The notes beneath the pieces were generated by a model that was given only the letters and a program-made list of their open reading frames with translations, did no database searches and was not told the origin of the DNA. Shown here piece after piece: positions 1-64,000 of a stretch of 64,000 bases of DNA. The stretch comes from Solirubrobacter pauli (GTDB lineage: Bacteria > Actinomycetota > Thermoleophilia > Solirubrobacterales > Solirubrobacteraceae), in the NCBI RefSeq assembly GCF_003633755.1, contig NZ_RBIL01000002.1, positions 992,001 through 1,056,000 on the forward strand, written 5' to 3'. How positions within the stretch are numbered: the first letter of the stretch is position 1; every line of letters begins with the position of its first letter. A program made the translations under genes and the position numbers.

Positions 1-535
1 TGCTGCGCTTGGTCGCGTGCATGAAGTAGCTGAGGGCCACGTCGAGCTTCGGCCTCGTGTCCGACGGGGCCGGAGTGGGCGCGGGAGCCGCGGGCGTCAC
101 CGGCACGGGCGTTGCGTCGAGCCCGTCGCAGTTCTCGTCGAGGCCGTTGGCCGCCAGGTCGGGCGCGGTCGGGTGGATCGCCGGGTTCGCGTCGTTGCAG
201 TCCGCCGGCACCACGAAGCCGTCCGCGTCGTCGTCGATCGCGGTGACGGTCCATGTGCGGCTGACCGTGCCGCTGACCGAGTCGTCCGTGAGGCTGTAGG
301 CCCGCACCGAGAACGTGTGCGTGCCGACGCCGAGGCCGCTCGCCGTGAACGTGCCGTTCCGGCAGTCCTTGAAGGTTGCGTCGTCGACATGGCAGTCGTA
401 GCCGTAGCCCGGCGCGCCGAACGTGAACGTCGCGCTCGAGCGCATGATCTGAGCCCCCTCATCGGGGCCGGTGTGGATGACCGGGACGGGCGGATTGGGA
501 GCGGCGAAGAGCGCGGCAACGGCGACGGCAAGCAC
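1..535 (-). CDS. Secreted protein with MopE-type metal-binding motif (3' end outside window)
   Basis: About 178 codons are visible from a GTG start at 535; the gene continues past the left edge. The N-terminus VLAVAVAALFAAPNPP looks like a signal peptide. It is followed by a beta-rich Ig-like segment with two Cys pairs. Near residues 110-145 is an Asp-rich stretch (DDDADGF, CNDANPAIHP, NGLDENCDG), the calcium/copper-binding pattern of the MopE family. The last visible part is Pro/Ala-rich, as in a linker. The start is supported by a TATGCT box 6 bases upstream and by an in-frame stop shortly before it. The function is unknown; it is probably an exported or surface-bound protein. Confidence 0.7.
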   Translation of the reverse strand, partial: MLAVAVAALFAAPNPPVPVIHTGPDEGAQIMRSSATFTFGAPGYGYDCHVDDATFKDCRNGTFTASGLGVGTHTFSVRAYSLTDDSVSGTVSRTWTVTAIDDDADGFVVPADCNDANPAIHPTAPDLAANGLDENCDGLDATPVPVTPAAPAPTPAPSDTRPKLDVALSYFMHATKRS

Positions 536-541
536 GCGGCG

Positions 542-547
542 AGCATA
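542..547 (-). promoter_or_regulatory. -10 box TATGCT for the MopE-like gene
   Basis: TANNNT hexamer 6 bases upstream of the GTG at 535. This is the leaderless geometry seen at other genes in the window. No clear -35 is visible. Confidence 0.4.
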
Positions 548-599
548 CGGCCGTTTCCGGACCGCAAGCCCCGGTCTGCACCAACGTCAGCCCGAACGG

Positions 600-1349
600 T
601 CAGCTGGAGCCGCGCGCGGACCAGCCGCCGTCTGAGGCGATGGTCTGCCCGGTGACCCAGTCGGCGTCGTCGCTGCACAGCCAGGCCACGAGCCGTGCGG
701 CGTCGTCCGGCGTGCCCCAGCGGCCGCCCGGCATCGCGCGTGCGACGCGCTCGTGCGGCGCGCCGGTGGCGTAGCCCGTGTCGTTCGGCCCGGGGTTGAC
801 GCAGTTGACGGTGATCCGGCGGGGAGCGAGCTCCACCGCCAGCGAGGCCGTCAGCTGCTGGAGCACCGCCTTGGAGGCGATGTACGGCAGCTCATCGGGC
901 ATCGCGCCGTGGTACTGGCCGGAGCTGAACAGGACGATCCGCCCCGAGTCGGCCTGCTCGGCGAAGTGGCGGACGAGCAGCAGCGTGGCCCGGGCGTTGA
1001 CGGCGAACGAGAGGTCGAGCTCGGCCGCGGTGAGCTGGCTCAGCGACTGCTGCGAGCTGCGGGCATGGTTGGCCACGAGCGCGTCGATCCGGCCGAGGGC
1101 GTCGCGGGCGGCGGCGATGACCCGTGCGGGGGCCTCCGGATCGGCGAAGTCGACCGCGAGGAAGTGCGCGCCCAGCTCGTCCGCGATCCGCTCGCCGCCG
1201 CCGGGCTCCTCGCCGTAGACCTGCGTCGCGTCGTGCGGCGACCAGCCCGTGAGGAACAGGCGGAACCCGTCAGCGGACAGCCGCCGGGCGATCGCGGCGC
1301 CGATCCCGCCCGTCCGGCTCACGCCCGTGACGAGCGCCGTGCGGCTCAT
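600..1349 (-). CDS. SDR family oxidoreductase
   Basis: 249 residues, the usual length of a classical short-chain dehydrogenase/reductase. The Rossmann glycine motif TGVSRTGGIG is at residues 8-17. The NNAG position reads NHAR. The catalytic set is Ser in LFSSGQYH and the YIASK Tyr/Lys pair. Toward the end is a SDGGW motif, as in FabG-like enzymes. The substrate cannot be told from sequence. The ATG directly follows the TGA of the upstream gene on the same strand (no spacer), so the two are very likely co-transcribed and translationally coupled. Confidence 0.85.
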   Translation of the reverse strand: MSRTALVTGVSRTGGIGAAIARRLSADGFRLFLTGWSPHDATQVYGEEPGGGERIADELGAHFLAVDFADPEAPARVIAAARDALGRIDALVANHARSSQQSLSQLTAAELDLSFAVNARATLLLVRHFAEQADSGRIVLFSSGQYHGAMPDELPYIASKAVLQQLTASLAVELAPRRITVNCVNPGPNDTGYATGAPHERVARAMPGGRWGTPDDAARLVAWLCSDDADWVTGQTIASDGGWSARGSS

Positions 1350-2141
1350 TCAGAGCGCCCCGGACGTGGCCGGGATCGTCCAGGTCTGCTTGGCCTTCTG
1401 GTGGACGCGGGTCGCCGCGTAGGCGAACGCCGCGGCTTCGGACCGGCGATCGCAGATGATCTCGAGGCGCCAGTCGTCGGTCTCGTAGAAGCAGCGGCGC
1501 GCGGCCGGCGCGTGCTTGCGCATGTACCGGAGCACGCGATCGAACAGCGGGTTCGGGTCCGGCTCGGTGGTCAGCAGCAGTGCCGGGTCGACGAGCTCGG
1601 TGTAGACGTCGATCACGAGCTCCCACTGGCCTGGACCGCGGCAGATCTCGTGCGCTCCGAACGTCGAGCAGGCGTACTTGGGCGTCGGCTGGTTCGCGCA
1701 CACGATGTCCTTCGCCAGCTGCTTCGTGCAGCGCGTCATGGCCCGCAGGCGGTGGTTGAGCGTCGCGTACACGCGCTCGAACGCGCGCGGATCCGGGCCC
1801 GCTCCGGCGATCAGCGCGTCCGTGAGCAGCTCCTGCTGGATGCCGGTCGTGAGCGCTGCGCGCAGCTCCTCGGGCGACCGCGCATCGACGTACCCGGCGT
1901 GCTCCGCCTCCTGACGGGCGGCCTCGGTCATCGCCGCGGCCAGCATCGCCTCGGGCACGACGATCCCGCGCGCCGCGGCCTCGCGCGCGATCCACTCGCG
2001 GTGCACGACCCCAGCGGGAAAGCGGCCCAGCTCGGCGGCGGTGAAGGCCCGGTCGCCGAGGATCACGGGCGTGGCGGCGGTCTGCGCGGACGCCGGCGCC
2101 GGCCAGCAGAGGAACACGGCCAGGATGATCAGTCGGCGCAT
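1350..2141 (-). CDS. Secreted SurA/PpiC N-domain-like protein
   Basis: 263 residues. A clean signal peptide (MRRLIILAVFLCWPAPASAQ) is followed by a helical region, ITAAELGRFPAG to about residue 110. That region resembles the N-terminal chaperone part of SurA/PrsA-type foldases, but no PPIase domain follows. The second half has several Cys (TRCTKQ, VCANQ, ACSTF, EICRG, RRCFY, EIICD) that could form disulfides outside the cell. It abuts the downstream SDR gene. The SurA comparison is weak and the precise role is unknown. Confidence 0.6.
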   Translation of the reverse strand: MRRLIILAVFLCWPAPASAQTAATPVILGDRAFTAAELGRFPAGVVHREWIAREAAARGIVVPEAMLAAAMTEAARQEAEHAGYVDARSPEELRAALTTGIQQELLTDALIAGAGPDPRAFERVYATLNHRLRAMTRCTKQLAKDIVCANQPTPKYACSTFGAHEICRGPGQWELVIDVYTELVDPALLLTTEPDPNPLFDRVLRYMRKHAPAARRCFYETDDWRLEIICDRRSEAAAFAYAATRVHQKAKQTWTIPATSGAL

Positions 2142-2149
2142 GCGGGCGC

Positions 2150-2155
2150 AGGGTA
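2150..2155 (-). promoter_or_regulatory. -10 box TACCCT, leaderless geometry
   Basis: On the minus strand TACCCT ends 8 bases before the ATG at 2141 of the secreted SurA-like gene. Its mRNA would start at or near the start codon. Confidence 0.5.
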
Positions 2156-2210
2156 GGCGGCGCCGGCGCCGGCGAGCGGTCCGCGCATAAACATCCTTAA
2201 GCCGACTGAC

Positions 2211-2216
2211 TATCGT
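2211..2216 (+). promoter_or_regulatory. -10 box TATCGT, leaderless geometry
   Basis: TATCGT ends 8 bases before the ATG at 2225 and lies in an unusually AT-rich patch (2188-2216). No Shine-Dalgarno sequence is present between the box and the ATG. Confidence 0.5.
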
Positions 2217-2224
2217 CCGTTTGC

Positions 2225-3088
2225 ATGAGCTCGCTTCCCACGCCGCTGGTCACGACCGACTGGCTGGCCGACCACCTGGCCGATGCCGACCTGCGCCTGC
2301 TCGACGCGACGATCTTCCTCGCCCCGCCGGCGGGCCCGGGGGAGGACTGGACGCAGGAGCGTGGCGACGTCGCCCACGCCGAGGAGCACATCCCGGGCTC
2401 GCGCTATGCCGACCTCGTGTCCGAGCTGTCGACGGACGACGGCTGGTTCTCGCGCCCGGGCGCCGAGTCGTTCGCGGCCGCGGTCGAGCGGCTGGGCATC
2501 GGCGACGGCATGAAGGTCGTCGTCTACGACCGCGCCGCATCGATGTGGGCGACGCGCGTGTGGTGGCTCCTGCGCTCGTACGGCTTCGACGACGTCGCCG
2601 TGCTCGACGGCGGATTCCCCCGCTGGAAGGCGGAGGGCCGGCCCACCACGGACGAGCCGACGCCGGCGGCGCCCGTCGCCACGTTCACGCCCTGTGACCG
2701 TCCGGAGCTCGTGGCGTCGACCGCGGACGTGCTGGCGGTCGTCAACGACGGCGGCGCGTGCCTGATCAACTCGCTCACCGCCGAGGACTTCAGCGCCACC
2801 GAGACCGACCGCTACGCCCGCCCGGGCCGCATCCCGGGGAGCCTCAACGTCCCGGTGTTCGACCTCCTCGCCACCGACGGCACGTTCCGCTCACCCGAGG
2901 AGCTGCGCGAGCACTTCGCCGACGTGCTGGCCCAGCCGGGCCGCAAGATCACCTACTGCGGCGGCGGGATCGCGGCGACCGGCGATGCGCTCGCCCTCTA
3001 CCTGCTCGGCGAGGAGGACGTCGCGATCTACGACGGCTCGCTGCGCGAGTGGACGTCGGACGCGTCGCTGCCGCTCGAAGTCGGCTGA
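2225..3088 (+). CDS. Two-domain rhodanese-type sulfurtransferase
   Basis: 287 residues, typical for thiosulfate/3-mercaptopyruvate sulfurtransferases. There are two rhodanese domains, about residues 1-135 and 155-285. The first carries the CH2A-like EEHIPGSRYADL and YDRAASMWATRVWWLL. The second carries the active Cys in KITYCGGGIAATG, whose loop (CGGGIAA) differs from the CRxGxR loop of classical rhodanese. It transfers sulfane sulfur to a thiol acceptor or cyanide; the natural donor is not evident. The ATG is chosen because of the TATCGT box 8 bases upstream. It appears monocistronic. Confidence 0.88.
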   Translation: MSSLPTPLVTTDWLADHLADADLRLLDATIFLAPPAGPGEDWTQERGDVAHAEEHIPGSRYADLVSELSTDDGWFSRPGAESFAAAVERLGIGDGMKVVVYDRAASMWATRVWWLLRSYGFDDVAVLDGGFPRWKAEGRPTTDEPTPAAPVATFTPCDRPELVASTADVLAVVNDGGACLINSLTAEDFSATETDRYARPGRIPGSLNVPVFDLLATDGTFRSPEELREHFADVLAQPGRKITYCGGGIAATGDALALYLLGEEDVAIYDGSLREWTSDASLPLEVG

Positions 3089-3162
3089 GCACCGCCGCTC
3101 ACCCGTGCGGGGGAGCCGTGCGGCGCGACGATTTCCCTGCTGCTACGGTGTTTCGGCGTTCC

Positions 3163-3198
3163 AGGCCCGGATGGTCACGCGTACTCGCGTCCGGGCCT
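3163..3198 (+). promoter_or_regulatory. Leader hairpin upstream of the NlpC/P60 gene
   Basis: A perfect 9-bp inverted repeat, AGGCCCGGA (3163-3171) and TCCGGGCCT (3190-3198), with an 18-base loop. It ends about 9 bases before a GAAAGGA ribosome binding site. A TACGGT box at 3144-3149 could start this transcript, placing the hairpin in the 5' leader. Its role is unknown; it could be a stability or control element. Confidence 0.45.
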
Positions 3199-3220
3199 CC
3201 AACGATCCGAAAGGACAACG

Positions 3221-3796
3221 ATGCCGCGCCGGTCCAGGCTGCGGCTCGTCCCGATCACCGCGTTGATCGCGTGCGTTTTGCCGTGCGCCGGGGCGAGCGC
3301 CGCACCGAACATGAACGTCGACTTGCCGATCTCGCCGGACGAGCAGCGCGTCGAGCGCGCCGCGCAGGCGCAGACGCTGCTGGCGCTCGCGGAGCGCAAG
3401 CAGGACCGCCGCGACGCCGCCGCGCGTGAGGTCCGCGCGTCCGCCGAGGTGGTCGACGCGGCCCGTTCCCAGATCGGCGACGGCTACGCCTACGGCGGCA
3501 GCGGCCCGGACGGCTTCGACTGCTCCGGCCTGACCGCCTTCGCCTTCGCGCGCAGCGGTGAGCGCCTGCCCCACAACTCGCAGGCCCAGTACGCGCTGGG
3601 CAGGTCCGTCAGCCGGGACGACATCAAGCCCGGTGACCTCGTCTTCTTCAGCACGGCGGGCCCGGGCGCGTCGCACGTCGGCATCGCCACGAGCCGCACC
3701 CGCGCGGTCTCGGCGACCAGCAGCGGCGGCGTGATGGAGCACTCGACGACGGACGCCTACTGGGGCGGCCACTTCGTCGGCGCGCGCCGGCTCTAG
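3221..3796 (+). CDS. Secreted NlpC/P60 peptidoglycan hydrolase
   Basis: 191 residues. A signal peptide (about 1-28, ending ASAAP) is followed by a short charged helical segment (40-80) and one NlpC/P60 domain (80-191). The catalytic Cys101 lies in FDCSGLTAF and His152 in SHVGIA, with the usual PGDLVFF before the His strand. The family cleaves the D-Glu/meso-DAP-type bond of cell-wall stem peptides outside the cell. The start has a good ribosome binding site (GAAAGGA about 8 bases upstream) and a structured leader. The stop codon overlaps that of the convergent DUF429 gene in a CTAG. Confidence 0.9.
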   Translation: MPRRSRLRLVPITALIACVLPCAGASAAPNMNVDLPISPDEQRVERAAQAQTLLALAERKQDRRDAAAREVRASAEVVDAARSQIGDGYAYGGSGPDGFDCSGLTAFAFARSGERLPHNSQAQYALGRSVSRDDIKPGDLVFFSTAGPGASHVGIATSRTRAVSATSSGGVMEHSTTDAYWGGHFVGARRL

Positions 3797-4536
3797 TCGA
3801 TCAGCTGCGCGAGGCTGCCCGGCTCGGGCAGGTGGATCCAGCCCTCGGCGCGTGCGCTCGCCGCGTGCTCGTCGCCGGGCGGGATCGTCTTCCCCCGCTC
3901 GGCCGCGCGTGCGATCAGCGCGCACAGGAGCGCGTCGAGGCAGTCGTCGGACTTGACGCAGTCGTCGCGCCCCGTTCCGATGTCGAAGCGGTCGCCGAGA
4001 CCGGCGAGGAGCACGTCGACGAGCTCCTCGCGGCGTTCGGAGCCGGGCTCGCCCTTGTAGGACGGCGCCGGGCGCTGTGCGAACGATGTCGGCAGCCAGC
4101 ACCGCAGCGCCGCGTCGGGATAGGCCTCGACGGCGAGCCCGCTCCCGTCTCGCGGCGCGTCGAGCCCGCTGAGCAGGCGTGCGCACCGGAAGGCGCAGTA
4201 GGCGATCTTGTCGGTCGACACCGAGAGCGCGAGCTTGCCCGCACGCTTGTGCACGAAGCGATCCGTCTCCCGATAGGCCAGCGCACGCGCCTCGACGTCC
4301 GGCCACTCGTCCCCGCGGATCGCCGCGACGAACGGCTCCGGCCAGCCGAACGGCGCGTCGATCGCGACCTTCGTGTGCCCGCTGCGAATCGCGGCGCGGA
4401 GCGGTTCGTCCCCGGCCTCCGGCCCGCCGCGGTGCAGCGTCCTGACCCGCGCGCCGCTGCCGCTCCACTCGATCACGCAGACACCCGTCTTCTGCGCTTG
4501 AGAGGCGAGGTCGATACCGAGCGTCGTCGACATCAC
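3793..4536 (-). CDS. DUF429 protein, predicted RNase H-like fold
   Basis: 247 residues. It begins with the acidic strand TTLGIDLASQAQKTGVCVIEW and continues with VAIDAPFGWP, ETDRFVHK, VEAYPDAALR and a late KSDDCLDALLCALIARA. These are the spaced acidic residues of DUF429, a family predicted to have an RNase H-like nuclease fold. No substrate is established. A GTG at 4536 is followed directly by ATG at 4533, so either may be used. It is convergent with the NlpC/P60 gene and shares its stop in CTAG. Confidence 0.8.
   Translation of the reverse strand: MMSTTLGIDLASQAQKTGVCVIEWSGSGARVRTLHRGGPEAGDEPLRAAIRSGHTKVAIDAPFGWPEPFVAAIRGDEWPDVEARALAYRETDRFVHKRAGKLALSVSTDKIAYCAFRCARLLSGLDAPRDGSGLAVEAYPDAALRCWLPTSFAQRPAPSYKGEPGSERREELVDVLLAGLGDRFDIGTGRDDCVKSDDCLDALLCALIARAAERGKTIPPGDEHAASARAEGWIHLPEPGSLAQLID
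3815..3831. terminator. Hairpin just past the NlpC/P60 stop codon
   Basis: CTGCCCG-GCT-CGGGCAG, a 7-bp stem 18 bases after the NlpC/P60 stop. It lies inside the last codons of the convergent DUF429 gene. There is no T-run, so termination is plausible but unproven. Confidence 0.4.
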
Positions 4537-4715
4537 GCAAGAGAATCACAGTGCGCTCAGCAGGGACTCCCGCGGGACGCTCGTCGAGCGCGAGCCGATG
4601 GGTGATCTGGAGCTGCGCGTGCGCCGGGAGGTCTGCGGCTGCCCACCGGGGAGGTACCAGCCGGAGCACACCGGCGGCTGACTTCGTGTCGTCTTTGCGC
4701 AGCCGTGTGCCGAAT

Positions 4716-4729
4716 CAGCCACGTGGCTG
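4716..4729. promoter_or_regulatory. 14-bp perfect palindrome upstream of ynfA-recCBD
   Basis: CAGCCACGTGGCTG reads the same on both strands and is centred about 65 bases before the ynfA ATG. Its size and symmetry suit a dimeric repressor operator. No regulator gene is adjacent. Confidence 0.4.
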
Positions 4730-4772
4730 TGACGTTTCACGCGTGCCGCGTGGTGGCGACCAGCAGGTCCGC

Positions 4773-4778
4773 TACGGT
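4773..4778 (+). promoter_or_regulatory. -10 box TACGGT, leaderless geometry
   Basis: TACGGT ends 8 bases before the ATG at 4787 (ynfA). It could drive ynfA and the following recCBD genes. Confidence 0.45.
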
Positions 4779-4786
4779 CGCCGAAC

Positions 4787-5110
4787 ATGACCGGCCGTTC
4801 GATTGCGCTCTTCATAGCCGCCGCGCTTGCGGAGATCGGCGGCGCGTACCTCGTGTGGCTCGGGATCAAGGAGCACAAAGGCCTGGCGTTCGTCGCGTTG
4901 GGGGCGATGGCGCTCACCGCGTACGGCGTGGTGGCGGCCTACCAGCCGAGCACTGAGTTCGGTCGCGTGCTCGCGGCCTACGGCGGCGTGTTCATCGTCG
5001 GCTCGCTGCTGTGGGGCGTCGTGTTCGACGGGTTCAAGCCCGACCGCCTCGACATCATCGGCGCGCTGGTCTGCCTGACCGGTGTCGGGATCATCATGTA
5101 CTCGCGGTAG
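4787..5110 (+). CDS. YnfA/UPF0060 family small membrane protein
   Basis: 107 residues with four predicted membrane helices (about 4-24, 32-50, 60-80, 88-105). It has the family signatures [10 protein letters not shown] near the N-terminus and [22 protein letters not shown] at the end. The family resembles small multidrug resistance exporters, but its transport role is not settled. The gene ends 8 bases before recC on the same strand, so it probably shares a transcript with the recombination genes. I see no functional reason for that link. Confidence 0.85.
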
Positions 5111-5118
5111 CGCGTCGC

Positions 5119-8100
5119 ATGCTCCACGTTCATCGATCCGACCGGGCCGACGGCCTGATTGAAGCCCTGCGGGCGCTCCTGGCCGCCCCGCCGGCCGACC
5201 CGTTCGCGCGGGAGGTCGTCGCGGTGCCGACGCGCGGCATGGAGCGCTGGCTCACCCAGCAGCTCTCGAACGCGCTCGGCATCTGCGCGAACGTGGAGTT
5301 CCCGTTCCCGCGGCGGCTCACGGGCGCGGCGGTGGCGGCCGCCTCCGGCATCGAGGCCGAGCGTGACCCGTGGCTGCCGGAACGGCTCGTCTGGCCGCTG
5401 CTGGAGGTGGTCGAGGGGTCGCTCACCGAGCCCTGGCTGGCCGCGCTGGCCGACCATCCGAAGGCGCGGCGCTTCGCGGCCGTCCGGCACCTCGCGAACC
5501 TGTTCGACCGCTACGCGACGCATCGGCCGGAGCTGCTGACGGGCGAGCACTGGCAGGCGCGGCTGTTCGAGCGGCTGCGGGCGCGGGTGCCGGTGCCTGA
5601 CCCGGCGGCGCGGGTGGAGTCGGCGTGCGCGCGGCTGCGCGTCGAGCCGGACGTGGTGGACCTCCCGCAGCGGCTCTCGCTCTTCGGGCTCACGCGGCTG
5701 CCGGCGGCGCAGCTCCACGTCCTGCGCGCGCTCGCCGAGCACCGGGACGTCCACCTGTTCCTGCTGCACCCGTCGCCGGCGCTGTGGGCGCGGATCGCCG
5801 CCGCGGACCGCTGGCCCGTCCTGCGCGCCGAGGCCGAGGACGAGATCGGGCACATGCCGCGCAACCGCCTGCTCGCCTCCTGGGGACAGGACTCGCGCGA
5901 GCTGCAGCTCGTGCTCGGGCCGGACATCGCGGCGCACGAGCACCCGGTGGAGCACCGGACGGGGACGATGCTCGCCGAGCTGCAGGCCGCGGTCCGGGAG
6001 GACCGCGTGCCGGAGGTCGACGGGCCCGACGGGAGCGTCCAGGTCCACTCCTGCCACGGCCGCGCGCGGCAGGTCGAGGTCGTGCGCGACGCGGTCCTGC
6101 ACCTGTTGGCGGAGGACCCGTCGCTGGAACCGCGCGACGTGATCGTCATGTGCCCGGACATCGAGGCGTTCGCCCCGCTCATCCAGGCGACGTTCGGCGC
6201 GGGGGAGATCGCCGAGGACGAGGACGACGAGCTGGATACGCTGCCGCCGGAGGACCGCCCGCCGAACCTGCGCGTGCGGCTGGCGGACCGGTCGCTGCGC
6301 CAGACGAACCCCGTGCTGGGCGTCGTGGCGCGGCTGCTCGAGCTCGCGGGCCGCCGGCTGACGGCCTCGGAGGTGCTCGAGCTCGCCGAGCGCGAGCCGG
6401 TCCGACGGCGCTTCCGGTTGGACGACGACGCGATCGCCCGGCTCCAGGACTGGGTGCGCACGAGCGGCATCCGCTGGGGCCTGGACGCGCAGCACCGCGC
6501 GCCGTTCAAGCTGGCCGAGCTGCACGCCGGCACCTGGCGGTTCGGCCTGGACCGGCTGCTGCTGGGCGTCACGATGACCGACGAGCAGCAGCGCCAGTTC
6601 GCCGGCGTGCTGCCCCTCGACGACGTCGAGAGCGGCGCGATCGAGCTCGCCGGGCGGCTGGCGGAGTACATCGCACGGCTGCAGACCGCGGTGGACGCGC
6701 TGGCGATCGAGCAGCCCGTGGACGCGTGGGCCGAGGCGTTGCTGACTGCCGCCGACGGGCTGTGCGCCGTGCCGCCGTTGGAGGGCTGGCAGCGCTCGGA
6801 GCTGCAGCGGCTGCTCGACGACGTCGTCCAGGAAGCCGCGTCGTTCGACGGCCTGCTCTCGCTCGAGGAGGTCCGCGCGCTGCTCGCCGACCGCTTGAAG
6901 GGCCGCCCGACGCGCGCGAACTTCCGCACGGGGCACCTGACGATCTGCACGCTGATGCCGATGCGGTCGGTGCCGCACCGCGTCGTCTGCCTGCTCGGGC
7001 TCGACGACGGCACGTTCCCGCGCAAGGCGCCGCGCGACGGCGACGACCTGATGCTGGACACGCCGCACGTCGGCGAGCGCGACGCCCGCGCCGAGGATCG
7101 GCAACTGCTGCTCGACGCGCTGCTGGCCGCGGGCGACCGGCTGATCATCACCTACACCGGCAACGACGAGCGCACCAACGTTCCGCGCCCACCTGCGGTG
7201 CCGGTCGGCGAGCTGCTCGACCTGGTCGGGAAGGACGTCGTGACCGAGCACCCGCTGCAGCCGTTCGACCCGCGCAACTTCGAAGCGGCGAGCCCCTGGA
7301 GCTTCGACCGCGTGACGCTCGAGGGCGCGCGGGCGCTGACCGAGCCACGATCGGGTGCGCGCCCGTTCCTGCCCGGCCCGCTGCCGCCGCGCGCCAGCGG
7401 TCCGGTGGAGCTGGACGCGCTCGTGTACTTCGTCGAGCGTCCCGTGCGGGCGTTCCTGCGCCAGCGGCTGGAGATCAGCGTCGGCGACTACTCGCAGGAC
7501 GTCTCCGATGCCCTGCCGGTGCAGCTGGACCACCTGGAGCAGTGGGCGGTCGGCGACCGGCTGCTCAGCGCCGTCATGGCGGGCGCCGACGGCCGTGCCG
7601 CCATCCGCGCCGAGATCGCCCGCGGCACGCTGCCGCCCGGCCAGCTCGGGCGGCCGGTCGTCGACGAGATCTGGCAGGGCGTCAACGACATCGCGGGCAA
7701 GGCACGAGCGCTGATCGGCGCGGCGGGCGACCCACGATCGGTGGACGTCAAGCTCGACATCGCGGGCCGGCGGCTGTCCGGCACGGTCGCGGGCGTGCGC
7801 GGCTCGTTGCTGACGACGGTCACGTACTCGAAGGTCAACCCGCGCCACCGGCTCGGCGCCTGGGTGCGGCTGCTGGCGCTGTGCGCGGCGGGTGGGGAGT
7901 ACGAGGCGCTGACGGTCGGCCGCGCGCAGGCGGGTGCCCATCACATGGCGTCGGTCACCGTCGCGCGCATCCCGGTGCTGGATCGTGCGTTCGCGGTTGA
8001 TCAGCTCGCGTTGCTGCTGGACCTGTACGACCGCGGCATGCGCGAGCCGCTGCCGCTGGCGTGCCGCACGTCGGCGGCGTACGCCGCGGGGGCCGACGCG

Positions 8101-8310
8101 CGCCAGGAGTGGGAGTCCGACCGCTTCCCGAAGGAGGACCGCGAGCCCGAGCACGAGCTCGTGTTCTCGGGCCGCTCGTTCGACGACCTGCTCGCGATCC
8201 CCGCGCACGAGGATGAACGCTGGGAAGCGAGCGATACCAGCCGCTTCGGGCAGTACGCGCGCCGGCTGTGGGGCGGGCTCAGCGGCGTCGAGGACGTCAA
8301 CGACCAATGA
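5119..8310 (+). CDS. recC: RecBCD exonuclease V, gamma subunit RecC
   Basis: 1063 residues from the ATG at 5119, chosen because it gives the usual RecC opening MLHVHRSDRADGL; upstream in-frame codons overlap ynfA. Family landmarks include VPTRGMERWLTQQLS (about 35-50), FPFPRRL, the HSCHGRARQVEVVRDAVL helicase-like motif near 315 and MPMRSVPHRVVCLLGLDDGTFPR near 615. RecC is the DNA end-binding and strand-splitting subunit and has no catalytic helicase of its own. The stop overlaps the recB start in ATGA. The order recC-recB-recD is that of actinobacterial RecBCD operons. Confidence 0.93.
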   Translation: MLHVHRSDRADGLIEALRALLAAPPADPFAREVVAVPTRGMERWLTQQLSNALGICANVEFPFPRRLTGAAVAAASGIEAERDPWLPERLVWPLLEVVEGSLTEPWLAALADHPKARRFAAVRHLANLFDRYATHRPELLTGEHWQARLFERLRARVPVPDPAARVESACARLRVEPDVVDLPQRLSLFGLTRLPAAQLHVLRALAEHRDVHLFLLHPSPALWARIAAADRWPVLRAEAEDEIGHMPRNRLLASWGQDSRELQLVLGPDIAAHEHPVEHRTGTMLAELQAAVREDRVPEVDGPDGSVQVHSCHGRARQVEVVRDAVLHLLAEDPSLEPRDVIVMCPDIEAFAPLIQATFGAGEIAEDEDDELDTLPPEDRPPNLRVRLADRSLRQTNPVLGVVARLLELAGRRLTASEVLELAEREPVRRRFRLDDDAIARLQDWVRTSGIRWGLDAQHRAPFKLAELHAGTWRFGLDRLLLGVTMTDEQQRQFAGVLPLDDVESGAIELAGRLAEYIARLQTAVDALAIEQPVDAWAEALLTAADGLCAVPPLEGWQRSELQRLLDDVVQEAASFDGLLSLEEVRALLADRLKGRPTRANFRTGHLTICTLMPMRSVPHRVVCLLGLDDGTFPRKAPRDGDDLMLDTPHVGERDARAEDRQLLLDALLAAGDRLIITYTGNDERTNVPRPPAVPVGELLDLVGKDVVTEHPLQPFDPRNFEAASPWSFDRVTLEGARALTEPRSGARPFLPGPLPPRASGPVELDALVYFVERPVRAFLRQRLEISVGDYSQDVSDALPVQLDHLEQWAVGDRLLSAVMAGADGRAAIRAEIARGTLPPGQLGRPVVDEIWQGVNDIAGKARALIGAAGDPRSVDVKLDIAGRRLSGTVAGVRGSLLTTVTYSKVNPRHRLGAWVRLLALCAAGGEYEALTVGRAQAGAHHMASVTVARIPVLDRAFAVDQLALLLDLYDRGMREPLPLACRTSAAYAAGADARQEWESDRFPKEDREPEHELVFSGRSFDDLLAIPAHEDERWEASDTSRFGQYARRLWGGLSGVEDVNDQ

Positions 8311-11300
8311 GCTACGCGTTCGACATCTGCGGGCCGCTGCCGAACGGGATCACCGTGCTGGAAGCCAGCGCGGGGACCGGCAAGACCTACACGATCGCGG
8401 CGCTGGCGGCCCGCTACGTCGCGGAGGGCACGCCGCTCCATGAGCTCCTGCTCGTCACGTTCACGCGGATGGCGACCGGTGAGCTGCGCGATCGGGTGCG
8501 CGAGCGGCTCGTGCAGACCGAGCGCGACCTCAGCGAGGTCCTCGCGGGCGCCCCGACCGCCGACCTGGAGGACGCGGTCGCGCGGCTGCTGGCGACGGGC
8601 ACGAAGGAGGAGATCGCGGTGCGCCGCGACCGGCTCGTGCGCGCGCTGGCCGACTTCGACGCCGCGACGATCGCGACCACGCACCAGTTCTGCCAGGAGG
8701 TGCTCGGCGGCCTGGGCGTGGCGGGAGACCTCGAGCGCGACGCGCAGCTCGTGGAGGACGTCGAGGACCTGATCGGCGAGATCGTCGACGACCTCTACGT
8801 GCGGCGGTTCATGAAGTCCGAGGACCCGCCGCTGATCACCCGCGCGGAGGCGAAGCTGATCGCCACGGACGCGATCGAGAACCCGGGCGCGCCGATCGAG
8901 CCGCGCGACACGTCCGGGAGCGACCTGGCGGCGATGCGGGCGCGTCTGGCCGCGGCCGCACGGGTCGAGTTCGAGGCGCGCAAGCGAGCCCGCTCGATCA
9001 TCACCTACGACGACCTGCTGACGCGCCTGCGCGACGCCCTGCGGCGGAGCGGGGTGGAGAAGCTGCGCTCGCGCTACCGGGTCGTGCTCGTCGACGAGTT
9101 CCAGGACACCGACCCGATCCAGTGGGAGATCCTCAGGGGCGCGTTCGGCGGGGGCGGCGTGACGCTCGTGCTGATTGGAGATCCCAAGCAGGCGATCTAC
9201 GCCTTCCGTGGCGCCGACATCTACTCCTACCTGGAGGCGAAGGAGGCGGCGACCGCGACCGAGACGCTGGACGTCAACTGGCGCAGCGACCAAGGGCTGA
9301 TCGACGCCTACGACGCGATGTTCGGCGGCGCGCAGCTCGGCGACGAGCGCATCCAGTACCTGCACGTCCGCGCGAACGACCCGGACAAGCGGCACGACCT
9401 GCTCGGCGCGCCCCTCCGGATGCGGGTGGTGGATCGCACGCATCCGTCGATCACGCTCACGGGCAAGGGCTACGCGAACCTCACGTCGGCGCGGCTGTAC
9501 GTGGCGAGCGACCTCGCCGCGGACATCGTGCGCCTGCTCGAGTCGGGCAAGGCCAAGCCGGGCGACATCGCGGTGCTGGTGCGGTACAACCGGGCCCACG
9601 CGCTGCCCGTGCGCGATGCGCTGGACAAGGCCGGCGTGCCCGTGGTCATCAACGGCGCCGGCAGCGTCTTCGGCACGCCCGCCGCGCGCGAGTGGCTGCG
9701 GCTGCTGGAGGCGCTCGAGCGGCCGTCGTCGGTGCCGCGGGCACGGGCGGCGACGATGACCTCGTTCCTGGGCTGGAGCGCCGAGCGCGTCGCCACCGCT
9801 GATGATGAGGACTGGGAGGACGTGCACCGGCGGCTGCACGCGTGGGCCGCGCTGCTGCGCCGGCGGGGGCTCGCGTCCCTGTTCGAGACGATCACGCTGA
9901 TCGAGCGGCTGCCGGGGCGCGTGCTGGCCGAGGCCGACGGCGAGCGCAAGCTCACGGACCTGCGGCACGTCGGCCAGCTGCTGCACAGCGCGGCCGCCGC
10001 CGAGCGCTTCGGCACGGCCGCCCTCGCGGTGTGGCTGCGCCAGCGCGTGCAGGACGCCGACCGCGAGGGCGACGAGGAGCGCTCGCGACGGCTCGAGTCA
10101 GACGCCGAGGCCGTCCAGGTGCTCACGATCCACCGCTCGAAGGGACTCGAGTTCCCGGTGGTCTACGTCCCGTACCTGTGGGAGCCGACCTGGGTCGACG
10201 ACAAGCCCGTCCCGATCGTCTACCACGATCCCGACGCGGGCTTCCAGCGCACGATCGACGTCGGGCTCGTCGGCAGCGCCTACAGCCGTCACAAGCGGCT
10301 CTACGAGGCCGAGCAGCGTGGGGAGGACCTGCGGCTCGCGTACGTCGCGCTGACGCGCGCCAAGCACCAGGCGATCACGTGGTGGGCGGGCACGTGGAAC
10401 AGCCGTGACTCCGCGCTCAGCCGGCTGCTGCTGGCGCGGGACGCGGATGGTCGCGTCGCCACGCGGGGCCCGAACCCGCCGACCGACGACGCCGCGATGG
10501 AGCACTTCCGCGCGCTCGCGTCGGCCGCGCCGGGCTGCGTGAGCGTGGAGCGCGCGACGCTGCCGGACGCCGTCGAGCCGTGGTCCGGGCCGCGTCCCGA
10601 GACGGCGCGCCTGGCCGCGGCGAGGTTCGATCGCGAGCTGGACCGGTCGTGGCGGCGGACCTCCTACAGCGACATCACGGCCGCCGCGCACGAGGCCCGC
10701 GTCGCGAGCGAGCCGGAGGAGACGGTGATCACCGACGAGCCCGACGACGACCGCTCGGACGAGCTGATCATCGACGAGACCGAGGTGACCGCGACGCCGG
10801 CGACGCTGCACGCGGTCGCCCCGTCGCTGTTCGATGAGGCGGAGGAGCTCGCGGAACCCGACCCCGTGCTGCCGCTCGCCGGCATCCCGGGCGGCACGGC
10901 GTTCGGCACGTTCGTGCACTCGGTCTTCGAGGCGGTCGACTTCGCCGCGCCGGACCTGGACCTCGAGCTGACCGCCCGGGTGCGCGAGACACTCGCGCGC
11001 CGGCCGGTGGACATCGGCTCGCAGGCCGCGGTGGTCGAAGGGCTGCGCGCGGCGATCGAGACGCCGCTCGGCCCGCTCGTGGACGGCGTGCGGCTGCGCG
11101 ACATCCAGCGCGCCGACCGCTTGGACGAGCTCGGCTTCGAGCTGCCGCTGGCCGGTGGCGACGACCCGCACGCGTGGCTCACGCCGGCCGCGATCGGTGC
11201 GGTCCTGCGCGAGCACCTCGGCAGCGACGACCCGCTGGCGGGCTACGCCGACCGGCTGGCGGACCCCGAGCTGCGCGCGGCCGTCCGCGGCTACCTCACC

Positions 11301-11660
11301 GGCAGCATCGACCTCGTGTTCCGCGTCGAAGAGCGGTTCTCGATCGTCGACTACAAGACGAACCTGCTCGCGCCACCCGGCGAGGCGCTCACCCCGGCGC
11401 ACTACGCCCCCACGGCGCTCCGGGCGGAGATGGAGCACGCCCACTACGGCCTGCAGGCGCTGCTCTACACCGCCGCGCTGCACCGCTACCTGCGCTGGCG
11501 CCTTCCCGGCTACGACCCGGACGTGCACCTCGGCGGCGTGCTGTACCTGTTCGTGCGCGGGATGACCGGCGCGACCGAGTCCGGCGTGTTCGCCTGGAAG
11601 CCGCCTGCGCCGCTCGTCGTCGCGCTCAGCGACCTGTTGGAGATCGGAGTCCTCGCATGA
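8307..11660 (+). CDS. recB: RecBCD exonuclease V, beta subunit RecB (helicase-nuclease)
   Basis: 1117 residues. It is a superfamily 1A 3'-5' helicase with Walker A ASAGTGKT at residues 20-27, motif II VDEFQDTDPIQW near 262, motif IV/V HRSKGLEFPVVY near 610 and LRLAYVALTRAKHQ. The C-terminal nuclease domain has GSIDLVF near 1000 and the catalytic IVDYKTN about 15 residues later, both intact. It unwinds and degrades broken duplex DNA and would load RecA with RecC and RecD. Both ends overlap neighbouring genes by 4 bases (ATGA), so production of the three subunits is coupled. Confidence 0.95.
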   Translation: MSYAFDICGPLPNGITVLEASAGTGKTYTIAALAARYVAEGTPLHELLLVTFTRMATGELRDRVRERLVQTERDLSEVLAGAPTADLEDAVARLLATGTKEEIAVRRDRLVRALADFDAATIATTHQFCQEVLGGLGVAGDLERDAQLVEDVEDLIGEIVDDLYVRRFMKSEDPPLITRAEAKLIATDAIENPGAPIEPRDTSGSDLAAMRARLAAAARVEFEARKRARSIITYDDLLTRLRDALRRSGVEKLRSRYRVVLVDEFQDTDPIQWEILRGAFGGGGVTLVLIGDPKQAIYAFRGADIYSYLEAKEAATATETLDVNWRSDQGLIDAYDAMFGGAQLGDERIQYLHVRANDPDKRHDLLGAPLRMRVVDRTHPSITLTGKGYANLTSARLYVASDLAADIVRLLESGKAKPGDIAVLVRYNRAHALPVRDALDKAGVPVVINGAGSVFGTPAAREWLRLLEALERPSSVPRARAATMTSFLGWSAERVATADDEDWEDVHRRLHAWAALLRRRGLASLFETITLIERLPGRVLAEADGERKLTDLRHVGQLLHSAAAAERFGTAALAVWLRQRVQDADREGDEERSRRLESDAEAVQVLTIHRSKGLEFPVVYVPYLWEPTWVDDKPVPIVYHDPDAGFQRTIDVGLVGSAYSRHKRLYEAEQRGEDLRLAYVALTRAKHQAITWWAGTWNSRDSALSRLLLARDADGRVATRGPNPPTDDAAMEHFRALASAAPGCVSVERATLPDAVEPWSGPRPETARLAAARFDRELDRSWRRTSYSDITAAAHEARVASEPEETVITDEPDDDRSDELIIDETEVTATPATLHAVAPSLFDEAEELAEPDPVLPLAGIPGGTAFGTFVHSVFEAVDFAAPDLDLELTARVRETLARRPVDIGSQAAVVEGLRAAIETPLGPLVDGVRLRDIQRADRLDELGFELPLAGGDDPHAWLTPAAIGAVLREHLGSDDPLAGYADRLADPELRAAVRGYLTGSIDLVFRVEERFSIVDYKTNLLAPPGEALTPAHYAPTALRAEMEHAHYGLQALLYTAALHRYLRWRLPGYDPDVHLGGVLYLFVRGMTGATESGVFAWKPPAPLVVALSDLLEIGVLA

Positions 11661-13447
11661 GCGCGCTGGACGACTTCGAGGTCCGGCACGCGCTGCGGTC
11701 GCGCGGGGTGCTGCGCGAGTTCAACGCGATCGGCGTGCTCACGGCGGCCGACGTGCACGTGGCGGAGCGGCTGGCGGCCCTCGCGGGCGAGGAGGACGAG
11801 CTCATCGTGCTGGCGGCCGCGCTCGCGGTGCGCGCGCCGCGGCTCGGGCACGTGTACGTGGACCTCGCGACCATCCGCGAGACCGCGACGGTGGACAGCG
11901 ACGAGCCGGTGGACCTGTCCGAGCTGCCGTGGCCGCAGCCCGAGGCGTGGCTGGACAGGGTGCGCGAGTCGGTGCTCGTGCACGTCGGCGAGCGGGATGC
12001 GCCGGACCCGCGACCGCTGCGGCTCGTGGACTCAGCGCTCTACCTGGACCGCTACTGGCGCGAGGAGGGGCAGGTCGCGACGGACCTGCGCGCGCTCGGC
12101 CAGGCGGAGTCGGTGAACACGCTGCAGCTCGACGAGTCGCTGGATCGGCTGTTCGAGCGGCCCGGCGCGCAGCGCGACGCGGCGCGGATCGCGGTCGAGC
12201 GGCGCTTCGCGGTGGTCGCGGGCGGGCCGGGCACGGGCAAGACGACCACGGTCGCGCGGATCGTCGCCGCGCTCGCCGAGCAGGGCAGCGAGCTGCCGCT
12301 GGTGGCGCTCGCGGCGCCGACCGGCAAGGCCGCCACGCGGCTGAAGGAGGCCGTGCACGCGGAGGCGCTCCGCCTGCGCGCCGAGGGGCGGCTGGGCGAC
12401 CGGGTGCGGGACGAGCTGCTCGCGTTGAACGCGTCGACGCTGCACCGGCTGCTCGGCTGGCGGCCCGGCAGCCACAGCCGCTTCCGGCACGATCGTGGCA
12501 ACCGCCTGCCCCACGACGTCGTGATCGTCGACGAGACGTCGATGGTGTCGCTGACGCAGATGGCGCGGCTCGTCGAGGCGGTCCGCCCGGGCGCGCGGCT
12601 GGTGCTGGTCGGTGATCCCGGGCAGCTGACCTCGATCGAGGCGGGCGCGGTGCTCGGCGACATCGTCAACGTGCGCGGGCCGGGGGTGATCGAGCTCGAC
12701 GTCGTGCACCGCGGGCAGGAGGGCATCAAGACGCTCGCGCCGGCGATCCGCAACGGGGACGCGGACGCCGCGATCGACGCGCTGCGGCACGGGTACGCCG
12801 ACATCACCTGGATCCCGGTGGACGTGGGGGAGCCCGAGTCGCTCGCGCAGCTCGCGCCGATCCGCGACGGCGCGGTGGCCGCGGCCACCGAGGTGATCGA
12901 GGCGGCCAAGGCCGGGCAGGACGCCGCGGCCATGGCGGCGCTCGGCACGTTCCGGGTGCTGTGCGCGCACCGGCGCGGCCCGCACGGCGTGTCGGTGTGG
13001 ACGGCGCGGATCGAGCGCTGGCTCGGCAACGCGATCGGCCGTGGCCGCTGGTACCCGGGGCGGCCGCTGCTCGTCACCAAGAACGACTACGGCCTGGACC
13101 TCTACAACGGCGACGCGGGCGTGGTCGTCACCACGGCGCCGGGCAAGGTCGCGGCGGTGTTCGAGCGTCGTGGCGAGCCCGTGCACTTCGCGCCGTCGCG
13201 GCTGAACGCGATCGAGACCGTGTACGCCATGACCGTCCACAAGAGCCAGGGCTCGCAGTTCGCGACCGCGGCGGTGCTGCTGCCCGCGGCGACGTCGCCG
13301 ATCCTGACGCGTGAGCTGCTCTACACCGCGGTGACGCGCGCGAACCGGCACTTGATCCTGGCCGGCACCGAGGAGACGATCCGCGCGGCGGTCGCCCGCC
13401 CGGTGGCGCGCGCCTCCGGCCTCGGACGACGGATGGGAGCCCACTAG
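11657..13447 (+). CDS. recD: RecBCD exonuclease V, alpha subunit RecD (5'-3' helicase)
   Basis: 596 residues from the ATG at 11657, which overlaps the recB stop in ATGA. Walker A AGGPGTGKTTT is near residue 190, Walker B/motif II VIVDETSMVSL near 290, and VHKSQGSQF plus LLYTAVTRANRHL near the C-terminus. The N-terminal 150 residues form the RecC-binding part. RecD is the fast 5'-3' motor of the complex. The length matches E. coli-type RecD rather than the longer RecD2. Confidence 0.94.
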   Translation: MSALDDFEVRHALRSRGVLREFNAIGVLTAADVHVAERLAALAGEEDELIVLAAALAVRAPRLGHVYVDLATIRETATVDSDEPVDLSELPWPQPEAWLDRVRESVLVHVGERDAPDPRPLRLVDSALYLDRYWREEGQVATDLRALGQAESVNTLQLDESLDRLFERPGAQRDAARIAVERRFAVVAGGPGTGKTTTVARIVAALAEQGSELPLVALAAPTGKAATRLKEAVHAEALRLRAEGRLGDRVRDELLALNASTLHRLLGWRPGSHSRFRHDRGNRLPHDVVIVDETSMVSLTQMARLVEAVRPGARLVLVGDPGQLTSIEAGAVLGDIVNVRGPGVIELDVVHRGQEGIKTLAPAIRNGDADAAIDALRHGYADITWIPVDVGEPESLAQLAPIRDGAVAAATEVIEAAKAGQDAAAMAALGTFRVLCAHRRGPHGVSVWTARIERWLGNAIGRGRWYPGRPLLVTKNDYGLDLYNGDAGVVVTTAPGKVAAVFERRGEPVHFAPSRLNAIETVYAMTVHKSQGSQFATAAVLLPAATSPILTRELLYTAVTRANRHLILAGTEETIRAAVARPVARASGLGRRMGAH

Positions 13448-13450
13448 CGT
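13445..13450 (+). promoter_or_regulatory. -10 box TAGCGT at the recD stop
   Basis: TAGCGT begins in the recD stop codon and ends 7 bases before the ATG at 13458. It supports a separate leaderless transcript for the SDR gene and that ATG over the GTG at 13449. Confidence 0.45.
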
Positions 13451-13457
13451 GACGGGC

Positions 13458-14231
13458 ATGGACATCGACCTCTCGGGCCGCACGGCCTTCATCAGCGGGT
13501 CCACGCAGGGCATCGGCCGCGCGATCGCCGCGAAGCTCGCCGGCGCGGGCGCCGCCGTCACCATCAACGGGCGCGACGCGGGGAAGGTCGCCGCGGTCGC
13601 GGACGAGCTGGGCGTCAGCGGGATCGCCGCGGACGTCGGCACCGCCGACGGCGCGCGGACGGTGCTCGAGCAGCTCCCGGCCGTCGACATCCTGGTCAAC
13701 AACCTCGGGATCTTCGCGCCGACGCCGGTGCTCGAGATCGACGACGACACGTGGCAGCGGTTCTGGGACGTCAACGTGATGTCGGCGATCCGGCTCACCC
13801 GCGGCTACCTGCCCGGCATGGTCGAGCGCGGCCACGGCCGCGTGCAGTTCATGGCGAGCGACTCGGCGGTCGCGATCCCCGAGGAGATGGTCCACTACGG
13901 CGTGACCAAGACGGCGCTGCTCGGCGTCTCCCGCGGGTTCGCGAAGGCGGTCAAGGGCAGCGGCGTGACCGTCAACAGCGTGATCGCCGGCCCGACGCAC
14001 ACCGAGGGCGTCGAGGACTTCGTGCGTGAGCTGGTCGGCGACGACCTCGACTGGGACGCCGCGCAGCGCAAGTTCGTGGCCGAGCACCGGCCGAACTCGC
14101 TGATCGGACGCCTGATCGAGCCCGACGAGATCGCGAACCTCGTCGCCTACCTCAGCTCAGACCTCGCCTCCGCGACCACGGGCGGCGCCGTCCGGGTGGA
14201 CGGCGGCTACGTCGACCACATCCTCCCGTAG
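13458..14231 (+). CDS. SDR family oxidoreductase (FabG-like)
   Basis: 257 residues from the ATG at 13458; a GTG at 13449 would add three. It has a Rossmann motif GSTQGIGRAIA, a modified NNAG site NNLGIF, Ser in FMASDSAVAIP, YGVTK as the Tyr-x3-Lys pair and a closing GGAVRVDGGYVDHILP. The NAD(P) preference and substrate are not clear. It follows recD closely but has nothing to do with DNA repair, and a TAGCGT box suggests its own promoter. The downstream neighbour is convergent, with 3 bases between the stop codons. Confidence 0.88.
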   Translation: MDIDLSGRTAFISGSTQGIGRAIAAKLAGAGAAVTINGRDAGKVAAVADELGVSGIAADVGTADGARTVLEQLPAVDILVNNLGIFAPTPVLEIDDDTWQRFWDVNVMSAIRLTRGYLPGMVERGHGRVQFMASDSAVAIPEEMVHYGVTKTALLGVSRGFAKAVKGSGVTVNSVIAGPTHTEGVEDFVRELVGDDLDWDAAQRKFVAEHRPNSLIGRLIEPDEIANLVAYLSSDLASATTGGAVRVDGGYVDHILP

Positions 14232-14234
14232 CGG

Positions 14235-14504
14235 TTACGCGGCGTAGCGGGCCTGCGCACGGGCGCGGGCCTTCGCCGCCTCTTCCTCGCGGTTCTTGGG
14301 CGGCGCGTTCGTCACGAGGTGATCGAGCAGCCTCTGCGTCGCGATCGCGACCTCGGCCACGGCCTCCTCGAACGCGGCCGCGTTGGCCTGCGACGGCTTG
14401 GTCGAGCCGCTGATCTTGCGCACGTACTGCAGCGCGGCCTCCTGCACTTCCTTCGTGGTCGCAGGCGGCTCGAAGTTGTGGAGCTGACGGATGTTGCGGC
14501 ACAT
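14235..14504 (-). CDS. DUF2277 domain protein
   Basis: 89 residues. The opening MCRNIRQLHNFEPPAT and QYVRKISGSTKPS match the conserved core of DUF2277, a small actinobacterial family of unknown function. The C-terminus is Ala/Arg-rich (KARARAQARYAA). The start is fixed by the conserved MCRNI opening and by a TAGGCT box 7 bases upstream. No metal site or membrane segment is visible beyond the single N-terminal Cys. Confidence 0.85.
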   Translation of the reverse strand: MCRNIRQLHNFEPPATTKEVQEAALQYVRKISGSTKPSQANAAAFEEAVAEVAIATQRLLDHLVTNAPPKNREEEAAKARARAQARYAA

Positions 14505-14511
14505 GCCACGA

Positions 14512-14517
14512 AGCCTA
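14512..14517 (-). promoter_or_regulatory. -10 box TAGGCT, leaderless geometry
   Basis: On the minus strand TAGGCT ends 7 bases before the DUF2277 ATG at 14504. It overlaps the end of the upstream small gene. Confidence 0.45.
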
Positions 14518-14697
14518 CGTGCCGAACTCGGGCGTGTGACGCCCGAGCGGCGTCAGCGCGAAGACGACGCCTTGCGGCTCCTCGCGCTTCTCGACCAGGC
14601 CGAGCGCGATCAACCGGCTCAGGTCGAGCATCAGCAGGGTCTCGTCACGGCGCGGCGAAGGGTCGTCGGACAGCGGGAGAGCGGGTGAGCGGGACAT
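14515..14697 (-). CDS. Small winged-helix-like protein, 60 residues
   Basis: The ATG at 14697 has a strong AAGGAG site 8 bases upstream, clearer than most genes here, which fixes the start. The protein MSRSPALPLSDDPSPRRDE then runs LLMLDLSRLIALGLVEKREEPQGVVFALTPLGR. The pattern of recognition-like helix, beta hairpin and TPLGR looks like the tail of a MarR/PadR-type winged helix. It is too short for a full DNA-binding dimer of those families. It may be an orphan regulator fragment or a genuine small protein. Confidence 0.55.
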   Translation of the reverse strand: MSRSPALPLSDDPSPRRDETLLMLDLSRLIALGLVEKREEPQGVVFALTPLGRHTPEFGT

Positions 14698-14804
14698 GCG
14701 ACGGGCTCCTTGAAGGGCTACACGGATCCACGTAGGGCCGCGTAGAGTTGCGCCTGCTCCGGACGGAACGCGAACTGCCTGCAATTTGGGAGGAACGCCT
14801 GAGC

Positions 14805-14867
14805 TACGCACAACTCTGTGCACATGCGGGGGCGCTCAGAACGCGAGATACGCACAGGTTCTGCACA
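14805..14867 (+). repeat. Direct repeat TACGCACA-N5/6-TGCACA, two copies
   Basis: Copies lie at 14805-14824 and 14849-14867, 44 bases apart start to start. They are in the shared upstream region of the small winged-helix gene (minus) and the HTH gene at 14914 (plus). The spacing of about four helical turns would put both copies on one face of the DNA. This is a possible operator pair. Confidence 0.4.
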
Positions 14868-14913
14868 GCCCCACGTGGCCGGCAGACCGCGCCGCTGTGT
14901 AGAACGGCAGGGG

Positions 14914-15537
14914 ATGGGACCCTCCGACCGCCTCCTCCGCGCCGTCGCCCAAGAGCGCGCCACGCTCGAGCGCCAGCGCGCCCAGCTCGCTCGTGAGGCG
15001 GACGCGCTGCGTGCCTCGCTGCGCCGGATCGAGGCCGGCCTGGCGGAGATCGATGCGCTCACGGCGCGCCTCGACGGCCTCGCGACGGGCGAACCGGTGG
15101 CACCGGCGCCGTCCCCGGCCGTCGCCGCGTCCACGCCGCGCGCGGACGGCCCGAACACGTTGCGTGGCCCCTCCATCCGCGAGGTCGCCGTCGCCCTGCT
15201 GGTCGCCGACGGCCGCGATGCGCTGCACTACCGGGAGTGGTTCGACCTTCTCACCCAGGCTGGGTATGACGTGGCGGGAAAGGACCCGTTGGCCGTGTTC
15301 CTGACGCAGATCACCCGTTCACCCGCCGTCCGCAAGGGCGCGCGCCCGGGCGAGTACGCGCTCGACCGCGAGGCGCGCGCCACGCACGAGAGCCGGCTGC
15401 GCCATCTCAACCAGCAGCTCGCGGCGCTGCCGAGCCAGACGAGCGACCTGACCGAGCTGCGCGCGCGTCGCGCACAGCTGACCGCGGAGATCACCCGGGT
15501 CGAGAAGGCCCTCGAGGAGCTGCACCGCGCGGCATGA
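14914..15537 (+). CDS. Coiled-coil protein with central winged-helix domain
   Basis: 207 residues from ATG 14914 (GCAGGGG just upstream). Residues 1-55 form a charged coiled coil. Residues 56-85 are an Ala/Pro linker. Residues 86-155 (IREVAVALLVADGRDALHYR...WFDLLTQAGYDVAGKDPLAVFLTQIT) resemble the HARE-HTH/restriction-associated winged helix. A second coiled coil runs from 165 to the end. It is probably a DNA-binding or scaffold protein, with no enzymatic motif. The stop overlaps the next gene in ATGA. Confidence 0.7.
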   Translation: MGPSDRLLRAVAQERATLERQRAQLAREADALRASLRRIEAGLAEIDALTARLDGLATGEPVAPAPSPAVAASTPRADGPNTLRGPSIREVAVALLVADGRDALHYREWFDLLTQAGYDVAGKDPLAVFLTQITRSPAVRKGARPGEYALDREARATHESRLRHLNQQLAALPSQTSDLTELRARRAQLTAEITRVEKALEELHRAA

Positions 15538-16034
15538 CCATTCGCCCGGCAAGAGCCGCCGACGCCGCGCAGGTCGCGGCGATCTACAACCACGGGATCG
15601 CGGAGCGCCAGGCGACGTTCGAGACGCGGGCGCGGCGGCCGGCCGAGATCGAGGGCTGGCTCGAAGAGGGGCGGCCGTTCCTCGTCGCGACCGAGGACGA
15701 CGACACGACCGTGCTCGGGTTCGCCCGCGTGAGCCCGTACAGCGTCCGCCAGGCCTACGCGGGCGTGGCGGAGCACGCGGTCTACGTCGCGGAGCGCGCC
15801 CGGCACCGCGGCGTCGGCGCGGCGCTGCTGAACGCGCTCGCCAAGAGCGCCGAGCAGGCCGGCTACTACAAGCTGACCAGCCGCGTGTTCACGACGAACA
15901 CGGCCAGCCTCGCGCTGCACCGGCGGGCCGGGTTCACCGAGGTCGGCGTCCAGCGACGGCACGGCCAGCTGGACGGCGAGTGGAAGGACACGATGCTCGT
16001 CGAGCGCCTGCTGGGCGAGGCGGCGCGCCAGTAA
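15534..16034 (+). CDS. GNAT N-acetyltransferase (phosphinothricin acetyltransferase-like)
   Basis: 166 residues, the normal length of PAT-type GNAT enzymes. It opens TIRPARAADAAQVAAIYNHGIAE and contains the acetyl-CoA loop ERARHRGVGAALLNAL (motif A, R/Q-x2-G-x-G/A). It ends with LHRRAGFTEVGVQRRHGQLDGEWKDTMLVERLL, the PAT family signature region. It acetylates an amine, possibly phosphinothricin, methionine sulfoximine or a similar amino acid. It is translationally coupled to the HTH gene upstream (ATGA overlap). Confidence 0.85.
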   Translation: MTIRPARAADAAQVAAIYNHGIAERQATFETRARRPAEIEGWLEEGRPFLVATEDDDTTVLGFARVSPYSVRQAYAGVAEHAVYVAERARHRGVGAALLNALAKSAEQAGYYKLTSRVFTTNTASLALHRRAGFTEVGVQRRHGQLDGEWKDTMLVERLLGEAARQ

Positions 16035-16035
16035 C

Positions 16036-16041
16036 TACGCT
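16036..16041 (+). promoter_or_regulatory. -10 box TACGCT, leaderless geometry
   Basis: TACGCT ends 9 bases before the ATG at 16051. Confidence 0.4.
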
Positions 16042-16050
16042 TCGCGCCCG

Positions 16051-16710
16051 ATGCCTTCCGCTCCACCGCCGGCGGCCGCCGGCCCCAACCGGACGCTCAC
16101 GATCGCCTTCGAGTCGGGCCGGCGCCTCGCGCCGGACGCGCTGCGCATCAACCCGGCGGGCGCGACGCTCGAGGTCGACGGCTTCTTCCGCGAGCCCCTC
16201 AAGCTCACGCTCGGCCAGCTGCACCTCGGCATGATCGACCGCGGCCCGGCCAAGGCCAAGGGGGAGAAGGGCCGCTTCCCGGTTCTCAGACGGCTCACCG
16301 CGACGACTGTGGTCCCGCGCGAGCAGGGCATCGAGGGCTGGCTCTGGACGAGCATCGGCGGCTCCGCGCTCACGATCCTGGGCGACGAGGACGCGGCGCC
16401 CTCCGGCGCGCTCCTGTTCACCAAGCCGCTGACCGCCGAGCAGCTCAAGCCGACCATGGAGCCGAAAGCGTTCGAGGCCCTGGCCGCCCGGTCGCCGCTC
16501 GGCGTCCCGGCCATCCCCGGCGTGCTGTTCCGCGCCGCCGAGCCGGCGAACGCCGAGACGGCCTTCCGCACGTACGGGCTGCTGCGCCCGCTCACGGACC
16601 GCGAGGTCCCGCCGACGATGCGCCGCTCGCTGCCGACCGACCGCCCCGCCGATCCGGCGATCCAGGCGCCCACGCGCAGCAGCGGCTCCGTGGCCCCGCC
16701 CGGCTTCTGA
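16051..16710 (+). CDS. Uncharacterised protein, 219 residues
   Basis: I do not recognise this protein. It has no signal peptide or membrane segment. The first half is beta-rich (TLTIAFESGRRLAPDALRI, ATLEVDGFF, LTLGQLHLGMI). The middle has VVPREQGIEGWLWTSIGGSALTIL, and the C-terminal 30 residues are Pro/Arg-rich and probably disordered. Codon use is that of its neighbours. A TACGCT box 9 bases before the ATG fits a leaderless transcript. It may be specific to this lineage. Confidence 0.6.
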   Translation: MPSAPPPAAAGPNRTLTIAFESGRRLAPDALRINPAGATLEVDGFFREPLKLTLGQLHLGMIDRGPAKAKGEKGRFPVLRRLTATTVVPREQGIEGWLWTSIGGSALTILGDEDAAPSGALLFTKPLTAEQLKPTMEPKAFEALAARSPLGVPAIPGVLFRAAEPANAETAFRTYGLLRPLTDREVPPTMRRSLPTDRPADPAIQAPTRSSGSVAPPGF

Positions 16711-16711
16711 G

Positions 16712-16717
16712 TACCCT
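16712..16717 (+). promoter_or_regulatory. -10 box TACCCT, leaderless geometry
   Basis: TACCCT ends 9 bases before the ATG at 16727 of the zinc-finger microprotein. Confidence 0.45.
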
Positions 16718-16726
16718 GCACGACCG

Positions 16727-16900
16727 ATGGAGCACGATCCCGGTACCTGCACCGCCTGCCGCGGCAGCGGCGAGTTGATCTCCGGCCTCGGCGGGGAGCC
16801 GCACCGCGTGCGCTGCCCGTGGTGTGAGGGGACGGGCCGCTTCGACGCGGCCCGCGACGCGCAGGCCCCTGCGCGCGAAGGCCACCCGGCGGACAGCTAA
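16727..16900 (+). CDS. 57-residue DnaJ-type zinc-finger protein
   Basis: A short gene with two treble-clef half sites, CTACRGSGEL (residues 8-17) and CPWCEGTGRF (30-39). These match the CxxCxGxG repeats of the DnaJ central domain, which bind one zinc between them. The rest is an acidic/Ala tail. It has no J domain, so it is not a co-chaperone of the usual kind; single CxxCxGxG pairs also occur in small redox or RNA-linked proteins. The TACCCT box 9 bases upstream and the strict Cys spacing support a real gene. Its TAA overlaps the -35 of the pilin operon promoter. Confidence 0.75.
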   Translation: MEHDPGTCTACRGSGELISGLGGEPHRVRCPWCEGTGRFDAARDAQAPAREGHPADS

Positions 16901-16924
16901 AGCGTGTGCGCACCCGGTCGATGA
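16898..16924 (+). promoter_or_regulatory. Sigma-28 (WhiG/FliA-type) promoter of the minor-pilin operon
   Basis: TAAA at 16898-16901, a 15-base spacer, and GTCGATGA at 16917-16924 against the consensus TAAA-N15-GCCGATAA. The pilin ATG at 16935 is 10 bases after the -10. The -35 overlaps the preceding stop codon. Confidence 0.6.
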
Positions 16925-16931
16925 CCGGGTG
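16911..16931. promoter_or_regulatory. Perfect inverted repeat over the pilin-operon -10
   Basis: CACCCGGTC-GAT-GACCGGGTG, with 9-bp arms and a 3-base centre. It covers the -10 element and the expected transcription start. A bound dimer here would block the promoter; it could also act as a terminator for the upstream zinc-finger gene. Confidence 0.5.
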
Positions 16932-16934
16932 TAC

Positions 16935-17423
16935 ATGTCGCGTCAACGCCTTCGCGCCGAGGACGGCTTCGGCCTCGTCGAGCTGCTTGTCGTCATCCTC
17001 GTCATCGGCATCCTCGTGACGATCGCGGTGCCCTCGCTGCTCAACCAGCGAGCCAAGGCACAGGACGCGAACGCGAAGGCCGCGGCCACGACGGCGGCCA
17101 AGGCGGCCATCGCCCAGGGCACGTCCACCGGCACGTTCGACGGCATCACGCCGGCCGATCTGGTCAAGATCGAGAAGTCCCTCGACGGCGCGCGCAACCT
17201 TGCGTTCACAGGGGCCGGCAGGACCTTCACCGTCCAGGTGGAGTCGGTCGACGGCACCACGTTCTCCGTCGCCCGCACAGCCGGGGGCGAGCTCAAGCGC
17301 GACTGCACGCCGGCGGGCACCGGAGGCTGCCGCGAGAGCGCGGACACGGCGGCAACCGCTGGTAGCTCGGGTCCTCGCCCCACTCAACCCAATCGCCGAA
17401 TCGGTCGATGTAGGTCTCGATGA
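16935..17423 (+). CDS. Type IV pilin-like protein (first gene of minor-pilin operon)
   Basis: 162 residues. A short leader MSRQRLRAEDG is followed by the prepilin peptidase site G|FGLVELLVVIL, with the required Glu at +5 and a single hydrophobic helix. The globular part is about 110 residues, with a C-terminal Cys pair (RDCTPAGTGGC) as in the pilA at 21921. The last 20 residues after that pair (ending PNRRIGRCRSR) are unlike a pilin tail and may result from a frameshift. The stop overlaps the next ATG in ATGA. It is exported and assembled as a pilin or minor pilin. Confidence 0.85.
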   Translation: MSRQRLRAEDGFGLVELLVVILVIGILVTIAVPSLLNQRAKAQDANAKAAATTAAKAAIAQGTSTGTFDGITPADLVKIEKSLDGARNLAFTGAGRTFTVQVESVDGTTFSVARTAGGELKRDCTPAGTGGCRESADTAATAGSSGPRPTQPNRRIGRCRSR

Positions 17424-18919
17424 ACCACCCCCGCAACCAGGACGGCTTCGCCCTCATCGAGGTGATCGTGTCCGCCGCGGTCCTGGCGCTCATCGCGCTG
17501 GCCGTGCTGTCCGGCATCGACGGCGCCACCGCCTCCACGGCACGTGAGCGCGCCCGCGCCGTGGCCGCCTCGCTGGCCGAGCAGGACCAGGAGCGCTTGC
17601 GCGGCTACCGGTTCGAGGAGCTGTCCAGGCTCAACGAGGAGAGCACGAAGTCGGTCGGCGACGTCACGTACACCGTCAAGTCCGAGGCCGGCTGGGTCTC
17701 CGACGCCGGCCAGGTCGTCGACGAGACCTGCGGCGCCGCGGGCGCCAAGCAGTCCGAGTACCTGCGGATCGTCTCGACGGTCACGTCCAAGCTGGTGGGG
17801 ACCCGCATCCCCGCGGTGAAGATCGAGTCGCTCGTCTCGCCGCCGGTCAGCGGCTCGCTCGTGGTCAAGCTCGAAGGCGGTGTCCCGAGCCGTGTCCCGG
17901 TCGGCATCACGGTCACGGCGATCGCGAAGACGACGGGCCGGACCTACGCCGTGCAGACGAACAGCCTCGGCTGCGCCGTCTTCCGCACGATCGAGACGGG
18001 CGACTACACGATCCGCCTCAACACGCCGGGCTGGGTCGACAAGAAGCCGCAACAGCTGTCGGAGAAGTCGGCGACGGTCAACTCCGCGCTGATGAGCGTC
18101 GTGACGATGCCCTACGACCGCGCGATCAAGATGCGCGTGAGCGTCAAGACGCTCAGGCCGGGCGCCGCCTTCCCGTCCAGCAACACGTACGACTCGAAGA
18201 TCAAGACGATCTCGGACTCGGCCGCCGACGTCGACACGCGCCCGTACTCGCTGACCGCGCCCGGTTCGACCTTCGACATCCAGGGCGCGTTCCCGTTCGG
18301 CTCCGCCTACAGCTTCTTCACGGGCCCCTGCGGGCTTCAGAGCCCGGTCAAGGCCGGCAACCCGAACTACTTCTCGACGACCAACACGGCGGCGACGATC
18401 CTCGGCGATCCCGACTCGGTCCAGAAGCCGCAGCTCGCCACGGTCTACCAGCCCGCGTTGAACGCGCGCATCCGCGCGAGCTCGACCAGCGGGAACCCGA
18501 CGCAGTCGACGTTCGACGCCACCAACTTCGTGGTGCACGCGGTCCTGCAGACTGGCTCGGACACGTGCGCGGACTTCCCGCCCGTGCAGCTGCAGCCCAC
18601 GACCTGGCCGAGCGCCTGGGGCGCCAACCCGCTCAACGACGCGAACAAGAACCGCAACTGGCTGGTCCAGTCCGGTGGTGGCTTCGATCCCGGGCTGCCG
18701 TTCGGCACCTACCGCATCTGCATCAAGGACACCGCCAACCCGAAGAAGTACTGGTCGACGGCGGGCACGCCCAACAGCAACCCGGCGAACCCGCACTACG
18801 ACAACACCAAGCCGGCGAAGGTCACCGCGGGCAGCGTCCAGGGCACGGTCGAGCTGCCGCCGGTCAACACGCCCACCAACACGTGGACGACGACGCCCAG
18901 CGGCGGGTGCCCGGCATGA
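17420..18919 (+). CDS. Large minor pilin, PilV-like with extended C-terminal domains
   Basis: 499 residues. The prepilin site is QDG|FALIEVIVSAAVLALIALAVLSGI with Glu5. A helical stalk follows to about residue 70, then a conserved acidic/Cys region. A beta domain at about 140-200 (SGSLVVKLEGGVPSRVPVGITVTAI...TGDYTIRLNTPGW) resembles a carboxypeptidase-regulatory/Ig-like fold, and the long C-terminal domain contains Cys pairs. The size is far above a standard minor pilin (about 150-200). It could sit at the pilus tip as an adhesive subunit. It is coupled to both neighbours by ATGA overlaps. Confidence 0.8.
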   Translation: MNHPRNQDGFALIEVIVSAAVLALIALAVLSGIDGATASTARERARAVAASLAEQDQERLRGYRFEELSRLNEESTKSVGDVTYTVKSEAGWVSDAGQVVDETCGAAGAKQSEYLRIVSTVTSKLVGTRIPAVKIESLVSPPVSGSLVVKLEGGVPSRVPVGITVTAIAKTTGRTYAVQTNSLGCAVFRTIETGDYTIRLNTPGWVDKKPQQLSEKSATVNSALMSVVTMPYDRAIKMRVSVKTLRPGAAFPSSNTYDSKIKTISDSAADVDTRPYSLTAPGSTFDIQGAFPFGSAYSFFTGPCGLQSPVKAGNPNYFSTTNTAATILGDPDSVQKPQLATVYQPALNARIRASSTSGNPTQSTFDATNFVVHAVLQTGSDTCADFPPVQLQPTTWPSAWGANPLNDANKNRNWLVQSGGGFDPGLPFGTYRICIKDTANPKKYWSTAGTPNSNPANPHYDNTKPAKVTAGSVQGTVELPPVNTPTNTWTTTPSGGCPA

Positions 18920-19677
18920 CCCGCCTCCGCCAAGAAGACGGCTTCTCCCTCCCGGAGCTGTTGACCACGCTGGCGATCGCGATGATCGTCTCGCTCGCGA
19001 CGTTCTCGCTGATCGAGGTCGTGATGAAGCGCTCGGGCGAGGTCGGCGCACGGGTCGAGACCACCGCCACCGCCCGCACCGCGATGGATCAGCTCACGCG
19101 CCAGCTGCGCTCGCAGGTGTGCGTGAAGACGAGCACCGCCAGCGACGCGCGGTCGCTCGTCGCCGCGACGCCGACCTCGCTGACGCTCTACACGGACTTC
19201 ACCAACGAGACGCTCGTCAACAACGCGCTGCCGGCACCCGACAAGCGCCAGCTCACGTGGGCGAGCAACACGTTCACCGAGACGATCACCAAGGGCACGC
19301 GCAACGCCACCACCAACATCGTCCTCTACGGGACCGCCCGCGCACCACGCCCGTTCCTGCAGAACGTCGCGCCGGTCGAGTACATCGGCGGCGACAAGAA
19401 CAAGCCGGTGATCTTCCGCTACTACCGGTTCCCTGACCCCGTCGCCGGTGCGTCGACGGTGCCGGCCGGGAGCACCGCCAACGTGGAGATCCCCGTCAGC
19501 GCCAACGGCGCGCTCGCCGACGCGGACCTGCTGAAGGTGGCGAAGATCCGCGTCACCTTCACGGTCACGCCGCGCAACGGCAGCTCCAAGGGCGCCACCA
19601 CGCTCACCAACGACGTCTACGTCCGCACGGCCGACCCGAACGCCCAGATCCCGAAGCCCACATGCCTGACCTTCTGA
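18916..19677 (+). CDS. Minor pilin, PilW/GspJ-like
   Basis: 253 residues from ATG 18916. The prepilin site is EDG|FSLPELLTTLAIAMIVSLATFSLIEVV, with Pro at +4 and Glu at +5, an arrangement also seen in PilW/ComGF-type subunits. A stalk helix with ETTATARTAMDQLTRQLRSQVC follows, and then a beta-rich domain with one late Cys. The role is assembly or priming of the pilus. The last 16 bases overlap the next gene, which starts in another frame. Confidence 0.82.
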   Translation: MTRLRQEDGFSLPELLTTLAIAMIVSLATFSLIEVVMKRSGEVGARVETTATARTAMDQLTRQLRSQVCVKTSTASDARSLVAATPTSLTLYTDFTNETLVNNALPAPDKRQLTWASNTFTETITKGTRNATTNIVLYGTARAPRPFLQNVAPVEYIGGDKNKPVIFRYYRFPDPVAGASTVPAGSTANVEIPVSANGALADADLLKVAKIRVTFTVTPRNGSSKGATTLTNDVYVRTADPNAQIPKPTCLTF

Positions 19678-21278
19678 AGCGCCTCGACGCCCGCGCCGAG
19701 CGCGGCTTCTCCATGTTCCTCGTGATCATGGCCATGTTCGTCATGTCCATGTTCGTGGCCGCCGCGTTCGCCGCGGCGAACGGCGACCTGCCCGTGGCCG
19801 GCGTCGCCACCGAGCGCAAGTCCGACTACGCCGCCGCCGAAGCCGGGCTGCACTACTACCTCAACCGCCTGCAGCAGGACCCGGACTACTGGACCAAGTG
19901 CGACACCTCGCCGCCGAACGCGACGGAGGTCAATCCCGTCAACCAGGTGGCGGCCAACCCGAGCACGCTGCGCTGGCGCAAGGTGACGCCGGGCTCGAGC
20001 ACGGAGCTCGACGAGTACGCGATCGAGCTGCTGCCCGTCAGCGGCTTCACGAAGTGCGATCCCAAGAACCAGGCGTCGTTCGTCGACCAGACGACCGGCA
20101 CGTTCAAGGTCCGCGTCTCGGGTCGCACGGCCACCGCGTCGAGCCGCGCGCGCCAGATCATCGCGACCTTCCGTCGTGACAGCTTCCTGAACTTCGTCTA
20201 CTTCACGAACTACGAGAACCGCGACCCGGCGGCCGAGTCCTCCGCGACCGAGCGGCAGCGGCAGTCGACGGCGTGCGCGAACAAGTACCGGTCCGAGCGC
20301 GCGACCAGCAACTGCACCGAGATCCAGTTCATCACCGGTGACCAGATCAACGGTCCGATGCACACCAACGACGACAGCGTGCTCGTCTGCGGCACCCCGG
20401 CGTTCGGCCGCACGACCAACATGGACGGCACCGCGCGCAACAAGACCGACGCCGCCGAGGTGCGCGGCGGCGCCCCGGGGTGGGTGTCCAAGTGCACGGG
20501 CAGCAACCCGACGGTCAACAACATCGCCAACGAGAACAAGTTCGTGACCAAGGCGCGCATGCTGGCGCTGCCCGAGTCCAACAAGATGCTGATCGACGTC
20601 GCCAAGCTCAGCTCGAGCCTGTACACCGGGCTGACGTACATCCGCCTCACCGGCACGACGATGACGATCACGAACAACGGGTCGACGTTCACCCGGAACT
20701 GGCCGACGAACGGCGTGCTGTACGTGCAGAACGCCGTGACGTGCGAGGGGGAGACCCCGACCGCCGCCGACTACGCCAACGAGCCGACGACGTGCGGCAA
20801 CGTCTACGTGAGCGGCACCTACGGCAAGTCGCTGACGATCGCCGCCGAGAACGACGTGATCATCACGCCGACGCAGGGCGCCTCGAGCCCCAACATCACG
20901 GAGGTCGCGAACACGGACGCGACCCTCGGCCTGATCGCGAACAACTTCGTCCGCGTCGCCCATCGCGTCGAGCCCGGCTGCGGCAACAACCAGTCGCCGG
21001 TCTTCAACAACATCGTGATCCACGCCGCGATCCTCGCGCTGCAGCACTCGTTCATCGTCGACAACTACCAGTGCGGCGGGCGCCTGGCGAACCTGACCGT
21101 GCGCGGCGCGATCGTGCAGAAGTACCGCGGCCCGGTGGGCACGACGCCCAACACGGGCTACACCAAGGACTACTGGTACGACGACCGGTTCCGCTACCGC
21201 TCTCCGCCGTACTTCCTCACGCCCGTGGCCGCCTCTTGGGACGTCGTGCGTCAGCACGAGGTCGTCAAGGGCAGCTAG
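19662..21278 (+). CDS. PilX-like pilus-associated protein
   Basis: 538 residues. The N-terminus RGFSMFLVIMAMFVMSMFVAA is a Met-rich membrane helix with no Glu at +5, as in PilX/GspK-type subunits. It is followed by SDYAAAEAGLHYYLNRLQ, the AEAG signature of the PilX N-region. The long C-terminal part is beta-helix-like, with repeated Asn/Thr strands and motifs DQINGPMHTNDDSVLVCG and GNVYVSGTYGKSLTIAAENDVII, typical of polymer-forming or surface domains. It closes the four-gene operon and ends in a hairpin shared with the convergent gene. Confidence 0.78.
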   Translation: MPDLLKRLDARAERGFSMFLVIMAMFVMSMFVAAAFAAANGDLPVAGVATERKSDYAAAEAGLHYYLNRLQQDPDYWTKCDTSPPNATEVNPVNQVAANPSTLRWRKVTPGSSTELDEYAIELLPVSGFTKCDPKNQASFVDQTTGTFKVRVSGRTATASSRARQIIATFRRDSFLNFVYFTNYENRDPAAESSATERQRQSTACANKYRSERATSNCTEIQFITGDQINGPMHTNDDSVLVCGTPAFGRTTNMDGTARNKTDAAEVRGGAPGWVSKCTGSNPTVNNIANENKFVTKARMLALPESNKMLIDVAKLSSSLYTGLTYIRLTGTTMTITNNGSTFTRNWPTNGVLYVQNAVTCEGETPTAADYANEPTTCGNVYVSGTYGKSLTIAAENDVIITPTQGASSPNITEVANTDATLGLIANNFVRVAHRVEPGCGNNQSPVFNNIVIHAAILALQHSFIVDNYQCGGRLANLTVRGAIVQKYRGPVGTTPNTGYTKDYWYDDRFRYRSPPYFLTPVAASWDVVRQHEVVKGS

Positions 21279-21290
21279 CGCGTCGCTAGC
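21274..21290. terminator. Bidirectional hairpin spanning two convergent stop codons
   Basis: GCTAGCG-CGT-CGCTAGC, a 7-bp perfect stem. The left arm holds the TAG of the PilX-like gene (21276-21278). The right arm holds the TAG of the minus-strand gene (21286-21288). Confidence 0.5.
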
Positions 21291-21690
21291 GGATCTCCAA
21301 GGTGCCTATCTGCCGGCCCTCGTTCACGAGGACCAGCGGGTAGGCACCGCGCGTTTGGGCCAGCATCGCGAACTGCGCGGGCAGGCCCGCCTCGAAGGAC
21401 TTGGTCTGCAGGTCGCCGAGCGCCACGCTCGCCGGGCCGCGGCCCTCGACGACGATCTCCACGTCGTCGCCCAGCTCGGCCTCGATCGTCTGCGGCGTGA
21501 GCGACTCCTCGTCGACGTCGATCGTCGCGCTGACGTCGAACTCGTCGGGGTCGTCGGAGATGCCCGTCTGCGCGGTGGCGGGCGGATCCGCGTCCCGCTG
21601 CGTGGGCGATCGCGGCGGCGAGACCGTGACGACGAGCACCATCAGGCCGATGATCGCCAGCACCAGAAGTGTCATGCGTCGGGTCAACAC
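21286..21690 (-). CDS. Membrane-anchored small protein, cupredoxin-like tail
   Basis: 134 residues from GTG 21690; an ATG at 21675 would remove five. One N-terminal membrane helix (MTLLVLAIIGLMVLVVTVS) is followed by an acidic linker (residues 25-60). A short beta domain follows, with ESLTPQTIEAELGDDVEIVVEGRGPASVALGDL and a final YPLVLVNEGRQIGTLEI strand. The layout resembles plastocyanin/cupredoxin-like domains, but I see no Cys/His copper ligands, so any such domain is non-metal. It lies between two pilin operons and faces the opposite way. Function unknown. Confidence 0.6.
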   Translation of the reverse strand: MLTRRMTLLVLAIIGLMVLVVTVSPPRSPTQRDADPPATAQTGISDDPDEFDVSATIDVDEESLTPQTIEAELGDDVEIVVEGRGPASVALGDLQTKSFEAGLPAQFAMLAQTRGAYPLVLVNEGRQIGTLEIR

Positions 21691-21698
21691 CCCATACG

Positions 21699-21704
21699 AG
21701 CTTA
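21699..21704 (-). promoter_or_regulatory. -10 box TAAGCT, leaderless geometry
   Basis: On the minus strand TAAGCT ends 8 bases before the GTG at 21690 and supports that start over the ATG at 21675. Confidence 0.4.
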
Positions 21705-21712
21705 TCCGGGGT

Positions 21713-21739
21713 TAAGTCCGTTCTCAGGGGTGCCGATAA
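21713..21739 (+). promoter_or_regulatory. Sigma-28 (WhiG/FliA-type) promoter of pilA
   Basis: TAAG at 21713-21716, a 15-base spacer, and a perfect GCCGATAA at 21732-21739. Transcription would begin near 21746-21750, just before the riboswitch. Confidence 0.72.
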
Positions 21740-21756
21740 AAGGGGTAGCCAGTACC

Positions 21757-21862
21757 GAGGTGTCAAGGGCAAATCATCCGCGAGGGTGAGGCGCAAAGCC
21801 ATCGGGGCTCCAGCGGATCTGGAGCCGGCCGGGCTGCCACTTCCGGCAGAACGGGACCAAGG
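21757..21862 (+). ncRNA. GEMM-I (cyclic-di-GMP-I) riboswitch in the pilA leader
   Basis: The aptamer core is intact. It has GGGCAAA (21768-21773), a P2 stem CATCC-GCGA-GGGTG with a GNRA tetraloop (21775-21788), and the hallmark CGCAAAGCC (21792-21800). A long P3 hairpin follows, GGCTCCAG/CTGGAGCC (21806-21826), and then GGGCTGCC. This is the order and spacing of the class I cyclic-di-GMP aptamer, including the tetraloop for docking. GGGCTG at 21831-21836 can pair alternatively with CAGCCC at 21877-21882, which suggests a switching helix. It precedes a pilin gene, a common GEMM target. Confidence 0.87.
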
Positions 21863-21896
21863 ACCTGGCGTGTCAACAGCCCTACAGGCCCAACGA

Positions 21897-21911
21897 TCCC
21901 TTCAGGAGGGA
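21897..21911 (+). promoter_or_regulatory. Ribosome-binding-site hairpin before pilA
   Basis: TCCCT (21897-21901) pairs with AGGGA (21907-21911), and the arm and loop hold the strong AGGAGGG site (21904-21910), 10 bases from the ATG. The site could be hidden or freed by the upstream aptamer, giving translational control. Confidence 0.5.
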
Positions 21912-21920
21912 CATCCCCCA

Positions 21921-22349
21921 ATGCTCCACAAGCTCCGCGCGCGCATGCAGGACGAGAAGGGCTTCACGCTCATCGAGCTCCTCGTCGTCATCCTGATCAT
22001 CGGCATCCTCGCCGCGATCGCGCTCCCCGCCTTCCTCAACCAGCGCGAGAAGGCCCAGGACTCCACCGCCAAGAGCGACGTCCGCACGGCTCAGACCGCC
22101 ATGGAGACCTACTACACGGACCACCAGTCCTACGAGGACGCCGACGTGGCCGCCCTCGTCGCCATCGAGCCGGCGCTGACCAACGCCAACGAGCTGACGG
22201 TCACCGGCGCCACCGAGAACGGCTACACGCTGTCCGTCGAGTCCAAGGGCTCGAACAAGGTCGTGTACTCGATCGAGAACACGGCCGGCACGGTCAGCCG
22301 CAGCTGCGACAAGGCCAACACCGGCGGGTGCGGCGACAGCACCTGGTAG
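21921..22349 (+). CDS. pilA: Major type IV pilin
   Basis: 142 residues. The leader MLHKLRARMQDEKG is followed by |FTLIELLVVILIIGILAAIALPAFL, a textbook N-methylation and polymerisation helix with Glu5. The globular domain holds a C-terminal Cys pair (RSCDKANTGGC) and ends DSTW. A strong AGGAGGG site, a riboswitch leader, its own promoter and a strong terminator set it apart from the minor-pilin operon and point to high regulated expression as the main pilus subunit. Processing would need PilD, encoded 1.2 kb downstream. Confidence 0.93.
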   Translation: MLHKLRARMQDEKGFTLIELLVVILIIGILAAIALPAFLNQREKAQDSTAKSDVRTAQTAMETYYTDHQSYEDADVAALVAIEPALTNANELTVTGATENGYTLSVESKGSNKVVYSIENTAGTVSRSCDKANTGGCGDSTW

Positions 22350-22376
22350 CCCTCAGCGCTCACTGACGTTCTTTCC

Positions 22377-22404
22377 GCGAAGCGGGCCCCCGGGCCCGCT
22401 TCGC
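22377..22404 (+). terminator. pilA terminator
   Basis: A perfect 13-bp inverted repeat, GCGAAGCGGGCCC at 22377-22389 and its complement at 22392-22404, with a 2-base centre. It is followed by CCGTTTAA and starts 28 bases after the pilA stop. Confidence 0.8.
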
Positions 22405-22433
22405 CCGTTTAACCCCTGGGGTCCCGGCTCTAT

Positions 22434-22460
22434 CAAGCCGCGGACCGGGTCTGCCGATGG
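22434..22460 (+). promoter_or_regulatory. Sigma-28 (WhiG/FliA-type) promoter of pilM
   Basis: CAAG at 22434-22437, a 15-base spacer, and GCCGATGG at 22453-22460. The pilM GTG follows after 7 bases, so the transcript would be leaderless. Confidence 0.62.
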
Positions 22461-22467
22461 AACACCT

Positions 22468-23514
22468 GTGTTCCGCAAAAAGCGTTCCCCCCAGAGCAGC
22501 GTCGTCGGGCTCGAGCTCGACGCGGGCCACGTCGCGGCCGCCGAGGTCAGCGTCGATGGCGCCCTCACGCTGACCCGCGGCGCGGTCGCCGAGCTTCAGC
22601 CCGGCGTGATCCGCGACGGCGAGGTCGCCGACCCCATCGCCCTGGCGGAGGCGCTCAAGTCGCTCTTCGCCGACAACGAGCTGCCCCGGCGGGTCCGGCT
22701 CGGCATCGCCCATCAGCGCATCGTCGTGCGCACGCTCGACCTCCCGACGGTGGTCGAGGACCCGAACGCGCTGACCGCCGCCGTCCGCGAGGCGGCGCCG
22801 GACCACATCCCGATGCCGATGGAGGAAGCCGTCCTGGACTTCCAGTCGCTCGGCACGGTCGACACGCCGCTCGGGCCGCGCACGCGCGTGGTCGTCGTCG
22901 CGGTGCGCAAGGAGATGGTCGAGCGCGTCGCCGCCGCCGTCGACGGCGCCGGCCTCGAGATCGAGGGCATCGACCTGTCCGCGTTCGGCATGGTCCGCGC
23001 GCTCGCGTCCGAGCACGAGGGCGCGGTGCTCTACATCAACGTCGCCGGGCTCACCAACGTCGCGGTCGCCAACCGGGACGGCTGCCTGTTCACGCGCGCC
23101 TCCGCCGGCGGCGTGGAGACGATCGCGAGCACGCTGGCCGAGCGCCGCGGGCTCACGCTCGAGCACGCCCGCGCCTGGATGACGCATGTCGGCCTCGTCG
23201 CGCCGCTCGAGGGCATCGAGGGCGACATGGACCTCGTGTCAGCTACGCGCACCGCGCTCGCCGACGGTGTCCGCGAGCTCGCCGACGGCATCCGCACGTC
23301 GCTGAACTTCTACCGCACGCAGGACGCGGCCGAGACCGTCGAGCTGGGCGTCGTCACCGGCCCGGCGATCGCGATCCCCGGCTTCGTGGAGACCCTCGGC
23401 GACGCGCTGCGCCTGCCGCTCGAGGCGCGTGTCGTCGAGCACGCCGAAGCGGCCGAGGACAACGTCGGCCGCCTGACCGTCGCGGCCGGCCTTGCCGTCG
23501 CCGAGCGTCCCTAG
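22468..23514 (+). CDS. pilM: Type IV pilus assembly protein PilM
   Basis: 348 residues from a GTG start. It has the actin-like ATPase fold with VVGLELDAGHVAAAEV in place of the usual VGLDIGSxxVK phosphate loop, RRVRLGIAHQRIVVRTLDLP, and APDHIPMPMEEAVLDFQ. TRVVVVAVRKEMVERV and EIEGIDLSAFGMVRAL are also typical of PilM. It acts on the inner face of the membrane and binds PilN in the alignment complex. No ribosome binding site is present; the sigma-28 promoter ends 7 bases before the GTG. pilD follows after a short gap. Confidence 0.92.
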   Translation: MFRKKRSPQSSVVGLELDAGHVAAAEVSVDGALTLTRGAVAELQPGVIRDGEVADPIALAEALKSLFADNELPRRVRLGIAHQRIVVRTLDLPTVVEDPNALTAAVREAAPDHIPMPMEEAVLDFQSLGTVDTPLGPRTRVVVVAVRKEMVERVAAAVDGAGLEIEGIDLSAFGMVRALASEHEGAVLYINVAGLTNVAVANRDGCLFTRASAGGVETIASTLAERRGLTLEHARAWMTHVGLVAPLEGIEGDMDLVSATRTALADGVRELADGIRTSLNFYRTQDAAETVELGVVTGPAIAIPGFVETLGDALRLPLEARVVEHAEAAEDNVGRLTVAAGLAVAERP

Positions 23515-23553
23515 CCCGCGTCCGCACGCGTTGTCCGCCACACTGCACGGCCG

Positions 23554-24315
23554 ATGAGTCTCGGTGTGGCGGCCGTGCTGGCCGCGATCTTCGGAGCGAT
23601 CGTCGGCTCCTTCCTGAACGTGGTGGCGTACCGGCTGCCCCGGAAGGAGTCGCTGCTCCACCCACCCTCGCGCTGTCCCGAGTGCGGGACGGCGATCAAG
23701 CCGTACGACAACGTGCCCGTGCTCGGGTGGCTGTGGCTGCGCGGCAAGTGCCGCGCGTGCGGCGCGAAGATCTCGCCGCGGTACCCGATCGTCGAGGCGC
23801 TGACGGGCGTGCTGTGCGCGCTGTGCGTGCTCGTCTACGGCGCCGACAGCGACGTCTGGGCGCCGCTGTTGTTCGTGCTGCTGCTCGTCCCGATCACCCT
23901 GATCGACCTCGAGCACCACATCATCCCCAACGTCCTGGTGATCATCGGGGCGGTCGGTGCGCTCGTGCTGCTGCTGGCGTTCAACCCTGACTCGCTCGTT
24001 GAGAACCTCGCCGCCGCGGCCGCTGCGTTCGCGTTCTTCTTCCTCGCCGCGGTCGTCTATCCCGCGGGCATGGGCATGGGGGACGTCAAGCTCGCGGGCG
24101 TGATGGGCCTCTTCCTCGGGCGGGCGGTCGCGCCCGCGATCTTCGCCGCGCTGATCGCCGGCACGGTCATCGGCGGAGCGATCATCGCCCGCTACGGCAT
24201 GGCCGAGGGACGCAAGAAGGGGATCCCCTTCGGGCCGTGGCTCGCGTTCGGCAGCCTCGTGGGCCTGTTCGTCGGCGACGACCTCGTCGACTGGTACCTC
24301 GACACCTTCACCTAA
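23554..24315 (+). CDS. pilD: Prepilin leader peptidase/N-methyltransferase
   Basis: 253 residues with about seven membrane helices. The N-terminus has FGAIVGSFLNVVAYRLPR. A cytoplasmic zinc loop has two Cys pairs (CPEC, CRAC) and the peptidase domain is of family A24. The two catalytic Asp are in LIDLEHH and GMGDVKLAGVMG. It cuts the leader of the pilin and pseudopilins here and methylates the new Phe N-terminus. The ATG at 23554 is used; an in-frame GTG four codons on is possible. Confidence 0.95.
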   Translation: MSLGVAAVLAAIFGAIVGSFLNVVAYRLPRKESLLHPPSRCPECGTAIKPYDNVPVLGWLWLRGKCRACGAKISPRYPIVEALTGVLCALCVLVYGADSDVWAPLLFVLLLVPITLIDLEHHIIPNVLVIIGAVGALVLLLAFNPDSLVENLAAAAAAFAFFFLAAVVYPAGMGMGDVKLAGVMGLFLGRAVAPAIFAALIAGTVIGGAIIARYGMAEGRKKGIPFGPWLAFGSLVGLFVGDDLVDWYLDTFT

Positions 24316-24343
24316 GGCCCTAGGGGCGCGACCCCAGCTGGTT

Positions 24344-24370
24344 CAAGACGGCTCCGCGCACTGCCGATAG
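24344..24370 (+). promoter_or_regulatory. Sigma-28 (WhiG/FliA-type) promoter of pilN-pilO
   Basis: CAAG at 24344-24347, a 15-base spacer, and GCCGATAG at 24363-24370. The pilN GTG follows after 7 bases, the same geometry as pilM. Confidence 0.62.
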
Positions 24371-24377
24371 AAGGGGC

Positions 24378-25208
24378 GTGAGAGCCGTCAACCTCCTTCC
24401 CCCAGACACGCGCGGCGCGTCCAAGTCGTCCGCCGAGCTTGCCACTGGCCCGGAGGCCAAGGGCGGCGCCGGTCCCTTCGTGGTCCTCGGCGTCCTCGCC
24501 GCCTGCGTGGCAGGCGTGGCGGGCGTCGTCACCACCGACAACACGATCAAGCAGCGCAACGCCGATCTCGACCAGCTCGCGCAGCGCCAGCAGGCGATGC
24601 AGGCGCAGGTCACCAAGCTCAAGCCGTACGCCGACTTCGACGCCGCGGCCAAGGCCCGCGTCCAGACCGTCCGCGACATCGCCGGCTCGCGCTTCGACTG
24701 GGAGCAGGCGCTCCGCGACCTCTCGCGCGCCCTGCCGCAGGACGTCACGCTGACCGAGCTCAGCGGTGACATCGCCACCGACGCCGGTGGCCAGGGCGGC
24801 GCCCTGCGCACCGCGATCTCCGCCCCGGCGATCACCCTCACGGGCTGCACCGGCGGTCAGACCCAGGTCGCCCGCCTGATGGCGCGGCTGCGCGACGTCG
24901 ACGGCGTCACGCGCGTCTCGCTGTCGAGCTCGGTCAAGGCGAAGATCGACGACAACACCGCCGACGACAAGGCCACCGAGACCGAGAAGCGCCTGAGCGC
25001 GCCCTGCGGCAAGGGCAAGCGCCCGACCTTCGAGGTCGTCATGTTCTTCGAGGGCGAGGCCGCGAAGGTGGCCACGACCCCCGTCACCGCGACCGGCACG
25101 GTCAGCGAGACCCCGACCCCGACGCCGACCGCGACGCCTGAGGGCGGCGCGAGCTCCGGCGACGACAGCACCACGACCACGACGACCACCGACGGGGACT
25201 CGAAGTGA
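24378..25208 (+). CDS. pilN: Type IV pilus assembly protein PilN
   Basis: 276 residues. The PilN N-terminal motif VRAVNLLPPD binds PilM. A single membrane helix spans about 33-52, followed by a coiled coil and a periplasm-type ferredoxin-like domain (RFDWEQALRDLSRALPQDVTLTEL). An external tail of Thr/Pro/Ser repeats ends in seven Thr in a row. It links the cytoplasmic PilM ring to PilO. The stop overlaps the pilO GTG in GTGA. Confidence 0.9.
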   Translation: MRAVNLLPPDTRGASKSSAELATGPEAKGGAGPFVVLGVLAACVAGVAGVVTTDNTIKQRNADLDQLAQRQQAMQAQVTKLKPYADFDAAAKARVQTVRDIAGSRFDWEQALRDLSRALPQDVTLTELSGDIATDAGGQGGALRTAISAPAITLTGCTGGQTQVARLMARLRDVDGVTRVSLSSSVKAKIDDNTADDKATETEKRLSAPCGKGKRPTFEVVMFFEGEAAKVATTPVTATGTVSETPTPTPTATPEGGASSGDDSTTTTTTTDGDSK

Positions 25209-25933
25209 GCCGCACGTACAAGATCCTGCTCGTCCTCGTCGTGGCGGTCCTCGCCGGCGGGGGCTACTGGAAGCTCGCCCTGGCGCCCAAGCGCGCCGAG
25301 GCCGCCGATCTCCAGGAGCGCGTCGCCGTCGCCGAGGCCGAGCTCGCCCAGCAGCAGGCGCTCGTGAACACTTACCGCGGCGCCCAGAAGGACTACAAGG
25401 CCAACTACGAGACGGTCGTCCGCCTCGGCAAGGCGGTCCCGACCGACGACGACACGCGGTCGCTCCTCGTCCAGCTCGACACGTCCGCCAAGCGCGCGGG
25501 TGCCGGCTTCGACGCCATCAACGTCAACGGCGGAGGCGCCGCCGCCGACGACGGCACCGCCACCGCCACCGCTCCCGGTGCCATCAGCGCGGGTGCGTTC
25601 TCGGCGATGCCGTTCAGCTTCGGCTTCACCGGCACGTTCGCGTCGCTGGCCGACTTCTTCGCCCGGCTGGAGCGCTTCGTGTCCCTCAAGGGCGACGCGA
25701 TCAAGGTCAACGGCCGGTTGATCCGCGTCGAGAGCCTCACGCTCGCCCCCGCCGAGGACGGCTGGCCGGGCATGCAGGCCAGCGTCGGCGCGAGCGCCTA
25801 CATCGTCCCCGAGGCCACCGACCCGGGCGCCGCGGGGGCCACCCCCTCGACGGCCACGTCGACGACCACCACCACGACCACGACGACGACCGCCTCGGCG
25901 GGCGACGGCTCCACCGAGGCTGAGGCCCGATGA
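25205..25933 (+). CDS. pilO: Type IV pilus assembly protein PilO
   Basis: 242 residues from GTG 25205. An N-terminal membrane helix (5-25) is followed by a coiled coil with AEAELAQQQALVNTYRGAQKDY, then GKAVPTDDDTRSLLVQLDTSAKRAGAGFDAI and MPFSFGFTGTFASLADFFARLERFV, the PilO core. The C-terminus is a low-complexity Thr tract like that of PilN. It forms the PilN-PilO membrane heterodimer. The stop overlaps the next ATG. Confidence 0.88.
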   Translation: MSRTYKILLVLVVAVLAGGGYWKLALAPKRAEAADLQERVAVAEAELAQQQALVNTYRGAQKDYKANYETVVRLGKAVPTDDDTRSLLVQLDTSAKRAGAGFDAINVNGGGAAADDGTATATAPGAISAGAFSAMPFSFGFTGTFASLADFFARLERFVSLKGDAIKVNGRLIRVESLTLAPAEDGWPGMQASVGASAYIVPEATDPGAAGATPSTATSTTTTTTTTTTASAGDGSTEAEAR

Positions 25934-26805
25934 ACCTGATCACCGACACCTGGCGCGGGCTCGTCCAGCGCAAGCTCTGGCCCGTCGCGCTGCTGCTCGT
26001 GGCCGCGGTCGTGGCCGTGCCACTCGCGCTGGCCAAGGAGCCGGAGGTCGAGCCGGTGCCCGCGAACGCGGTCGCCAACGCCGACGAGGGCCTGCCGGCG
26101 ACCTACGTCACCGCGGCCGGTGCCGAGGAGGAGGCCGAAGAGGGCAGCGTCAAGCGCCGCCGCACGCTCGGCGCCACCAAGGACCCGTTCGAGCCGGCGC
26201 CACTGCCGAAGGCCAAGAAGAAGCAGTCCAAGAAGAAGCAGGCGACGTCATCGTCCAAGTCGACCGAGACCTCGTCGTCCAAGGACGGCGGCGGCTCCAA
26301 GTCGAGCGGCGGTGGCGGTGGCGGCGGCGGCAGCTCGTCCGCGCCGACCACGCCGGACGTGACGCCCACCCCGACCGCGACGCCGACGCCCCCACCGGCG
26401 AACTCGATCCGCGTGCGGTTCTCCAAGGTTGACGAGAACGGCACGTCCGACGAGCCCGAGGCCACGACCGTCCAGCGCCTCGAGGTGCTGCCGGACGAGG
26501 AGCACCCGGTGCTCGCGTACCGCGGTCTCGACAACGGCGGCAAGGTGGCCGTGTTCGAGCTCTCCGGCAACGTCCTCGTCGAGGGCGACGGCGAGTGCCT
26601 GCCCACCCCGCAGGACTGCCAGAACCTCACGCTGCGGGCGGGCGAGACCGCGTTCGTCACGGTCACCGACACCGGCGAGGAGACCGACGCCCAGTACCAG
26701 CTCGACCTCGTGAAGATCAACGGGAAGGGCAAGGCGAAGGCGTCCTCGCGCAAGCTCGAGAAGGCCGACGACAGCCGCCTGCGGACCTTCAAGGTCCAGC
26801 ACTAG
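25930..26805 (+). CDS. PilP-like membrane-anchored protein, end of pilNO operon
   Basis: 291 residues. A membrane helix spans about 16-36, followed by an acidic/Lys-rich linker. KDPFEP near residue 82 matches the motif that opens PilP-type domains. A long Ser/Lys/Gly tract (95-140, with eight Gly in a row) and a Pro/Thr stretch come next, followed by a beta domain (about 165-285) with one Cys pair (GECLPTPQDCQNL). Position and topology suit PilP, but there is no secretin to bind in a monoderm, so it may contact cell wall or another pilus part. The operon ends here. Confidence 0.7.
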   Translation: MNLITDTWRGLVQRKLWPVALLLVAAVVAVPLALAKEPEVEPVPANAVANADEGLPATYVTAAGAEEEAEEGSVKRRRTLGATKDPFEPAPLPKAKKKQSKKKQATSSSKSTETSSSKDGGGSKSSGGGGGGGGSSSAPTTPDVTPTPTATPTPPPANSIRVRFSKVDENGTSDEPEATTVQRLEVLPDEEHPVLAYRGLDNGGKVAVFELSGNVLVEGDGECLPTPQDCQNLTLRAGETAFVTVTDTGEETDAQYQLDLVKINGKGKAKASSRKLEKADDSRLRTFKVQH

Positions 26806-26836
26806 AAGACCTGCGGCGGGAGCCGATGAAGCGGAC

Positions 26837-26856
26837 GGCGGGCCTCAGTGCCCGCC
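26837..26856 (+). terminator. Hairpin after the pilNO operon
   Basis: GGCGGGC-CTCAGT-GCCCGCC, a 7-bp perfect stem 31 bases after the PilP-like stop and just before the aroC promoter. It lacks a T-run. Confidence 0.5.
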
Positions 26857-26864
26857 GACGCTCG

Positions 26865-26870
26865 TAGGAT
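26865..26870 (+). promoter_or_regulatory. -10 box TAGGAT of the aro operon, leaderless geometry
   Basis: TAGGAT ends 7 bases before the aroC GTG at 26878. Confidence 0.5.
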
Positions 26871-26877
26871 CTCCGGC

Positions 26878-28050
26878 GTGCCATTGCACGTCGTCACCGC
26901 CGGCGAGTCACACGGGCCGGGCCTCACCACGATCGTGGAGGGCCTGCCTGCGGGCCTGGAGCTCTCTCAGGAAGCGATCGATCGCGACCTCGCGCGACGC
27001 CAGCTCGGCCACGGCCGGGGCGGGCGGATGAAGATCGAGAAGGACGCTGCCGCGGTCACCTCCGGCGTACGCCACGGGCGCACGCTGGGCGGTCCGATCG
27101 CGCTGCAGGTCGCCAACCGCGACTACAAGAACTGGGAAGAGCGGATGAACCCGTGGCCCGTCGAAGCCGACGTGCCCGAGGTCCATCTTCCGCGTCCCGG
27201 GCACGCCGACCTCGCGGGCGTCCAGAAGTACGGCTTCACGGACGTGCGCAACGTGCTCGAGCGAGCCAGCGCCCGGGAGACCGCCGCGCGCGTCGCCGGC
27301 GGGGCGCTCGCCAAGGAGTTCCTGCGCGCGCTCGGCGTCACCGTCATCTCGCACGTGACCCAGATCGGGTCGGTGCGGGCGCCGGAGACGGCCGGGTCGC
27401 TGACGCTCGCCGACTTCGACGGCGTCGACGAGTCGCCGGTCCGCTGCCTCGACGCCGAGGCCACGAAGGCGATGGTCAACGAGATCAACGTCCTGCGCAA
27501 GAAGAACGAGTCGATCGGCGGCATCTTCGAGCTGTACGCGTTCGGGCTCGTGCCCGGCCTGGGCTCGCACGTGTCCTGGACCGAGCGCATGGACGGGCTG
27601 ATCGCGGGCGCGCTGCTGTCGATCCAGGCGGCGAAGGGCGTCGGGCTCGGCGACGGGTTCGACCTCGCGGGCCGGCCCGGCTCGGAGGCGCACGACGAGA
27701 TCTTCTACTCCGAGGAACGCGGCTACTACCGCGAGACGAACCGCAGCGGCGGCATCGAGGGCGGCATGACCACCGGCGAGCCGCTCGTGGCGCGCGTGGC
27801 CATGAAGCCGATCCCGACGCTCACCAAGCCGCTGCGTTCGGTCGACATCTCCACCAAGCAGCCGTCGCAGGCACTGCGCGAGCGCACGGACTCGTGCGTC
27901 GTGCCGGCCGCCGGCGTGGTCGGCGAGGCGATGCTGGCGATCGTGCTCGCCGGCGCCTACCGGGACAAGTTCGGCGGCGATCACATCGACGACGTCAAGG
28001 CGTCCGTCGCGGCCTACCAGGAGCGCATCGGGTGGAAACCCCGGCCCTAG
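26878..28050 (+). CDS. aroC: Chorismate synthase
   Basis: 390 residues from GTG 26878. The start is chosen from the conserved opening (LHVVTAGESHGPGL) and the TAGGAT box 7 bases before it. Signatures include GESHGPGLT, RRQLGHGRGGRMKIEKD, RPGHADLAGVQKYG and RASARETAARVAGGALAK, which bind FMN and EPSP. It converts EPSP to chorismate, the last shared step to aromatic amino acids. The aroKB GTG lies 19 bases inside its 3' end. Confidence 0.96.
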   Translation: MPLHVVTAGESHGPGLTTIVEGLPAGLELSQEAIDRDLARRQLGHGRGGRMKIEKDAAAVTSGVRHGRTLGGPIALQVANRDYKNWEERMNPWPVEADVPEVHLPRPGHADLAGVQKYGFTDVRNVLERASARETAARVAGGALAKEFLRALGVTVISHVTQIGSVRAPETAGSLTLADFDGVDESPVRCLDAEATKAMVNEINVLRKKNESIGGIFELYAFGLVPGLGSHVSWTERMDGLIAGALLSIQAAKGVGLGDGFDLAGRPGSEAHDEIFYSEERGYYRETNRSGGIEGGMTTGEPLVARVAMKPIPTLTKPLRSVDISTKQPSQALRERTDSCVVPAAGVVGEAMLAIVLAGAYRDKFGGDHIDDVKASVAAYQERIGWKPRP

Positions 28051-29543
28051 TCTTCATCGGGTTCATGGGCGCCGGCAAGACGACCGGCGCCCGGGCGGCG
28101 GCCGCGGCGCTCGGCGTGCGCGCCGTCGACACCGATCGCGAGCTCGAGCAGCGCCTCGGCACGTCGATCGAGGACTACTTCGCGTCCCACGGCGAGCGAG
28201 CGTTCCGCGAGGCCGAGGAGGACGTGGTCGCCGAGGTGCTGGAGACGGTGCCGGCGCCGGTCATCTCGCTCGGCGGCGGGTCGATCGGCAGCGCCCGCGT
28301 GCGAGAGCTGCTCGCACGCCACACGGTCGTGATGCTCGACGTGGACGAGCCGACGGCCTGGCGCCGGGCGGGCGGCAAGCGCCGGCCGCTGGCCCGCGAC
28401 CGCGAGCGGTTCGCGGCGCTGCACGCCGAGCGCGCACCCCAGTACGAGGCACTCGCCGACGCCGTGCTGCTCGACGGCGGCGCGGAGACGATCCGCCGCG
28501 CGGCGGGTGCGCTGCGCCGCATCCCGCCGGGCGTGAAGGTCCTGTGGGCGGTCGCGGGCGAGCACAACTACCCGGTGTATGTGGGGGACGTGCTCGACGG
28601 GGCGTTCTGGCCGCTGCGCGGGCGCCGCTTCCTGCTGTCCGACGACGCGGTCGCGCCGCTGTACGCCGACCGCGTGCCGGAGGCGCTGGGGCCGTTCACG
28701 ATGCCGCCCGGCGAGGAGGCCAAGACGCTCGCGACGGCCGAGCGGCTCCTGCGCGGGATGGCGGCGGCCGGCATGGACCACGACGACCACGTGGCGGCCC
28801 TGGGCGGCGGCGTGGTCGGCGACGTGGCCGGCTTCTGCGCGGCGGTCTACCAGCGGGGCGTCGGCGTCGTGCAGGTGCCGACGACGCTCGTGGCGCAGGT
28901 CGACTCCGCATACGGCGGCAAGACCGGCGTGGACCTGCCGGAGGGCAAGAACTACGTCGGCGCCTACCACCAGCCGCGGGCGGTGCTGTCGGACCCGCGG
29001 GTGCTGCAGACGCTGCCGCGCGAGGAGCTCGCCGCGGGCTGGGCGGAGGTCATCAAGACCGCGCTGATCGCCGGCGGGCCGCTGTGGGCGCGCGTGCGCC
29101 GCGGCGCGCAGGACGTGGACCGCGACCTCGTGCTGGCCTGCGCGCGCACGAAGCTGGGCGTGGTCGCCCGCGACGAGCGTGACGCCGGCCGCCGCCAGGT
29201 CCTCAACCTCGGGCACACGGTCGGCCACGCGATCGAGACCGCGACGGGCTACGCGCGCTATCGCCATGGCGAGGCCGTCGGGCTCGGGCTGCTGGCGGCG
29301 TTGACGCTGTCCGGCCAGGAGCGCCTGCGGGCCGAGGTGTCCGAGCTGTTGGAGGAGCACCGGCTCCCGACGACGCTTGATCCCGCCGTCGACGAGGACG
29401 CGGTGCTCACCGCGGTGCAGCGCGACAAGAAGCGGCGCGGCGGGCGTGTCGGGTTCGTCGTGGTCGACGCGCCGGGCGAGGTCCGCACGGGCGTGCCGAT
29501 GGAAGACGACGCCGTCCGCGCGGCGGTCAAGGAGCTGCGATGA
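28032..29543 (+). CDS. aroKB: Bifunctional shikimate kinase / 3-dehydroquinate synthase (AroK-AroB fusion)
   Basis: 503 residues in one uninterrupted frame. Residues 1-165 are shikimate kinase: Walker A GFMGAGKTTG, DTDRELEQRLG, the substrate pair SLGGGS, and RRPLARDRERFAALHAER in the lid. Residues 170-503 are a complete 3-dehydroquinate synthase: ALGGGVVGDVAGFCAAVYQRG for NAD, VPTTLVAQVDSAYGGKTGVDLPEGKN, GWAEVIKTALI, and Zn ligands in RQVLNLGHTVGHAIE and YRHGEAVGLG. It catalyses steps 2 and 5 of the shikimate pathway. The usual separate aroK and aroB are replaced by this fusion, known in a few other lineages. Confidence 0.93.
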   Translation: METPALVFIGFMGAGKTTGARAAAAALGVRAVDTDRELEQRLGTSIEDYFASHGERAFREAEEDVVAEVLETVPAPVISLGGGSIGSARVRELLARHTVVMLDVDEPTAWRRAGGKRRPLARDRERFAALHAERAPQYEALADAVLLDGGAETIRRAAGALRRIPPGVKVLWAVAGEHNYPVYVGDVLDGAFWPLRGRRFLLSDDAVAPLYADRVPEALGPFTMPPGEEAKTLATAERLLRGMAAAGMDHDDHVAALGGGVVGDVAGFCAAVYQRGVGVVQVPTTLVAQVDSAYGGKTGVDLPEGKNYVGAYHQPRAVLSDPRVLQTLPREELAAGWAEVIKTALIAGGPLWARVRRGAQDVDRDLVLACARTKLGVVARDERDAGRRQVLNLGHTVGHAIETATGYARYRHGEAVGLGLLAALTLSGQERLRAEVSELLEEHRLPTTLDPAVDEDAVLTAVQRDKKRRGGRVGFVVVDAPGEVRTGVPMEDDAVRAAVKELR

Positions 29544-29980
29544 GGAACCGAGCCCTCGTGATGCACGGGATCAACTTCAGCGCGCTCGACCGGCGTCCGG
29601 CCGAGCACTACGGCGGGTTGACGTACGCGCAGCTCGAACGGGAGATCACGCGCTTCGGCCGCGAGCTGGACGTGACCGTCAACTGCTTTCAGTCCAACTA
29701 CGAAGGCGCCTTCGTCGAGGAGCTGCACAAGGCCTCCGACTACGCGGACGGGATCCTGATCAACCCCGGCGCCTGGACGCACTACTCCTGGGCGATCCGC
29801 GACGCGATCGAGATCGCGGGGCTGCCCGCGATCGAGGTGCACCTCTCGAACGTGGACGCCCGCGAGCCGTTCCGACAGGTGTCGGTGCTCGAGGGCGTGC
29901 GCACGGGCAAGGTCGCCGGCAAGGGCGTCGACGGGTACCGGGACGGACTGCAGCTGCTCAAGGAGGCGTGGGAACGTTGA
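29540..29980 (+). CDS. aroQ: Type II 3-dehydroquinate dehydratase
   Basis: 146 residues, the normal size. Active-loop Arg and Tyr are kept in LDRRPAEHYG. INPGAWTHYSWAIRDAI carries the Asn and the His general acid, with Trp and Tyr replacing the usual Tyr and Thr/Ser. VHLSNVDAREPFRQVS and the final GVDGY are standard. The N-terminal HGINFSALD departs from the common HGPNLNLLG. It dehydrates 3-dehydroquinate between the two AroKB steps. The start overlaps the aroKB stop (ATGA). Confidence 0.92.
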   Translation: MRNRALVMHGINFSALDRRPAEHYGGLTYAQLEREITRFGRELDVTVNCFQSNYEGAFVEELHKASDYADGILINPGAWTHYSWAIRDAIEIAGLPAIEVHLSNVDAREPFRQVSVLEGVRTGKVAGKGVDGYRDGLQLLKEAWER

Positions 29981-31023
29981 GTCGAGCGGATCGAGTCGCC
30001 GGGCGGCTGGAGGGCGTCGACGCGCTCCTCGTCACCGAGCCGGCGAACCTGCGCTACGTCACCGGGTTCACCGGCTCGAACGGGTTCGCCGTGGTCGGGC
30101 GGGACGTGCGCCGCTTCGTCACCGACTTCCGGTACGTCGAGCAGGCCAAGCTCGAGGTGCCGGACTTCGACCGCGAGCAGGGGCCGCAGGAGCTGTTCGC
30201 AGCCCTGAAGGGCTTCGGCGGACGGCTCGGGTTCGACGACGCGCACCTGTCGGTCAAGCAGCACCGGCGCCTGGAGAAGCTGCTCGAGGGGGTCGAGCTG
30301 GTGCCGCTCGGCGGCGTCGTCGAGGAGGTCCGGGCCGTCAAGGAGCCGGGGGAGATCCTGCGGATCGCGGCCGCCGCGGCGCTGGTGGACGAGATCTACG
30401 GCTGGCTGCTGGAGTACGGCCTCGTCGGCCGGACGGAGCGCGCGGTGGCGATCGCGCTCGAGCACGAGATGCGCCTGCGTGGCGCCTCGGGCCCGTCGTT
30501 CCCCTCGATCGTCGCCGCGGGCGAGCACGGCGCACTTCCGCACGCGCAGCCGCGCGAGGTCGAGATCCCGCGTGACACGCTCGTCACGATCGACATCGGC
30601 GCGGTGCTCGACGGCTACTGCTCGGACTGCACGCGGACGTGGGCGACCGGGGACCTCTCGGACCAGCTGGCGGAGATCTACGCGCTGACGCTGCGGGCGC
30701 AGGTGACCGCGCTCGACGAGGTGCGGCCGGGGCCGCTGGGCCGCGAGATCGATGCGGTCGCGCGCGACATCATCACCGCCGCCGGGCACGGCGAGCACTT
30801 CGGGCACGGGCTCGGGCACGGCGTCGGCCTCGTCACGCACGAGGCGCCGCGCCTCGCGCGCTCAGGAGAGACCGCGCTGGTTGCAGGCCATGTGGTGACC
30901 GTGGAACCCGGCGTCTACCTGCCCGGCGTGGGCGGCGTGCGGATCGAGGATCTGGTGGTCGTGACAGAGACCGGGCGCGATGTGCTTTCGCACACCTCCA
31001 AGGAGCTCCTGACCGTCGCTTAG
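29977..31023 (+). CDS. M24 family Xaa-Pro peptidase
   Basis: 348 residues. The TTG at 29977 is preferred because AAGGAGG lies 10 bases upstream and the codon overlaps the aroQ stop (TTGA); a GTG at 29968 sits too close to that site. An N-terminal creatinase-like domain (1-120: LLVTEPANLRYVTGFTGSNG) is followed by the pita-bread domain. The metal ligands are intact: VTIDIGAVLDGYCSDCTRTW, HGLGHGVGL, VEPGVYLPG, VRIEDLVVV. It cleaves X-Pro bonds. A Pro peptidase at this point, before efp, is the usual Gram-positive gene order. Confidence 0.92.
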   Translation: MSRADRVAGRLEGVDALLVTEPANLRYVTGFTGSNGFAVVGRDVRRFVTDFRYVEQAKLEVPDFDREQGPQELFAALKGFGGRLGFDDAHLSVKQHRRLEKLLEGVELVPLGGVVEEVRAVKEPGEILRIAAAAALVDEIYGWLLEYGLVGRTERAVAIALEHEMRLRGASGPSFPSIVAAGEHGALPHAQPREVEIPRDTLVTIDIGAVLDGYCSDCTRTWATGDLSDQLAEIYALTLRAQVTALDEVRPGPLGREIDAVARDIITAAGHGEHFGHGLGHGVGLVTHEAPRLARSGETALVAGHVVTVEPGVYLPGVGGVRIEDLVVVTETGRDVLSHTSKELLTVA

Positions 31024-31048
31024 GGTGCTCACCCCACGGGCCGGCCCT

Positions 31049-31075
31049 CAAGGCGGCCCGCTCGGCGGTCGATAT
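31049..31075 (+). promoter_or_regulatory. Sigma-28 (WhiG/FliA-type) promoter of the secreted Ca-repeat protein
   Basis: CAAG at 31049-31052, a 15-base spacer, and GTCGATAT at 31068-31075. The ATG at 31084 follows after 8 bases. Confidence 0.55.
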
Positions 31076-31083
31076 CGAGGTCG

Positions 31084-32655
31084 ATGGTACTTCGACCCCG
31101 CACCCGCCACCTGCGCCGCGCCGTCGTCGCGGTCGCGCTCGGCGCGCTCGTCGTGCCCGCCACGGCGGACGCGGCCAAGAAAAAGACGCCGGCGATCACG
31201 AAGGTGACGCCGAAGACCGCGTTCGTCGGCACGAAGCTGACGATCACGGGCAAGAACTTCAAGCGCGGCAAGGCCAAGAACAGCGTGCTCTTCCGTCGCG
31301 ACGGCGGCAAGGCCCTGTTCGTCAAGGCCGACGTGAGCACGACCAAGAAGCTCACGGTCGTGGTGCCGAAGACCCTCGAGAAGTACATGGTCGCCAAGGG
31401 CGGCCAGCCGACCGCGACGCGGTTCCGCATCCGCGTCCTGTCGGCCAAGCTCAGCCGCTCGTACACGTCCGCCAAGGCGTCGCCGTTGATCGGCCCCGAG
31501 CAGGCGAAGACGTCCGACGTCTCCGATGGCGCCGGCGTGCCGACCGCGCCCGACGGCGACTGCGACAGTGACGGCATCAAGAACGGCGTCGACCCCGATG
31601 ACGACAACGACCTGCTGGCCGACGGGCTCGAGCTCAGCCTGAAGCTCGACCCGTGCTCGGGCGACACGGACCGCGACGGCGTCGAGGACGGCTACGAGTA
31701 CCAGTCGGCGATCGACCTCAACAACGACGACTACCAGTCGCCGAACACGGCGATCCCGCACCCGTACAAGTCGCCGTACCCGAACCCGCTGTTCGCGGAC
31801 GCCGACAAGGACTACGACGGCGACGGCCTCGACCTGCTCGAGGAGTACAAGCTCTGGCAGTACACCTACGAGGTCAACCACACGGCCACGCGGACGCTCT
31901 CGCCGCTGTCCTACAGCGACGGCGCCCAGTACTCGCTGTCCGTCCTCGCGGGCGGCAACGGCCGCCGTACGCCGACGATGTCCGTGGCCGCGTACGTCCC
32001 GCCGCAGAACTTCCGCCTGTGGGTCGACGCGGCCGGGTTCGGCTCGGCCTGGATCTACAACCTGACCGGCCCGCACGTCGCGGTGCTCCGTGACCTGTAC
32101 GACATGGACCGCAACGGCGTCGTCACGACCACGCCGACGTACGACGGCCTGAACCTCACGACGAACAACCAGCGGCGGGCCGAGCGGACGTACTGGGACC
32201 TCGACGCGGACGGCTTCGTGTCCGACGACGAGCGCGACGAGGACGCCGACGGCCTCAACAACTACTACGAGGTCAGCGGCGGACCGATGTCGCCCGAGTT
32301 CTGGCGCACGTGCTACTCGAAGGAGGGCGAGTACCCGATCAAGTACGCCGGCACGAAGGCCCACGACGCCGACAGCGACGGCGACGGCATCCTCGACGGT
32401 GCCGACGACCAGGACTTCGACGACGTGCCGAACATCATGGAGCTCAGCCGCAACCTGGCCGGCGACTGGCCGCTCGCGGGCTACTGCGACCCGGGGGTGA
32501 CGCCGTATGACTCGTCGATCCCCCGCAAGGCGCTCGTGAACCCGTTCAACCCCTGCCTGCCGGACATCAACTCCCGCACGTGCCAGCGGCACCCCGTGAT
32601 CACGGACAAGTACCCGCCGTTCGATCCGAACTGGCAGCCGTTCGCGCTGAACTAG
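31084..32655 (+). CDS. Secreted IPT/TIG and calcium-repeat protein
   Basis: 523 residues. A signal peptide (about 1-32) is followed by an IPT/TIG Ig-like domain (residues 38-130: ITKVTPKTAFVGTKLTITGKNF). Several thrombospondin type 3-like Asp-rich calcium loops follow: DGDCDSDGIKNGVDPDDDND, DTDRDGVEDGYE, DADKDYDGDGLDLLEEY, DLDADGFVSDDERDEDADGL and DADSDGDGILDGADDQDFDD. The C-terminus has Cys-rich segments. It is probably a surface or matrix protein stiffened by calcium. It carries the same type of promoter as the pilus genes and has no ribosome binding site. It interrupts the usual pepQ-efp-nusB order. Confidence 0.85.
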   Translation: MVLRPRTRHLRRAVVAVALGALVVPATADAAKKKTPAITKVTPKTAFVGTKLTITGKNFKRGKAKNSVLFRRDGGKALFVKADVSTTKKLTVVVPKTLEKYMVAKGGQPTATRFRIRVLSAKLSRSYTSAKASPLIGPEQAKTSDVSDGAGVPTAPDGDCDSDGIKNGVDPDDDNDLLADGLELSLKLDPCSGDTDRDGVEDGYEYQSAIDLNNDDYQSPNTAIPHPYKSPYPNPLFADADKDYDGDGLDLLEEYKLWQYTYEVNHTATRTLSPLSYSDGAQYSLSVLAGGNGRRTPTMSVAAYVPPQNFRLWVDAAGFGSAWIYNLTGPHVAVLRDLYDMDRNGVVTTTPTYDGLNLTTNNQRRAERTYWDLDADGFVSDDERDEDADGLNNYYEVSGGPMSPEFWRTCYSKEGEYPIKYAGTKAHDADSDGDGILDGADDQDFDDVPNIMELSRNLAGDWPLAGYCDPGVTPYDSSIPRKALVNPFNPCLPDINSRTCQRHPVITDKYPPFDPNWQPFALN

Positions 32656-33188
32656 GTCGTGCTCTCGAGGGCCCGCTCCGTGCGGGCCCTCGTCATCTCG
32701 GCGGCCAGCTTCGGCGCGCCGTTGAGCGTCTGGAACACCACGCAGTAGCGCTCGGTGAGCTTGAGCAGCGTGGCGAGCTGCTCGTCGTCGGCGGGCGTGT
32801 CGACCTCGAAGCGCAGGCGGATGTCGGAGAACCCGACGGGCGCCTCCCGGTCGACGCCGAGCGTGCCGCGGAAGTCCAGGTCACCCTCGGCGTAGACGTG
32901 ACCCTCGGTGATCGGCACGTCGATCGCCGTCGCCACCGCCTGCAGCGTGACGCCGGCACAGGCGACGAGCGCCTCGAGCAGCATGTCGCCCGAGCACAGC
33001 AGGCTGCCGTCGCCGCCGGTGAGCGGATGCAGGCCGGCCTGGGCGATCGCGCGCCCGGTCTCGACGTTGCAGCTGACGCCCTCGCCGACCGTCCCCTTGG
33101 CCTTGAGGGTGAGGAAGGCCTCGCTCGGGTCGTCCTTGTAGCGGCTCTTCAGCGGCGCCTGGAGCGCCCTCAGCTCGTCGCGGTTCAT
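32652..33188 (-). CDS. OsmC/Ohr-family protein
   Basis: 178 residues. It has an OsmC-like beta sheet with LTLKAKGTVGEGVSCNVETGR, then LHPLTGGDGSLLCSGDMLLEALVACAGVTLQAVATAI, the helix that carries the first active Cys of the family. The second expected position is in LTERYCVVFQTL. These Cys reduce organic or fatty peroxides with a thiol partner. It is longer at the N-terminus than Ohr, closer to the YhfA/OsmC branch. The start overlaps the MarR-GNAT stop (ATGA). The stop is shared with the convergent gene in CTAG. Confidence 0.85.
   Translation of the reverse strand: MNRDELRALQAPLKSRYKDDPSEAFLTLKAKGTVGEGVSCNVETGRAIAQAGLHPLTGGDGSLLCSGDMLLEALVACAGVTLQAVATAIDVPITEGHVYAEGDLDFRGTLGVDREAPVGFSDIRLRFEVDTPADDEQLATLLKLTERYCVVFQTLNGAPKLAAEMTRARTERALESTT
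32667..32691. terminator. Strong hairpin inside the osmC 3' end
   Basis: GAGGGCCCGC-TCCGT-GCGGGCCCTC, a 10-bp perfect stem starting 12 bases after the stop of the secreted protein. It overlaps the last codons of the convergent osmC-like gene. Confidence 0.6.
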
Positions 33189-34069
33189 GGCTTGAGGGTA
33201 AGGGACCAGGTCTGGGCCACGTGGTCGTGGCCGAACGAGCGCTCCGGCGTGGACTCCGCGAGCGTGAACCCGGCCCGCTCGTAGAGTCGGCGCGCGGGGT
33301 GGAGGTTGTCGTTCGTGTAGAGCGTGAGCGTGCGGTAGCCCCTCGCGGTGGCGTGGCGGACGACCTGGTTGACCAGGGTGCCGCCGACGCCACGGCCGCG
33401 CGCCTTGGGTTCGACCAGCAGCGTTCGCAGCTTGGCGGTGGTGTCGTCGGCGTGCACGCACAGGATCGCGCCGACCTTCGTGCCGTCGATCTCGGCGACC
33501 CACGCCCGGTCCCGCTCCGGGTCGAAGTCGGCGACGATCCGGGCCACGAGGCGCTCGAAGCTCTGGTCGTAGCCGAACTCGCGGGCGTACAGCTCGCCGT
33601 GGCGCTGGACCAGCCACCCGAGGTCGCCCGGCTCGAGGTCGCGCAGCGTCAGCGTGCCCTGCGGCGCGATCGCGGCCTTGAGGCTCCGCATGGCGGCGAC
33701 GACCTCGTCGGGGTCGGGCAGCTCGTCGAGCACCCGGGTGATCTCGCCGGCGGACTCCGCGTCCATCTCCGCGAAGCGCGCGGCGCCGGCCTCCGTGAGG
33801 GTGACCGTCTGCCGGCGGGCGTCGACCGCGGAGGGGGCCTTGGTCGCCAGGCCCTGCTGCTCGAGCTTGGCGATGACGCGGCTGAGCTGGCCGGCGTCGA
33901 TCTCGAGCGCGCGCTTGAGCTCGGCGACCTCGGTCGTGCCGTGGCTGAGCTCGTACAGCACGCGGATCTCGGGCAGCGGGCGCGCGTAGCTTCCTCGAGT
34001 GAGACCCATGCGCGCCGTGTAGAAGCGGTTGAAGTCGCGCACGGCCTCGACGTGGTGCGTCGTGACCAT
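33185..34069 (-). CDS. MarR-GNAT fusion: winged-helix regulator with acetyltransferase domain
   Basis: 294 residues from ATG 34069. Residues 1-140 are a MarR winged helix (AVRDFNRFYTARMG, EIRVLYELSHG, DAGQLSRVIAKLEQQGLATK, DARRQTVTLTEAG). Residues 145-294 are a GNAT domain with the acetyl-CoA loop VEPKARGRGVGGTLVNQVV and ARRLYERAGFTL. This two-part architecture is known in actinobacteria. Two palindromes just upstream are likely its own operators. It is coupled to the OsmC-like gene, so the pair may answer to an oxidised or toxic amine ligand (inference). Confidence 0.9.
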   Translation of the reverse strand: MVTTHHVEAVRDFNRFYTARMGLTRGSYARPLPEIRVLYELSHGTTEVAELKRALEIDAGQLSRVIAKLEQQGLATKAPSAVDARRQTVTLTEAGAARFAEMDAESAGEITRVLDELPDPDEVVAAMRSLKAAIAPQGTLTLRDLEPGDLGWLVQRHGELYAREFGYDQSFERLVARIVADFDPERDRAWVAEIDGTKVGAILCVHADDTTAKLRTLLVEPKARGRGVGGTLVNQVVRHATARGYRTLTLYTNDNLHPARRLYERAGFTLAESTPERSFGHDHVAQTWSLTLKP

Positions 34070-34071
34070 GC

Positions 34072-34105
34072 TTGACAGGATCAACTACTTGCTTGACTCT
34101 GTCAA
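34072..34105 (-). promoter_or_regulatory. Tandem MarR-type operators
   Basis: TTGACAGGATCAA (34072-34084) and TTGACTCTGTCAA (34093-34105) are 13-bp palindromic boxes whose centres are 21 bp apart, two helical turns. They lie immediately upstream of the MarR-GNAT start and overlap the end of the preceding gene. Confidence 0.65.
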
Positions 34106-34609
34106 CTGCTCCTGGTCCTCCCAGACCAGCGACGAGCCGAGGTGCCCCGCCCGGATCGTGAATCCGGCGGCGCTGAGCGCGAGCAGCACGGCCAGCACCT
34201 TCAGGATCGTGGTCACTACCCGGTGCTTGACGTAGAGCAGGCCGACGAGCGCGGCGGTGAGGAGCACCATGCAGAAGCGCACGGTCTCGCCCGCGCCCTC
34301 GTGGTCCTTCATCTTCGGGTTGCCCTCGAGCCGCGGCTGGCTCTCCAGGAACGCCTCGCCGGCGCCGACCGTCAGCAGCGTCGCCGCGAGCGTGACGACG
34401 GCGAACGCGGCGAGCGGCGTTCCGAACAGGCTCGGCTTGGCGATCCCGACGAGGACGGCGATGCCGAGGATCGGCACGAACACCACGGGCACGTGCAGCA
34501 GCAACGGGTGCGCGGGCAGCCCGAACGCGCTGCTGATCTGGACCGGCCACAGCACGAGGCTGAGCACGGCCGCGACGGCGATGACGGTCTTCTGGGTTCT
34601 CAGTTCCAT
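34085..34609 (-). CDS. DUF2231-like membrane protein
   Basis: 174 residues with four predicted membrane helices (about 8-28, 38-58, 66-86, 115-150). LPAHPLLLHVPVVFVPILGIAVL resembles the HP..H.P motif of DUF2231, whose His residues suggest heme or electron transfer, though function is unproven. A soluble loop SQPRLEGNPKMKDHEGAGETVRF lies in the middle. The start overlaps the upstream peptidase stop by 10 bases, and the end overlaps the MarR operators. Confidence 0.7.
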   Translation of the reverse strand: MELRTQKTVIAVAAVLSLVLWPVQISSAFGLPAHPLLLHVPVVFVPILGIAVLVGIAKPSLFGTPLAAFAVVTLAATLLTVGAGEAFLESQPRLEGNPKMKDHEGAGETVRFCMVLLTAALVGLLYVKHRVVTTILKVLAVLLALSAAGFTIRAGHLGSSLVWEDQEQLTESSK

Positions 34610-35415
34610 GTGCGTAGGAGCGGCCAGACGATCCGCAGCACGCGGGTGAACGCGCCGCGGTGCAGGCGGCTGGGAGTGTCGCATGCGGTGTGGCGGCACG
34701 AGTCGTCGGGCACGCCCAGCTTCGCGGCGGGCGCGCCGGCCCGTGCGAGCTCGCGATGGTCGGAGTTCCCCTCGCCCTGCGGATCGCGGGCGTAGCTCAC
34801 GCGCTTGCCGCCGGCGTCGAGGATCCGCTGCTCGACGTCCTCCCGCGGCGTGGGCGCGGTGCTGTGCAGGACGAACCGGCTGCCCCGCCCGACCTCGTCG
34901 AGGGAGAGCGCGAGCTTCACGTCCTTCAGCCGGTTCATGCGCTCGAGGCGCCGGACGAGCGCGGACGCCCCGAGATGATCGGCCGTCTTCGTGTACGGCC
35001 GCTCCTCGGCCCCGGTCGCGACGAGCCACACGTCGCACGCCGGCGCCGGCTCCGTGGCGAGGCTCCTCGCCAGCGCGACCAACGTTCCGACGCCCGATGC
35101 GTTGTCGTCGGCCCCCGGCGCGGGCGGAACGCTGTCGGCGTGCGCCATCGCGATCACGAGGCAGTCGGCCGGCGAGTCCCTGATCCCGATCACGTCGCGC
35201 GACCGGCCCTTGCCCGGCACGTCGAACCGCTCGTACCCGACCCGCAGCCCGACCGTCCGGAACCGCGCGGCGACCCGCTGATGCGCTGCGCGCTCCTTCG
35301 CCCCGGCGGCGGGCCGAGCACCGTGCCGGGCGAGCGACACGGCGAAGTTGTAGGCCTCACCGCCGCTCGGCGCGGCCGCGGCCACCGCGCAGCAGGCGAG
35401 GAACGTCGCGATCAC
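34600..35415 (-). CDS. Secreted M28 family metallopeptidase
   Basis: 271 residues from GTG 35415, with a signal peptide (about 1-19). The co-catalytic zinc site of M28 is present: His and Asp in AMAHADSVPPAPGADDNASG, Glu in TGAEER, Asp in LSLDEVGRG and a final His near CRHTACDTPSRLH. These enzymes remove N-terminal residues from peptides outside the cell. The catalytic domain is compact, with no extra binding domain. It heads a four-gene minus-strand run down to the OsmC-like gene. Confidence 0.85.
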   Translation of the reverse strand: MIATFLACCAVAAAAPSGGEAYNFAVSLARHGARPAAGAKERAAHQRVAARFRTVGLRVGYERFDVPGKGRSRDVIGIRDSPADCLVIAMAHADSVPPAPGADDNASGVGTLVALARSLATEPAPACDVWLVATGAEERPYTKTADHLGASALVRRLERMNRLKDVKLALSLDEVGRGSRFVLHSTAPTPREDVEQRILDAGGKRVSYARDPQGEGNSDHRELARAGAPAAKLGVPDDSCRHTACDTPSRLHRGAFTRVLRIVWPLLRTWN

Positions 35416-35551
35416 GCGCGCAATTTGTCACACCTGCGCGTAGATCCGTGACACCAGGCGGGGCGAAGATCCGCCCCTGGCGCGCGAGCGTCGAGTTGAT
35501 TACGTCGTGGCGCGAGGTGACGAGCCGTCCGGACCGCGTGGTGGGCCGCGT

Positions 35552-36925
35552 TCAGCGTGTGCTGACGCGCGCCGACCCGCCGACTCCGTTGAGCCCGTGG
35601 TCGGCGTAGACGGCCAGCAGCCCGCCCGTCACGGACGGCCCGAGCCCAGGCGGCTGAAGCCCGTCGAAGGCGGTGCCGGACGAGGAGACGTCGTCGACCA
35701 ACTCGGCTGCCCCGAAGGCCTCTCCCTCCGGCATCCGCGCCACGAAGACGCCGAGCGGCTGGCCGTGCCCTTCGCCGCCCGGCGTCTCGCGCAGCCAGCC
35801 GACGGCCGCGCCGCCGCCCTCGCGGACGAGTGAGCCGATCGACCCGGAGGAGTCGAGCACCTGCGGCGCTCCCCAGACCCCGGACTGGGACGCCACCCGC
35901 ACGGTCGGCACGGACACGCCGGGGCGCGCCGGCACCGTCCACGCGACGACGGGCCGTCCGGTGGCGTCCACGGTCGCCGCGATCGGCCCGCGCGGATACC
36001 CGATCAGGTCGCCTTCGCCCAGTGACACGGCCGCCCGCGGGCGGTTCGACCCGACCGGGAGGATGGCGGCGGCGGCGTCGACATGGCCGGTCGGCCCCTC
36101 GGTGACCGGGTACGCCCGCCACGCGACGACGACGTTCCCGGGCTCGCCCGTGCCGACGACGATCTCGGTCGGGCGTCGCTGTCCGGCCGGCGGTGCGACC
36201 GAGGCCTCTGCGGACATCCAGCCGGTCTTCACGCGGATCGCCCGCACAGCCAGACGGCCGTTGCGCGAGTACGCGACCACCGCGCGTCCGCCCGTGTCGA
36301 TCCCGACACCGACGATCGACTCGTCGTCCACGCCGGTCGTCGCGACCGTCCGGATCGTCGAGAAGCGGCCGCCGGCGGGCCGCCAGGCCACCTGGATCTC
36401 GTCGGAGCGCCCGCGGACGATGTGGTGCCACGCCGCGATCGCGGCGCCGTCCTCGTTGACCGCCAGCTGCGGCGCCCAGCGGATCGATCGCGGCCCGCCG
36501 ATCTCCCGCACCGATCCCAGCCGCTCCAGCCGGGCGTCCCCGATCCGGTAGCCGAGCTGCTTGCGCTCGAGGTTCCTGCGGTCGACGATCCGCGCGTCCA
36601 GCGTCAGCACCCGTGCGACCGCGTATCGGGAAGCGGCCACGGCGGACCGTGACGTCCGCGCCCGCAGCGTCTGCGTCCCGTTCAGCGCCACGAGCGTGCG
36701 CGAGTCCTCGCCGCCGCGCCACCAGACGAGCTGTGGCGCCGCGAGGAACTTCCCGGCGCTGAGGTGGGGGAGGAGCCCCGCCTGGTCCAGCTCGTTCGCC
36801 TCTACACGGGGAGGCAGCTGGGAAACAGGGAGGGCGACGGGCGGCGTCCACGGCGGCGCGGCCTGTGCCGGTGCGGCCACCACGAGCATCACGACGGCCG
36901 AACTGGCTACGCTCTTCAGCCGCAC
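35552..36925 (-). CDS. Large secreted beta-repeat protein
   Basis: 457 residues from GTG 36925, chosen because it gives a signal peptide ([22 protein letters not shown]). The rest is built of repeating beta blades, each with a core like [41 protein letters not shown] and [11 protein letters not shown]. The spacing of about 45-50 residues suggests a propeller of sialidase/BNR or similar type. No catalytic residues are recognised. The start codon is only 7 bases from the nearest possible efp start on the other strand. Confidence 0.7.
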
Positions 36926-36932
36926 GCTGAGC

Positions 36933-37517
36933 TTGTTCGCTGAGGGGCTGATTCCCACGATCTCCACCAATCAATTCAAGAACGGAAATCACATCGAGGT
37001 TGAAGGCACTGTCTTCAAGATCCTCGAGTTCCAGCACGTCAAGCCCGGCAAGGGTGGTGCGTTCGTGCGCACCAAGCTCCGCCGCGCGGCTGACGGTGCT
37101 GTGATCGATAGGACGTTCCGAGCGGGTGAGAAGTTTCGCCCGATCCACACGGAGGCGCGCAAGATGCAGTTCTTGTACGCCGACGGCACCGACGCCCACT
37201 TCATGGACGGCGAGACGTTCGAGCAGATCGCGCTCTCGGAGTCCAGCGTCGAGGAGCCGCTGAAGTACATCAAGCCGAACGAGACCATCGACATGCTCTA
37301 CATCGACGGTGAGCCGGCCGACATCCAGCTCAGCGCGAGCGTCGAGCTCGAGGTCACGCACACCGAGCCCGGCGTGCGCGGCGACACCGCCTCCGGCGGT
37401 GGCAGCAAGCCCGCGACCGTGGAGACCGGCGCGACCGTCAACGTCCCCCTGTTCGTCAACATCGGGGACCGGATCAAGGTCGACACCCGCTCGGGCGCGT
37501 ACATGTCGCGTGCGTAG
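36933..37517 (+). CDS. efp: Translation elongation factor P (start codon uncertain)
   Basis: 194 residues if the TTG at 36933 is used. The three EF-P domains are intact: domain I has [16 protein letters not shown] with the modifiable Lys loop, and the last domain ends [24 protein letters not shown] relieves ribosome stalling at Pro runs. Homologues begin M-x-STN. Here the Met position is ACG (36957), and GAGGGG lies 9 bases before it, while no ATG or GTG is available nearby. The true start may be this ACG, a CTG/ATT just upstream, or the TTG. nusB overlaps the 3' end by 8 bases. Confidence 0.93.
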
Positions 37518-37929
37518 GTCGGACCAACGCCGCGCGGCGGTCTTCGCCCTGTATCAGCACGACCTGACCAAGCGCCCGCTCGACGACGTGTTCGAGCGGG
37601 ACGCGCTCCCGTTCACGCGTGCCCTGGCGCACGCCACGGCCGACTACACCCAGGAGCTCGACGGCCTGATCGCCAAGCACGCGAAGAACTGGTCGCTGGA
37701 CCGGATCGCGCCGCTCGAGAAGGCGATCCTGCGGACGGCGCTGCTCGAGATGCTGCATCCCGACGTCGTCGACGCCGACACGCCGATCCCGCCCGAGGGC
37801 GCGATCGACGAGGCCGTGGAGACCGCCAAGGCCTTCTGTGGCGCTGAGGCGCCCGGATTCGTGAATGGCATCCTGGCCGCCGTCCTGCGCACTAGCATTC
37901 CCGACCCGAATGCCTCAGGACAGTCTTGA
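37510..37929 (+). CDS. nusB: Transcription antitermination factor NusB
   Basis: 139 residues from GTG 37510. It opens [20 protein letters not shown], the NusB helix 1 signature, and keeps [19 protein letters not shown] and [29 protein letters not shown]. It binds boxA RNA with NusE during rRNA transcription. The efp-nusB overlap and the order are the common Gram-positive arrangement. xseB starts inside its 3' end. Confidence 0.93.
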
Positions 37930-38119
37930 GCGTCTGATCGAGCGGCTCGAGCACGCGGCGGTGACGCTGCGGGCGAACGAGCTGCCGACGGATCGCGCGG
38001 CCGCGCTCGTCGACGAGTGCGCCCGGATGGCCGCTGAGGCGGGCTCGGAGCTCGACCGCCAGGTCCGTGCCGCGGACGTTCCCGTCGCACCCGGCCAGAT
38101 GGCGCTCGGGAACAGCTGA
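37910..38119 (+). CDS. xseB: Exodeoxyribonuclease VII small subunit
   Basis: 69 residues from ATG 37910. Two helices form a coiled coil ([44 protein letters not shown], described in two parts: 4-25 and 28-50), the XseB pattern. The central LP turn replaces the usual LPLEES. It pairs with XseA, which is not in this window. It overlaps nusB by 20 bases and is followed by ispA and dxs, as in many bacteria. Confidence 0.75.
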   Translation: MPQDSLERLIERLEHAAVTLRANELPTDRAAALVDECARMAAEAGSELDRQVRAADVPVAPGQMALGNS

Positions 38120-38121
38120 AG

Positions 38122-39000
38122 TTGGGCTTCCCGGACCACCTGCGCGGAGACATCGAGGCCTACCTCGAAGGTCTGCGCTTCAGCGACGAGACGGACACCG
38201 ACGGCCTCGAGGAGGCGATGCGCTACAGCCTCCTCGCGGGCGGCAAGCGCATCCGGCCGGTGCTCGCGCTCGCCACGGCGCACGCCGTCGGCATGCCGAC
38301 CGAGGACGTGCTCCCGCTCGCGGGAGCGCTGGAGCTCATCCACACGTACTCGCTGATCCACGACGACCTGCCGGCGATGGACGACGACTCGCTGCGCCGC
38401 GGTCGGCCGACGTGCCACGTGGTCTACGGCGAGGGGATCGCGATCCTCGCCGGCGACGCGCTGTACGCGGAGGCGATGCGGCTGGTGCTCACGCAGCAGC
38501 GCGGGGAGCCGTCCCGCGTGCTCGCCTGCGTCGCCGAGCTGGCGACGGCGTCGGGAGTACGCGGCATGGTCGGTGGGCAGTACATCGACGTCCAAGGCCT
38601 GATTGAAAAGGGCGATGCGGAGCTGCGTCGCCTGCACGAGTTGAAGACCGGCCGGCTCATCCGCGCGGCGATCGAGTGCCCGATCCTCCTTGCCGACGAG
38701 ACCACCCGCTCGACTACACTGGCTGACTTCCGCGCGTTCGCGTCAGAGCTTGGGGTCTTGTTCCAGATCGTCGACGACATCTTGGATGTGACGGGCACCG
38801 ACGTCGCGCTCGGGAAGCCGCAAGGAAGCGACGAACGCCACGGCAAGGTGACCTATGTCAGCCGCTTTGGACTTGACGGGGCCCGGGCCATGGCCGAAGA
38901 ATCGCATCGCAACGCACGCGCGGCGCTCGATCGGGCGGCTCCCGACAGCGCGCACGAGCTGATTCAGATCACCGACTTCATCGCCACCCGCACTTCATGA
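38122..39000 (+). CDS. ispA: Polyprenyl (geranyl/farnesyl) diphosphate synthase
   Basis: 292 residues from TTG 38122, two bases after the xseB stop; no better start exists nearby. The first Asp motif HDDLPAMDDD and second motif FQIVDDILD are intact, with the GGKRIRPVL substrate site. The residues before the first Asp motif (LIHTYSLIHDD) lack bulky Phe/Tyr, which suits a C15-C20 product. It condenses IPP with DMAPP/GPP. The stop overlaps dxs, which supplies the same pathway. Confidence 0.92.
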   Translation: MGFPDHLRGDIEAYLEGLRFSDETDTDGLEEAMRYSLLAGGKRIRPVLALATAHAVGMPTEDVLPLAGALELIHTYSLIHDDLPAMDDDSLRRGRPTCHVVYGEGIAILAGDALYAEAMRLVLTQQRGEPSRVLACVAELATASGVRGMVGGQYIDVQGLIEKGDAELRRLHELKTGRLIRAAIECPILLADETTRSTTLADFRAFASELGVLFQIVDDILDVTGTDVALGKPQGSDERHGKVTYVSRFGLDGARAMAEESHRNARAALDRAAPDSAHELIQITDFIATRTS

Positions 39001-40916
39001 CCTCACTGCTGTCCCGCATCGACCGCCCCCAAGACCTTCACTCGCTCAGTGAAGACGAGCTCCAGGCGGTCGCGCAGGAAGTGCGTGAGCTCCTGATCGA
39101 CACCGTCGGAGAGATCGGCGGCCACTTCGGCGCCAACCTCGGCACGTGCGAGATCGCGGTCGCGGTCCACTCGCTGATCGACTCGCCGAAGGACAAGGTC
39201 CTGTGGGACGTCGGCCACCAGGCCTACCCGCACAAGATCCTCACCGGCCGCCGCGACCGGCTGTCGACGATCCGCCAGTACGGCGGCCTCGCCCCGTTCT
39301 GCGCGCGCTTCGAGTCCGAGCACGACATCATGGGCGCCGGCCACGCCTCCACCTCGATCGGCTACGCCGTCGGGATCAAGGAGGCCATGCTGCGCGGCGC
39401 GACCGAGGACGGCAAGGTCGTCGCGGTGATCGGCGACGGCTCGATGACCGGCGGCGTCGCCTTCGAAGCCGTCTCGCAGGCCGGTGGCCTCGGCACGCCG
39501 ATCGTCGTGATCCTCAACGACAACGGCATGTCGATCTCGCCCAACGTCGGCGCGCTGTCGCGGTACATGAACCGCGTCCGGCTGGACCCGGGCCTGTGGG
39601 AGGCGCGAGAGGGCGTCGAGGAGAAGCTCACGCGGCTGCCCGCGGGCATCGGCGCGGCGTTCGAGCGCCTCGGGCCGCGTCTGAAGGAGTCCGTCAAGGC
39701 GATCTGGGCTCCCGGCCTGTGGTGGGAAGAGCTCGACTGGGCCTACCTCGGCGTGGTCGACGGCCACGACGTGCGCGCCATGCGCCGCGCCCTGAAGACG
39801 GCGTTCGAGGCCGAGCGGCCCGTCGTCATCCACTGCGCGACCGTCAAGGGCAAGGGCTTCGCGCCCGCCGAGGACGGCGGCCTGGAGGGCATGGAGAAGT
39901 GGCATGCCGCCAAGCCGAAGTCGATCTCGCAGCGCATGCCCGCGCCCTCGCGCCCGTCGTCGACGCCTGCTCCGCCGCAGTACACCCAGGTGTTCGGCGA
40001 GGCCCTCGTGCGTGAATGCGAGCGCGACGAGCGCGTCATCGGCATCACCGCGGCGATGAACTCCGGCACCGGCCTCTCGATCCTGCAGAAGGCCATGCCC
40101 GACCGCTACTTCGACGTCGGCATCGCCGAGCAGCAGGCTGTGCTCTTCGCGGCCGGCGCGGCGCTCTCCGGCATGCGCCCGGTCGCCGCCATCTACAGCA
40201 CCTTCCTCCAGCGCGCGTTCGACCAGATCGTCCACGACGTCTGCCTCCAGAACCTGCCGGTCACGTTCTGCATGGACCGCTCCGGCCTGGTCGGCGACGA
40301 CGGCCCGACGCATCACGGCGCGTTCGACATCGCCTACCTGCGCCCGCTGCCGAACATGACGCTCATGGCCCCCCGCGACGAGGCCATGCTCGTCCACATG
40401 CTGCACACGGCGCTGCAGATCGACGGCCCGTCCGCCCTGCGCTACCCGCGCGGCGCCGGCGTCGGCGTCGAGCTTCCGGAGACCCCCGAGCTGATCCCGG
40501 TCGGCACCGGCGAGATCCTCCGCGAAGGCGAGCGCGTGGCCCTGATCGGCTACGGCAGCGGCGTCGGCAAGGCGCTTGGCGCCGCCGACCTGCTCACCGA
40601 GCGCGGCATGGACGTCACCGTCGCCGACGCCCGCTTCTGCAAGCCGCTGGACAAGCTCCTGCTGGCCTCCCTCGCCGAGTCGCACGACCTGCTCGTGACC
40701 ATCGAGGAAGGCGTCCTCCAGGGCGGCTTCGGCACGGCCGTCTGGGAGTCGTTCGCCGAAGAGGGCGCCGTCGCCCCGCGCCTCCTGCGCGTCGGCCTGC
40801 CCGACGAGTACGTCACCCACGGCGCCCCGGCGCTCCTGCACGAGGAAGTCGGCTTCACCGCGGAGGCGATCGCCGCCCGCGTCGAAGCAGCCGTCCTCGA
40901 CCGCCTCGGCGTCTAG
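38997..40916 (+). CDS. dxs: 1-deoxy-D-xylulose-5-phosphate synthase
   Basis: 639 residues, standard length. Thiamine diphosphate and Mg site: GDGSMTGGVAFEA...NDNGMSI. HASTSIGYAVG, DVGIAEQQAVLFAAG (the catalytic Glu) and DRSGLVGDDGPTHHGAFDIAYL (His pair) are all intact. It makes DXP from pyruvate and glyceraldehyde 3-phosphate, the first step of the MEP isoprenoid route. It is coupled to ispA by an ATGA overlap. The end of the operon is followed by the convergent metzincin gene. Confidence 0.96.
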   Translation: MTSLLSRIDRPQDLHSLSEDELQAVAQEVRELLIDTVGEIGGHFGANLGTCEIAVAVHSLIDSPKDKVLWDVGHQAYPHKILTGRRDRLSTIRQYGGLAPFCARFESEHDIMGAGHASTSIGYAVGIKEAMLRGATEDGKVVAVIGDGSMTGGVAFEAVSQAGGLGTPIVVILNDNGMSISPNVGALSRYMNRVRLDPGLWEAREGVEEKLTRLPAGIGAAFERLGPRLKESVKAIWAPGLWWEELDWAYLGVVDGHDVRAMRRALKTAFEAERPVVIHCATVKGKGFAPAEDGGLEGMEKWHAAKPKSISQRMPAPSRPSSTPAPPQYTQVFGEALVRECERDERVIGITAAMNSGTGLSILQKAMPDRYFDVGIAEQQAVLFAAGAALSGMRPVAAIYSTFLQRAFDQIVHDVCLQNLPVTFCMDRSGLVGDDGPTHHGAFDIAYLRPLPNMTLMAPRDEAMLVHMLHTALQIDGPSALRYPRGAGVGVELPETPELIPVGTGEILREGERVALIGYGSGVGKALGAADLLTERGMDVTVADARFCKPLDKLLLASLAESHDLLVTIEEGVLQGGFGTAVWESFAEEGAVAPRLLRVGLPDEYVTHGAPALLHEEVGFTAEAIAARVEAAVLDRLGV

Positions 40917-40983
40917 CGCCCACGAGCACGGCGCGACGCTCGTCGTCACGCCGTCGACATCTCGGCGCGCAAGCTGCGAGCCG

Positions 40984-42063
40984 TCAGTCGACGGTGACGA
41001 CGCGGTGCGCGAGCTGCTTCGTGCTCAGCGCCGACGCGGCCGACGCGGTGGCCGTGCAGCCGCCGAACCACTTGTCGCGCGCGCCGCGCCACCACTCGCC
41101 GGCCCCGAGGGCCTCGTCCAACGGGGAGCTCGCGCAGCGCGAACGGTGCTTCTTGTTGCCGGCCATGTGGCCGAGCTCGTGCAGAAGCACGCTCTCGAGG
41201 TCGATCTCGTCCAGCCCCGGGTAAGCCGGGCCGGCGGCCCAGAGCTCGCCGGCGCGCAGGGCGAGGTCCTGCTCGATCACGCGCCCGTTGCGCATGTAGT
41301 CCGTCTGCACGCCCAGCGTCCCGGGCGGCACGTCGGCGGAGAAGCCGGCCACGCTGCGACCGTCCTGCACCCCGGCCACGATCTTCGTCGTCTTCCTGGG
41401 CTTGAGCCCCCAGCGCTTCGCGGTCGTGCGGGCCAGGGCCTTGAAGCGGCTGGCGGTGACGGCCGCGGGCAGGTTCGCCGTCGACAAGAGGAACCCGCGC
41501 GTGCCCCGCTTGCCGAACTTCGGGTACAGCGAACCTCGCCCACGGTCAGCGGACGGCAACGTCACGGTGAGCGGCTGAACCGGCCCGATCGGCTGAGCGC
41601 TGCCGACCGTGGTCCCGGGAACCACGCCGGCCGGGCCACTCGTGCCATCCGAACCGCCTGTGCCGCTCTGCGGCCCCGCTGCGCCGCCCGGGGACCCCGC
41701 CGCGCCCTCGGCGGCAGCACCCTCGTCGACCACGTACGCCTGCCAGAAGTACCGCCCCGGACGCTGTCGCAGAATCGACCGGTTCGGCACGCTCCACACC
41801 TGCAGGTCCTCGAGTGCCTGCGTCGCCGGCTCATCCAACCAGGTGCCCTCCGGCCCGGTCAGCAATCCGGACGCGTCCACGTCGTCGTTGCCCGACACCC
41901 GCACGATCACGCTGCCCGCGGGCGCGTCCGTGCGAACGGCGAACGTCAACGGCGCGCCGCGCGAGATGGAGGCGGACGGCGCTTCGTAGCTGAGCTGATA
42001 GGCCGAGGCGGAGGCCGGGAGCGCGAGCACGGCGAGGCCGACTGAGGCGAGGACGGAACGCAT
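40984..42063 (-). CDS. Secreted metzincin-like (matrixin-type) metalloprotease
   Basis: 359 residues from the ATG at 42063. An ATG four codons upstream is inside the promoter -10 and would not be transcribed, so 42063 is preferred. It has a signal peptide (1-22) and a beta domain (about 25-110). A Gly/Ser-rich linker follows, and then a catalytic domain with LESVLLHELGHMAGNKKH, a full HExxHxxGxxH zinc site. A short Cys-containing tail completes it. Met-turn: I see no clear candidate within the usual distance. It lies between dxs and tlyA, which are usually adjacent. Confidence 0.82.
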   Translation of the reverse strand: MRSVLASVGLAVLALPASASAYQLSYEAPSASISRGAPLTFAVRTDAPAGSVIVRVSGNDDVDASGLLTGPEGTWLDEPATQALEDLQVWSVPNRSILRQRPGRYFWQAYVVDEGAAAEGAAGSPGGAAGPQSGTGGSDGTSGPAGVVPGTTVGSAQPIGPVQPLTVTLPSADRGRGSLYPKFGKRGTRGFLLSTANLPAAVTASRFKALARTTAKRWGLKPRKTTKIVAGVQDGRSVAGFSADVPPGTLGVQTDYMRNGRVIEQDLALRAGELWAAGPAYPGLDEIDLESVLLHELGHMAGNKKHRSRCASSPLDEALGAGEWWRGARDKWFGGCTATASAASALSTKQLAHRVVTVD

Positions 42064-42071
42064 CGAACAAC

Positions 42072-42098
42072 GCATCGGCCGCCTCCGAGGCCGCCTTG
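42072..42098 (-). promoter_or_regulatory. Sigma-28 (WhiG/FliA-type) promoter of the metzincin
   Basis: Minus strand: CAAG (42098-42095), a 15-base spacer and GCCGATGC (42079-42072), then 8 bases to the ATG at 42063. It sits back to back with the tlyA -10 box, so the two promoters overlap. Confidence 0.6.
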
Positions 42099-42100
42099 AG

Positions 42101-42106
42101 TACCGT
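42101..42106 (+). promoter_or_regulatory. -10 box TACCGT, leaderless geometry
   Basis: TACCGT ends 8 bases before the GTG at 42115. It is too close to serve the GTG at 42109, which supports the second GTG as the tlyA start. Confidence 0.45.
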
Positions 42107-42114
42107 TTGTGCCC

Positions 42115-42879
42115 GTGCCCCGCGTCCGCCTGGACTCCCTGCTCGCGGAACGCGGCCTGTTCGAATCACGGACCCGCGCCGCCGCCGCCATCATCGCCGG
42201 TGACGTGCACATCGGCCCTGGCCGCCGTCGCGCCGAGAAGCCCGGCCAACTCGTCGACTCCGAGGTCGAGCTCGAGGTCAGTGGCCCACCGCCGTTCGTC
42301 TCGCGCGGCGGAGTCAAGCTCGCCAACGCGCTGGACACGCTCGGCCTCGACCCCAAGGAGCGCAACGCGCTCGACGTCGGGGCCTCGACCGGCGGCTTCA
42401 CGGACTGCCTGCTGCAACGCGGCGCCACCCGCGTGATCGCGCTCGACGTCGCGTACGGAGAGCTCGACTGGCGCATCCGCGAGGACGAGCGCGTCACCGT
42501 GATCGAACGGACCAACGCACGTTCCATCACGTCCGATGACCTGCCGTACGCCCCCGACCTCGTCGTCATCGACGTGTCGTTCATCTCGCTCACCAAGGTC
42601 CTGCCTGCCGTGCTCGGCACCACCGCGCCGTCGTTCGACTGCCTCGCGATGGTCAAGCCCCAGTTCGAGGTCGGCAAGGAGCGGCTCGGCAAGGGCGGCG
42701 TCGTGCGCGACCTCGAGTTGCGCCGCGAGGCCGTCCGCACCGTCGCCGCCTCCGTCGACGTCGCCGTGATGGGCAGCGCCCCATCGGCGCTCGCAGGCCC
42801 TTCCGGCAACAAGGAGACCTTCCTCTGGCTCGCCGAGCCGGGCCGCCCCGGCGCGGTCGAGGAGGTCGACGCCTGGTGA
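42115..42879 (+). CDS. tlyA: TlyA family rRNA 2'-O-methyltransferase / S4-domain protein
   Basis: 254 residues from GTG 42115. An S4 RNA-binding domain (VRLDSLLAERGLFESRTRAAAAII, 1-60) is followed by an FtsJ-like methyltransferase: VSRGGVKLANAL, LDVGASTGGFTDCLLQRGA for SAM, VIDVSFISL, and VKPQFEVGK. These carry the K-D-K residues of 2'-O-methylation. Actinobacterial TlyA methylates 16S and 23S rRNA and affects capreomycin sensitivity. The stop overlaps nadK in GTGA, and tlyA-nadK-recN is the usual actinobacterial order. Confidence 0.93.
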   Translation: MPRVRLDSLLAERGLFESRTRAAAAIIAGDVHIGPGRRRAEKPGQLVDSEVELEVSGPPPFVSRGGVKLANALDTLGLDPKERNALDVGASTGGFTDCLLQRGATRVIALDVAYGELDWRIREDERVTVIERTNARSITSDDLPYAPDLVVIDVSFISLTKVLPAVLGTTAPSFDCLAMVKPQFEVGKERLGKGGVVRDLELRREAVRTVAASVDVAVMGSAPSALAGPSGNKETFLWLAEPGRPGAVEEVDAW

Positions 42880-43721
42880 CCGCCGCCGTCTTCACCCACC
42901 GGCGCGCCGGCGACACCCACGCGGCCGTCGACCTGCTGCTCGAGATCGCGCGGCGCCGCCGGGTCACGCTCCGCCTCACCCACGACGAGGCCGCCAAGCA
43001 CGGGATCGAGCTCGCACCGTTCGTCGAGATCGTCGACGACCCCGGCGACGACATCGACCTCTGCATCGTCCTGGGCGGCGACGGCACGATCCTCACGGCG
43101 CTGCGGCGCTACGCCGGCACCGGCGTGCCGGTGTTCGCCGTCAACTACGGCGAGGTCGGCTTCCTGGCCACGATCGACCCCGACGGCCTCGCCGAGGACT
43201 TCGAGCGCGCCTTCTCGGGCGAGTACGACACGATCGAGCTCCCGACGATCTCGGTGGGTCGCCCAGATGGCACCTGGAGCGCGCTCAACGACATCTCCGT
43301 CCACCGCAAGGCCGGCCTGCGTGTCGCCGACCTCGCGTACGCGCTCGCCGGCGAGGAGATCGGGCGTGTCCGCTGCGACGGCCTGGTCGTCGCCACCCCG
43401 CAGGGCTCCACGGGCTACAACCTCGCCAACGGCGGCCCGGTGCTCGCCTGGGGCGTGGAGGGCTTCGTCGTCTCGTTCATCGCGCCGCACTCGCTCACGG
43501 CCCGCGCCCTCGTGGTCGCCCCCGGTGACGAGCTGACGATCAACAACGCATCGCGCGAGGAGCCGGTGGAGGTGCACGTGGACGGGCGCCCGACGCTCGA
43601 GCTGCAGCCGGGCGAGGACATCCACGTCGCCTTCGGGCTCATGCACGGCACGCTCGCGCAGCTTCCCGGCGCGTCGTTCTACCACCGCCTTCGCGAGCGC
43701 TTTGGCCGCCTGGCCCGCTAG
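42876..43721 (+). CDS. nadK: NAD kinase
   Basis: 281 residues from GTG 42876. It has the diagnostic CIVLGGDGTILTALR, VNYGEVGFLA, LNDISVHRKAG and GSTGYNLANGGPVL motifs. It phosphorylates NAD to NADP with ATP or polyphosphate. The protein is complete, with the beta-sandwich C-terminal half. It is translationally coupled to tlyA. The downstream gap holds a LexA box for recN. Confidence 0.95.
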   Translation: MTAAVFTHRRAGDTHAAVDLLLEIARRRRVTLRLTHDEAAKHGIELAPFVEIVDDPGDDIDLCIVLGGDGTILTALRRYAGTGVPVFAVNYGEVGFLATIDPDGLAEDFERAFSGEYDTIELPTISVGRPDGTWSALNDISVHRKAGLRVADLAYALAGEEIGRVRCDGLVVATPQGSTGYNLANGGPVLAWGVEGFVVSFIAPHSLTARALVVAPGDELTINNASREEPVEVHVDGRPTLELQPGEDIHVAFGLMHGTLAQLPGASFYHRLRERFGRLAR

Positions 43722-43813
43722 CCAGAGCACCATCCGCCGGGAAAATCCCATGCCCGGCAGCATGTCCGAGAAAGTGTTACGTGTCTGCGCAGGCCTGTGC
43801 CAATTCTGCACCA

Positions 43814-43825
43814 GAACACGCGTTC
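43814..43825 (+). promoter_or_regulatory. LexA/SOS box upstream of recN
   Basis: GAACACGCGTTC fits GAAC-N4-GTTC, the core of the Gram-positive LexA operator, 39 bases before the recN GTG. recN is a classic SOS gene. Confidence 0.75.
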
Positions 43826-43864
43826 GCCCGTGATCCGTCCTGGCCCGCTGGTAAACCACTCGGC

Positions 43865-45526
43865 GTGCTCCACGAACTGCGCGTCGAGAACCTCCTCTTG
43901 ATCGAACGGGCCGAGTTGCGCCTCGGTCCGGGGTTGAACGTGCTCACGGGCGAGACCGGTGCGGGCAAGACCGTGCTCGCGCACGCGCTGGATCTGCTGC
44001 TCGGCGGCAAGCCGCGGTCGGGCATCGTGCGTCCGGGCGCCGCCGAGGCGTACGTGGAGGGCATCTTCTCCCTGCCGGACGAGTTGCGCGAGCTGCTGGG
44101 GGACCGGATCGCCGAGGACGCGGAGGAGCTCGTGCTCGCGCGCCGCGTCAGCGCCGAGGGACGCACGCGCGCCTACCTCGGGGGCCGCAGCGCCACCGCG
44201 GCCGACCTCCGTGACGCCGGCACCGCGCTGCTGTCGTTCTACGGCCAGCACGAGAGCCGCAAGCTCATGCTGCACTCGGCGCAGCTGGAGATCCTCGACG
44301 GGTTCGCCGGAGCAGAGCAAGCCGATCGGCGCGACGCCTATCGCGAGACCTACACGCGCGAGCGTGCGCTCAACGAGCGCAGGATGCAGCTGCAGGAGCG
44401 TGCGGGCGCGCGGGACCGGGAACTTGACCTGCTCGAGTGGGAGCTGGGGGAGATCGAGCGCGCCGCGCCGAGCGAGGACGAGGAGGCGGCGCTCGAGGCC
44501 GAGCGCGGCCGCCTGAGGCACGTCGAGGCGCTCCGCGGCGCTGCCGCTGCAGGCTCCGGCGCACTCGGCGGTGACGACGAGGGCGGTGGTGGCGCGGCGC
44601 TGGCGCTCGCGGCCGCCGCTCAGGCCATGGACAGCGTCGTCGGCGTCGATGAGGAGCTGGACGCGCTCGGTGTTCGCGTGCGGGCGCTCGCCCTCGAGGC
44701 GGAGGACCTGTTGCACGACCTGCACCGCTACGCCGAGGGCGTCGAGGCGGCTCCCGGGCGGCTGGACGAGGTCGAGGAGCGGATGTCGCTGCTCGACCGC
44801 CTGAAGCGCAAGCACGGCGGGACGATCGCCGCGGTCCTCGCGTACGCCGAGCAGTGCCGCACGCGCCGGGACGAGCTCGTCGGCGCCGAGGAGGCGATCG
44901 AGGAGGTCGAGGCTGAGCTGGCCGAGGTGCGAGCCGAGCTCGAGCAGCGCGGCCGCGCGCTCAGCGCGGCGCGGGAGGCGGCCGGCGTCGCGCTGGCGGA
45001 AGCGGTACGCGACCGCCTCGGTGCGCTGGCGATGGAGGGCGCGGAGTTCACTGCGGCGCTCTCGCCGCGCGAGTTCGCGCCCAGCGGCGCGGACGAGGTC
45101 GACTTCCTGATCGCGCCCAACCCCGGTGTGCCCGCGGGGCCGCTGCGCGAGATCGCGTCCGGCGGTGAGCTCTCGCGCGTCATGCTCGCGTTGATGGGCG
45201 CCGCCGCGGAGGCCGGCCCGGCCACCCTCGTGTTCGACGAGGTGGACGCCGGCATCGGCGGCGTCACCGCGCGCGCGGTCGGCGAGCAGCTCCGCGAGCT
45301 GGCCGCCGGCCGTCAGGTCCTCTGCATCACCCACCTGCCCCAGATCGCGTCGCTGGCGGACCGCCACTTCACGATCGTCAAGGACACCTCGGGGGAGACG
45401 GCCCGCACGACCGTCACCGAGCTGCGCAAGACCGAGGTCGTCGGGGAGATCGTCCGCATGCTGGGTGCCGATCGCCAAGATACGGCCGCCCGGCGCCACG
45501 CGAAAGAGCTGCTCAAAGCCGCATGA
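43865..45526 (+). CDS. recN: DNA repair ATPase RecN
   Basis: 553 residues from GTG 43865, chosen because RecN begins L-x-E-L-R-V-x-N-L. SMC-like: Walker A LTGETGAGKTVLAHAL near residue 30, a long coiled coil (about 150-360), the signature IASGGELSRVMLALMG near 430, and Walker B ATLVFDEVDAGIGG. It tethers broken DNA ends after damage. A LexA box upstream puts it under SOS control. The leader is short, with a TAAACC box 7 bases before the start. Confidence 0.94.
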   Translation: MLHELRVENLLLIERAELRLGPGLNVLTGETGAGKTVLAHALDLLLGGKPRSGIVRPGAAEAYVEGIFSLPDELRELLGDRIAEDAEELVLARRVSAEGRTRAYLGGRSATAADLRDAGTALLSFYGQHESRKLMLHSAQLEILDGFAGAEQADRRDAYRETYTRERALNERRMQLQERAGARDRELDLLEWELGEIERAAPSEDEEAALEAERGRLRHVEALRGAAAAGSGALGGDDEGGGGAALALAAAAQAMDSVVGVDEELDALGVRVRALALEAEDLLHDLHRYAEGVEAAPGRLDEVEERMSLLDRLKRKHGGTIAAVLAYAEQCRTRRDELVGAEEAIEEVEAELAEVRAELEQRGRALSAAREAAGVALAEAVRDRLGALAMEGAEFTAALSPREFAPSGADEVDFLIAPNPGVPAGPLREIASGGELSRVMLALMGAAAEAGPATLVFDEVDAGIGGVTARAVGEQLRELAAGRQVLCITHLPQIASLADRHFTIVKDTSGETARTTVTELRKTEVVGEIVRMLGADRQDTAARRHAKELLKAA

Positions 45527-48359
<2,833 letters not shown>

Positions 48360-48363
<4 letters not shown>

Positions 48364-48902
48364 GCTCAAACTTCGAGCGAATCGCCACCGAAAAGATCTT
48401 CGAGGGCAAGTTCTTCGACGTCGAACGTGGCACCTTCCGCCACGAGGACGGCACCGAGGTCAAGCGCGAGAACGTCACGCACCCCGGCGCGGTCGGGGTG
48501 ATCGTGCTCGACGGCGATCAGCTGTGGTTCGTGCGGCAGCCGCGCGAGGCGGTCGGCATCCCGGACCTGCTGGAGATCGTCGCGGGCAAGCTCGACGTGG
48601 AGGGTGAGGACCCGCTGGAGTCCGCCAAGCGCGAGCTCGCCGAGGAGATCGGCAAGCAGGCGTCGCAGTGGGATTCCCTCGGTTCCTTCTTCACCACCCC
48701 CGGGTTCACCAACGAGGAGATCCACCTGTTCCTCGCGCAGGGCATCAGCGACGTGGACGAGCGTCCGGAGGTGGAGGAGGACGAGCGGATCGACGTCGAG
48801 ATCCGTCCACTGGCCGATCTGGACGAGATCCTGGCGACCAACATGGACTCTAAGACGCTGATCGCGCTGTACCGCTTCCGAGACCGGCTGAAGGCCTCCT
48901 GA
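48360..48902 (+). CDS. nudF: Nudix hydrolase, ADP-ribose pyrophosphatase type
   Basis: 180 residues. The Nudix box is GKLDVEGEDPLESAKRELAEEIG, here split as GKLDVEGE and RELAEEIG. It has the one-residue-longer first spacing typical of actinobacterial ADPRases. LEIVAGKL and FTTPGFTNEEIHLFLA place it with ADP-ribose and sugar-nucleotide hydrolases. All catalytic Glu are present. It is coupled to the M20 peptidase and followed by xerD, as in other actinobacteria. Confidence 0.9.
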
Positions 48903-48999
48903 GCGGCCGGCGCGCTCGCCGTCGGGGAGTTCGTGGGGTCCTCTTGGGACGCTGATTGCAAGCGGAGGGGACGCGCCGGTCGCCTAGAACGAGGTGGGG

Positions 49000-49950
49000 A
49001 TGGCCGTCGCCGACGCTCCCCTTGCCACGCCCACCGACACGCAGCCGTTCGAGCACCTGGTGCTCGACTTCCTTGCCTACCTCGAGTTCGAGCGCGGGCT
49101 CTCCCGCAACACGCTCGAGGCGTACCGGTCCGACCTGCTGCAGTACGGCGTCTACCTGCACGGCCGCGACGCGCTCGTCGTCACCCACTCGGACCTGGCC
49201 GGATTCGTCTCCAGCCTCGCGGCCGGGGACGGCGAGAAGCCGCCGGTGGCCCCGGCGACGCTGCAGCGCAAGGTCGCGTGCCTGCGGTCGTTCTACCGGC
49301 ACCTGCGCCGCCAGAGCCTGATCGACGCCGACCCGACCGCGAACCTGCGCGCGCCCAAGCAGAGCCGCCGGCTTCCACACGTCCTCAGCCGCGACGAGGT
49401 CGCGAAGCTGCTCGAGCAGCCGCGCGGCACCGAGCCGCCGGCGATGCGCGACCGCGCGCTGCTGGAGCTGATGTACGCGTGCGGTCTGCGGGCCTCCGAG
49501 GCGATCGAGCTCGAGATGCAGGACCTCGACCTGGAGATCGGCATCCTGCGGGCCCGGGGCAAGGGCTCCAAGGAGCGGATCGTCCCGGTCGGGTCCGCCG
49601 CCACGCGTGCGGTCAACGCCTACCTCGCCAAGGGCCGGGGTCGGCTCGTCGGTGACCGGCTCGAGTCCCGGCTGTTCGTCAACCACCGCGGCAGCGGGCT
49701 CACCCGTCAGGGCCTCTACAAGATCGTCCAGCGGCACGCCGCCAGCGCCGGGCTCGCCGACAAGATGAGCCCGCACACGCTGCGGCACACGTTCGCGACG
49801 CATCTGCTCGCCGGCGGCTGTGACCTGCGCAGCCTGCAGGAGATGCTCGGCCACGCCGACATCGCGACCACGCAGCTGTACACGCACCTCTCGGCCGACC
49901 GGCTGAAGGACGTGTACTTCGACGCGCATCCGCGCGCGAAGATGCGCTGA
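49000..49950 (+). CDS. xerD: Site-specific tyrosine recombinase XerD
   Basis: 316 residues from ATG 49000; a GTG at 48994 would add two. An N-terminal SAM-like domain (FLAYLEFERGLSRNTLEAYRSDL) is followed by a catalytic domain with all active residues: Arg in CGLRASEAIEL, Lys in RGKGSKERIVP, HTLRHTFATHLL, LGHADIATTQLYTHL (nucleophile Tyr). It resolves chromosome dimers at dif with a XerC partner. The gene order nudix-xerD-deoB marks it as the housekeeping enzyme, not a phage integrase. Confidence 0.93.
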   Translation: MAVADAPLATPTDTQPFEHLVLDFLAYLEFERGLSRNTLEAYRSDLLQYGVYLHGRDALVVTHSDLAGFVSSLAAGDGEKPPVAPATLQRKVACLRSFYRHLRRQSLIDADPTANLRAPKQSRRLPHVLSRDEVAKLLEQPRGTEPPAMRDRALLELMYACGLRASEAIELEMQDLDLEIGILRARGKGSKERIVPVGSAATRAVNAYLAKGRGRLVGDRLESRLFVNHRGSGLTRQGLYKIVQRHAASAGLADKMSPHTLRHTFATHLLAGGCDLRSLQEMLGHADIATTQLYTHLSADRLKDVYFDAHPRAKMR

Positions 49951-49967
49951 CCTCCCGCGGGCGCCGG

Positions 49968-49973
49968 TAGCAT
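49968..49973 (+). promoter_or_regulatory. -10 box TAGCAT, leaderless geometry
   Basis: TAGCAT ends 8 bases before the deoB GTG at 49982. Confidence 0.45.
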
Positions 49974-49981
49974 CGTCGCCC

Positions 49982-51133
49982 GTGAGCAAACGGGCCTTCG
50001 TCATCGTGATCGACGCCTGCGGCGCCGGGGCGCTCCCGGACGCCGCCGACTACGGCGACGCGGGGACCAACACCCTGCAGCACGTCTCGGAAGCGGCCGG
50101 AGGCCTCGACCTGCCGGTGCTCCAGCGCCTCGGGCTCGGCGACATCCTGCCGCTCGTCGGCGTGGAGCCGTCCCCTGATCGCGTCCTGCATGGGCGTCTG
50201 CACCCGCTCGGGCCCGGCAAGGACACGATCACCGGCCACTGGGAGCTGATGGGCGTCGTCACGCCGAAGCCCCTGCGGACCTACCCGGACGGCTTCCCGG
50301 ACGAGATCATCGAGCAGCTTCACGACGCGAGCGGACGGGGCGTGCTCTGCAACAAGCCCTACAGCGGCACCGGCGTGATTGAGGACTACGGCGCCGAGCA
50401 TCTCGCCACCGGCAACATCATCGTCTACACGTCCGCGGACTCCGTGCTGCAGATCGCTGCGCACGTCGACCAGGTGCCGACGTCGGAGCTGTACACGATC
50501 TGCGCGGCGGCGCGCGAGATCATGACCGGCGAGCATGCCGTGGGCCGCGTCATCGCGCGGCCGTTCCGTGGCGAGCCGGGGGCGTTCGAGCGCACGGACG
50601 GGCGCAAGGACCTGGCGCTTCCGCCGCCCGGGCGCTCGTACATGCAGGAGCTGCAGGCCGCCGGGCAGCCGGTCCACACGGTCGGCAAGATCGGCCAGGT
50701 CTTCGACAGCGTCGGCGTCGACGTGCAGCACAAGGGCGCGACCAACGCGGCGGCGTTGGCGGCGACGGCCGACCTGATCGACTCGCTCGAGAGCGGGTTC
50801 GTGTTCACCAACCTCGTCGAGACCGACCAGGTCTACGGCCATCGGAACGACGTTCCGGGCTACCACCGCGCGCTCCAAGCCATCGACGCAGAGGTGGGAA
50901 CCTGGCTCGAGCGGTTGGACCCGGAGCGCGACCTGCTGATCATCACGGCTGATCATGGGTGCGACCCGACGACGCCGGGTACGGACCACACCCGCGAGCA
51001 CGTGCCGCTGCTGGCGCGCTTCGACGGTCACGGCGGCCAGCGCCATGACGGTCCGTTCGCTAACGTCGGGGCGTCGGTGCTGAAGTGGCTCACGGGCCGG
51101 GACGCGTCGCTTCCGGGCACGCCGTTTGTCTAA
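49982..51133 (+). CDS. deoB: Phosphopentomutase
   Basis: 383 residues from GTG 49982. An alkaline phosphatase-superfamily metalloenzyme: first metal Asp in VIVIDACGAGALPDA, the phosphorylated Thr in GKDTITGHWELMG, NKPYSGTGVIEDYG, and the second metal set ADHGCDPTTPGTDHTREHVP. It interconverts ribose-1- and ribose-5-phosphate (and deoxy forms) in nucleoside salvage. xerD-deoB adjacency is also found in Bacillus-type genomes. The enzyme looks complete. Confidence 0.95.
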   Translation: MSKRAFVIVIDACGAGALPDAADYGDAGTNTLQHVSEAAGGLDLPVLQRLGLGDILPLVGVEPSPDRVLHGRLHPLGPGKDTITGHWELMGVVTPKPLRTYPDGFPDEIIEQLHDASGRGVLCNKPYSGTGVIEDYGAEHLATGNIIVYTSADSVLQIAAHVDQVPTSELYTICAAAREIMTGEHAVGRVIARPFRGEPGAFERTDGRKDLALPPPGRSYMQELQAAGQPVHTVGKIGQVFDSVGVDVQHKGATNAAALAATADLIDSLESGFVFTNLVETDQVYGHRNDVPGYHRALQAIDAEVGTWLERLDPERDLLIITADHGCDPTTPGTDHTREHVPLLARFDGHGGQRHDGPFANVGASVLKWLTGRDASLPGTPFV

Positions 51134-51193
51134 ACCACCGAATTCGTGTCGGTCGCGGGTCTAGACCGACCGCGAACGGGGGACCCACTCACC

Positions 51194-52516
51194 GTGCGTT
51201 CACTGCTTGACACTTCGCGCATGGCGGCAGTGGCCGCCACGGCGCTGCTCGTCGCCGCCTGTGGGGGCGGCGGTGAAACCGCTTCGACGCAGCCGACCAA
51301 GCAGACGTCGACCAAGGCCTCCGCCGACACCAAGCCGAAGGCGACGGCGACGAAAGCACCCTCCGACAGCGAGCAGCTGAACACGTTGCTGACGGAGCGG
51401 GCGTACGCGCTCCACTCGGGTGACGAGGCCGCCTTCCTGAAGACCTCGACGGGGACGCAGGCCACGCGCGACAAGCGCGCGATCGCCGCGGCCAAGGCGC
51501 TGCCGCTCAACGACGTCAAGATGGAGGCCGACGGCACGGAGATCGACGGAGACCGCGGCACGATCAAGGTGCACATGGCCTACCGGTTCGACGGCATCGA
51601 CGAGTGGTACTGGAAGACCTCGCGGATGTCGGTCGAGAAGACCGACGGTGGGTGGAAGGTCGCGAAGGACCGCCCGACCTACGGGACGCTCGCGCCGTGG
51701 GAGCACACGCGCTACAAGGCACGGTCCAGCAAGCACTTCCTCGCGCTCGCGCCCGCCCGGATGAAGGTCGGCAAGCTCATGCGCGACCTCGAGAAGGGCC
51801 GCACGACGATGCGCCGGGGCCTCAAGGGCGTGAAGCTGCCCGAGCGGGTGCTGGTGATCGTCAACCGCAACAGCAACGACACCAAGGCGCTGACGAAGGA
51901 CTACAAGACGCTGAGCGCCGTGGTCGCCATCGCCGAGGCGCAGATCTCGACCGACGGGCCCGCCCGCAAGGTCTCCGACGTGAGCGGCAACCGCGTCTTC
52001 GTGTTGTGGCGCTCGTACGGCAACCGGCCACCAAAGGCACGTCAGCGCGTGATCGCCCACGAGCTCGCGCACGTCGCGCTGGTCAAGCGCACCGGCGGCC
52101 GGGTGCCCGTGTGGCTCTCGGAGGGCACGGCGATGTACGCGTCGGGCGACGTGAACCGCGCCTCGGACGCCGGCGCGCTGCTCAGCGGCGGCGTGCTGCG
52201 CGACTCGTCCAAGCAGAAGCCGGCCGAGCGCGCGCTGTCGCTCACGCGGCTCGCCAAGCCGAGCTCGCTCAACCGCATGTCGGCCGTCGGGATCTCGTTC
52301 GCCTACTCCTACGCCGCCGCAGCCGCCTACGCGATCGCCGACAAGTACGGCCAAGGCGCGTTGCTGCGCCTGCACGCGGCGTTCAACAGCGAGAAGATCA
52401 AGGGCAAGCCGGGGCGCAAGCTGACGGACAAGGTCTTCAAGAAGGTGCTGAAGAAGTCGCTGAGCCAGGTGGAGTCCGAAGTCGAGGCGTACGCCCGCAC
52501 GAAGAGTCCCTTCTAG
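51194..52516 (+). CDS. Lipoprotein with gluzincin-type zinc peptidase motif
   Basis: 440 residues from GTG 51194; the ATG nine codons on is possible. The signal has the lipobox LVAAC followed by Gly, then a Thr/Lys-rich linker. A small domain (about 60-150) resembles NTF2-like or stress-protein repeats. A peptidase-like domain carries IAHELAHVALV (HExxH) and the downstream VWLSEGTAMYASG, where Glu is the third ligand. It is probably anchored on the outer face of the membrane. The substrate is unknown. It lies alone between deoB and fpg. Confidence 0.82.
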   Translation: MRSLLDTSRMAAVAATALLVAACGGGGETASTQPTKQTSTKASADTKPKATATKAPSDSEQLNTLLTERAYALHSGDEAAFLKTSTGTQATRDKRAIAAAKALPLNDVKMEADGTEIDGDRGTIKVHMAYRFDGIDEWYWKTSRMSVEKTDGGWKVAKDRPTYGTLAPWEHTRYKARSSKHFLALAPARMKVGKLMRDLEKGRTTMRRGLKGVKLPERVLVIVNRNSNDTKALTKDYKTLSAVVAIAEAQISTDGPARKVSDVSGNRVFVLWRSYGNRPPKARQRVIAHELAHVALVKRTGGRVPVWLSEGTAMYASGDVNRASDAGALLSGGVLRDSSKQKPAERALSLTRLAKPSSLNRMSAVGISFAYSYAAAAAYAIADKYGQGALLRLHAAFNSEKIKGKPGRKLTDKVFKKVLKKSLSQVESEVEAYARTKSPF

Positions 52517-52530
52517 CCTGCTCGGGCGAC

Positions 52531-53367
52531 ATGCCCGAGCTGCCTGAAGTCGAGACGATCCGCGGTCATCTGGCGCCACACGTGGAAGGGCGGGTGTTGG
52601 AGGGCGTGGAGGTGCTGGACGAGCGCTGGTCGCGGCCGCTCGCTCCCGCCGAGCTGGAGGCCGCGATCCAGGGGCGCCGCGTCGAGACGCTCGGGCGACG
52701 CGGCAAGTACCTCGTGTGGGAGCTCGAGGACGACGTCTTCCTGCTCATGCACCTGCGCATGACCGGGACGCTGCTGCTGGACCCGGATCCGCCGTCCAAG
52801 CACGTGCGCGTGCGCTTCGACCTCGGTGACCACCAACTCGTCTTCGACGATCCGCGGCGCTTCGGCACCGGTGAGCTCGCGCTCGGCCCTGAGGCTCTGG
52901 CGGCGTTCTTCGACGCCCGGCTGGGGGTCGAGCCGCTGGAACGCCTGTTCACGGCTGAGCACCTGCATGCGCTCGCGAAGACCTCGCGCGCCCCGGTGAA
53001 GGCGTTCCTGCTCGATCAGAAGCGCGTCGCGGGCGTCGGGAACATCTACGCCGACGAGGCGCTGTTCCGCGCCAAGGTCCATCCGCTGCGGCCCGCGAAC
53101 ACGCTCACCCGGGCCCAGTGCGCCGCGATCCGCGACGGCGTCGTCGATGCGCTGATGCTGGGGCTCGAGTCCAAGGGCGCGACGATCGACGACTTCCGCG
53201 ACCCGTACGGCGTGAGCGGCACGTTCCAGGACAAGATGCTCGTGCACACCCGCGAAGGGGAGTCGTGCCCGAACTGCGGGAACACGGTGCGCAAGCTGCG
53301 GGTCGCGGGCCGCGGGACGTACGTGTGCGAGCGCTGCCAGCGGCGCCCGCGAGCAGCGCGGGTCTAG
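52531..53367 (+). CDS. fpg: Formamidopyrimidine-DNA glycosylase
   Basis: 278 residues. The catalytic N-terminus MPELPEVETI is exact (Pro2, Glu3). The conserved Lys is in RRGKYLVWEL. The helix-two-turn-helix is KRVAGVGNIYADEALFRAKVHP, and the C-terminal zinc finger is CPNC-x16-CERC. It excises 8-oxoguanine and Fapy lesions. The stop is shared with the convergent gene in CTAG. Confidence 0.95.
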   Translation: MPELPEVETIRGHLAPHVEGRVLEGVEVLDERWSRPLAPAELEAAIQGRRVETLGRRGKYLVWELEDDVFLLMHLRMTGTLLLDPDPPSKHVRVRFDLGDHQLVFDDPRRFGTGELALGPEALAAFFDARLGVEPLERLFTAEHLHALAKTSRAPVKAFLLDQKRVAGVGNIYADEALFRAKVHPLRPANTLTRAQCAAIRDGVVDALMLGLESKGATIDDFRDPYGVSGTFQDKMLVHTREGESCPNCGNTVRKLRVAGRGTYVCERCQRRPRAARV

Positions 53368-53693
53368 AGCAACCGGATGTACTCGGGGCCGTCGGCGGTC
53401 TCGACGACGGCGAAGCCGAAGGACTCGGGCTCGATGTCGTCGCGGCGGCCGAAGGTGCGCACCGCGTCCCGGAGCGTGACCGGTGCGCCCGCGGCGACGA
53501 GGTCGAACAGCTCGGACGGCTCCTCGCCGAGGCGGCGCGCGCAGTGGTGATACGGCGCGAGCGTGAGCATCAGCTCGCGCGGGTCACGCAGGTACTCGTG
53601 CTCGCCTTCGAGCAGCAGGTTGAGCAGCCCGGACGTCAACGCGCCGGGGTTGCCGGAGCGCAGGACGCGGGTGGGCCCGGCGAGCCGTTTCAA
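53364..53693 (-). CDS. Small uncharacterised protein downstream of glutaredoxin
   Basis: 109 residues from TTG 53693, which overlaps the glutaredoxin stop (TTGA); no ATG or GTG fits. It is helical, with LTSGLLNLLLEGEHEYLRDPRELMLTLAPYHHCARRLGEEPSELFDLVAAGAP and a short beta end (FGFAVVETADGPEYIRLL), cited here only as landmarks. It has a single Cys. I do not recognise a family. Coupling to a glutaredoxin may hint at a thiol-linked role, but this is weak. Confidence 0.6.
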   Translation of the reverse strand: MKRLAGPTRVLRSGNPGALTSGLLNLLLEGEHEYLRDPRELMLTLAPYHHCARRLGEEPSELFDLVAAGAPVTLRDAVRTFGRRDDIEPESFGFAVVETADGPEYIRLL

Positions 53694-53947
53694 GCGGCCG
53701 GTGCGAACTCCGCGAGCTTGCCCGCCTTGTCGAAGGCGACCAGCTCTTGGTACCCACCGATGGACGTGCCATCGATTACGACCTGGGGGAACGTCATCAT
53801 GCCTGTCAGACGCACGAGCTCCGCACGGCCCTCAGGGTCCTTGGCGAGGTTGATCTCCTCGAACGGGACGCTGCGCTTGTTCAGGAGGGCCTTGGCGACG
53901 CGGCAGTAGCCGCAGGGCTCAGTCGTGTAGACGGTGATCTGGCTCAT
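53690..53947 (-). CDS. Glutaredoxin-like protein
   Basis: 85 residues, the size of Grx3 or mycoredoxin. The active site is CGYC (TTEPCGYCRVAKALL). The cis-Pro is in MTFPQVVIDG, followed by IGGYQEL for thiol binding. It reduces disulfides with a low-molecular-weight thiol, mycothiol in most actinobacteria; the sequence cannot say which. The ATG is 10 bases after a TATACT box. It is divergent from recO, with overlapping -10 elements. Confidence 0.88.
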   Translation of the reverse strand: MSQITVYTTEPCGYCRVAKALLNKRSVPFEEINLAKDPEGRAELVRLTGMMTFPQVVIDGTSIGGYQELVAFDKAGKLAEFAPAA

Positions 53948-53957
53948 GGCTTCAGAA

Positions 53958-53965
53958 AGTATAGT
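53958..53965. promoter_or_regulatory. Overlapping divergent -10 boxes of glutaredoxin and recO
   Basis: The eight bases AGTATAGT hold TATAGT on the plus strand (53960-53965, toward recO) and TATACT on the minus strand (53958-53963, toward glutaredoxin). Only one direction could be used at a time. Confidence 0.55.
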
Positions 53966-53998
53966 GGGATAACCGGATCGGTAAAAACCGAAGGAATC

Positions 53999-54691
53999 GT
54001 GCTCCGCTCGCTCCGGTACGGCGAAGCGGACCGCATCCTCCACCTGTATACCCCGGAGCGCGGTCGCGTGAGCGTGATCGCGAAAGGCGTCCGCAAGGCC
54101 AAGTCCCGCTTCGGTGGACGGCTGGAGCCGTACTTCCGCCTGGACCTCGTCCTCTACCAGGGCCGCAGCGACCTGATGACGATCACGTCGGTGGAGACGA
54201 TCGCCGCGCACCACCGGCTGCGCGAGGCGCTCGCCCCGCTCGACGGCGCCGCGCGCGCCTGCGAGGCCGTGGCGCGCATCTTCGACGACGGTGAGCCCAA
54301 TCCCGGTGTCTACCACCTGCTCGCGAACGAGCTCGCGCTCCTCGATCGCGAGCCCGCGCGCGCTGGACGCGCCAACTCGCTCGCGTTCCGCCTGAAGCTG
54401 CTGCTGGCCGCCGGCTTCGCGCCGCACCTGGCCGGGTGCGCCTCCTGCGGAGAACGCGAGCACCTGGTCGGCTTCTCCGGGGCCGCCGGCGGCGTGGTCT
54501 GCGGCGCCTGCGAAGCCAGCTCCTTCCCGCTTGATGCGGACGCGCACGCGTTCATGGTCGCGGCGCTGGGCCGGTCACTGGCCGAGACGCCCGACGCCAC
54601 GCCGCTCGCGCTCTCGCAGGCCGAGCGGGCGATCACCGACACGCTCGAGCACCACGCGCACCTGCGGCTGCGGCCCGTCGGCGCCCGCTAG
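53999..54691 (+). CDS. recO: DNA repair protein RecO (start uncertain)
   Basis: 230 residues from GTG 53999, a minimal call. An OB-fold (GIVLRSLRYGEADRILHLYT, ERGRVSVIAKGVRKAKSRFGGRLEP), helical core and zinc site (CASCGERE...CGACEAS) are intact. RecO anneals strands and loads RecA with RecR. Homologues begin about ten residues earlier, with coding in phase back to ATA 53969, but no ATG, GTG or TTG lies there, and the next standard start would overlap the glutaredoxin gene by 200 bases. The stop is shared with the LysR gene in CTAG. Confidence 0.88.
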   Translation: MLRSLRYGEADRILHLYTPERGRVSVIAKGVRKAKSRFGGRLEPYFRLDLVLYQGRSDLMTITSVETIAAHHRLREALAPLDGAARACEAVARIFDDGEPNPGVYHLLANELALLDREPARAGRANSLAFRLKLLLAAGFAPHLAGCASCGEREHLVGFSGAAGGVVCGACEASSFPLDADAHAFMVAALGRSLAETPDATPLALSQAERAITDTLEHHAHLRLRPVGAR

Positions 54692-55560
54692 CGGCGAGCG
54701 GGCTCCACGCTCAACGTCGCGATGAGGCGACGTGCGGCGGGGGAGGGGCGTCCGGCGGGCCAGAGGACGAACAGCGGCAGTGTCAATCCGCCCTCGATCG
54801 GCAGGCAGACGACGTCCGGGGGAACCGCGGCGCCCTCCGGCATCAGGTAGGCCGCGTTCTCGGCCATCAGCTCGGTGAGGATCACCCCGGTCCCGGTGAT
54901 GCGCGCCTCGACCGGCACGACGCCCGGCACACGCGCCAGCAGCAGGTCGGTGAACGGCGTGCCCGGCGGGCTCGGGACGAGCAGGCGCTCGCCCACGAGG
55001 TCGCTCGTCGAGACGGACCCACCCGTCGCGAGCCGGTGCGTGACCGGCAGGCAGCAGACCATCGTCGAGGGGCGCAGCTCGTGGGTGCTGATCGAGTCCT
55101 CGTCGAGCCCGCGTGCCCGCGTGAGCGCGATGTCGATGTCCCCGGTGCGGAGCAGCGTCCGCAGCTGGCCGGGGCGGACCTCGTGGAACGCGACGCCGAC
55201 GCGGGCGGAGTCGGCGCGCAGGGCGCGGGCGACGTCGGTCCGGTCGGCGAGGCCGATCGCGGGCGAGGCGCCGATTCGGATCGTCCCTGACAGCCCCGCC
55301 TCGACGTCCCTCACCTCCGCGAAGGCGACCTCGGCGCGCGCCAGCAGATCCCGCGCGGAAGCGAGCAGCGTGCTGCCCGCCGGCGTCAGCCGCACCTCAC
55401 GGGTGGTCCGCTCCAGCAGCACCACGCCGAGCTCGTCCTCGAGCGCGCGCACCGCCTTCGACGTCGCCTGCTGGCTCAGCCCCAGCTCCTCGGCCGCCCG
55501 CGTGAAGCTCAGCGCCTCCGCGACGGCCGCGAACGTCCGCAGCTGGGACAACTCAGGCAT
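54688..55560 (-). CDS. LysR family transcriptional regulator
   Basis: 290 residues. An N-terminal winged helix (LSQLRTFAAVAEALSFTRAAEELGLSQQATSKAVRALEDELG) is described here by its ends at residues 4 and 45, followed by the linker helix and a periplasmic-binding-like effector domain (90-290). It faces away from an SDR gene at 55663 with a LysR-type palindrome between them, the usual arrangement for control of a neighbour. The effector is unknown. Confidence 0.9.
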   Translation of the reverse strand: MPELSQLRTFAAVAEALSFTRAAEELGLSQQATSKAVRALEDELGVVLLERTTREVRLTPAGSTLLASARDLLARAEVAFAEVRDVEAGLSGTIRIGASPAIGLADRTDVARALRADSARVGVAFHEVRPGQLRTLLRTGDIDIALTRARGLDEDSISTHELRPSTMVCCLPVTHRLATGGSVSTSDLVGERLLVPSPPGTPFTDLLLARVPGVVPVEARITGTGVILTELMAENAAYLMPEGAAVPPDVVCLPIEGGLTLPLFVLWPAGRPSPAARRLIATLSVEPARR

Positions 55561-55596
55561 TCACCACCGCCGGTGGGAGCTTCACACCCACGCGTT

Positions 55597-55615
55597 GTTG
55601 GGAATCCGGGCCAAC
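55597..55615. promoter_or_regulatory. LysR-type operator
   Basis: GTTGG-N9-CCAAC, a perfect interrupted palindrome matching T-N11-A, 37 bases from the LysR start and 48 bases before the SDR ATG. Confidence 0.65.
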
Positions 55616-55662
55616 GAGGGCATCATGGCAGTCACTCCTTCCCTCTGACCACGAGGTTCCAG

Positions 55663-56412
55663 ATGACTCCTTCCGCTCCCGGCGGCGCGTCGGCCCCTGC
55701 CCGCGTCGCGATCGTCACCGGCGGCTCCCGCGGCATCGGGCGCGCCGTCGTCTCCCGACTCGCCGCCGACGGCTACAAGGTCGTCGTCGGCTACGCCGGC
55801 AACGCCGATGAGGCCGAGGCCGCCGTACGCGAGGCCGGCGACGCCATCGCCGTGCAGGCCGACGTCGCCGACGAAGCCGCCGTCACCGCGCTGTTCGACG
55901 CTGCCGAGCAGGCCTTCGGGGGCGTGGACGTGGTCGTCCACGCCGCGGGCCGGATGACGCTGTCACCCATCGCCGACCTCGACCTGGACGAGCTCGACGC
56001 GCTGCACCGCACGAACATCCGCGGCACCTTCGTGGTCGCCCAGCAGGCCGTCCGACGCCTGCGCGAAGGGGGCGCGCTGATCACCTTCTCGAGCTCGGTG
56101 ATCGCGCTCGCGTTCCCGGGGTACGCCGCGTACGCCGCCAGCAAGGGTGCCGTGGAGGCGATGACGCTGGTGCTCGCACGCGAGCTCCGCGGCCGCGACG
56201 TGACCGTCAACACGGTCGCGCCCGGGCCGACCGCCACGGCGCTGTTCCTGGAGGCCAACGACGAGGAGACCATCGCGCAGCGGGCGAAGCAGCCGCCGCT
56301 GGAGCGCCTCGGCACGCCGGAGGACATCGCGGGCGTCGTCGCCTTCCTGGCGGGTCCGGAAGGACACTGGGTCAACGGCCAGATCCTGCGGGCGAACGGG
56401 GGGATCATCTGA
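55663..56412 (+). CDS. SDR family oxidoreductase, LysR-linked
   Basis: 249 residues from ATG 55663. Classical SDR with TGGSRGIGRAVVSRLAADG, VVHAAGRM (NNAG position), SSSVIALAFPGYAAYAASKGA (Ser, Tyr, Lys) and NTVAPGPTATALF, closing VNGQILRANGGII. This branch acts on small polyols, sugars or quinone-like substrates; no one substrate is certain. The LysR box upstream suggests induction by a ligand of the divergent regulator. Confidence 0.9.
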   Translation: MTPSAPGGASAPARVAIVTGGSRGIGRAVVSRLAADGYKVVVGYAGNADEAEAAVREAGDAIAVQADVADEAAVTALFDAAEQAFGGVDVVVHAAGRMTLSPIADLDLDELDALHRTNIRGTFVVAQQAVRRLREGGALITFSSSVIALAFPGYAAYAASKGAVEAMTLVLARELRGRDVTVNTVAPGPTATALFLEANDEETIAQRAKQPPLERLGTPEDIAGVVAFLAGPEGHWVNGQILRANGGII

Positions 56413-56565
56413 TGCCGCGAGCCGGAAGTTCGCGCGTGCATAGCGGGCCCGATCGTCGTGGCTGGGGTCGCTGGTGATCTCGCGCATACTGGTGGTACGT
56501 GAGGGATCGCCGGCGGCCGCCAGGCGCGGCGAGACGCGCGCTAGGCGCCCGCGAACTTCGGGGTC

Positions 56566-57441
56566 GTGGCACTGATGGACGTCCTCGTCACCGGCGCGTC
56601 CAGCGGCTTCGGCGCGCTCACCGTCCGCGCGCTCGCCGCGCGCGGGCACACCGTCTTCGCCGGCATGCGTGACCTCCAGCACCGCAACGCGGCCGCCGCG
56701 GCCGCGTTGCGCGACGAGCCCGGCGACCTCCGAGCCGTCGAGCTCGACGTCACCGACCAGGGCTCCGTCGACGCGGCCGTCGACGGGATCGAGCATCTCG
56801 ACGCGGTCGTGCACAACGCCGGGCACATGGTGCTCGGCCCCGCGGAGGCGTTCACGCCCGAGCAGTGGGTGGAGCTGTACGACGTCAACGTCGTCGGCAC
56901 GCAGCGGGTGAACCGCGCCGTGCTCCCGCGACTGCGCGAGCAGGGCAGCGGCCTGCTGGTCTGGGTCGGCAGCTCGAGCACCCGCGGCGGCTGCCCGCCG
57001 TTCCTGGCGCCGTACTTCGCCGCCAAGGCCGCGATGGACGCTCTCGCGGTGAGCTACGCCGCCGAGGTGATCCGCTTCGGCATCGACACGACGATCGTCG
57101 TGCCGGGCGCGTTCACCTCCGGCACCAACCACTTCGCCCACGCCGGCGCTCCCGCCGACGCCGAGCGCGCCGCGGCGTACGACGAGCGCTACGGGACCTT
57201 CATGGACGAGCTCGCGCCCCGCCTGGCGAGCCTCACGCCCGCCGACGCCGACGCCGGCGCGGTCGCCGACGAGATCGCGCGCGTGGTCGACCTGCCGTTC
57301 GGCGAGCGCCCGCTGCGGACGCACGTCGACCCGTCCCGCGACGGCAGCGAGGTCGTGTCCGCCGTGGCCGACCGCATCCGCGTCGAGTTCTTCCGCCGCG
57401 CGGGCATCGACGACCTCCTCACCCCCAACGCCGCCCTCTAG
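56566..57441 (+). CDS. SDR family oxidoreductase (extended C-terminus)
   Basis: 291 residues from GTG 56566; the ATG at 56575 would remove three. TGASSGFGALTVRALAARGH, HNAGHMVLGP, SSSTRGG and YFAAKAAMDALAVSYAAE supply the SDR core. The GFG glycine motif and the last 80 residues (HVDPSRDGSEVVSAVADRIR) mark a subgroup that handles larger substrates. The end is 15 bases from a tautomerase gene, so the two form an operon. The region 56413-56565 upstream shows no further gene. Confidence 0.87.
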   Translation: MALMDVLVTGASSGFGALTVRALAARGHTVFAGMRDLQHRNAAAAAALRDEPGDLRAVELDVTDQGSVDAAVDGIEHLDAVVHNAGHMVLGPAEAFTPEQWVELYDVNVVGTQRVNRAVLPRLREQGSGLLVWVGSSSTRGGCPPFLAPYFAAKAAMDALAVSYAAEVIRFGIDTTIVVPGAFTSGTNHFAHAGAPADAERAAAYDERYGTFMDELAPRLASLTPADADAGAVADEIARVVDLPFGERPLRTHVDPSRDGSEVVSAVADRIRVEFFRRAGIDDLLTPNAAL

Positions 57442-57456
57442 ATCGGAGAACCGACC

Positions 57457-57663
57457 ATGCCCTTCGCCAACTTCAAGGTGCCCGCCGGCACGCTCTCGGC
57501 CGAGCAGAAGCAGACGATCGTCGCCCGCACGACCGACCTCTACGTCGAGCTCTACGGCGAACGCGCCCGCCCGAACACGATGGTCCTCGTCGACGAGGTC
57601 GTGGACGGCGGCTGGGGGATCGGGGGCGGCGTGCTCACGCTCGCGGATCTCACCGAGCACTGA
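57457..57663 (+). CDS. 4-oxalocrotonate tautomerase family protein
   Basis: 68 residues starting Met-Pro; Pro becomes the N-terminal catalytic base after Met removal. LSAEQKQTIVARTTDLYVELYGE and PNTMVLVDEV fit the family beta-alpha-beta fold, with VDGGWGIGGGVLT at the tail. It tautomerises 2-hydroxy-dienoates or similar enols. Linked with two SDR enzymes it could serve degradation of an aromatic or cyclic compound (inference). Confidence 0.9.
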   Translation: MPFANFKVPAGTLSAEQKQTIVARTTDLYVELYGERARPNTMVLVDEVVDGGWGIGGGVLTLADLTEH

Positions 57664-57675
57664 CCTGACCGGAGA

Positions 57676-57717
57676 AGCGGCCCCGTTTCGCGCCATCTGC
57701 GAACGAACGGGGCCGCT
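57676..57717. terminator. Long hairpin terminator
   Basis: AGCGGCCCCGTT at 57676-57687 and its exact complement at 57706-57717, with an inner TTCGC/GCGAA pairing. It follows the tautomerase stop by 12 bases. Confidence 0.75.
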
Positions 57718-57742
57718 GGCACGTTTGTCCGGCCGTGCCATA

Positions 57743-57748
57743 TAGGCT
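57743..57748 (+). promoter_or_regulatory. -10 box TAGGCT, leaderless geometry
   Basis: TAGGCT ends 8 bases before the ATG at 57757. Confidence 0.5.
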
Positions 57749-57756
57749 CCGAGCCG

Positions 57757-58149
57757 ATGAGTCGGTTCCGTGTTGCGCTCGCCCTGCTGGCCACCGGGGT
57801 GGCCACCACCGTCGTTCCCGCCACCGCCGATGCGGCCTTGCGGACCTTCCGCTCGCCCTCCGGCAACCTCGGCTGCCAGTTCTACTCCGACGTGGACGTG
57901 TCGCGCCAGGTCCGCTGTGAGTGGAAGGGCGGCAACGACCGGGCCATGGTGCTCGACGAGACCCGCAAGGGCAAGCGCATCCGCATCACCGACACGGTGT
58001 TCGACCCGGGCGCCAAGCCGCTCGCGTACGGCAAGAGCACGACCTTCGGGCGCCTGCGGTGCACCTCGCGCCGGTCCGGCATCACGTGCAAGAGCCTGCG
58101 CTCGAACCACGGCTTCACCGTCTCCGTCCAGAAACAGCGGGTGTTCTGA
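57757..58149 (+). CDS. Secreted DUF6636-like protein
   Basis: 130 residues. The signal peptide (about 1-27) ends ATADAA. The mature protein opens RTFRSPSGNLGCQFY, the conserved FxSPSGNIxC motif of this actinobacterial family, and has four Cys in two likely disulfides (GC/RCEW, RCTSR/TCKS). Function is unknown; it is probably released or wall-bound. The gene ends 3 bases before ppdK, so read-through is likely. Confidence 0.82.
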   Translation: MSRFRVALALLATGVATTVVPATADAALRTFRSPSGNLGCQFYSDVDVSRQVRCEWKGGNDRAMVLDETRKGKRIRITDTVFDPGAKPLAYGKSTTFGRLRCTSRRSGITCKSLRSNHGFTVSVQKQRVF

Positions 58150-58152
58150 ACC

Positions 58153-60831
58153 ATGGCCGACGAGCAGAAATGGGTCTACGACTTCGCCGAAGGCTCCAAG
58201 GACATGCGGGAGCTCCTCGGCGGCAAGGGCGCCAACGTGGCCGAGATGACGCGCGTGCTCGGCGCGGACCGCGTGCCGGCGGGCTTCACGATCACGACCG
58301 AGGCGTGCGTCGCCTACATGCAGGCCGGGCAGGAAGAGCCCGACGGCATGGCGGCTCAGGTCGCCGACGCGCTCGAGCGGCTGCAGGAGCACACCGGCAA
58401 GCGGCTGGGCGACGATGACGACCCGCTGCTCGTCAGCGTGCGCTCCGGCGCCCGTGAGTCCATGCCGGGCATGCTCGACACCGTCCTGAACCTGGGGATG
58501 AACGACACCTCCGTGGAAGGCCTGGCCAAGGCGACGGACAACGAGCGGTTCGCGTGGGACTCCTACCGGCGGTTCGTGCAGATGTTCGGCAACGTCTCCC
58601 GGGGCATCGACGGCGAGGCGTTCGAGCAGGCGATCGCCGAGGTCAAGTCCGACCGTGGCGTCGAAGAGGACACCGAGCTCGACACCGACGCGCTCAAGGA
58701 GCTGACCGACCGCTTCAAGGCGCTCTACTCCGAGCACACGGGCGAGGACTTCCCGCAGGACCCGCAGGAGCAGCTGCGGCTCGCGATCCGTGCCGTGTTC
58801 GACTCCTGGACCGGCGACCGGGCGCGGGAGTACCGGCGCATCAACCGGATCCCCGACGACTGGGGCACCGCCGTCAACGTCCAGCAGATGGTGTTCGGCA
58901 ACAAGGGCGACACGTCGGGGTCCGGCGTGGCCTTCAGTCGCGACGAGGTGACGGGCGCACCCGAGCCGAGCGGCGACTTCCTGCCGAACGCGCAGGGTGA
59001 GGACGTCGTCTCCGGCGCGCGCACACCGCGCGACATCGCCGAGATGAAGGACTGGTTGCCGGACGCGTACGAGCAGCTGATGGAGATCCTCAAGACGCTC
59101 GAGCAGCACTACGGGGACATGCAGGACACCGAGTTCACGGTGGAGGACGGGCAGCTCTACATGCTGCAGACGCGCGACGCCAAGCGGCCGGCCCAGGCCG
59201 CGGTGCGCTTCGCGCGCGACGCCGTCGACGAAGGGCTGCTCGACCGCGAGCAGGCGCTGATGACCGTCGACGCCGACATGCTCACCGCCCTGCTGGTCGA
59301 GACCTTCGACCCCAAGGCCGACTACGAGGTCATCGCCACAGGTGTGCCCGCCGCGCCCGGCGGGGCCAAGGGCGAGGTCGTCTTCACCGCCGCCGACGCC
59401 GTCAGCGCCGCCGACGAGGGCCGCGCCGTCGTGCTCGTCCGGCCGGACACGAACGCCAACGACGTCGCCGGCTTCCACGCCGCCAAGGGCATCCTCACCA
59501 GCCTCGGTGGCAAGGCGAGCCACGCGGCGCTCGTCGCCCGCGGCATGGGCGTGCCGTGCGTCACCGCCGCCTCGGAGCTGAAGATCAGCCTCGAGGACAA
59601 GTGCATCCGCGTCGGCGACCGCACGATCGGCGAGGGCGACTTCATCGCCATCAACGGCACCAACGGCGAGGTCACGCTCGACGACGTCCCGCTCGTCGAC
59701 CCGAAGGAGGATCCGGCCTTCGACGAGATCCTCAAGGCGTTCGAGACCGTGCTGGGCTGGGCGGACGACACGCGCCGGCTCGGTGTGCGCACGAACGCGG
59801 ACACGCCGACCGACGCGCGGAAGGCGCGGGAGCTGGGTGCGGAGGGCATCGGCCTGTGCCGGACCGAGCACATGTTCATGGCCGAGGACCGCCAGCCGAA
59901 GATGCGGCGGATGATCATGGCGGGGACGCGGGAGGCGCGCAAGGACGCGCTCGAGCAGCTGCTGCCTTTGCAGCAGGAGGACTTCGAAGGGCTGTTCGAG
60001 GCGATGAAGGGCCTGCCGGTGACGATCCGGCTGCTGGACCCGCCGCTGCACGAGTTCCTTCCCGACCTGCCGGACCTGGCGGCGCAGGTGGAGCGCGCGC
60101 GGATTGAATGCACGGACGACCTCGAGGAGCTCGAGGAGCTGCTCGAGACGACGGAGCGGATCTCGGAGGAGAACCCGATGCTCGGCACGCGCGGGTGCCG
60201 GCTGGGGATCCTCTACCCCGAGATCTACGAGATGCAGGTCCACGCCATCCTGCGGGCGGCGAAGGCGATGGACGAGCCGCCGCACCCGGAGATCATGATC
60301 CCGCTCGTGGACTACGAGCACGAGATCGAGCTCATGCGGGAGCTCGTGGTCCGGATCGGGAACGACGAAGGGCTGCATGAGGGAGAGGACTACACGGTCG
60401 GAACCATGATCGAGCTCCCCCGAGCGTGTTTTGTTGCAGATCGCATCGCAAAATTTGCAGACTTCTTCTCTTTCGGCACGAATGACCTGACCCAGACGGC
60501 GCTCGGGTTCTCCCGCGACGATGTCGAGTCGAAGTTCGTGCCGGTCTACATGGAGCAGAAGATCATCGACCGGTCGCCGTTCGAGACGATCGACAAGCCG
60601 GGAGTCGGCTGGCTCGTGCGGCTCGCGGCGTGGGTCGGGCGCGAGGCGCGTCCCGACCTCAAGCTCGGCATCTGCGGCGAGCACGGGGGCGACCCCGATT
60701 CGATCGAGTTCTTCCACATGGCGGGGCTCGACTACGTGTCGTGCTCGCCGTTCCGGGTGCCGATCGCGCGGGTCGCCGCCGCCCAGGCGGCGATCATCCA
60801 TGCGCACGATCGGTCATGGGCTGACGCGTAA
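58153..60831 (+). CDS. ppdK: Pyruvate, phosphate dikinase
   Basis: 892 residues, full length. The N-terminal ATP-grasp domain (LLGGKGANVAEMTRVLG, SVRSGARESMPGMLDTVLNLG) is followed by the phosphohistidine domain with GGKASHAALVARGMGVPCV (His near 459). The PEP/pyruvate domain carries LCRTEHMFM, GTNDLTQTALGFSRDD and the catalytic Cys in GICGEHGGDP. It interconverts pyruvate, ATP and Pi with PEP, AMP and PPi. The stretch around 60421-60480 has unusually AT-rich codons for this genome, though the protein is unchanged there. Confidence 0.95.
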   Translation: MADEQKWVYDFAEGSKDMRELLGGKGANVAEMTRVLGADRVPAGFTITTEACVAYMQAGQEEPDGMAAQVADALERLQEHTGKRLGDDDDPLLVSVRSGARESMPGMLDTVLNLGMNDTSVEGLAKATDNERFAWDSYRRFVQMFGNVSRGIDGEAFEQAIAEVKSDRGVEEDTELDTDALKELTDRFKALYSEHTGEDFPQDPQEQLRLAIRAVFDSWTGDRAREYRRINRIPDDWGTAVNVQQMVFGNKGDTSGSGVAFSRDEVTGAPEPSGDFLPNAQGEDVVSGARTPRDIAEMKDWLPDAYEQLMEILKTLEQHYGDMQDTEFTVEDGQLYMLQTRDAKRPAQAAVRFARDAVDEGLLDREQALMTVDADMLTALLVETFDPKADYEVIATGVPAAPGGAKGEVVFTAADAVSAADEGRAVVLVRPDTNANDVAGFHAAKGILTSLGGKASHAALVARGMGVPCVTAASELKISLEDKCIRVGDRTIGEGDFIAINGTNGEVTLDDVPLVDPKEDPAFDEILKAFETVLGWADDTRRLGVRTNADTPTDARKARELGAEGIGLCRTEHMFMAEDRQPKMRRMIMAGTREARKDALEQLLPLQQEDFEGLFEAMKGLPVTIRLLDPPLHEFLPDLPDLAAQVERARIECTDDLEELEELLETTERISEENPMLGTRGCRLGILYPEIYEMQVHAILRAAKAMDEPPHPEIMIPLVDYEHEIELMRELVVRIGNDEGLHEGEDYTVGTMIELPRACFVADRIAKFADFFSFGTNDLTQTALGFSRDDVESKFVPVYMEQKIIDRSPFETIDKPGVGWLVRLAAWVGREARPDLKLGICGEHGGDPDSIEFFHMAGLDYVSCSPFRVPIARVAAAQAAIIHAHDRSWADA

Positions 60832-60891
60832 TCGCAAAGAATGTGTGCCGACTTCGCGCAGTCGGCCGGCGATGTCCTCGGGGGCGTCAGA

Positions 60892-61896
60892 ATGGGAAGG
60901 GTGAGCGCGCCGACCGTCAGTGATTTCGCCTCCGCCCAGCAGGAGCGTGAGGCCGCGTGGCTGTCCCCGCTCGCCGCGCGGTCGTATCCCGCCGTGCGCG
61001 AGCGCGCCGAAGCGGACGCGCCGCTGCGCACGCCGTTCCAGCGCGACCGCGACCGGATCGTGCACTCGAAGGCGTTCCGGCGGCTCAAGCACAAGACGCA
61101 GGTGTTCGTCTCGCCCGAAGGCGACCACTTCCGCACGCGGCTCACCCACACGCTCGAGGTGACCGGGATCAGCCGCACGGTCGCGCGGGCACTGCGCCTG
61201 AACGAGGACCTGACGGAGGCGATCGGGCTCGGGCACGACGTCGGGCACCCGCCGTTCGGGCACATCGGCGAGGACGTGCTGGACCGCGCAGGGCGCGAGC
61301 GCTTCGGGCGAGGGTTCCGGCACAACGAGCACTCGCTGCGCGTGGTGTCGGTCCTGGAGGGCCTGAACCTGACCGAGCCGGTGCGCGACGGGATCCTGCG
61401 CCACTCCAGCGGGGCGGGGGAGCCGGCGACGCTCGAAGGCAAGATCGTCCGGCTCGTCGACCGGATCGCGTACATCAACCACGACATCGACGACGCGGTG
61501 CGTGCGGGCGTGCTGCTCGCGACGGACCTGCCGGCGCGCGAGATCGCCATCCTCGGGCCGACGGGTCCGGCGCGGATCGACACGCTGGTGAACGATCTGG
61601 TGTCGCACTCGGAGGCGGCGGGGGACATCGTGCAGGGCGAGGAGATCGGCCGCGCGATGTACTCGTTGCGCTCGTTCATGTTCGAGCGCGTCTATCTCGG
61701 TCCGGCGCAGCGTGAGCAGGCCAAGCGGGTCGAGCGCGTGCTGCGAGGGCTCTTCGACTGGTACTGCGAGCACCCGGACGAGCTGCCGCCGGGGGAGATG
61801 CCGGACCGTGTGATCGACTATCTGGCGGGGATGACCGACCGGTTCGCCATCCGGGCCTGGAGCGAGCGCTTCGTCCCGTCGGGCCTGGCGGCCTGA
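60892..61896 (+). CDS. dgt: dGTP triphosphohydrolase-like HD protein
   Basis: 334 residues from ATG 60892; ATG 60841 and GTG 60901 are also possible. The HD metal site is complete: RLTHTLEV (His), LGHDVGHPPFGHIGE (His-Asp) and VDRIAYINHDIDD (Asp). TPFQRDRDRIVHSKAFRRLKHKTQVF is the family start. It hydrolyses dNTPs to nucleoside and triphosphate. The dgt-dnaG order is standard in actinobacteria, and the stop overlaps the dnaG ATG. Confidence 0.93.
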   Translation: MGRVSAPTVSDFASAQQEREAAWLSPLAARSYPAVRERAEADAPLRTPFQRDRDRIVHSKAFRRLKHKTQVFVSPEGDHFRTRLTHTLEVTGISRTVARALRLNEDLTEAIGLGHDVGHPPFGHIGEDVLDRAGRERFGRGFRHNEHSLRVVSVLEGLNLTEPVRDGILRHSSGAGEPATLEGKIVRLVDRIAYINHDIDDAVRAGVLLATDLPAREIAILGPTGPARIDTLVNDLVSHSEAAGDIVQGEEIGRAMYSLRSFMFERVYLGPAQREQAKRVERVLRGLFDWYCEHPDELPPGEMPDRVIDYLAGMTDRFAIRAWSERFVPSGLAA

Positions 61897-64000
61897 TGGC
61901 GCGCTACACGGACGAGTCGCGCGAGCGGGTCCGGGACGCCGTCGACTTCGCCGAGGTCGTGGGCGCGCGGACGGAGCTGCGCCGGTCCGGCATCGCCCGG
62001 CTGGAAGGGCTGTGCCCGTTCCACGACGAGCGCTCGCCGTCGTTCGGCATCAACCCGACGGAGAAGGTCTACTACTGCTTCGGCTGCGGCGCGGGCGGCG
62101 ACGTCTTCAAGTTCGTCATGGAGACGGAGAACCTGAACTTCGGCGAGGCCCTGGAGTCGCTCGCGGAGCGGTACCGCGTGCCGCTCGAGCGCGAGTCGGA
62201 GGACCCGCGGGAGGCTGAGCGCCGGCAGCGGCGCGACCGGCTGCTCGCCCTGCTCGAGCGCACGGCGGCCTACTACGTGCGCGTGCTGTGGGAGTCGCCC
62301 GAGGCCGAGGAGGCGCGCGCCTACCTGCAGTCGCGTGGGCTCGAGGAGGGTGCGCTGCGGGCGTTCCGGGTCGGGTACGCGCCGGACACGTGGGATCGCG
62401 TGGTGCTCGGGTCGCGGAAGGCCGGTTACGGGGAAGGCGAGCTGGTGGCGGCGGGGTTGGCCTCGCGCTCCAGCCGCGGCACGCTGATCGATCGCTTCCG
62501 CGGGCGGATCACGTTCCCGCTGGCCGACGAGCGCGGCCGCGTGCTCGGCTTCGGCGCGCGGGCGATGAAGCCTGACGACAAGCCGAAGTACCTCAACACG
62601 TCCGAGAGCGAGCTGTTCCACAAGGGGCGGATCGTCTACGGCGCCGATCTGGCCCGCGCCGCGGCGGCCAAGGCGGGGCGCGTGGTGCTCGTGGAGGGCT
62701 ACACCGACGTGATCGCGCTGCACCAGGCGGGCGTGCCGGAGGTCGTCGCGCAGATGGGCACGGCGCTGACCGACGCCCAGGTCGACGCGATCGCGCGGCT
62801 CGCGCCCAAGGCGTTGTTCTGCCAGGACCCGGACCGCGCCGGCCAGGAGTCGGTCGCGAAGGGGATCGCGGCCCTGCGCACGCACAACAAAGGCCGGTCG
62901 ACGCGCGCCGTCGAGTTCCGCATCGTGCGGCTACCGCTGGGCGAGGACCCGGCGGACGTCGTCCAGAAGGCCGGCGCCGAGCGGATGCGCGAGCTGCTGG
63001 AGAAGGCGATCCCGATCGAGCGCTTCGAGGTCGAGCGTGCGCTGGAGCAGCCCGACTCGAGCACGGACGACATGCTCTCCGCCATCAAGCCGATCATCGC
63101 GTCGATGTCGGCGACGCTGCTCCGTGACGAGCTCGTGCGCCTGGTCGCGGACCGCTTCGCGATGCGCCCGGAGCTCGTCAACCAGCTCCTGCAGGCGCCG
63201 GACACCCGGCAGCCGCCGTTCACCGCGCGCTCGCGCGGCGACATGCGCGGGCGCGGCGAGCCCGGCCGCGGCGGCAATCCGCCGCGTGCCGGCTGGACCC
63301 GGGGCGGAGCGGGCCAGCAACGGCCGGCGGGCGGCGGCTACGCCCAGGGCGGCAATGGCCAGGACGGCGGCTATGCCCAAGGAGGGGGCGGACCGCGGCC
63401 CGGAGGCCAAGCGGCACCGCGACAGGCCGGTGCCGGGCAGCACCCGAGCGCGCAGGCGGGCGGCGGGCAAGCGCATACGCAGAATCCGCACCCGGGCGCC
63501 GGTCAGGGGCAGTCGCACCCGGGCGCCGGGCAAGGGCAGACGCACTCGGGCGCCGGTCAGGGGCAGTCGCACCCGGGCGCCGCTCAGGGGCAGCCGCCGT
63601 TGCCGCCGGACGCCGGGCAAGCGCAGCCGCGACCCGCGGCCCCCGATCACGCGCACGCCGCGCAACACGGGCAGCGTGAGGCCGGGGCGGGTCCCGCGGC
63701 TCCTCAGCCGGGCACCGGGGGCGCCGCAACGCCCGCGAACTCGACCGGGCTGGACGCCCACCCGCCGGGCCCGCAGAGCTTTCCGGGCACGTCCGGCACC
63801 GTCGGCGCGCCCGCGGACCCGTTCGCCGATGGGCCGCCTCCGCCCGAGTGGGACGGGTTCTCCGGCGGGGAGGACGTCGACCCGGGGGGATTCGGGTCGC
63901 CTGACGAATGGGCGGACGCTTCGGGAGCCGTCGATCCAGGCCCCGTGGGACCGCCTCCGGGCGCCTGGGAGCAGCCTCCGCCCGCTGGATGGTCGCCGCA
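61896..64000 (+). CDS. dnaG: DNA primase DnaG (3' end outside window)
   Basis: 701 codons are visible from ATG 61896, and the frame is still open at the right edge. The CHC2 zinc finger has CPFH at about 39-42 and CFGCG near 60. The N-terminal catalytic part has the TGEG-like RGRITFPL. The TOPRIM domain (about 262-345) has VEGYTDVIALHQAG and the metal pair FCQDPDRAG. After residue 435 comes a very long Gly/Pro/Gln/Ala-rich tail with four exact-length repeats, where a helicase-binding domain is expected. That domain may lie beyond the edge or be absent. Confidence 0.94.
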   Translation, partial: MARYTDESRERVRDAVDFAEVVGARTELRRSGIARLEGLCPFHDERSPSFGINPTEKVYYCFGCGAGGDVFKFVMETENLNFGEALESLAERYRVPLERESEDPREAERRQRRDRLLALLERTAAYYVRVLWESPEAEEARAYLQSRGLEEGALRAFRVGYAPDTWDRVVLGSRKAGYGEGELVAAGLASRSSRGTLIDRFRGRITFPLADERGRVLGFGARAMKPDDKPKYLNTSESELFHKGRIVYGADLARAAAAKAGRVVLVEGYTDVIALHQAGVPEVVAQMGTALTDAQVDAIARLAPKALFCQDPDRAGQESVAKGIAALRTHNKGRSTRAVEFRIVRLPLGEDPADVVQKAGAERMRELLEKAIPIERFEVERALEQPDSSTDDMLSAIKPIIASMSATLLRDELVRLVADRFAMRPELVNQLLQAPDTRQPPFTARSRGDMRGRGEPGRGGNPPRAGWTRGGAGQQRPAGGGYAQGGNGQDGGYAQGGGGPRPGGQAAPRQAGAGQHPSAQAGGGQAHTQNPHPGAGQGQSHPGAGQGQTHSGAGQGQSHPGAAQGQPPLPPDAGQAQPRPAAPDHAHAAQHGQREAGAGPAAPQPGTGGAATPANSTGLDAHPPGPQSFPGTSGTVGAPADPFADGPPPPEWDGFSGGEDVDPGGFGSPDEWADASGAVDPGPVGPPPGAWEQPPPAGWSP
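63489..63596 (+). repeat. Four 27-bp tandem repeats within dnaG
   Basis: In-frame units at 63489, 63516, 63543 and 63570 encode HPGAGQGQS, HPGAGQGQT, HSGAGQGQS and HPGAAQGQP. They are perfectly spaced and nearly identical at DNA level, so copy number may vary between strains. Confidence 0.85.

What the first reader, a model, noticed from the sequence alone, without database searches (positions are those of the whole stretch)
21713..21920. pilA may be under two cyclic-di-GMP controls on one transcript
The perfect GCCGATAA promoter would start an RNA whose first 100 bases fold as a GEMM-I aptamer. It ends in a hairpin that covers the AGGAGGG site. WhiG activity is itself reported to be set by cyclic-di-GMP through RsiG. 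One signal could then act both on initiation (via sigma) and on translation or elongation (via riboswitch), making a logic gate or a sharpened switch for the major pilin only. I know of no described case with both layers on one gene.
Basis: partly seen in the sequence, partly recalled or inferred. Interest (0 to 1): 0.85.

Follow-up and report, generated by a model that had tools for sequence, protein, structure and literature searches.

The report
Pilus gene under two c-di-GMP controls
In a soil bacterium of the genus Solirubrobacter, the main pilus gene is probably controlled twice by the same signal molecule (cyclic-di-GMP), once through the protein that starts transcription and once through an RNA switch at the start of its message, and the same pairing recurs in many relatives.

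Summary
Rfam's c-di-GMP-I (GEMM-I) model hits 21758-21841 (57 bits, gathering score 35). A flagellar/WhiG-type promoter, TTAAG-N15-GCCGATAA, ends 18 nt upstream. The genome encodes WhiG, a separate flagellar FliA, and single-motif RsiG, the c-di-GMP-dependent anti-sigma of WhiG. The pairing is not an accident of one locus. In 94 GEMM-I loci of the class, 24 carry the promoter within 85 nt (at most 2 mismatches), against about 0.5 expected. In a scan of 84,980 species for -10 plus GEMM-I, the unrequested -35 TAAA appears at spacer 15-16 in 47 of 80 loci and at no neighbouring spacing. Promoter and aptamer are conserved before pilA in further Solirubrobacter and in non-flagellated relatives whose only flagellar-clade sigma is WhiG. 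Three transcription units of the pilus cluster carry the promoter; only pilA has the riboswitch. Corrections: other GEMM-I genes in the genome share the design; the Shine-Dalgarno hairpin is no stronger than chance; there is no intrinsic terminator, so the switch's direction is inferred (OFF, as in sister families). V. cholerae tfoY has both c-di-GMP layers on one gene, but on separate transcripts. RNA binding and transcription start are untested.

The parts
21712..21716 (+). -35 element TTAAG (TAAG; consensus TAAA)
   Evidence: 1 mismatch to TAAA, spacer 15 to GCCGATAA. TAA[AG] is kept in 4 further Solirubrobacter while the spacer diverges.
21732..21739 (+). -10 element GCCGATAA, WhiG/FliA (sigma-28) type
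   Evidence: Exact consensus; 21 copies in 7.1 Mb. GCCGATA[ACG] in all Solirubrobacter orthologues aligned.
21745..21748 (+). predicted transcription start region
   Evidence: Inference: 6-9 nt past the -10. The conserved P0 helix starts here.
21748..21752 (+). 5' strand of extra outer helix P0 (GCCAG)
   Evidence: Pairs with CTGGC 21865-21869. RIBOSUM alifold consensus over 17 pilA leaders includes it, with compensatory pairs such as GUCAG/CUGAC in L116 and CGCUCCG/CGGAGCG in L104. Plain alifold did not include it.
21758..21841 (+). GEMM-I (c-di-GMP-I) riboswitch aptamer
   Evidence: RF01051, 57.1 bits. P1 extends to 21757/21843.
21865..21869 (+). 3' strand of P0 (CTGGC)
21842..21903 (+). expression-platform region: two blocks near-invariant in the genus around a variable linker, no intrinsic terminator
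21904..21910 (+). Shine-Dalgarno AGGAGGG, able to sit in a 5-bp hairpin with UCCCU upstream
   Evidence: Sequence. Stability not above shuffles.
21921..22349 (+). pilA, major type IV pilin, 142 aa
   Evidence: Pfam N_methyl and ComP_DUS. PilM, PilD, PilN and PilO genes follow.
16898..16924 (+). second WhiG-type promoter (TAAAG...GTCGATGA) before the minor pilin operon
   Evidence: 2 mismatches. A promoter at a similar place in at least two relatives, L311 and L314. No aptamer.
24343..24370 (+). third WhiG-type promoter (TCAAG...GCCGATAG) 7 nt before the GTG of pilN, leaderless-like
   Evidence: Present at the same position in all 5 Solirubrobacter clusters read. No aptamer.

Best explanation
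pilA is transcribed by RNA polymerase carrying WhiG from 21712-21739, and every such transcript begins with a GEMM-I c-di-GMP riboswitch. When c-di-GMP is high, RsiG bound to c-di-GMP holds WhiG, so initiation at pilA, the minor pilins and pilN falls. The same c-di-GMP also occupies the aptamer on pilA transcripts that are made and most likely lowers their expression. The two layers then add up to a steep, fast-closing repression of the major pilin, while the rest of the machine is under the sigma layer only. Shown here: promoter and aptamer sequences, presence of whiG, rsiG and fliA, conservation, and enrichment. Inferred: that WhiG rather than FliA reads it, that the RNA binds c-di-GMP, and the OFF direction.
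For: GEMM-I. Promoter rarity and placement. WhiG at C2:2063512 (307 bits to S. venezuelae WhiG 6pfj/6pfv against 187 to E. coli FliA), FliA in the flagellar cluster. RsiG with motif E-S-R-H-D, matching 7lq2-7lq4 and 6pfj, conserved in 237 of 299 class genomes. Class-wide enrichment of the promoter before GEMM-I, 24/94 against about 0.5 expected. Independent -35 test in the GTDB scan, 47/80 at spacer 15-16 and none at 7-14 or 17-21. The pilA promoter-aptamer pair is kept in 4 further Solirubrobacter and in genomes with no fliG and WhiG as the only flagellar-clade sigma, such as G047, G107, G136, G093 and G294. Three promoters in the pilus cluster, as reported for Rubrobacter (PMC8325347). OFF direction: sister-family pilA riboswitches carry an intrinsic terminator whose 5' arm holds GGUUUGCC, the exact complement of aptamer GGCAAACC, in 5 of 5.
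Against: FliA is present here and flagellar-cluster matches share the consensus, so FliA could read or share the promoter. The window leader has no intrinsic terminator, and its SD hairpin is not above chance, so the output of the switch is not explained. The sister-family pilA leaders with clear terminators mostly lack a good WhiG promoter, so direction is borrowed across lineages. The aptamer lacks the usual P3 tetraloop receptor, which may weaken binding. One RsiG-positive genome with the promoter (G180, incomplete) showed no WhiG hit. No experiment.
Confidence: 0.66

Rival explanations
1. FliA, not WhiG, drives pilA in this flagellated species. The promoter ties pilin synthesis to flagellar gene expression, and the riboswitch is the only direct c-di-GMP input.
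For: A FliA gene lies in the flagellar cluster, and promoter matches in that cluster have the same consensus. FliA and WhiG are reported to share promoter specificity (PMC8325347). In other phyla the same promoter-GEMM-I pair stands before flgM and flagellar genes in genomes where no RsiG was found.
Against: Several relatives with the same pilA promoter and aptamer have no fliG and only one flagellar-clade sigma, the WhiG type. Rubrobacter marinus has one flagellar-clade sigma, RsiG, and GEMM-I loci with exact promoters.
Confidence: 0.2
2. The riboswitch is an ON switch, opposing the sigma layer: transcription is highest at low c-di-GMP and RNA output at high c-di-GMP, giving a band-pass (incoherent) response.
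For: The direction of this leader is unresolved: no terminator, and P1, P0 and the CUGCC/GGCAG hairpin compete in ways that allow either outcome. ON-type c-di-GMP riboswitches exist elsewhere (general knowledge).
Against: Sister-family pilA leaders are built as OFF switches by terminator and antiterminator pairing. Opposing layers would waste transcripts.
Confidence: 0.2
3. The aptamer is a passive or relic element, and only the sigma layer matters.
For: P3 tetraloop receptor missing; no evident expression platform; SD hairpin not special.
Against: Core residues and both flanking blocks are near-invariant across five Solirubrobacter species while the spacer and linker vary, and P2/P3 show compensatory changes.
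Confidence: 0.08

Closest known systems
[quoted passage not shown] 2021, PMC8325347)
   Same: Same sigma, same single-motif anti-sigma, same promoter consensus, three promoters in the pilus cluster.
   Different: No riboswitch is mentioned in that paper (0 occurrences). Here the pilA transcript also carries a GEMM-I aptamer.
Vibrio cholerae tfoY: VpsR promoters and Vc2 GEMM-I riboswitch (PMC7371385)
   Same: One gene, c-di-GMP acting on both initiation and a GEMM-I riboswitch.
   Different: VpsR-driven transcripts lack the riboswitch, so the layers are on separate transcripts and partly opposed. The protein layer is an activator, not a sigma/anti-sigma pair.
Clostridioides difficile c-di-GMP riboswitches (flgB operon with sigD; PMC3649979)
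   Same: GEMM-I before motility genes, linked to a flagellar sigma.
   Different: The riboswitch controls production of the sigma; a c-di-GMP-gated anti-sigma on the same transcript is not described there.
Bdellovibrio FliA attack-phase promoters and merRNA (PMC3627812)
   Same: Promoter TTAAG-N16-CCGATA, identical in layout to this one; an abundant c-di-GMP riboswitch RNA in the same phase.
   Different: merRNA is not listed with a FliA promoter and no conserved downstream gene was found.

Membership tests
GEMM-I / c-di-GMP-I riboswitch (RF01051) | Covariance-model score above the family threshold, full length | tested here: met
   57.1 bits against 35, model positions 1-87
GEMM-I / c-di-GMP-I riboswitch (RF01051) | Ligand-contact residues G20, A47, C92 (G20 for c-di-GMP rather than cGAMP) | tested here: met
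   G21768, A21795, C21837 from the alignment; residue equivalence as in PMC11218506. The G20/A20 ligand rule is general knowledge.
GEMM-I / c-di-GMP-I riboswitch (RF01051) | GNRA tetraloop docking into the P3 receptor | tested here: inconclusive
   Loop GCGA present; receptor insert absent in the alignment
GEMM-I / c-di-GMP-I riboswitch (RF01051) | c-di-GMP binding | not testable with these tools
   Needs ITC or in-line probing
GEMM-I / c-di-GMP-I riboswitch (RF01051) | Expression platform coupling aptamer to output | tested here: inconclusive
   No terminator; SD hairpin not above chance; P0 helix conserved
WhiG/FliA-type promoter | TAAA, spacer 14-16, GCCGATAA | tested here: met
   One mismatch in total; placed before pilA and conserved
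WhiG/FliA-type promoter | Transcription start 6-9 nt past the -10 | not testable with these tools
   No transcript data
RsiG-WhiG c-di-GMP switch | WhiG-clade sigma distinct from FliA | tested here: met
RsiG-WhiG c-di-GMP switch | RsiG with E(X)3S(X)2R(X)3[Q/H](X)3D motif | tested here: met
   EQEVSYRRRILHGKID in the candidate; matches RsiG chains 7lq2-7lq4
RsiG-WhiG c-di-GMP switch | c-di-GMP-dependent complex that blocks WhiG in this species | not testable with these tools
   WhiG/RsiG complexes shown for Conexibacter and Rubrobacter pairs in PMC8325347

The most novel reading that the evidence does not exclude
A flagellar-clade promoter fused to a GEMM-I aptamer is a conserved regulatory module of deep-branching Actinomycetota. 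There it places initiation (RsiG-WhiG) and RNA output (riboswitch) of the same transcript under one second messenger across a regulon of pilin and secreted-protein genes, and the sigma-28/GEMM-I fusion recurs without RsiG in Armatimonadota and Desulfobacterota, including before flgM.
Probability: 0.55. Interest if true: 0.8.

Novelty: new variant of a known kind. Interest (0 to 1): 0.68.

Why it matters
Both parts are known, but a second messenger that gates the sigma factor and also the transcript that sigma makes has, to my knowledge and in the papers searched, not been described. It makes a clean question testable: why sense the same molecule twice on one RNA? Possible answers are steepness, fast shut-off of transcripts already made, or differing affinities that set order within the pilus genes. 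The comparison is built in, because two other pilus promoters in the same cluster have the sigma layer only. The recurrence in other phyla suggests selection for joining this promoter class to this riboswitch class.

Tried and rejected
SD-sequestering hairpin as a conserved device: present in most order-level pilA leaders, but folding energies equal shuffles and are weaker than at non-pilin controls, so not claimed. Intrinsic terminator in the window leader: none. CCUGG/UCAGG pairing of the leader with the SD region: seen in few relatives, dropped. GEMM-I as a chance hit: rejected by score and conservation. GTDB-scan hits in Shinella, Limnohabitans, Beijerinckiaceae, Bacteroidetes and similar look like chance matches (no -35) and carry no weight. 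I located RsiG with a hand-made motif probe, then confirmed it with the real protein against RsiG structures. Sites of the 21-site GCCGATAA list without a good -35 were not pursued.

Full report
What is there. Rfam finds one RNA family in the window, GEMM-I, at 21758-21841 with 57.1 bits. It lies between an exact GCCGATAA (21732-21739, -35 TTAAG at 21712) and pilA (21921-22349; N_methyl/ComP_DUS). PilM, PilD, PilN and PilO genes follow and minor pilins precede. There is no sigma-70-like promoter and no intrinsic terminator in 21690-22470. The ligand-contact residues (G20, A47, C92 equivalents) are G21768, A21795 and C21837; the P3 tetraloop receptor is missing.

Organism. The window lies in a 7.1 Mb genome. 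A same-genus genome (G232) shares a 45,552-base contig length and GEMM-I locus with Solirubrobacter deserti CPCC 204708, so the genus is Solirubrobacter (inference).

Is it more than chance? The genome has five GEMM-I aptamers and 21 GCCGATAA sites. Two sites lie directly upstream of an aptamer, and two more aptamers have GCCGATCA or GCCGACAA at the same place. Over 299 genomes of the class, 118 have GEMM-I. Of 94 loci read, 24 have TAAA-N14-16-GCCGATAA with at most two mismatches within 85 nt; Markov shuffles and other windows of the same loci give 0.4-0.55 percent. Related genomes are not independent, but the hits cover many genera. A scan of 84,980 species asked only for GCCGATAA and a GEMM-I core (87 stretches). 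The -35, which was not asked for, then appeared as exact TAAA at spacers 15-16 in 47 of 80 readable loci, and at none of spacers 7-14 or 17-21. The set includes Rubrobacter, Solirubrobacter, Conexibacter, Gaiellales, Armatimonadota, Desulfobacterota and Atribacteria.

Which sigma? Two flagellar-clade sigmas pass the curated cut-off. One sits with FliD, FlaG and FlgEFG-type genes and is FliA. The other sits between a tyrosine recombinase and an EF-G gene and matches Streptomyces WhiG far better than FliA (307 against 187 bits; the FliA gives only 173 bits to WhiG). RsiG was found with a motif probe. The protein carries EQEVSYRRRILHGKID, fits the published motif with the allowed H, and matches the solved RsiG chains. 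It is in 237 of 299 class genomes and in the Rubrobacter genomes tested, but was not found in the Armatimonadota, Desulfobacterota and Atribacteria genomes tested. Among genomes with pilA behind GEMM-I, G047, G107, G136, G093 and G294 have no fliG and a single WhiG-type sigma, yet keep the promoter with 1-3 mismatches. In those WhiG is the only candidate. In the window's own flagellated species FliA remains possible.

Conservation at pilA. In four further Solirubrobacter species (G299 matches G232 closely) the -35, the -10, the aptamer and two leader blocks are kept, while the promoter spacer and a linker vary. A RIBOSUM consensus fold over 17 pilA leaders of the order adds an outer helix P0 (GCCAG 21748-21752 with CTGGC 21865-21869) that begins about where the RNA should start, with compensatory changes in L116 and L104; the default fold did not include P0. 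The pilus cluster has two more promoter matches, before the minor pilins (16898) and before pilN (24343). The pilN one is in all five Solirubrobacter clusters read, the minor-pilin one at a similar place in some, and neither has an aptamer. So within the cluster the second layer is reserved for the major pilin.

Other targets. In this genome the other GEMM-I genes encode secreted CAP, cellulase-like and subtilase proteins; Rubrobacter marinus has exact promoters before a subtilase-like and a repeat protein (names from the sequences, not from a family search).

Mechanism. c-di-GMP arms RsiG to hold WhiG (PMC8325347), so the sigma layer lowers transcription at high c-di-GMP. The direction of the RNA layer is not readable here. 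In five sister-family pilA leaders a terminator contains GGUUUGCC, the complement of aptamer GGCAAACC, which is an OFF design; those leaders mostly lack a good WhiG promoter. By analogy the best guess is OFF, hence coherent repression.

Novelty. The papers searched show the sigma layer alone on pili (PMC8325347, no 'riboswitch' in the text). V. cholerae tfoY has both layers, but VpsR-driven transcripts lack Vc2 (PMC7371385). I found no report of both on one transcript; the library holds open-access papers only.

Noticed in passing
L157, L162, L169, L170, L171, L193, L195, L205, L207, L214 (Armatimonadota/Fimbriimonadales and alike): A GEMM-I aptamer behind a TAAA-N16-GCCGATAA type promoter stands before small MQIS/MKIS proteins; two tested (L169, L171) are FlgM, the anti-sigma-28 factor. 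A c-di-GMP riboswitch on flgM would feed back on sigma-28 itself.
   Followed up: partly
L068, L069, L129, L131, L135 (pilA leaders of families f8/f9): Intrinsic terminators whose 5' arm holds GGUUUGCC, exactly complementary to the aptamer's GGCAAACC: a readable c-di-GMP OFF switch on pilA.
   Followed up: partly
window 24343-24378: WhiG-type promoter whose -10 ends 7 nt before the GTG of pilN, suggesting a leaderless mRNA; same spacing in the Solirubrobacter clusters read.
   Followed up: partly
window 21748-21752 with 21865-21869: Extra helix P0 enclosing the GEMM-I domain in the order's pilA leaders, with compensatory changes in some relatives.
   Followed up: partly
G000 C2:1572782-1572809 (L015, L022): The only other exact TAAR-spacer-GCCGATAA in the genome; no plausible ORF start was found just downstream.
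   Followed up: no
G000 C1:1698907, C1:393491, C3:231293: GEMM-I before secreted cellulase-like, subtilase and CAP-domain proteins, behind full or near GCCGATAA boxes.
   Followed up: partly

What the first reader, a model, noticed from the sequence alone, without database searches (positions are those of the whole stretch)
34072..34105. Tandem 13-bp operators two turns apart before a MarR-GNAT fusion
The boxes TTGACAGGATCAA and TTGACTCTGTCAA are 21 bp centre to centre and so face the same side of DNA. They overlap the 3' end of the membrane-protein gene and sit at the start of the fusion gene, so autoregulation inside an operon is likely. If the acetyltransferase domain senses or modifies the ligand, the protein joins sensing, enzyme and repressor in one chain with an OsmC peroxidase as output.
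Basis: partly seen in the sequence, partly recalled or inferred. Interest (0 to 1): 0.5.

Follow-up and report, generated by a model that had tools for sequence, protein, structure and literature searches.

The report
Self-repressing acetyltransferase with paired DNA switches
A bacterial protein that joins a repressor to an acetyltransferase very probably shuts off its own gene through one or two short DNA boxes; such boxes recur before distant relatives of the gene in many phyla, and where there are two they are usually two DNA turns apart.

Summary
The two 13-bp boxes (34072-34084, 34093-34105) lie 21 bp apart just before the ATG (34069) of a MarR-GNAT fusion in a Solirubrobacter genome. All 7 same-genus genomes searched keep both boxes and the spacing, including the one without the membrane-protein gene. 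Of 56 relatives (under 75% identical to each other; many phyla), 53 carry a TTGMC-N3-GKCAA box (at least 9 of 10 arm bases) near the start, against 0.77 on average (at most 4) in shuffles; 25 of the 53 have a second box 20-22 bp away. Eight of 8 plasmid relatives fetched afterwards have a box, though three of their five pairs are 25 bp apart.

The distal box contains a -35-like TTGACW and the proximal box covers the -10/start region, so the best reading is autorepression of a possibly leaderless promoter. Half-sites and spacing match a published MexR site.

OsmC follows the fusion only in this genus among the loci examined. The enzyme is the conserved output, probably detoxifying a small amine (inferred; ligand and substrate unknown). 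DNA binding is untested. The name exists in annotation; my searches found no paper on its function.

The parts
34093..34105 (-). distal operator box TTGACAGAGTCAA, overlapping the last codons of the DUF2231 gene
   Evidence: a box at this place in 7 of 7 genus genomes; perfect arms TTGAC-N3-GTCAA
34072..34084 (-). proximal operator box TTGATCCTGTCAA, between the DUF2231 stop and the ATG
   Evidence: one arm base differs here, perfect in the other 6 genus genomes
34100..34105 (-). putative -35 element TTGACA (first arm of the distal box)
   Evidence: sequence; same place relative to the box in relatives; inferred, no transcript data
34077..34082 (-). putative -10 element GATCCT, 17 bp after the -35 and inside the proximal box
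   Evidence: weak match; in single-box relatives G at +23 in 15, A at +24 in 17 and T at +28 in 14 of 28; inferred
33185..34069 (-). MarR-GNAT fusion, 294 aa, ATG start
   Evidence: MarR_2 1.3e-9 and Acetyltransf_1 1.2e-18; model pLDDT 84.8
33668..34069 (-). MarR domain, about residues 1-134 (six helices plus wing; helix 59-71 in the place of the recognition helix)
   Evidence: D58, G60, S63, R64 and wing D83, R85 in 77-79 of 79 fusions
33197..33655 (-). GNAT domain, about residues 139-291, acetyl-CoA loop R224-G-R-G-V-G229
32652..33188 (-). OsmC-like gene, overlapping the end of the fusion by 4 bp; genus-specific passenger
   Evidence: OsmC 1.3e-17; 7 of 7 genus genomes
34085..34609 (-). DUF2231 membrane-protein gene upstream; its 3' end holds the distal box
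   Evidence: next to the fusion in 6 of 7 genus genomes

Best explanation
The pair of boxes is the operator of the MarR-GNAT fusion itself. One fusion dimer binds each 13-bp box (extended consensus aTASTTGAC-N3-GTCAASTAt). The distal box covers the -35 element (its first arm is TTGACW), and the proximal box, two helical turns downstream, covers the -10 and start region directly before the ATG, so that RNA polymerase is excluded from a short-leader or leaderless promoter. In Solirubrobacter an OsmC-like gene has been captured into the transcript and is made together with it. Shown by computation: the boxes, their conservation and spacing, the domain make-up, the link to the gene, OsmC beside it only in this genus among the loci examined. 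Inferred: binding, dimer, repression, promoter elements, shared transcript, induction, chemistry.
For: Pair kept in 7 of 7 genus genomes, also where the upstream gene differs. Box (at least 9 of 10 arm bases) between -150 and +12 of the aligned start in 53 of 56 representatives, 49 of 52 without Solirubrobacter; controls: shuffles mean 0.77, max 4; coding stretch 2 of 56; far upstream 2 of 54. Second box at 21 bp in 20, 22 bp in 4 and 20 bp in 1 of 53; no other distance up to 70 bp holds more than 2 loci. Flanks not used to choose boxes are symmetric: T at -3 in 41 of 53, A at +15 in 45 of 53. Later check: 8 of 8 plasmid-borne relatives have a box. Perfect 13-mers elsewhere in the own genome: 3, all inside predicted ORFs. 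Recognition-helix and wing residues near-invariant. MexR PII has the same half-sites and spacing. GNAT loop and probable pocket residues near-invariant in 79 fusions and in 6 stand-alone GNATs, of which 4 have a divergent neighbour with a TetR_N hit, 2 of these below Pfam's cut-off: another repressor type beside the same enzyme. A co-directional EamA-type transporter follows within 30 bp in L063, L080, L100 and L127.
Against: No binding, transcript or activity data. 28 of 53 representatives have one box only, so two are not required. Three of 5 pairs among the plasmid relatives are 25 bp apart, not the same face. The -10 is weak, and a start codon lies 33-39 nt from the box start in only 25 of 53, taking for each the in-frame start nearest to 36. 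3 of 56 have no box (L057, L095, L103). Off-target tandem matches with up to 2 mismatches outnumber the control (27 against 2 forward), 17 of the 27 in three Bradyrhizobium genomes, so other targets there are not excluded. In L010/L038 the box stands although the first roughly 80 residues of the MarR part are missing. That substrate and inducer are the same is a guess.
Confidence: 0.8

Rival explanations
1. The boxes are activator or dual sites: the fusion or another MarR-type protein bound there helps RNA polymerase rather than excluding it.
For: Some MarR proteins may activate; PMC8070244 (passages) describes sites over -35 or -10 with possibly positive effect.
Against: The boxes cover the putative -35 and -10/start rather than lying upstream; in the paralogue clade the palindrome sits close before the start, a position that suits repression.
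Confidence: 0.1
2. The boxes are read mainly by a different, stand-alone MarR protein, and the fusion is only one of its targets.
For: The half-sites are of a known MarR type (MexR PII); 27 off-target tandem matches in 24 genomes were left mostly unexamined; a box remains in L010/L038 where the MarR part is truncated.
Against: In 22 of 24 genomes the tandem pattern is found at the fusion gene (18 of the 24 were picked because their loci have pairs), and box and fusion co-occur across phyla while neighbours change; the paralogous fusion clade has its own different palindrome.
Confidence: 0.08
3. The GNAT domain acetylates the MarR domain or other proteins, so acetyl-CoA level rather than a small-molecule substrate sets repression.
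For: GNATs can acetylate proteins; acetylation of a MarR protein (SlyA of Yersinia pestis) changing DNA binding is reported in the review PMC11254643 (passage).
Against: The conserved GNAT residues are shared with stand-alone GNATs that have no MarR domain.
Confidence: 0.08
4. OsmC is the main output and the system is a peroxide response like OhrR-Ohr.
For: OsmC follows the fusion in 7 of 7 genus genomes, 74-98% identical to the window's.
Against: OsmC is not found near the fusion in 74 of 74 named loci of other genera; 23 of 23 homologues fetched from other genera of the family lie without the fusion, and only one shows a 9/10 box, 242 bp upstream.
Confidence: 0.1

Closest known systems
MexR and its PI/PII operator pair (Pseudomonas aeruginosa), MarR family
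   Same: inverted GTTGA half-sites 5 bp apart (PII: GTTGACCTTATCAAC), two sites that overlap promoters, read in passages of PMC9892617
   Different: MexR is not fused to an enzyme (recalled) and controls an efflux operon; whether PI and PII are 21 bp apart was not checked (Evans 2001 not held)
[quoted passage not shown]
   Same: same architecture; this name or 'helix-turn-helix domain-containing GNAT family N-acetyltransferase' sits on homologues on plasmids
   Different: an annotation only; no function, operator or ligand found in print in my searches
MarR of Mycobacterium smegmatis (Ms6508)
   Same: palindrome within -35 to -7 of its own start codon, no other target found by its authors in the genome (passages of PMC4143341)
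   Different: different palindrome, one site, regulates ABC transporter genes; no fused enzyme domain mentioned in the passages seen
Repressor-enzyme fusions such as BirA and PutA (recalled, not looked up)
   Same: one chain is both repressor of its gene or pathway and the enzyme
   Different: different folds, ligands and chemistry

Membership tests
MarR family | winged-helix MarR domain by profile | tested here: met
   MarR_2 38.5 bits against cut-off 27, MarR 30.9 against 24.6; six helices and wing in the model
MarR family | binds a short inverted repeat over its own promoter as a dimer | tested here: inconclusive
   the inverted repeat and its conservation were tested; binding and dimer were not testable
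GNAT superfamily | profile match and acetyl-CoA loop R/Q-x-x-G-x-G/A (motif recalled) | tested here: met
   Acetyltransf_1 67.9 bits; R224, G225 and G229 in 79 of 79, G227 in 77; the 50 best Foldseek hits shown are acetyltransferases
GNAT superfamily | acetyl transfer to an amine | not testable with these tools
   needs an enzyme assay
MexR-type operator | GTTGA/TCAAC half-sites separated by 5 bp | tested here: met
   the box core TTGAC-N3-GTCAA has the same half-sites and spacing as PII in PMC9892617; the outer base before the core is G in 24 and C in 21 of 53, so the core is met and the outer base varies
Ohr/OsmC peroxidase system under OhrR | OsmC gene as the conserved regulated partner | tested here: not met
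   partner only in Solirubrobacter among loci examined
ArsN2, RimI and other named NCBIfam GNATs | score above the curated cut-off | tested here: not met
   best ArsN2 38.8 bits against 125, RimI 36.4 against 86.4; none of the 24 families listed reaches its cut-off

The most novel reading that the evidence does not exclude
A widespread one-protein detoxification loop: the fused enzyme destroys the very molecule that its MarR half senses, so one gene with one or two boxes is a complete sensor, switch and effector; and the second box, gained or lost at least 16 times on the tree and mostly at two turns, tunes how sharply it switches.
Probability: 0.4. Interest if true: 0.68.

Novelty: new variant of a known kind. 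Interest (0 to 1): 0.52.

Why it matters
Its operator can now be predicted, which gives a handle to find the ligand (reporter screens) and hence the enzyme's substrate. Because relatives carry one box or two, with at least 16 switches between the states, they are a natural experiment on what the second of two neighbouring MarR sites does, a question that PMC9892617 lists as unresolved (passage).

Tried and rejected
Wider regulon in the own genome: no sign found. Three other perfect TTGACNNNGTCAA sites lie inside predicted ORFs; one of them lies 65 bp before the aligned start of a small gene (STAS-like by eye, no call) but is missing before the best homologue in 4 of 4 other genus genomes that have one (2 of 7 genomes gave no hit). 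Perfect tandem pattern in 396 phylum genomes: 0 (the own genome also 0 because its proximal box has one base off).

OsmC as family-wide output: rejected. Partner gene constant across phyla: none found; nearest downstream gene on the other strand in 46 of 80, same strand within 60 bp in 11, same strand further off in 20, none picked in 3. That ORF picking, by codon-position GC, is crude and missed the OsmC gene in L053-L055, so I searched OsmC directly afterwards.

Substrate by family name: none of the NCBIfam models listed reaches its cut-off. No solved chain matched over both domains among the 18 sequences listed (best stretch of each); the 50 best Foldseek hits shown are GNATs.

Literature: searches listed no paper that, by title, abstract or the passages I opened, studies a MarR-GNAT fusion; only open-licence PMC text is held. 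One search (MexR with GTTGA) gave nothing; MexR papers came through.

Rows dropped: L051 and L103 were left out of the tree and of the residue counts; two box-less rows (L057, L095) and the paralogue row were left out of the single/tandem change count. For the paralogue-clade palindrome I scanned 10 family loci (L019, L021-L029) and 6 of the loci L149-L159 chosen after looking; L150, L151, L152, L155 and L157 were left out because truncated, masked or without a clear palindrome. Of 17 plasmid records I fetched 8, from 6 species. For one search I gave 6 of 7 genus genomes (G133 left out) and 18 loci chosen because they have pairs.

Full report
What is there. In the window the genes M28 peptidase, DUF2231 membrane protein, MarR-GNAT fusion and OsmC-like protein lie head to tail on the minus strand. 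The fusion starts at ATG 34069. Directly before it, read on its own strand, stand TTGACAGAGTCAA (34105-34093), 8 bp, TTGATCCTGTCAA (34084-34072), GC and the ATG. The boxes are 21 bp apart centre to centre. The distal one lies in the last codons of the DUF2231 gene, whose stop is at 34087-34085; the proximal one lies between that stop and the ATG.

Conservation in the genus. Named relatives place the genome in Solirubrobacter (S. phytolaccae, S. deserti, S. taibaiensis, S. soli and S. pratensis). All 7 genus genomes searched, the own one included, hold the orthologue, and all 7 have both boxes at 21 bp within 40 bp of its start. G133 and G134 look near-identical, so about 6 are independent. In G136 the upstream genes are different (no DUF2231 or M28 match in the 12 kb taken), yet both boxes stay: they belong to the fusion. 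In G137 (S. soli) the membrane-protein stop lies directly before the distal box, so coding does not explain the sequence there.

Conservation beyond the genus. They were found by protein only. In all 80, 77 have a box with at least 9 of 10 arm bases of TTGMC-N3-GKCAA between -150 and +12 of the aligned start, and 63 of the 80 have a perfect one. After thinning to 56 that are under 75% identical, it is 53, and 41 perfect. Controls for the 56: 100 shuffles of the same stretches mean 0.77, at most 4; a coding stretch 2 of 56; a far upstream stretch 2 of 54. Without the four Solirubrobacter representatives it is 49 of 52. The three without are L057, L095 and L103. The flanks, which were not used to choose boxes, are symmetric too: T at -3 in 41 and A at +15 in 45 of 53. 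As a check on loci not used before, I fetched 8 of 17 plasmid-borne relatives, from 6 species: 8 of 8 have a box.

One box or two. Of the 53, 25 have a second box (at least 8 of 10) at 20-22 bp: 20 at 21, 4 at 22, 1 at 20; other distances up to 70 bp hold at most 2 loci each. The other 28 are counted as single. On a tree of 80 proteins, 42 rows are tandem, 35 single and 2 without; single and tandem change into each other at least 16 times (quick tree, 25 of 77 inner branches open). So the second box has come and gone often, and mostly at two turns. Against a strict rule, of five plasmid pairs two are 21 bp apart and three, in one Sinorhizobium and two Azospirillum records, 25 bp.

Promoter geometry. 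The first arm of the distal or only box usually reads TTGACW, a -35-like element. In the 28 single-box loci, +23 is G in 15, +24 is A in 17 and +28 is T in 14, and in 25 of 53 loci the in-frame start codon nearest to +36 lies at +33 to +39, the most populated of the 7-nt bins. In the window this is TTGACA, 17 bp, GATCCT, 7 bp, ATG. So the distal box would cover the -35 and the proximal one the -10 and start of a leaderless or short-leader transcript. This is inferred from sequence. The paralogous fusion clade, with one copy in the same genome (G000:C1:1916153), has CTGAC-N4-GTCAG close before the start in 16 of 16 loci scanned (10 family loci and 6 chosen after looking).

Is it a private operator? 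I searched 24 genomes (6 of the 7 of the genus and 18 behind loci that have pairs) with the tandem pattern at up to 2 mismatches: 22 have it at the fusion gene; the other two (behind L094 and L116) have pairs at 22 bp, which the pattern cannot match. There were 27 further forward hits against 2 with the reversed control, 17 of them in three Bradyrhizobium genomes; apart from the one in the own genome these were not examined, so other targets are open there. In the own genome the three other perfect boxes and the second tandem hit are inside predicted ORFs, and the one site close to a gene start is not conserved.

The protein. Pfam finds MarR and GNAT domains. The AlphaFold model (pLDDT 84.8, 11 sequences; loop 21-31 poor) shows a full MarR fold, a short linker and a GNAT fold. 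In 79 fusions D58, G60, S63, R64, D83 and R85, in the places of the recognition helix and wing, are kept in 77-79, which fits a near-invariant operator. GNAT residues at the acetyl-CoA loop and probable pocket (G148, D149, W152, Y161, E164, E172, W190, R215, R224, G225, G229, Y263) are kept in 77-79 of 79, and in 6 of 6 stand-alone GNATs from other genera of the family. Four of these six have a divergent neighbour with a TetR_N hit, two of the four below Pfam's cut-off; a fifth (L043) has a divergent protein whose start resembles those TetR proteins by eye and whose end is another GNAT. The same enzyme under a different repressor suggests that the enzyme is what is being controlled.

Neighbours. 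OsmC follows in 7 of 7 genus genomes, overlapping or within a few bp. It is not found in 74 of 74 named loci of other genera, each holding up to 3 kb on either side, nor in the 8 plasmid loci with 1.5 kb. In the wider family 35 of 146 genomes have an OsmC homologue; the 23 fetched from other genera have no fusion beside them, and only one has a 9/10 box, 242 bp away. The simplest reading is that OsmC was captured by this operon in this genus. Among other lineages no partner is constant in the scan I made; an EamA-type transporter follows in the same direction within 30 bp in four loci (L063, L080, L100, L127), which fits export or detoxification of a small molecule.

What is known. The half-sites and their 5-bp separation are those of the MexR site PII, GTTGACCTTATCAAC, and MexR also has two sites (PMC9892617, passages); that paper names the role of two adjacent MarR sites as unresolved. 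The architecture has a name in NCBI annotation (PMC13295564, passage). My searches listed no study of such a fusion; subscription papers are mostly not held. So the parts are of known kinds; the fused, self-guarding arrangement with its conserved, often paired operator is a new variant.

How sure. That the boxes are functional operators of this gene: about 0.95. That they repress it: about 0.8. That the inducer is the enzyme's own substrate: about 0.4. Ligand and substrate are unknown.

Noticed in passing
L047 5157-6023 (G000:C1:1916153-1916968): The same genome holds a second, distant MarR-GNAT fusion with its own palindrome CTGACTAGAGTCAG just before the start; a 1-Cys peroxiredoxin lies about 1.2 kb downstream.
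   Followed up: partly
L041-L046 (L012-L017): Stand-alone GNATs 46-55% identical to the fusion's GNAT part, several beside divergent TetR-like genes with a palindrome such as ACTGAAACGATCGTTTCAGT between them.
   Followed up: partly
L043 5001-6032: A TetR-like start (by eye) joined to a GNAT domain, divergent from a stand-alone GNAT and followed by a gene that by eye resembles the peroxiredoxin of L047: perhaps a second way of joining repressor and acetyltransferase.
   Followed up: no
L063, L080, L100, L127: EamA-type transporter directly downstream of the fusion in four lineages; the reading of L080 also picks up an EcoEI_R_C match and may be a wrong frame in part.
   Followed up: partly
L213, L217, L218: Box pairs 25 bp apart instead of 21 (Sinorhizobium and Azospirillum plasmids).
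   Followed up: partly
window 34085-34105: In five of the seven genus genomes the distal box is also the end of the DUF2231 coding sequence (LTES[S/T/M]K, stop), so one stretch serves as protein code and operator.
   Followed up: partly
L010; L038 6161-6173: In G005 roughly the first 80 residues of the MarR part are missing between the box (TTGACTTAGGCAA) and the open GNAT part: a relative that kept box and enzyme but lost the DNA-reading helices.
   Followed up: partly
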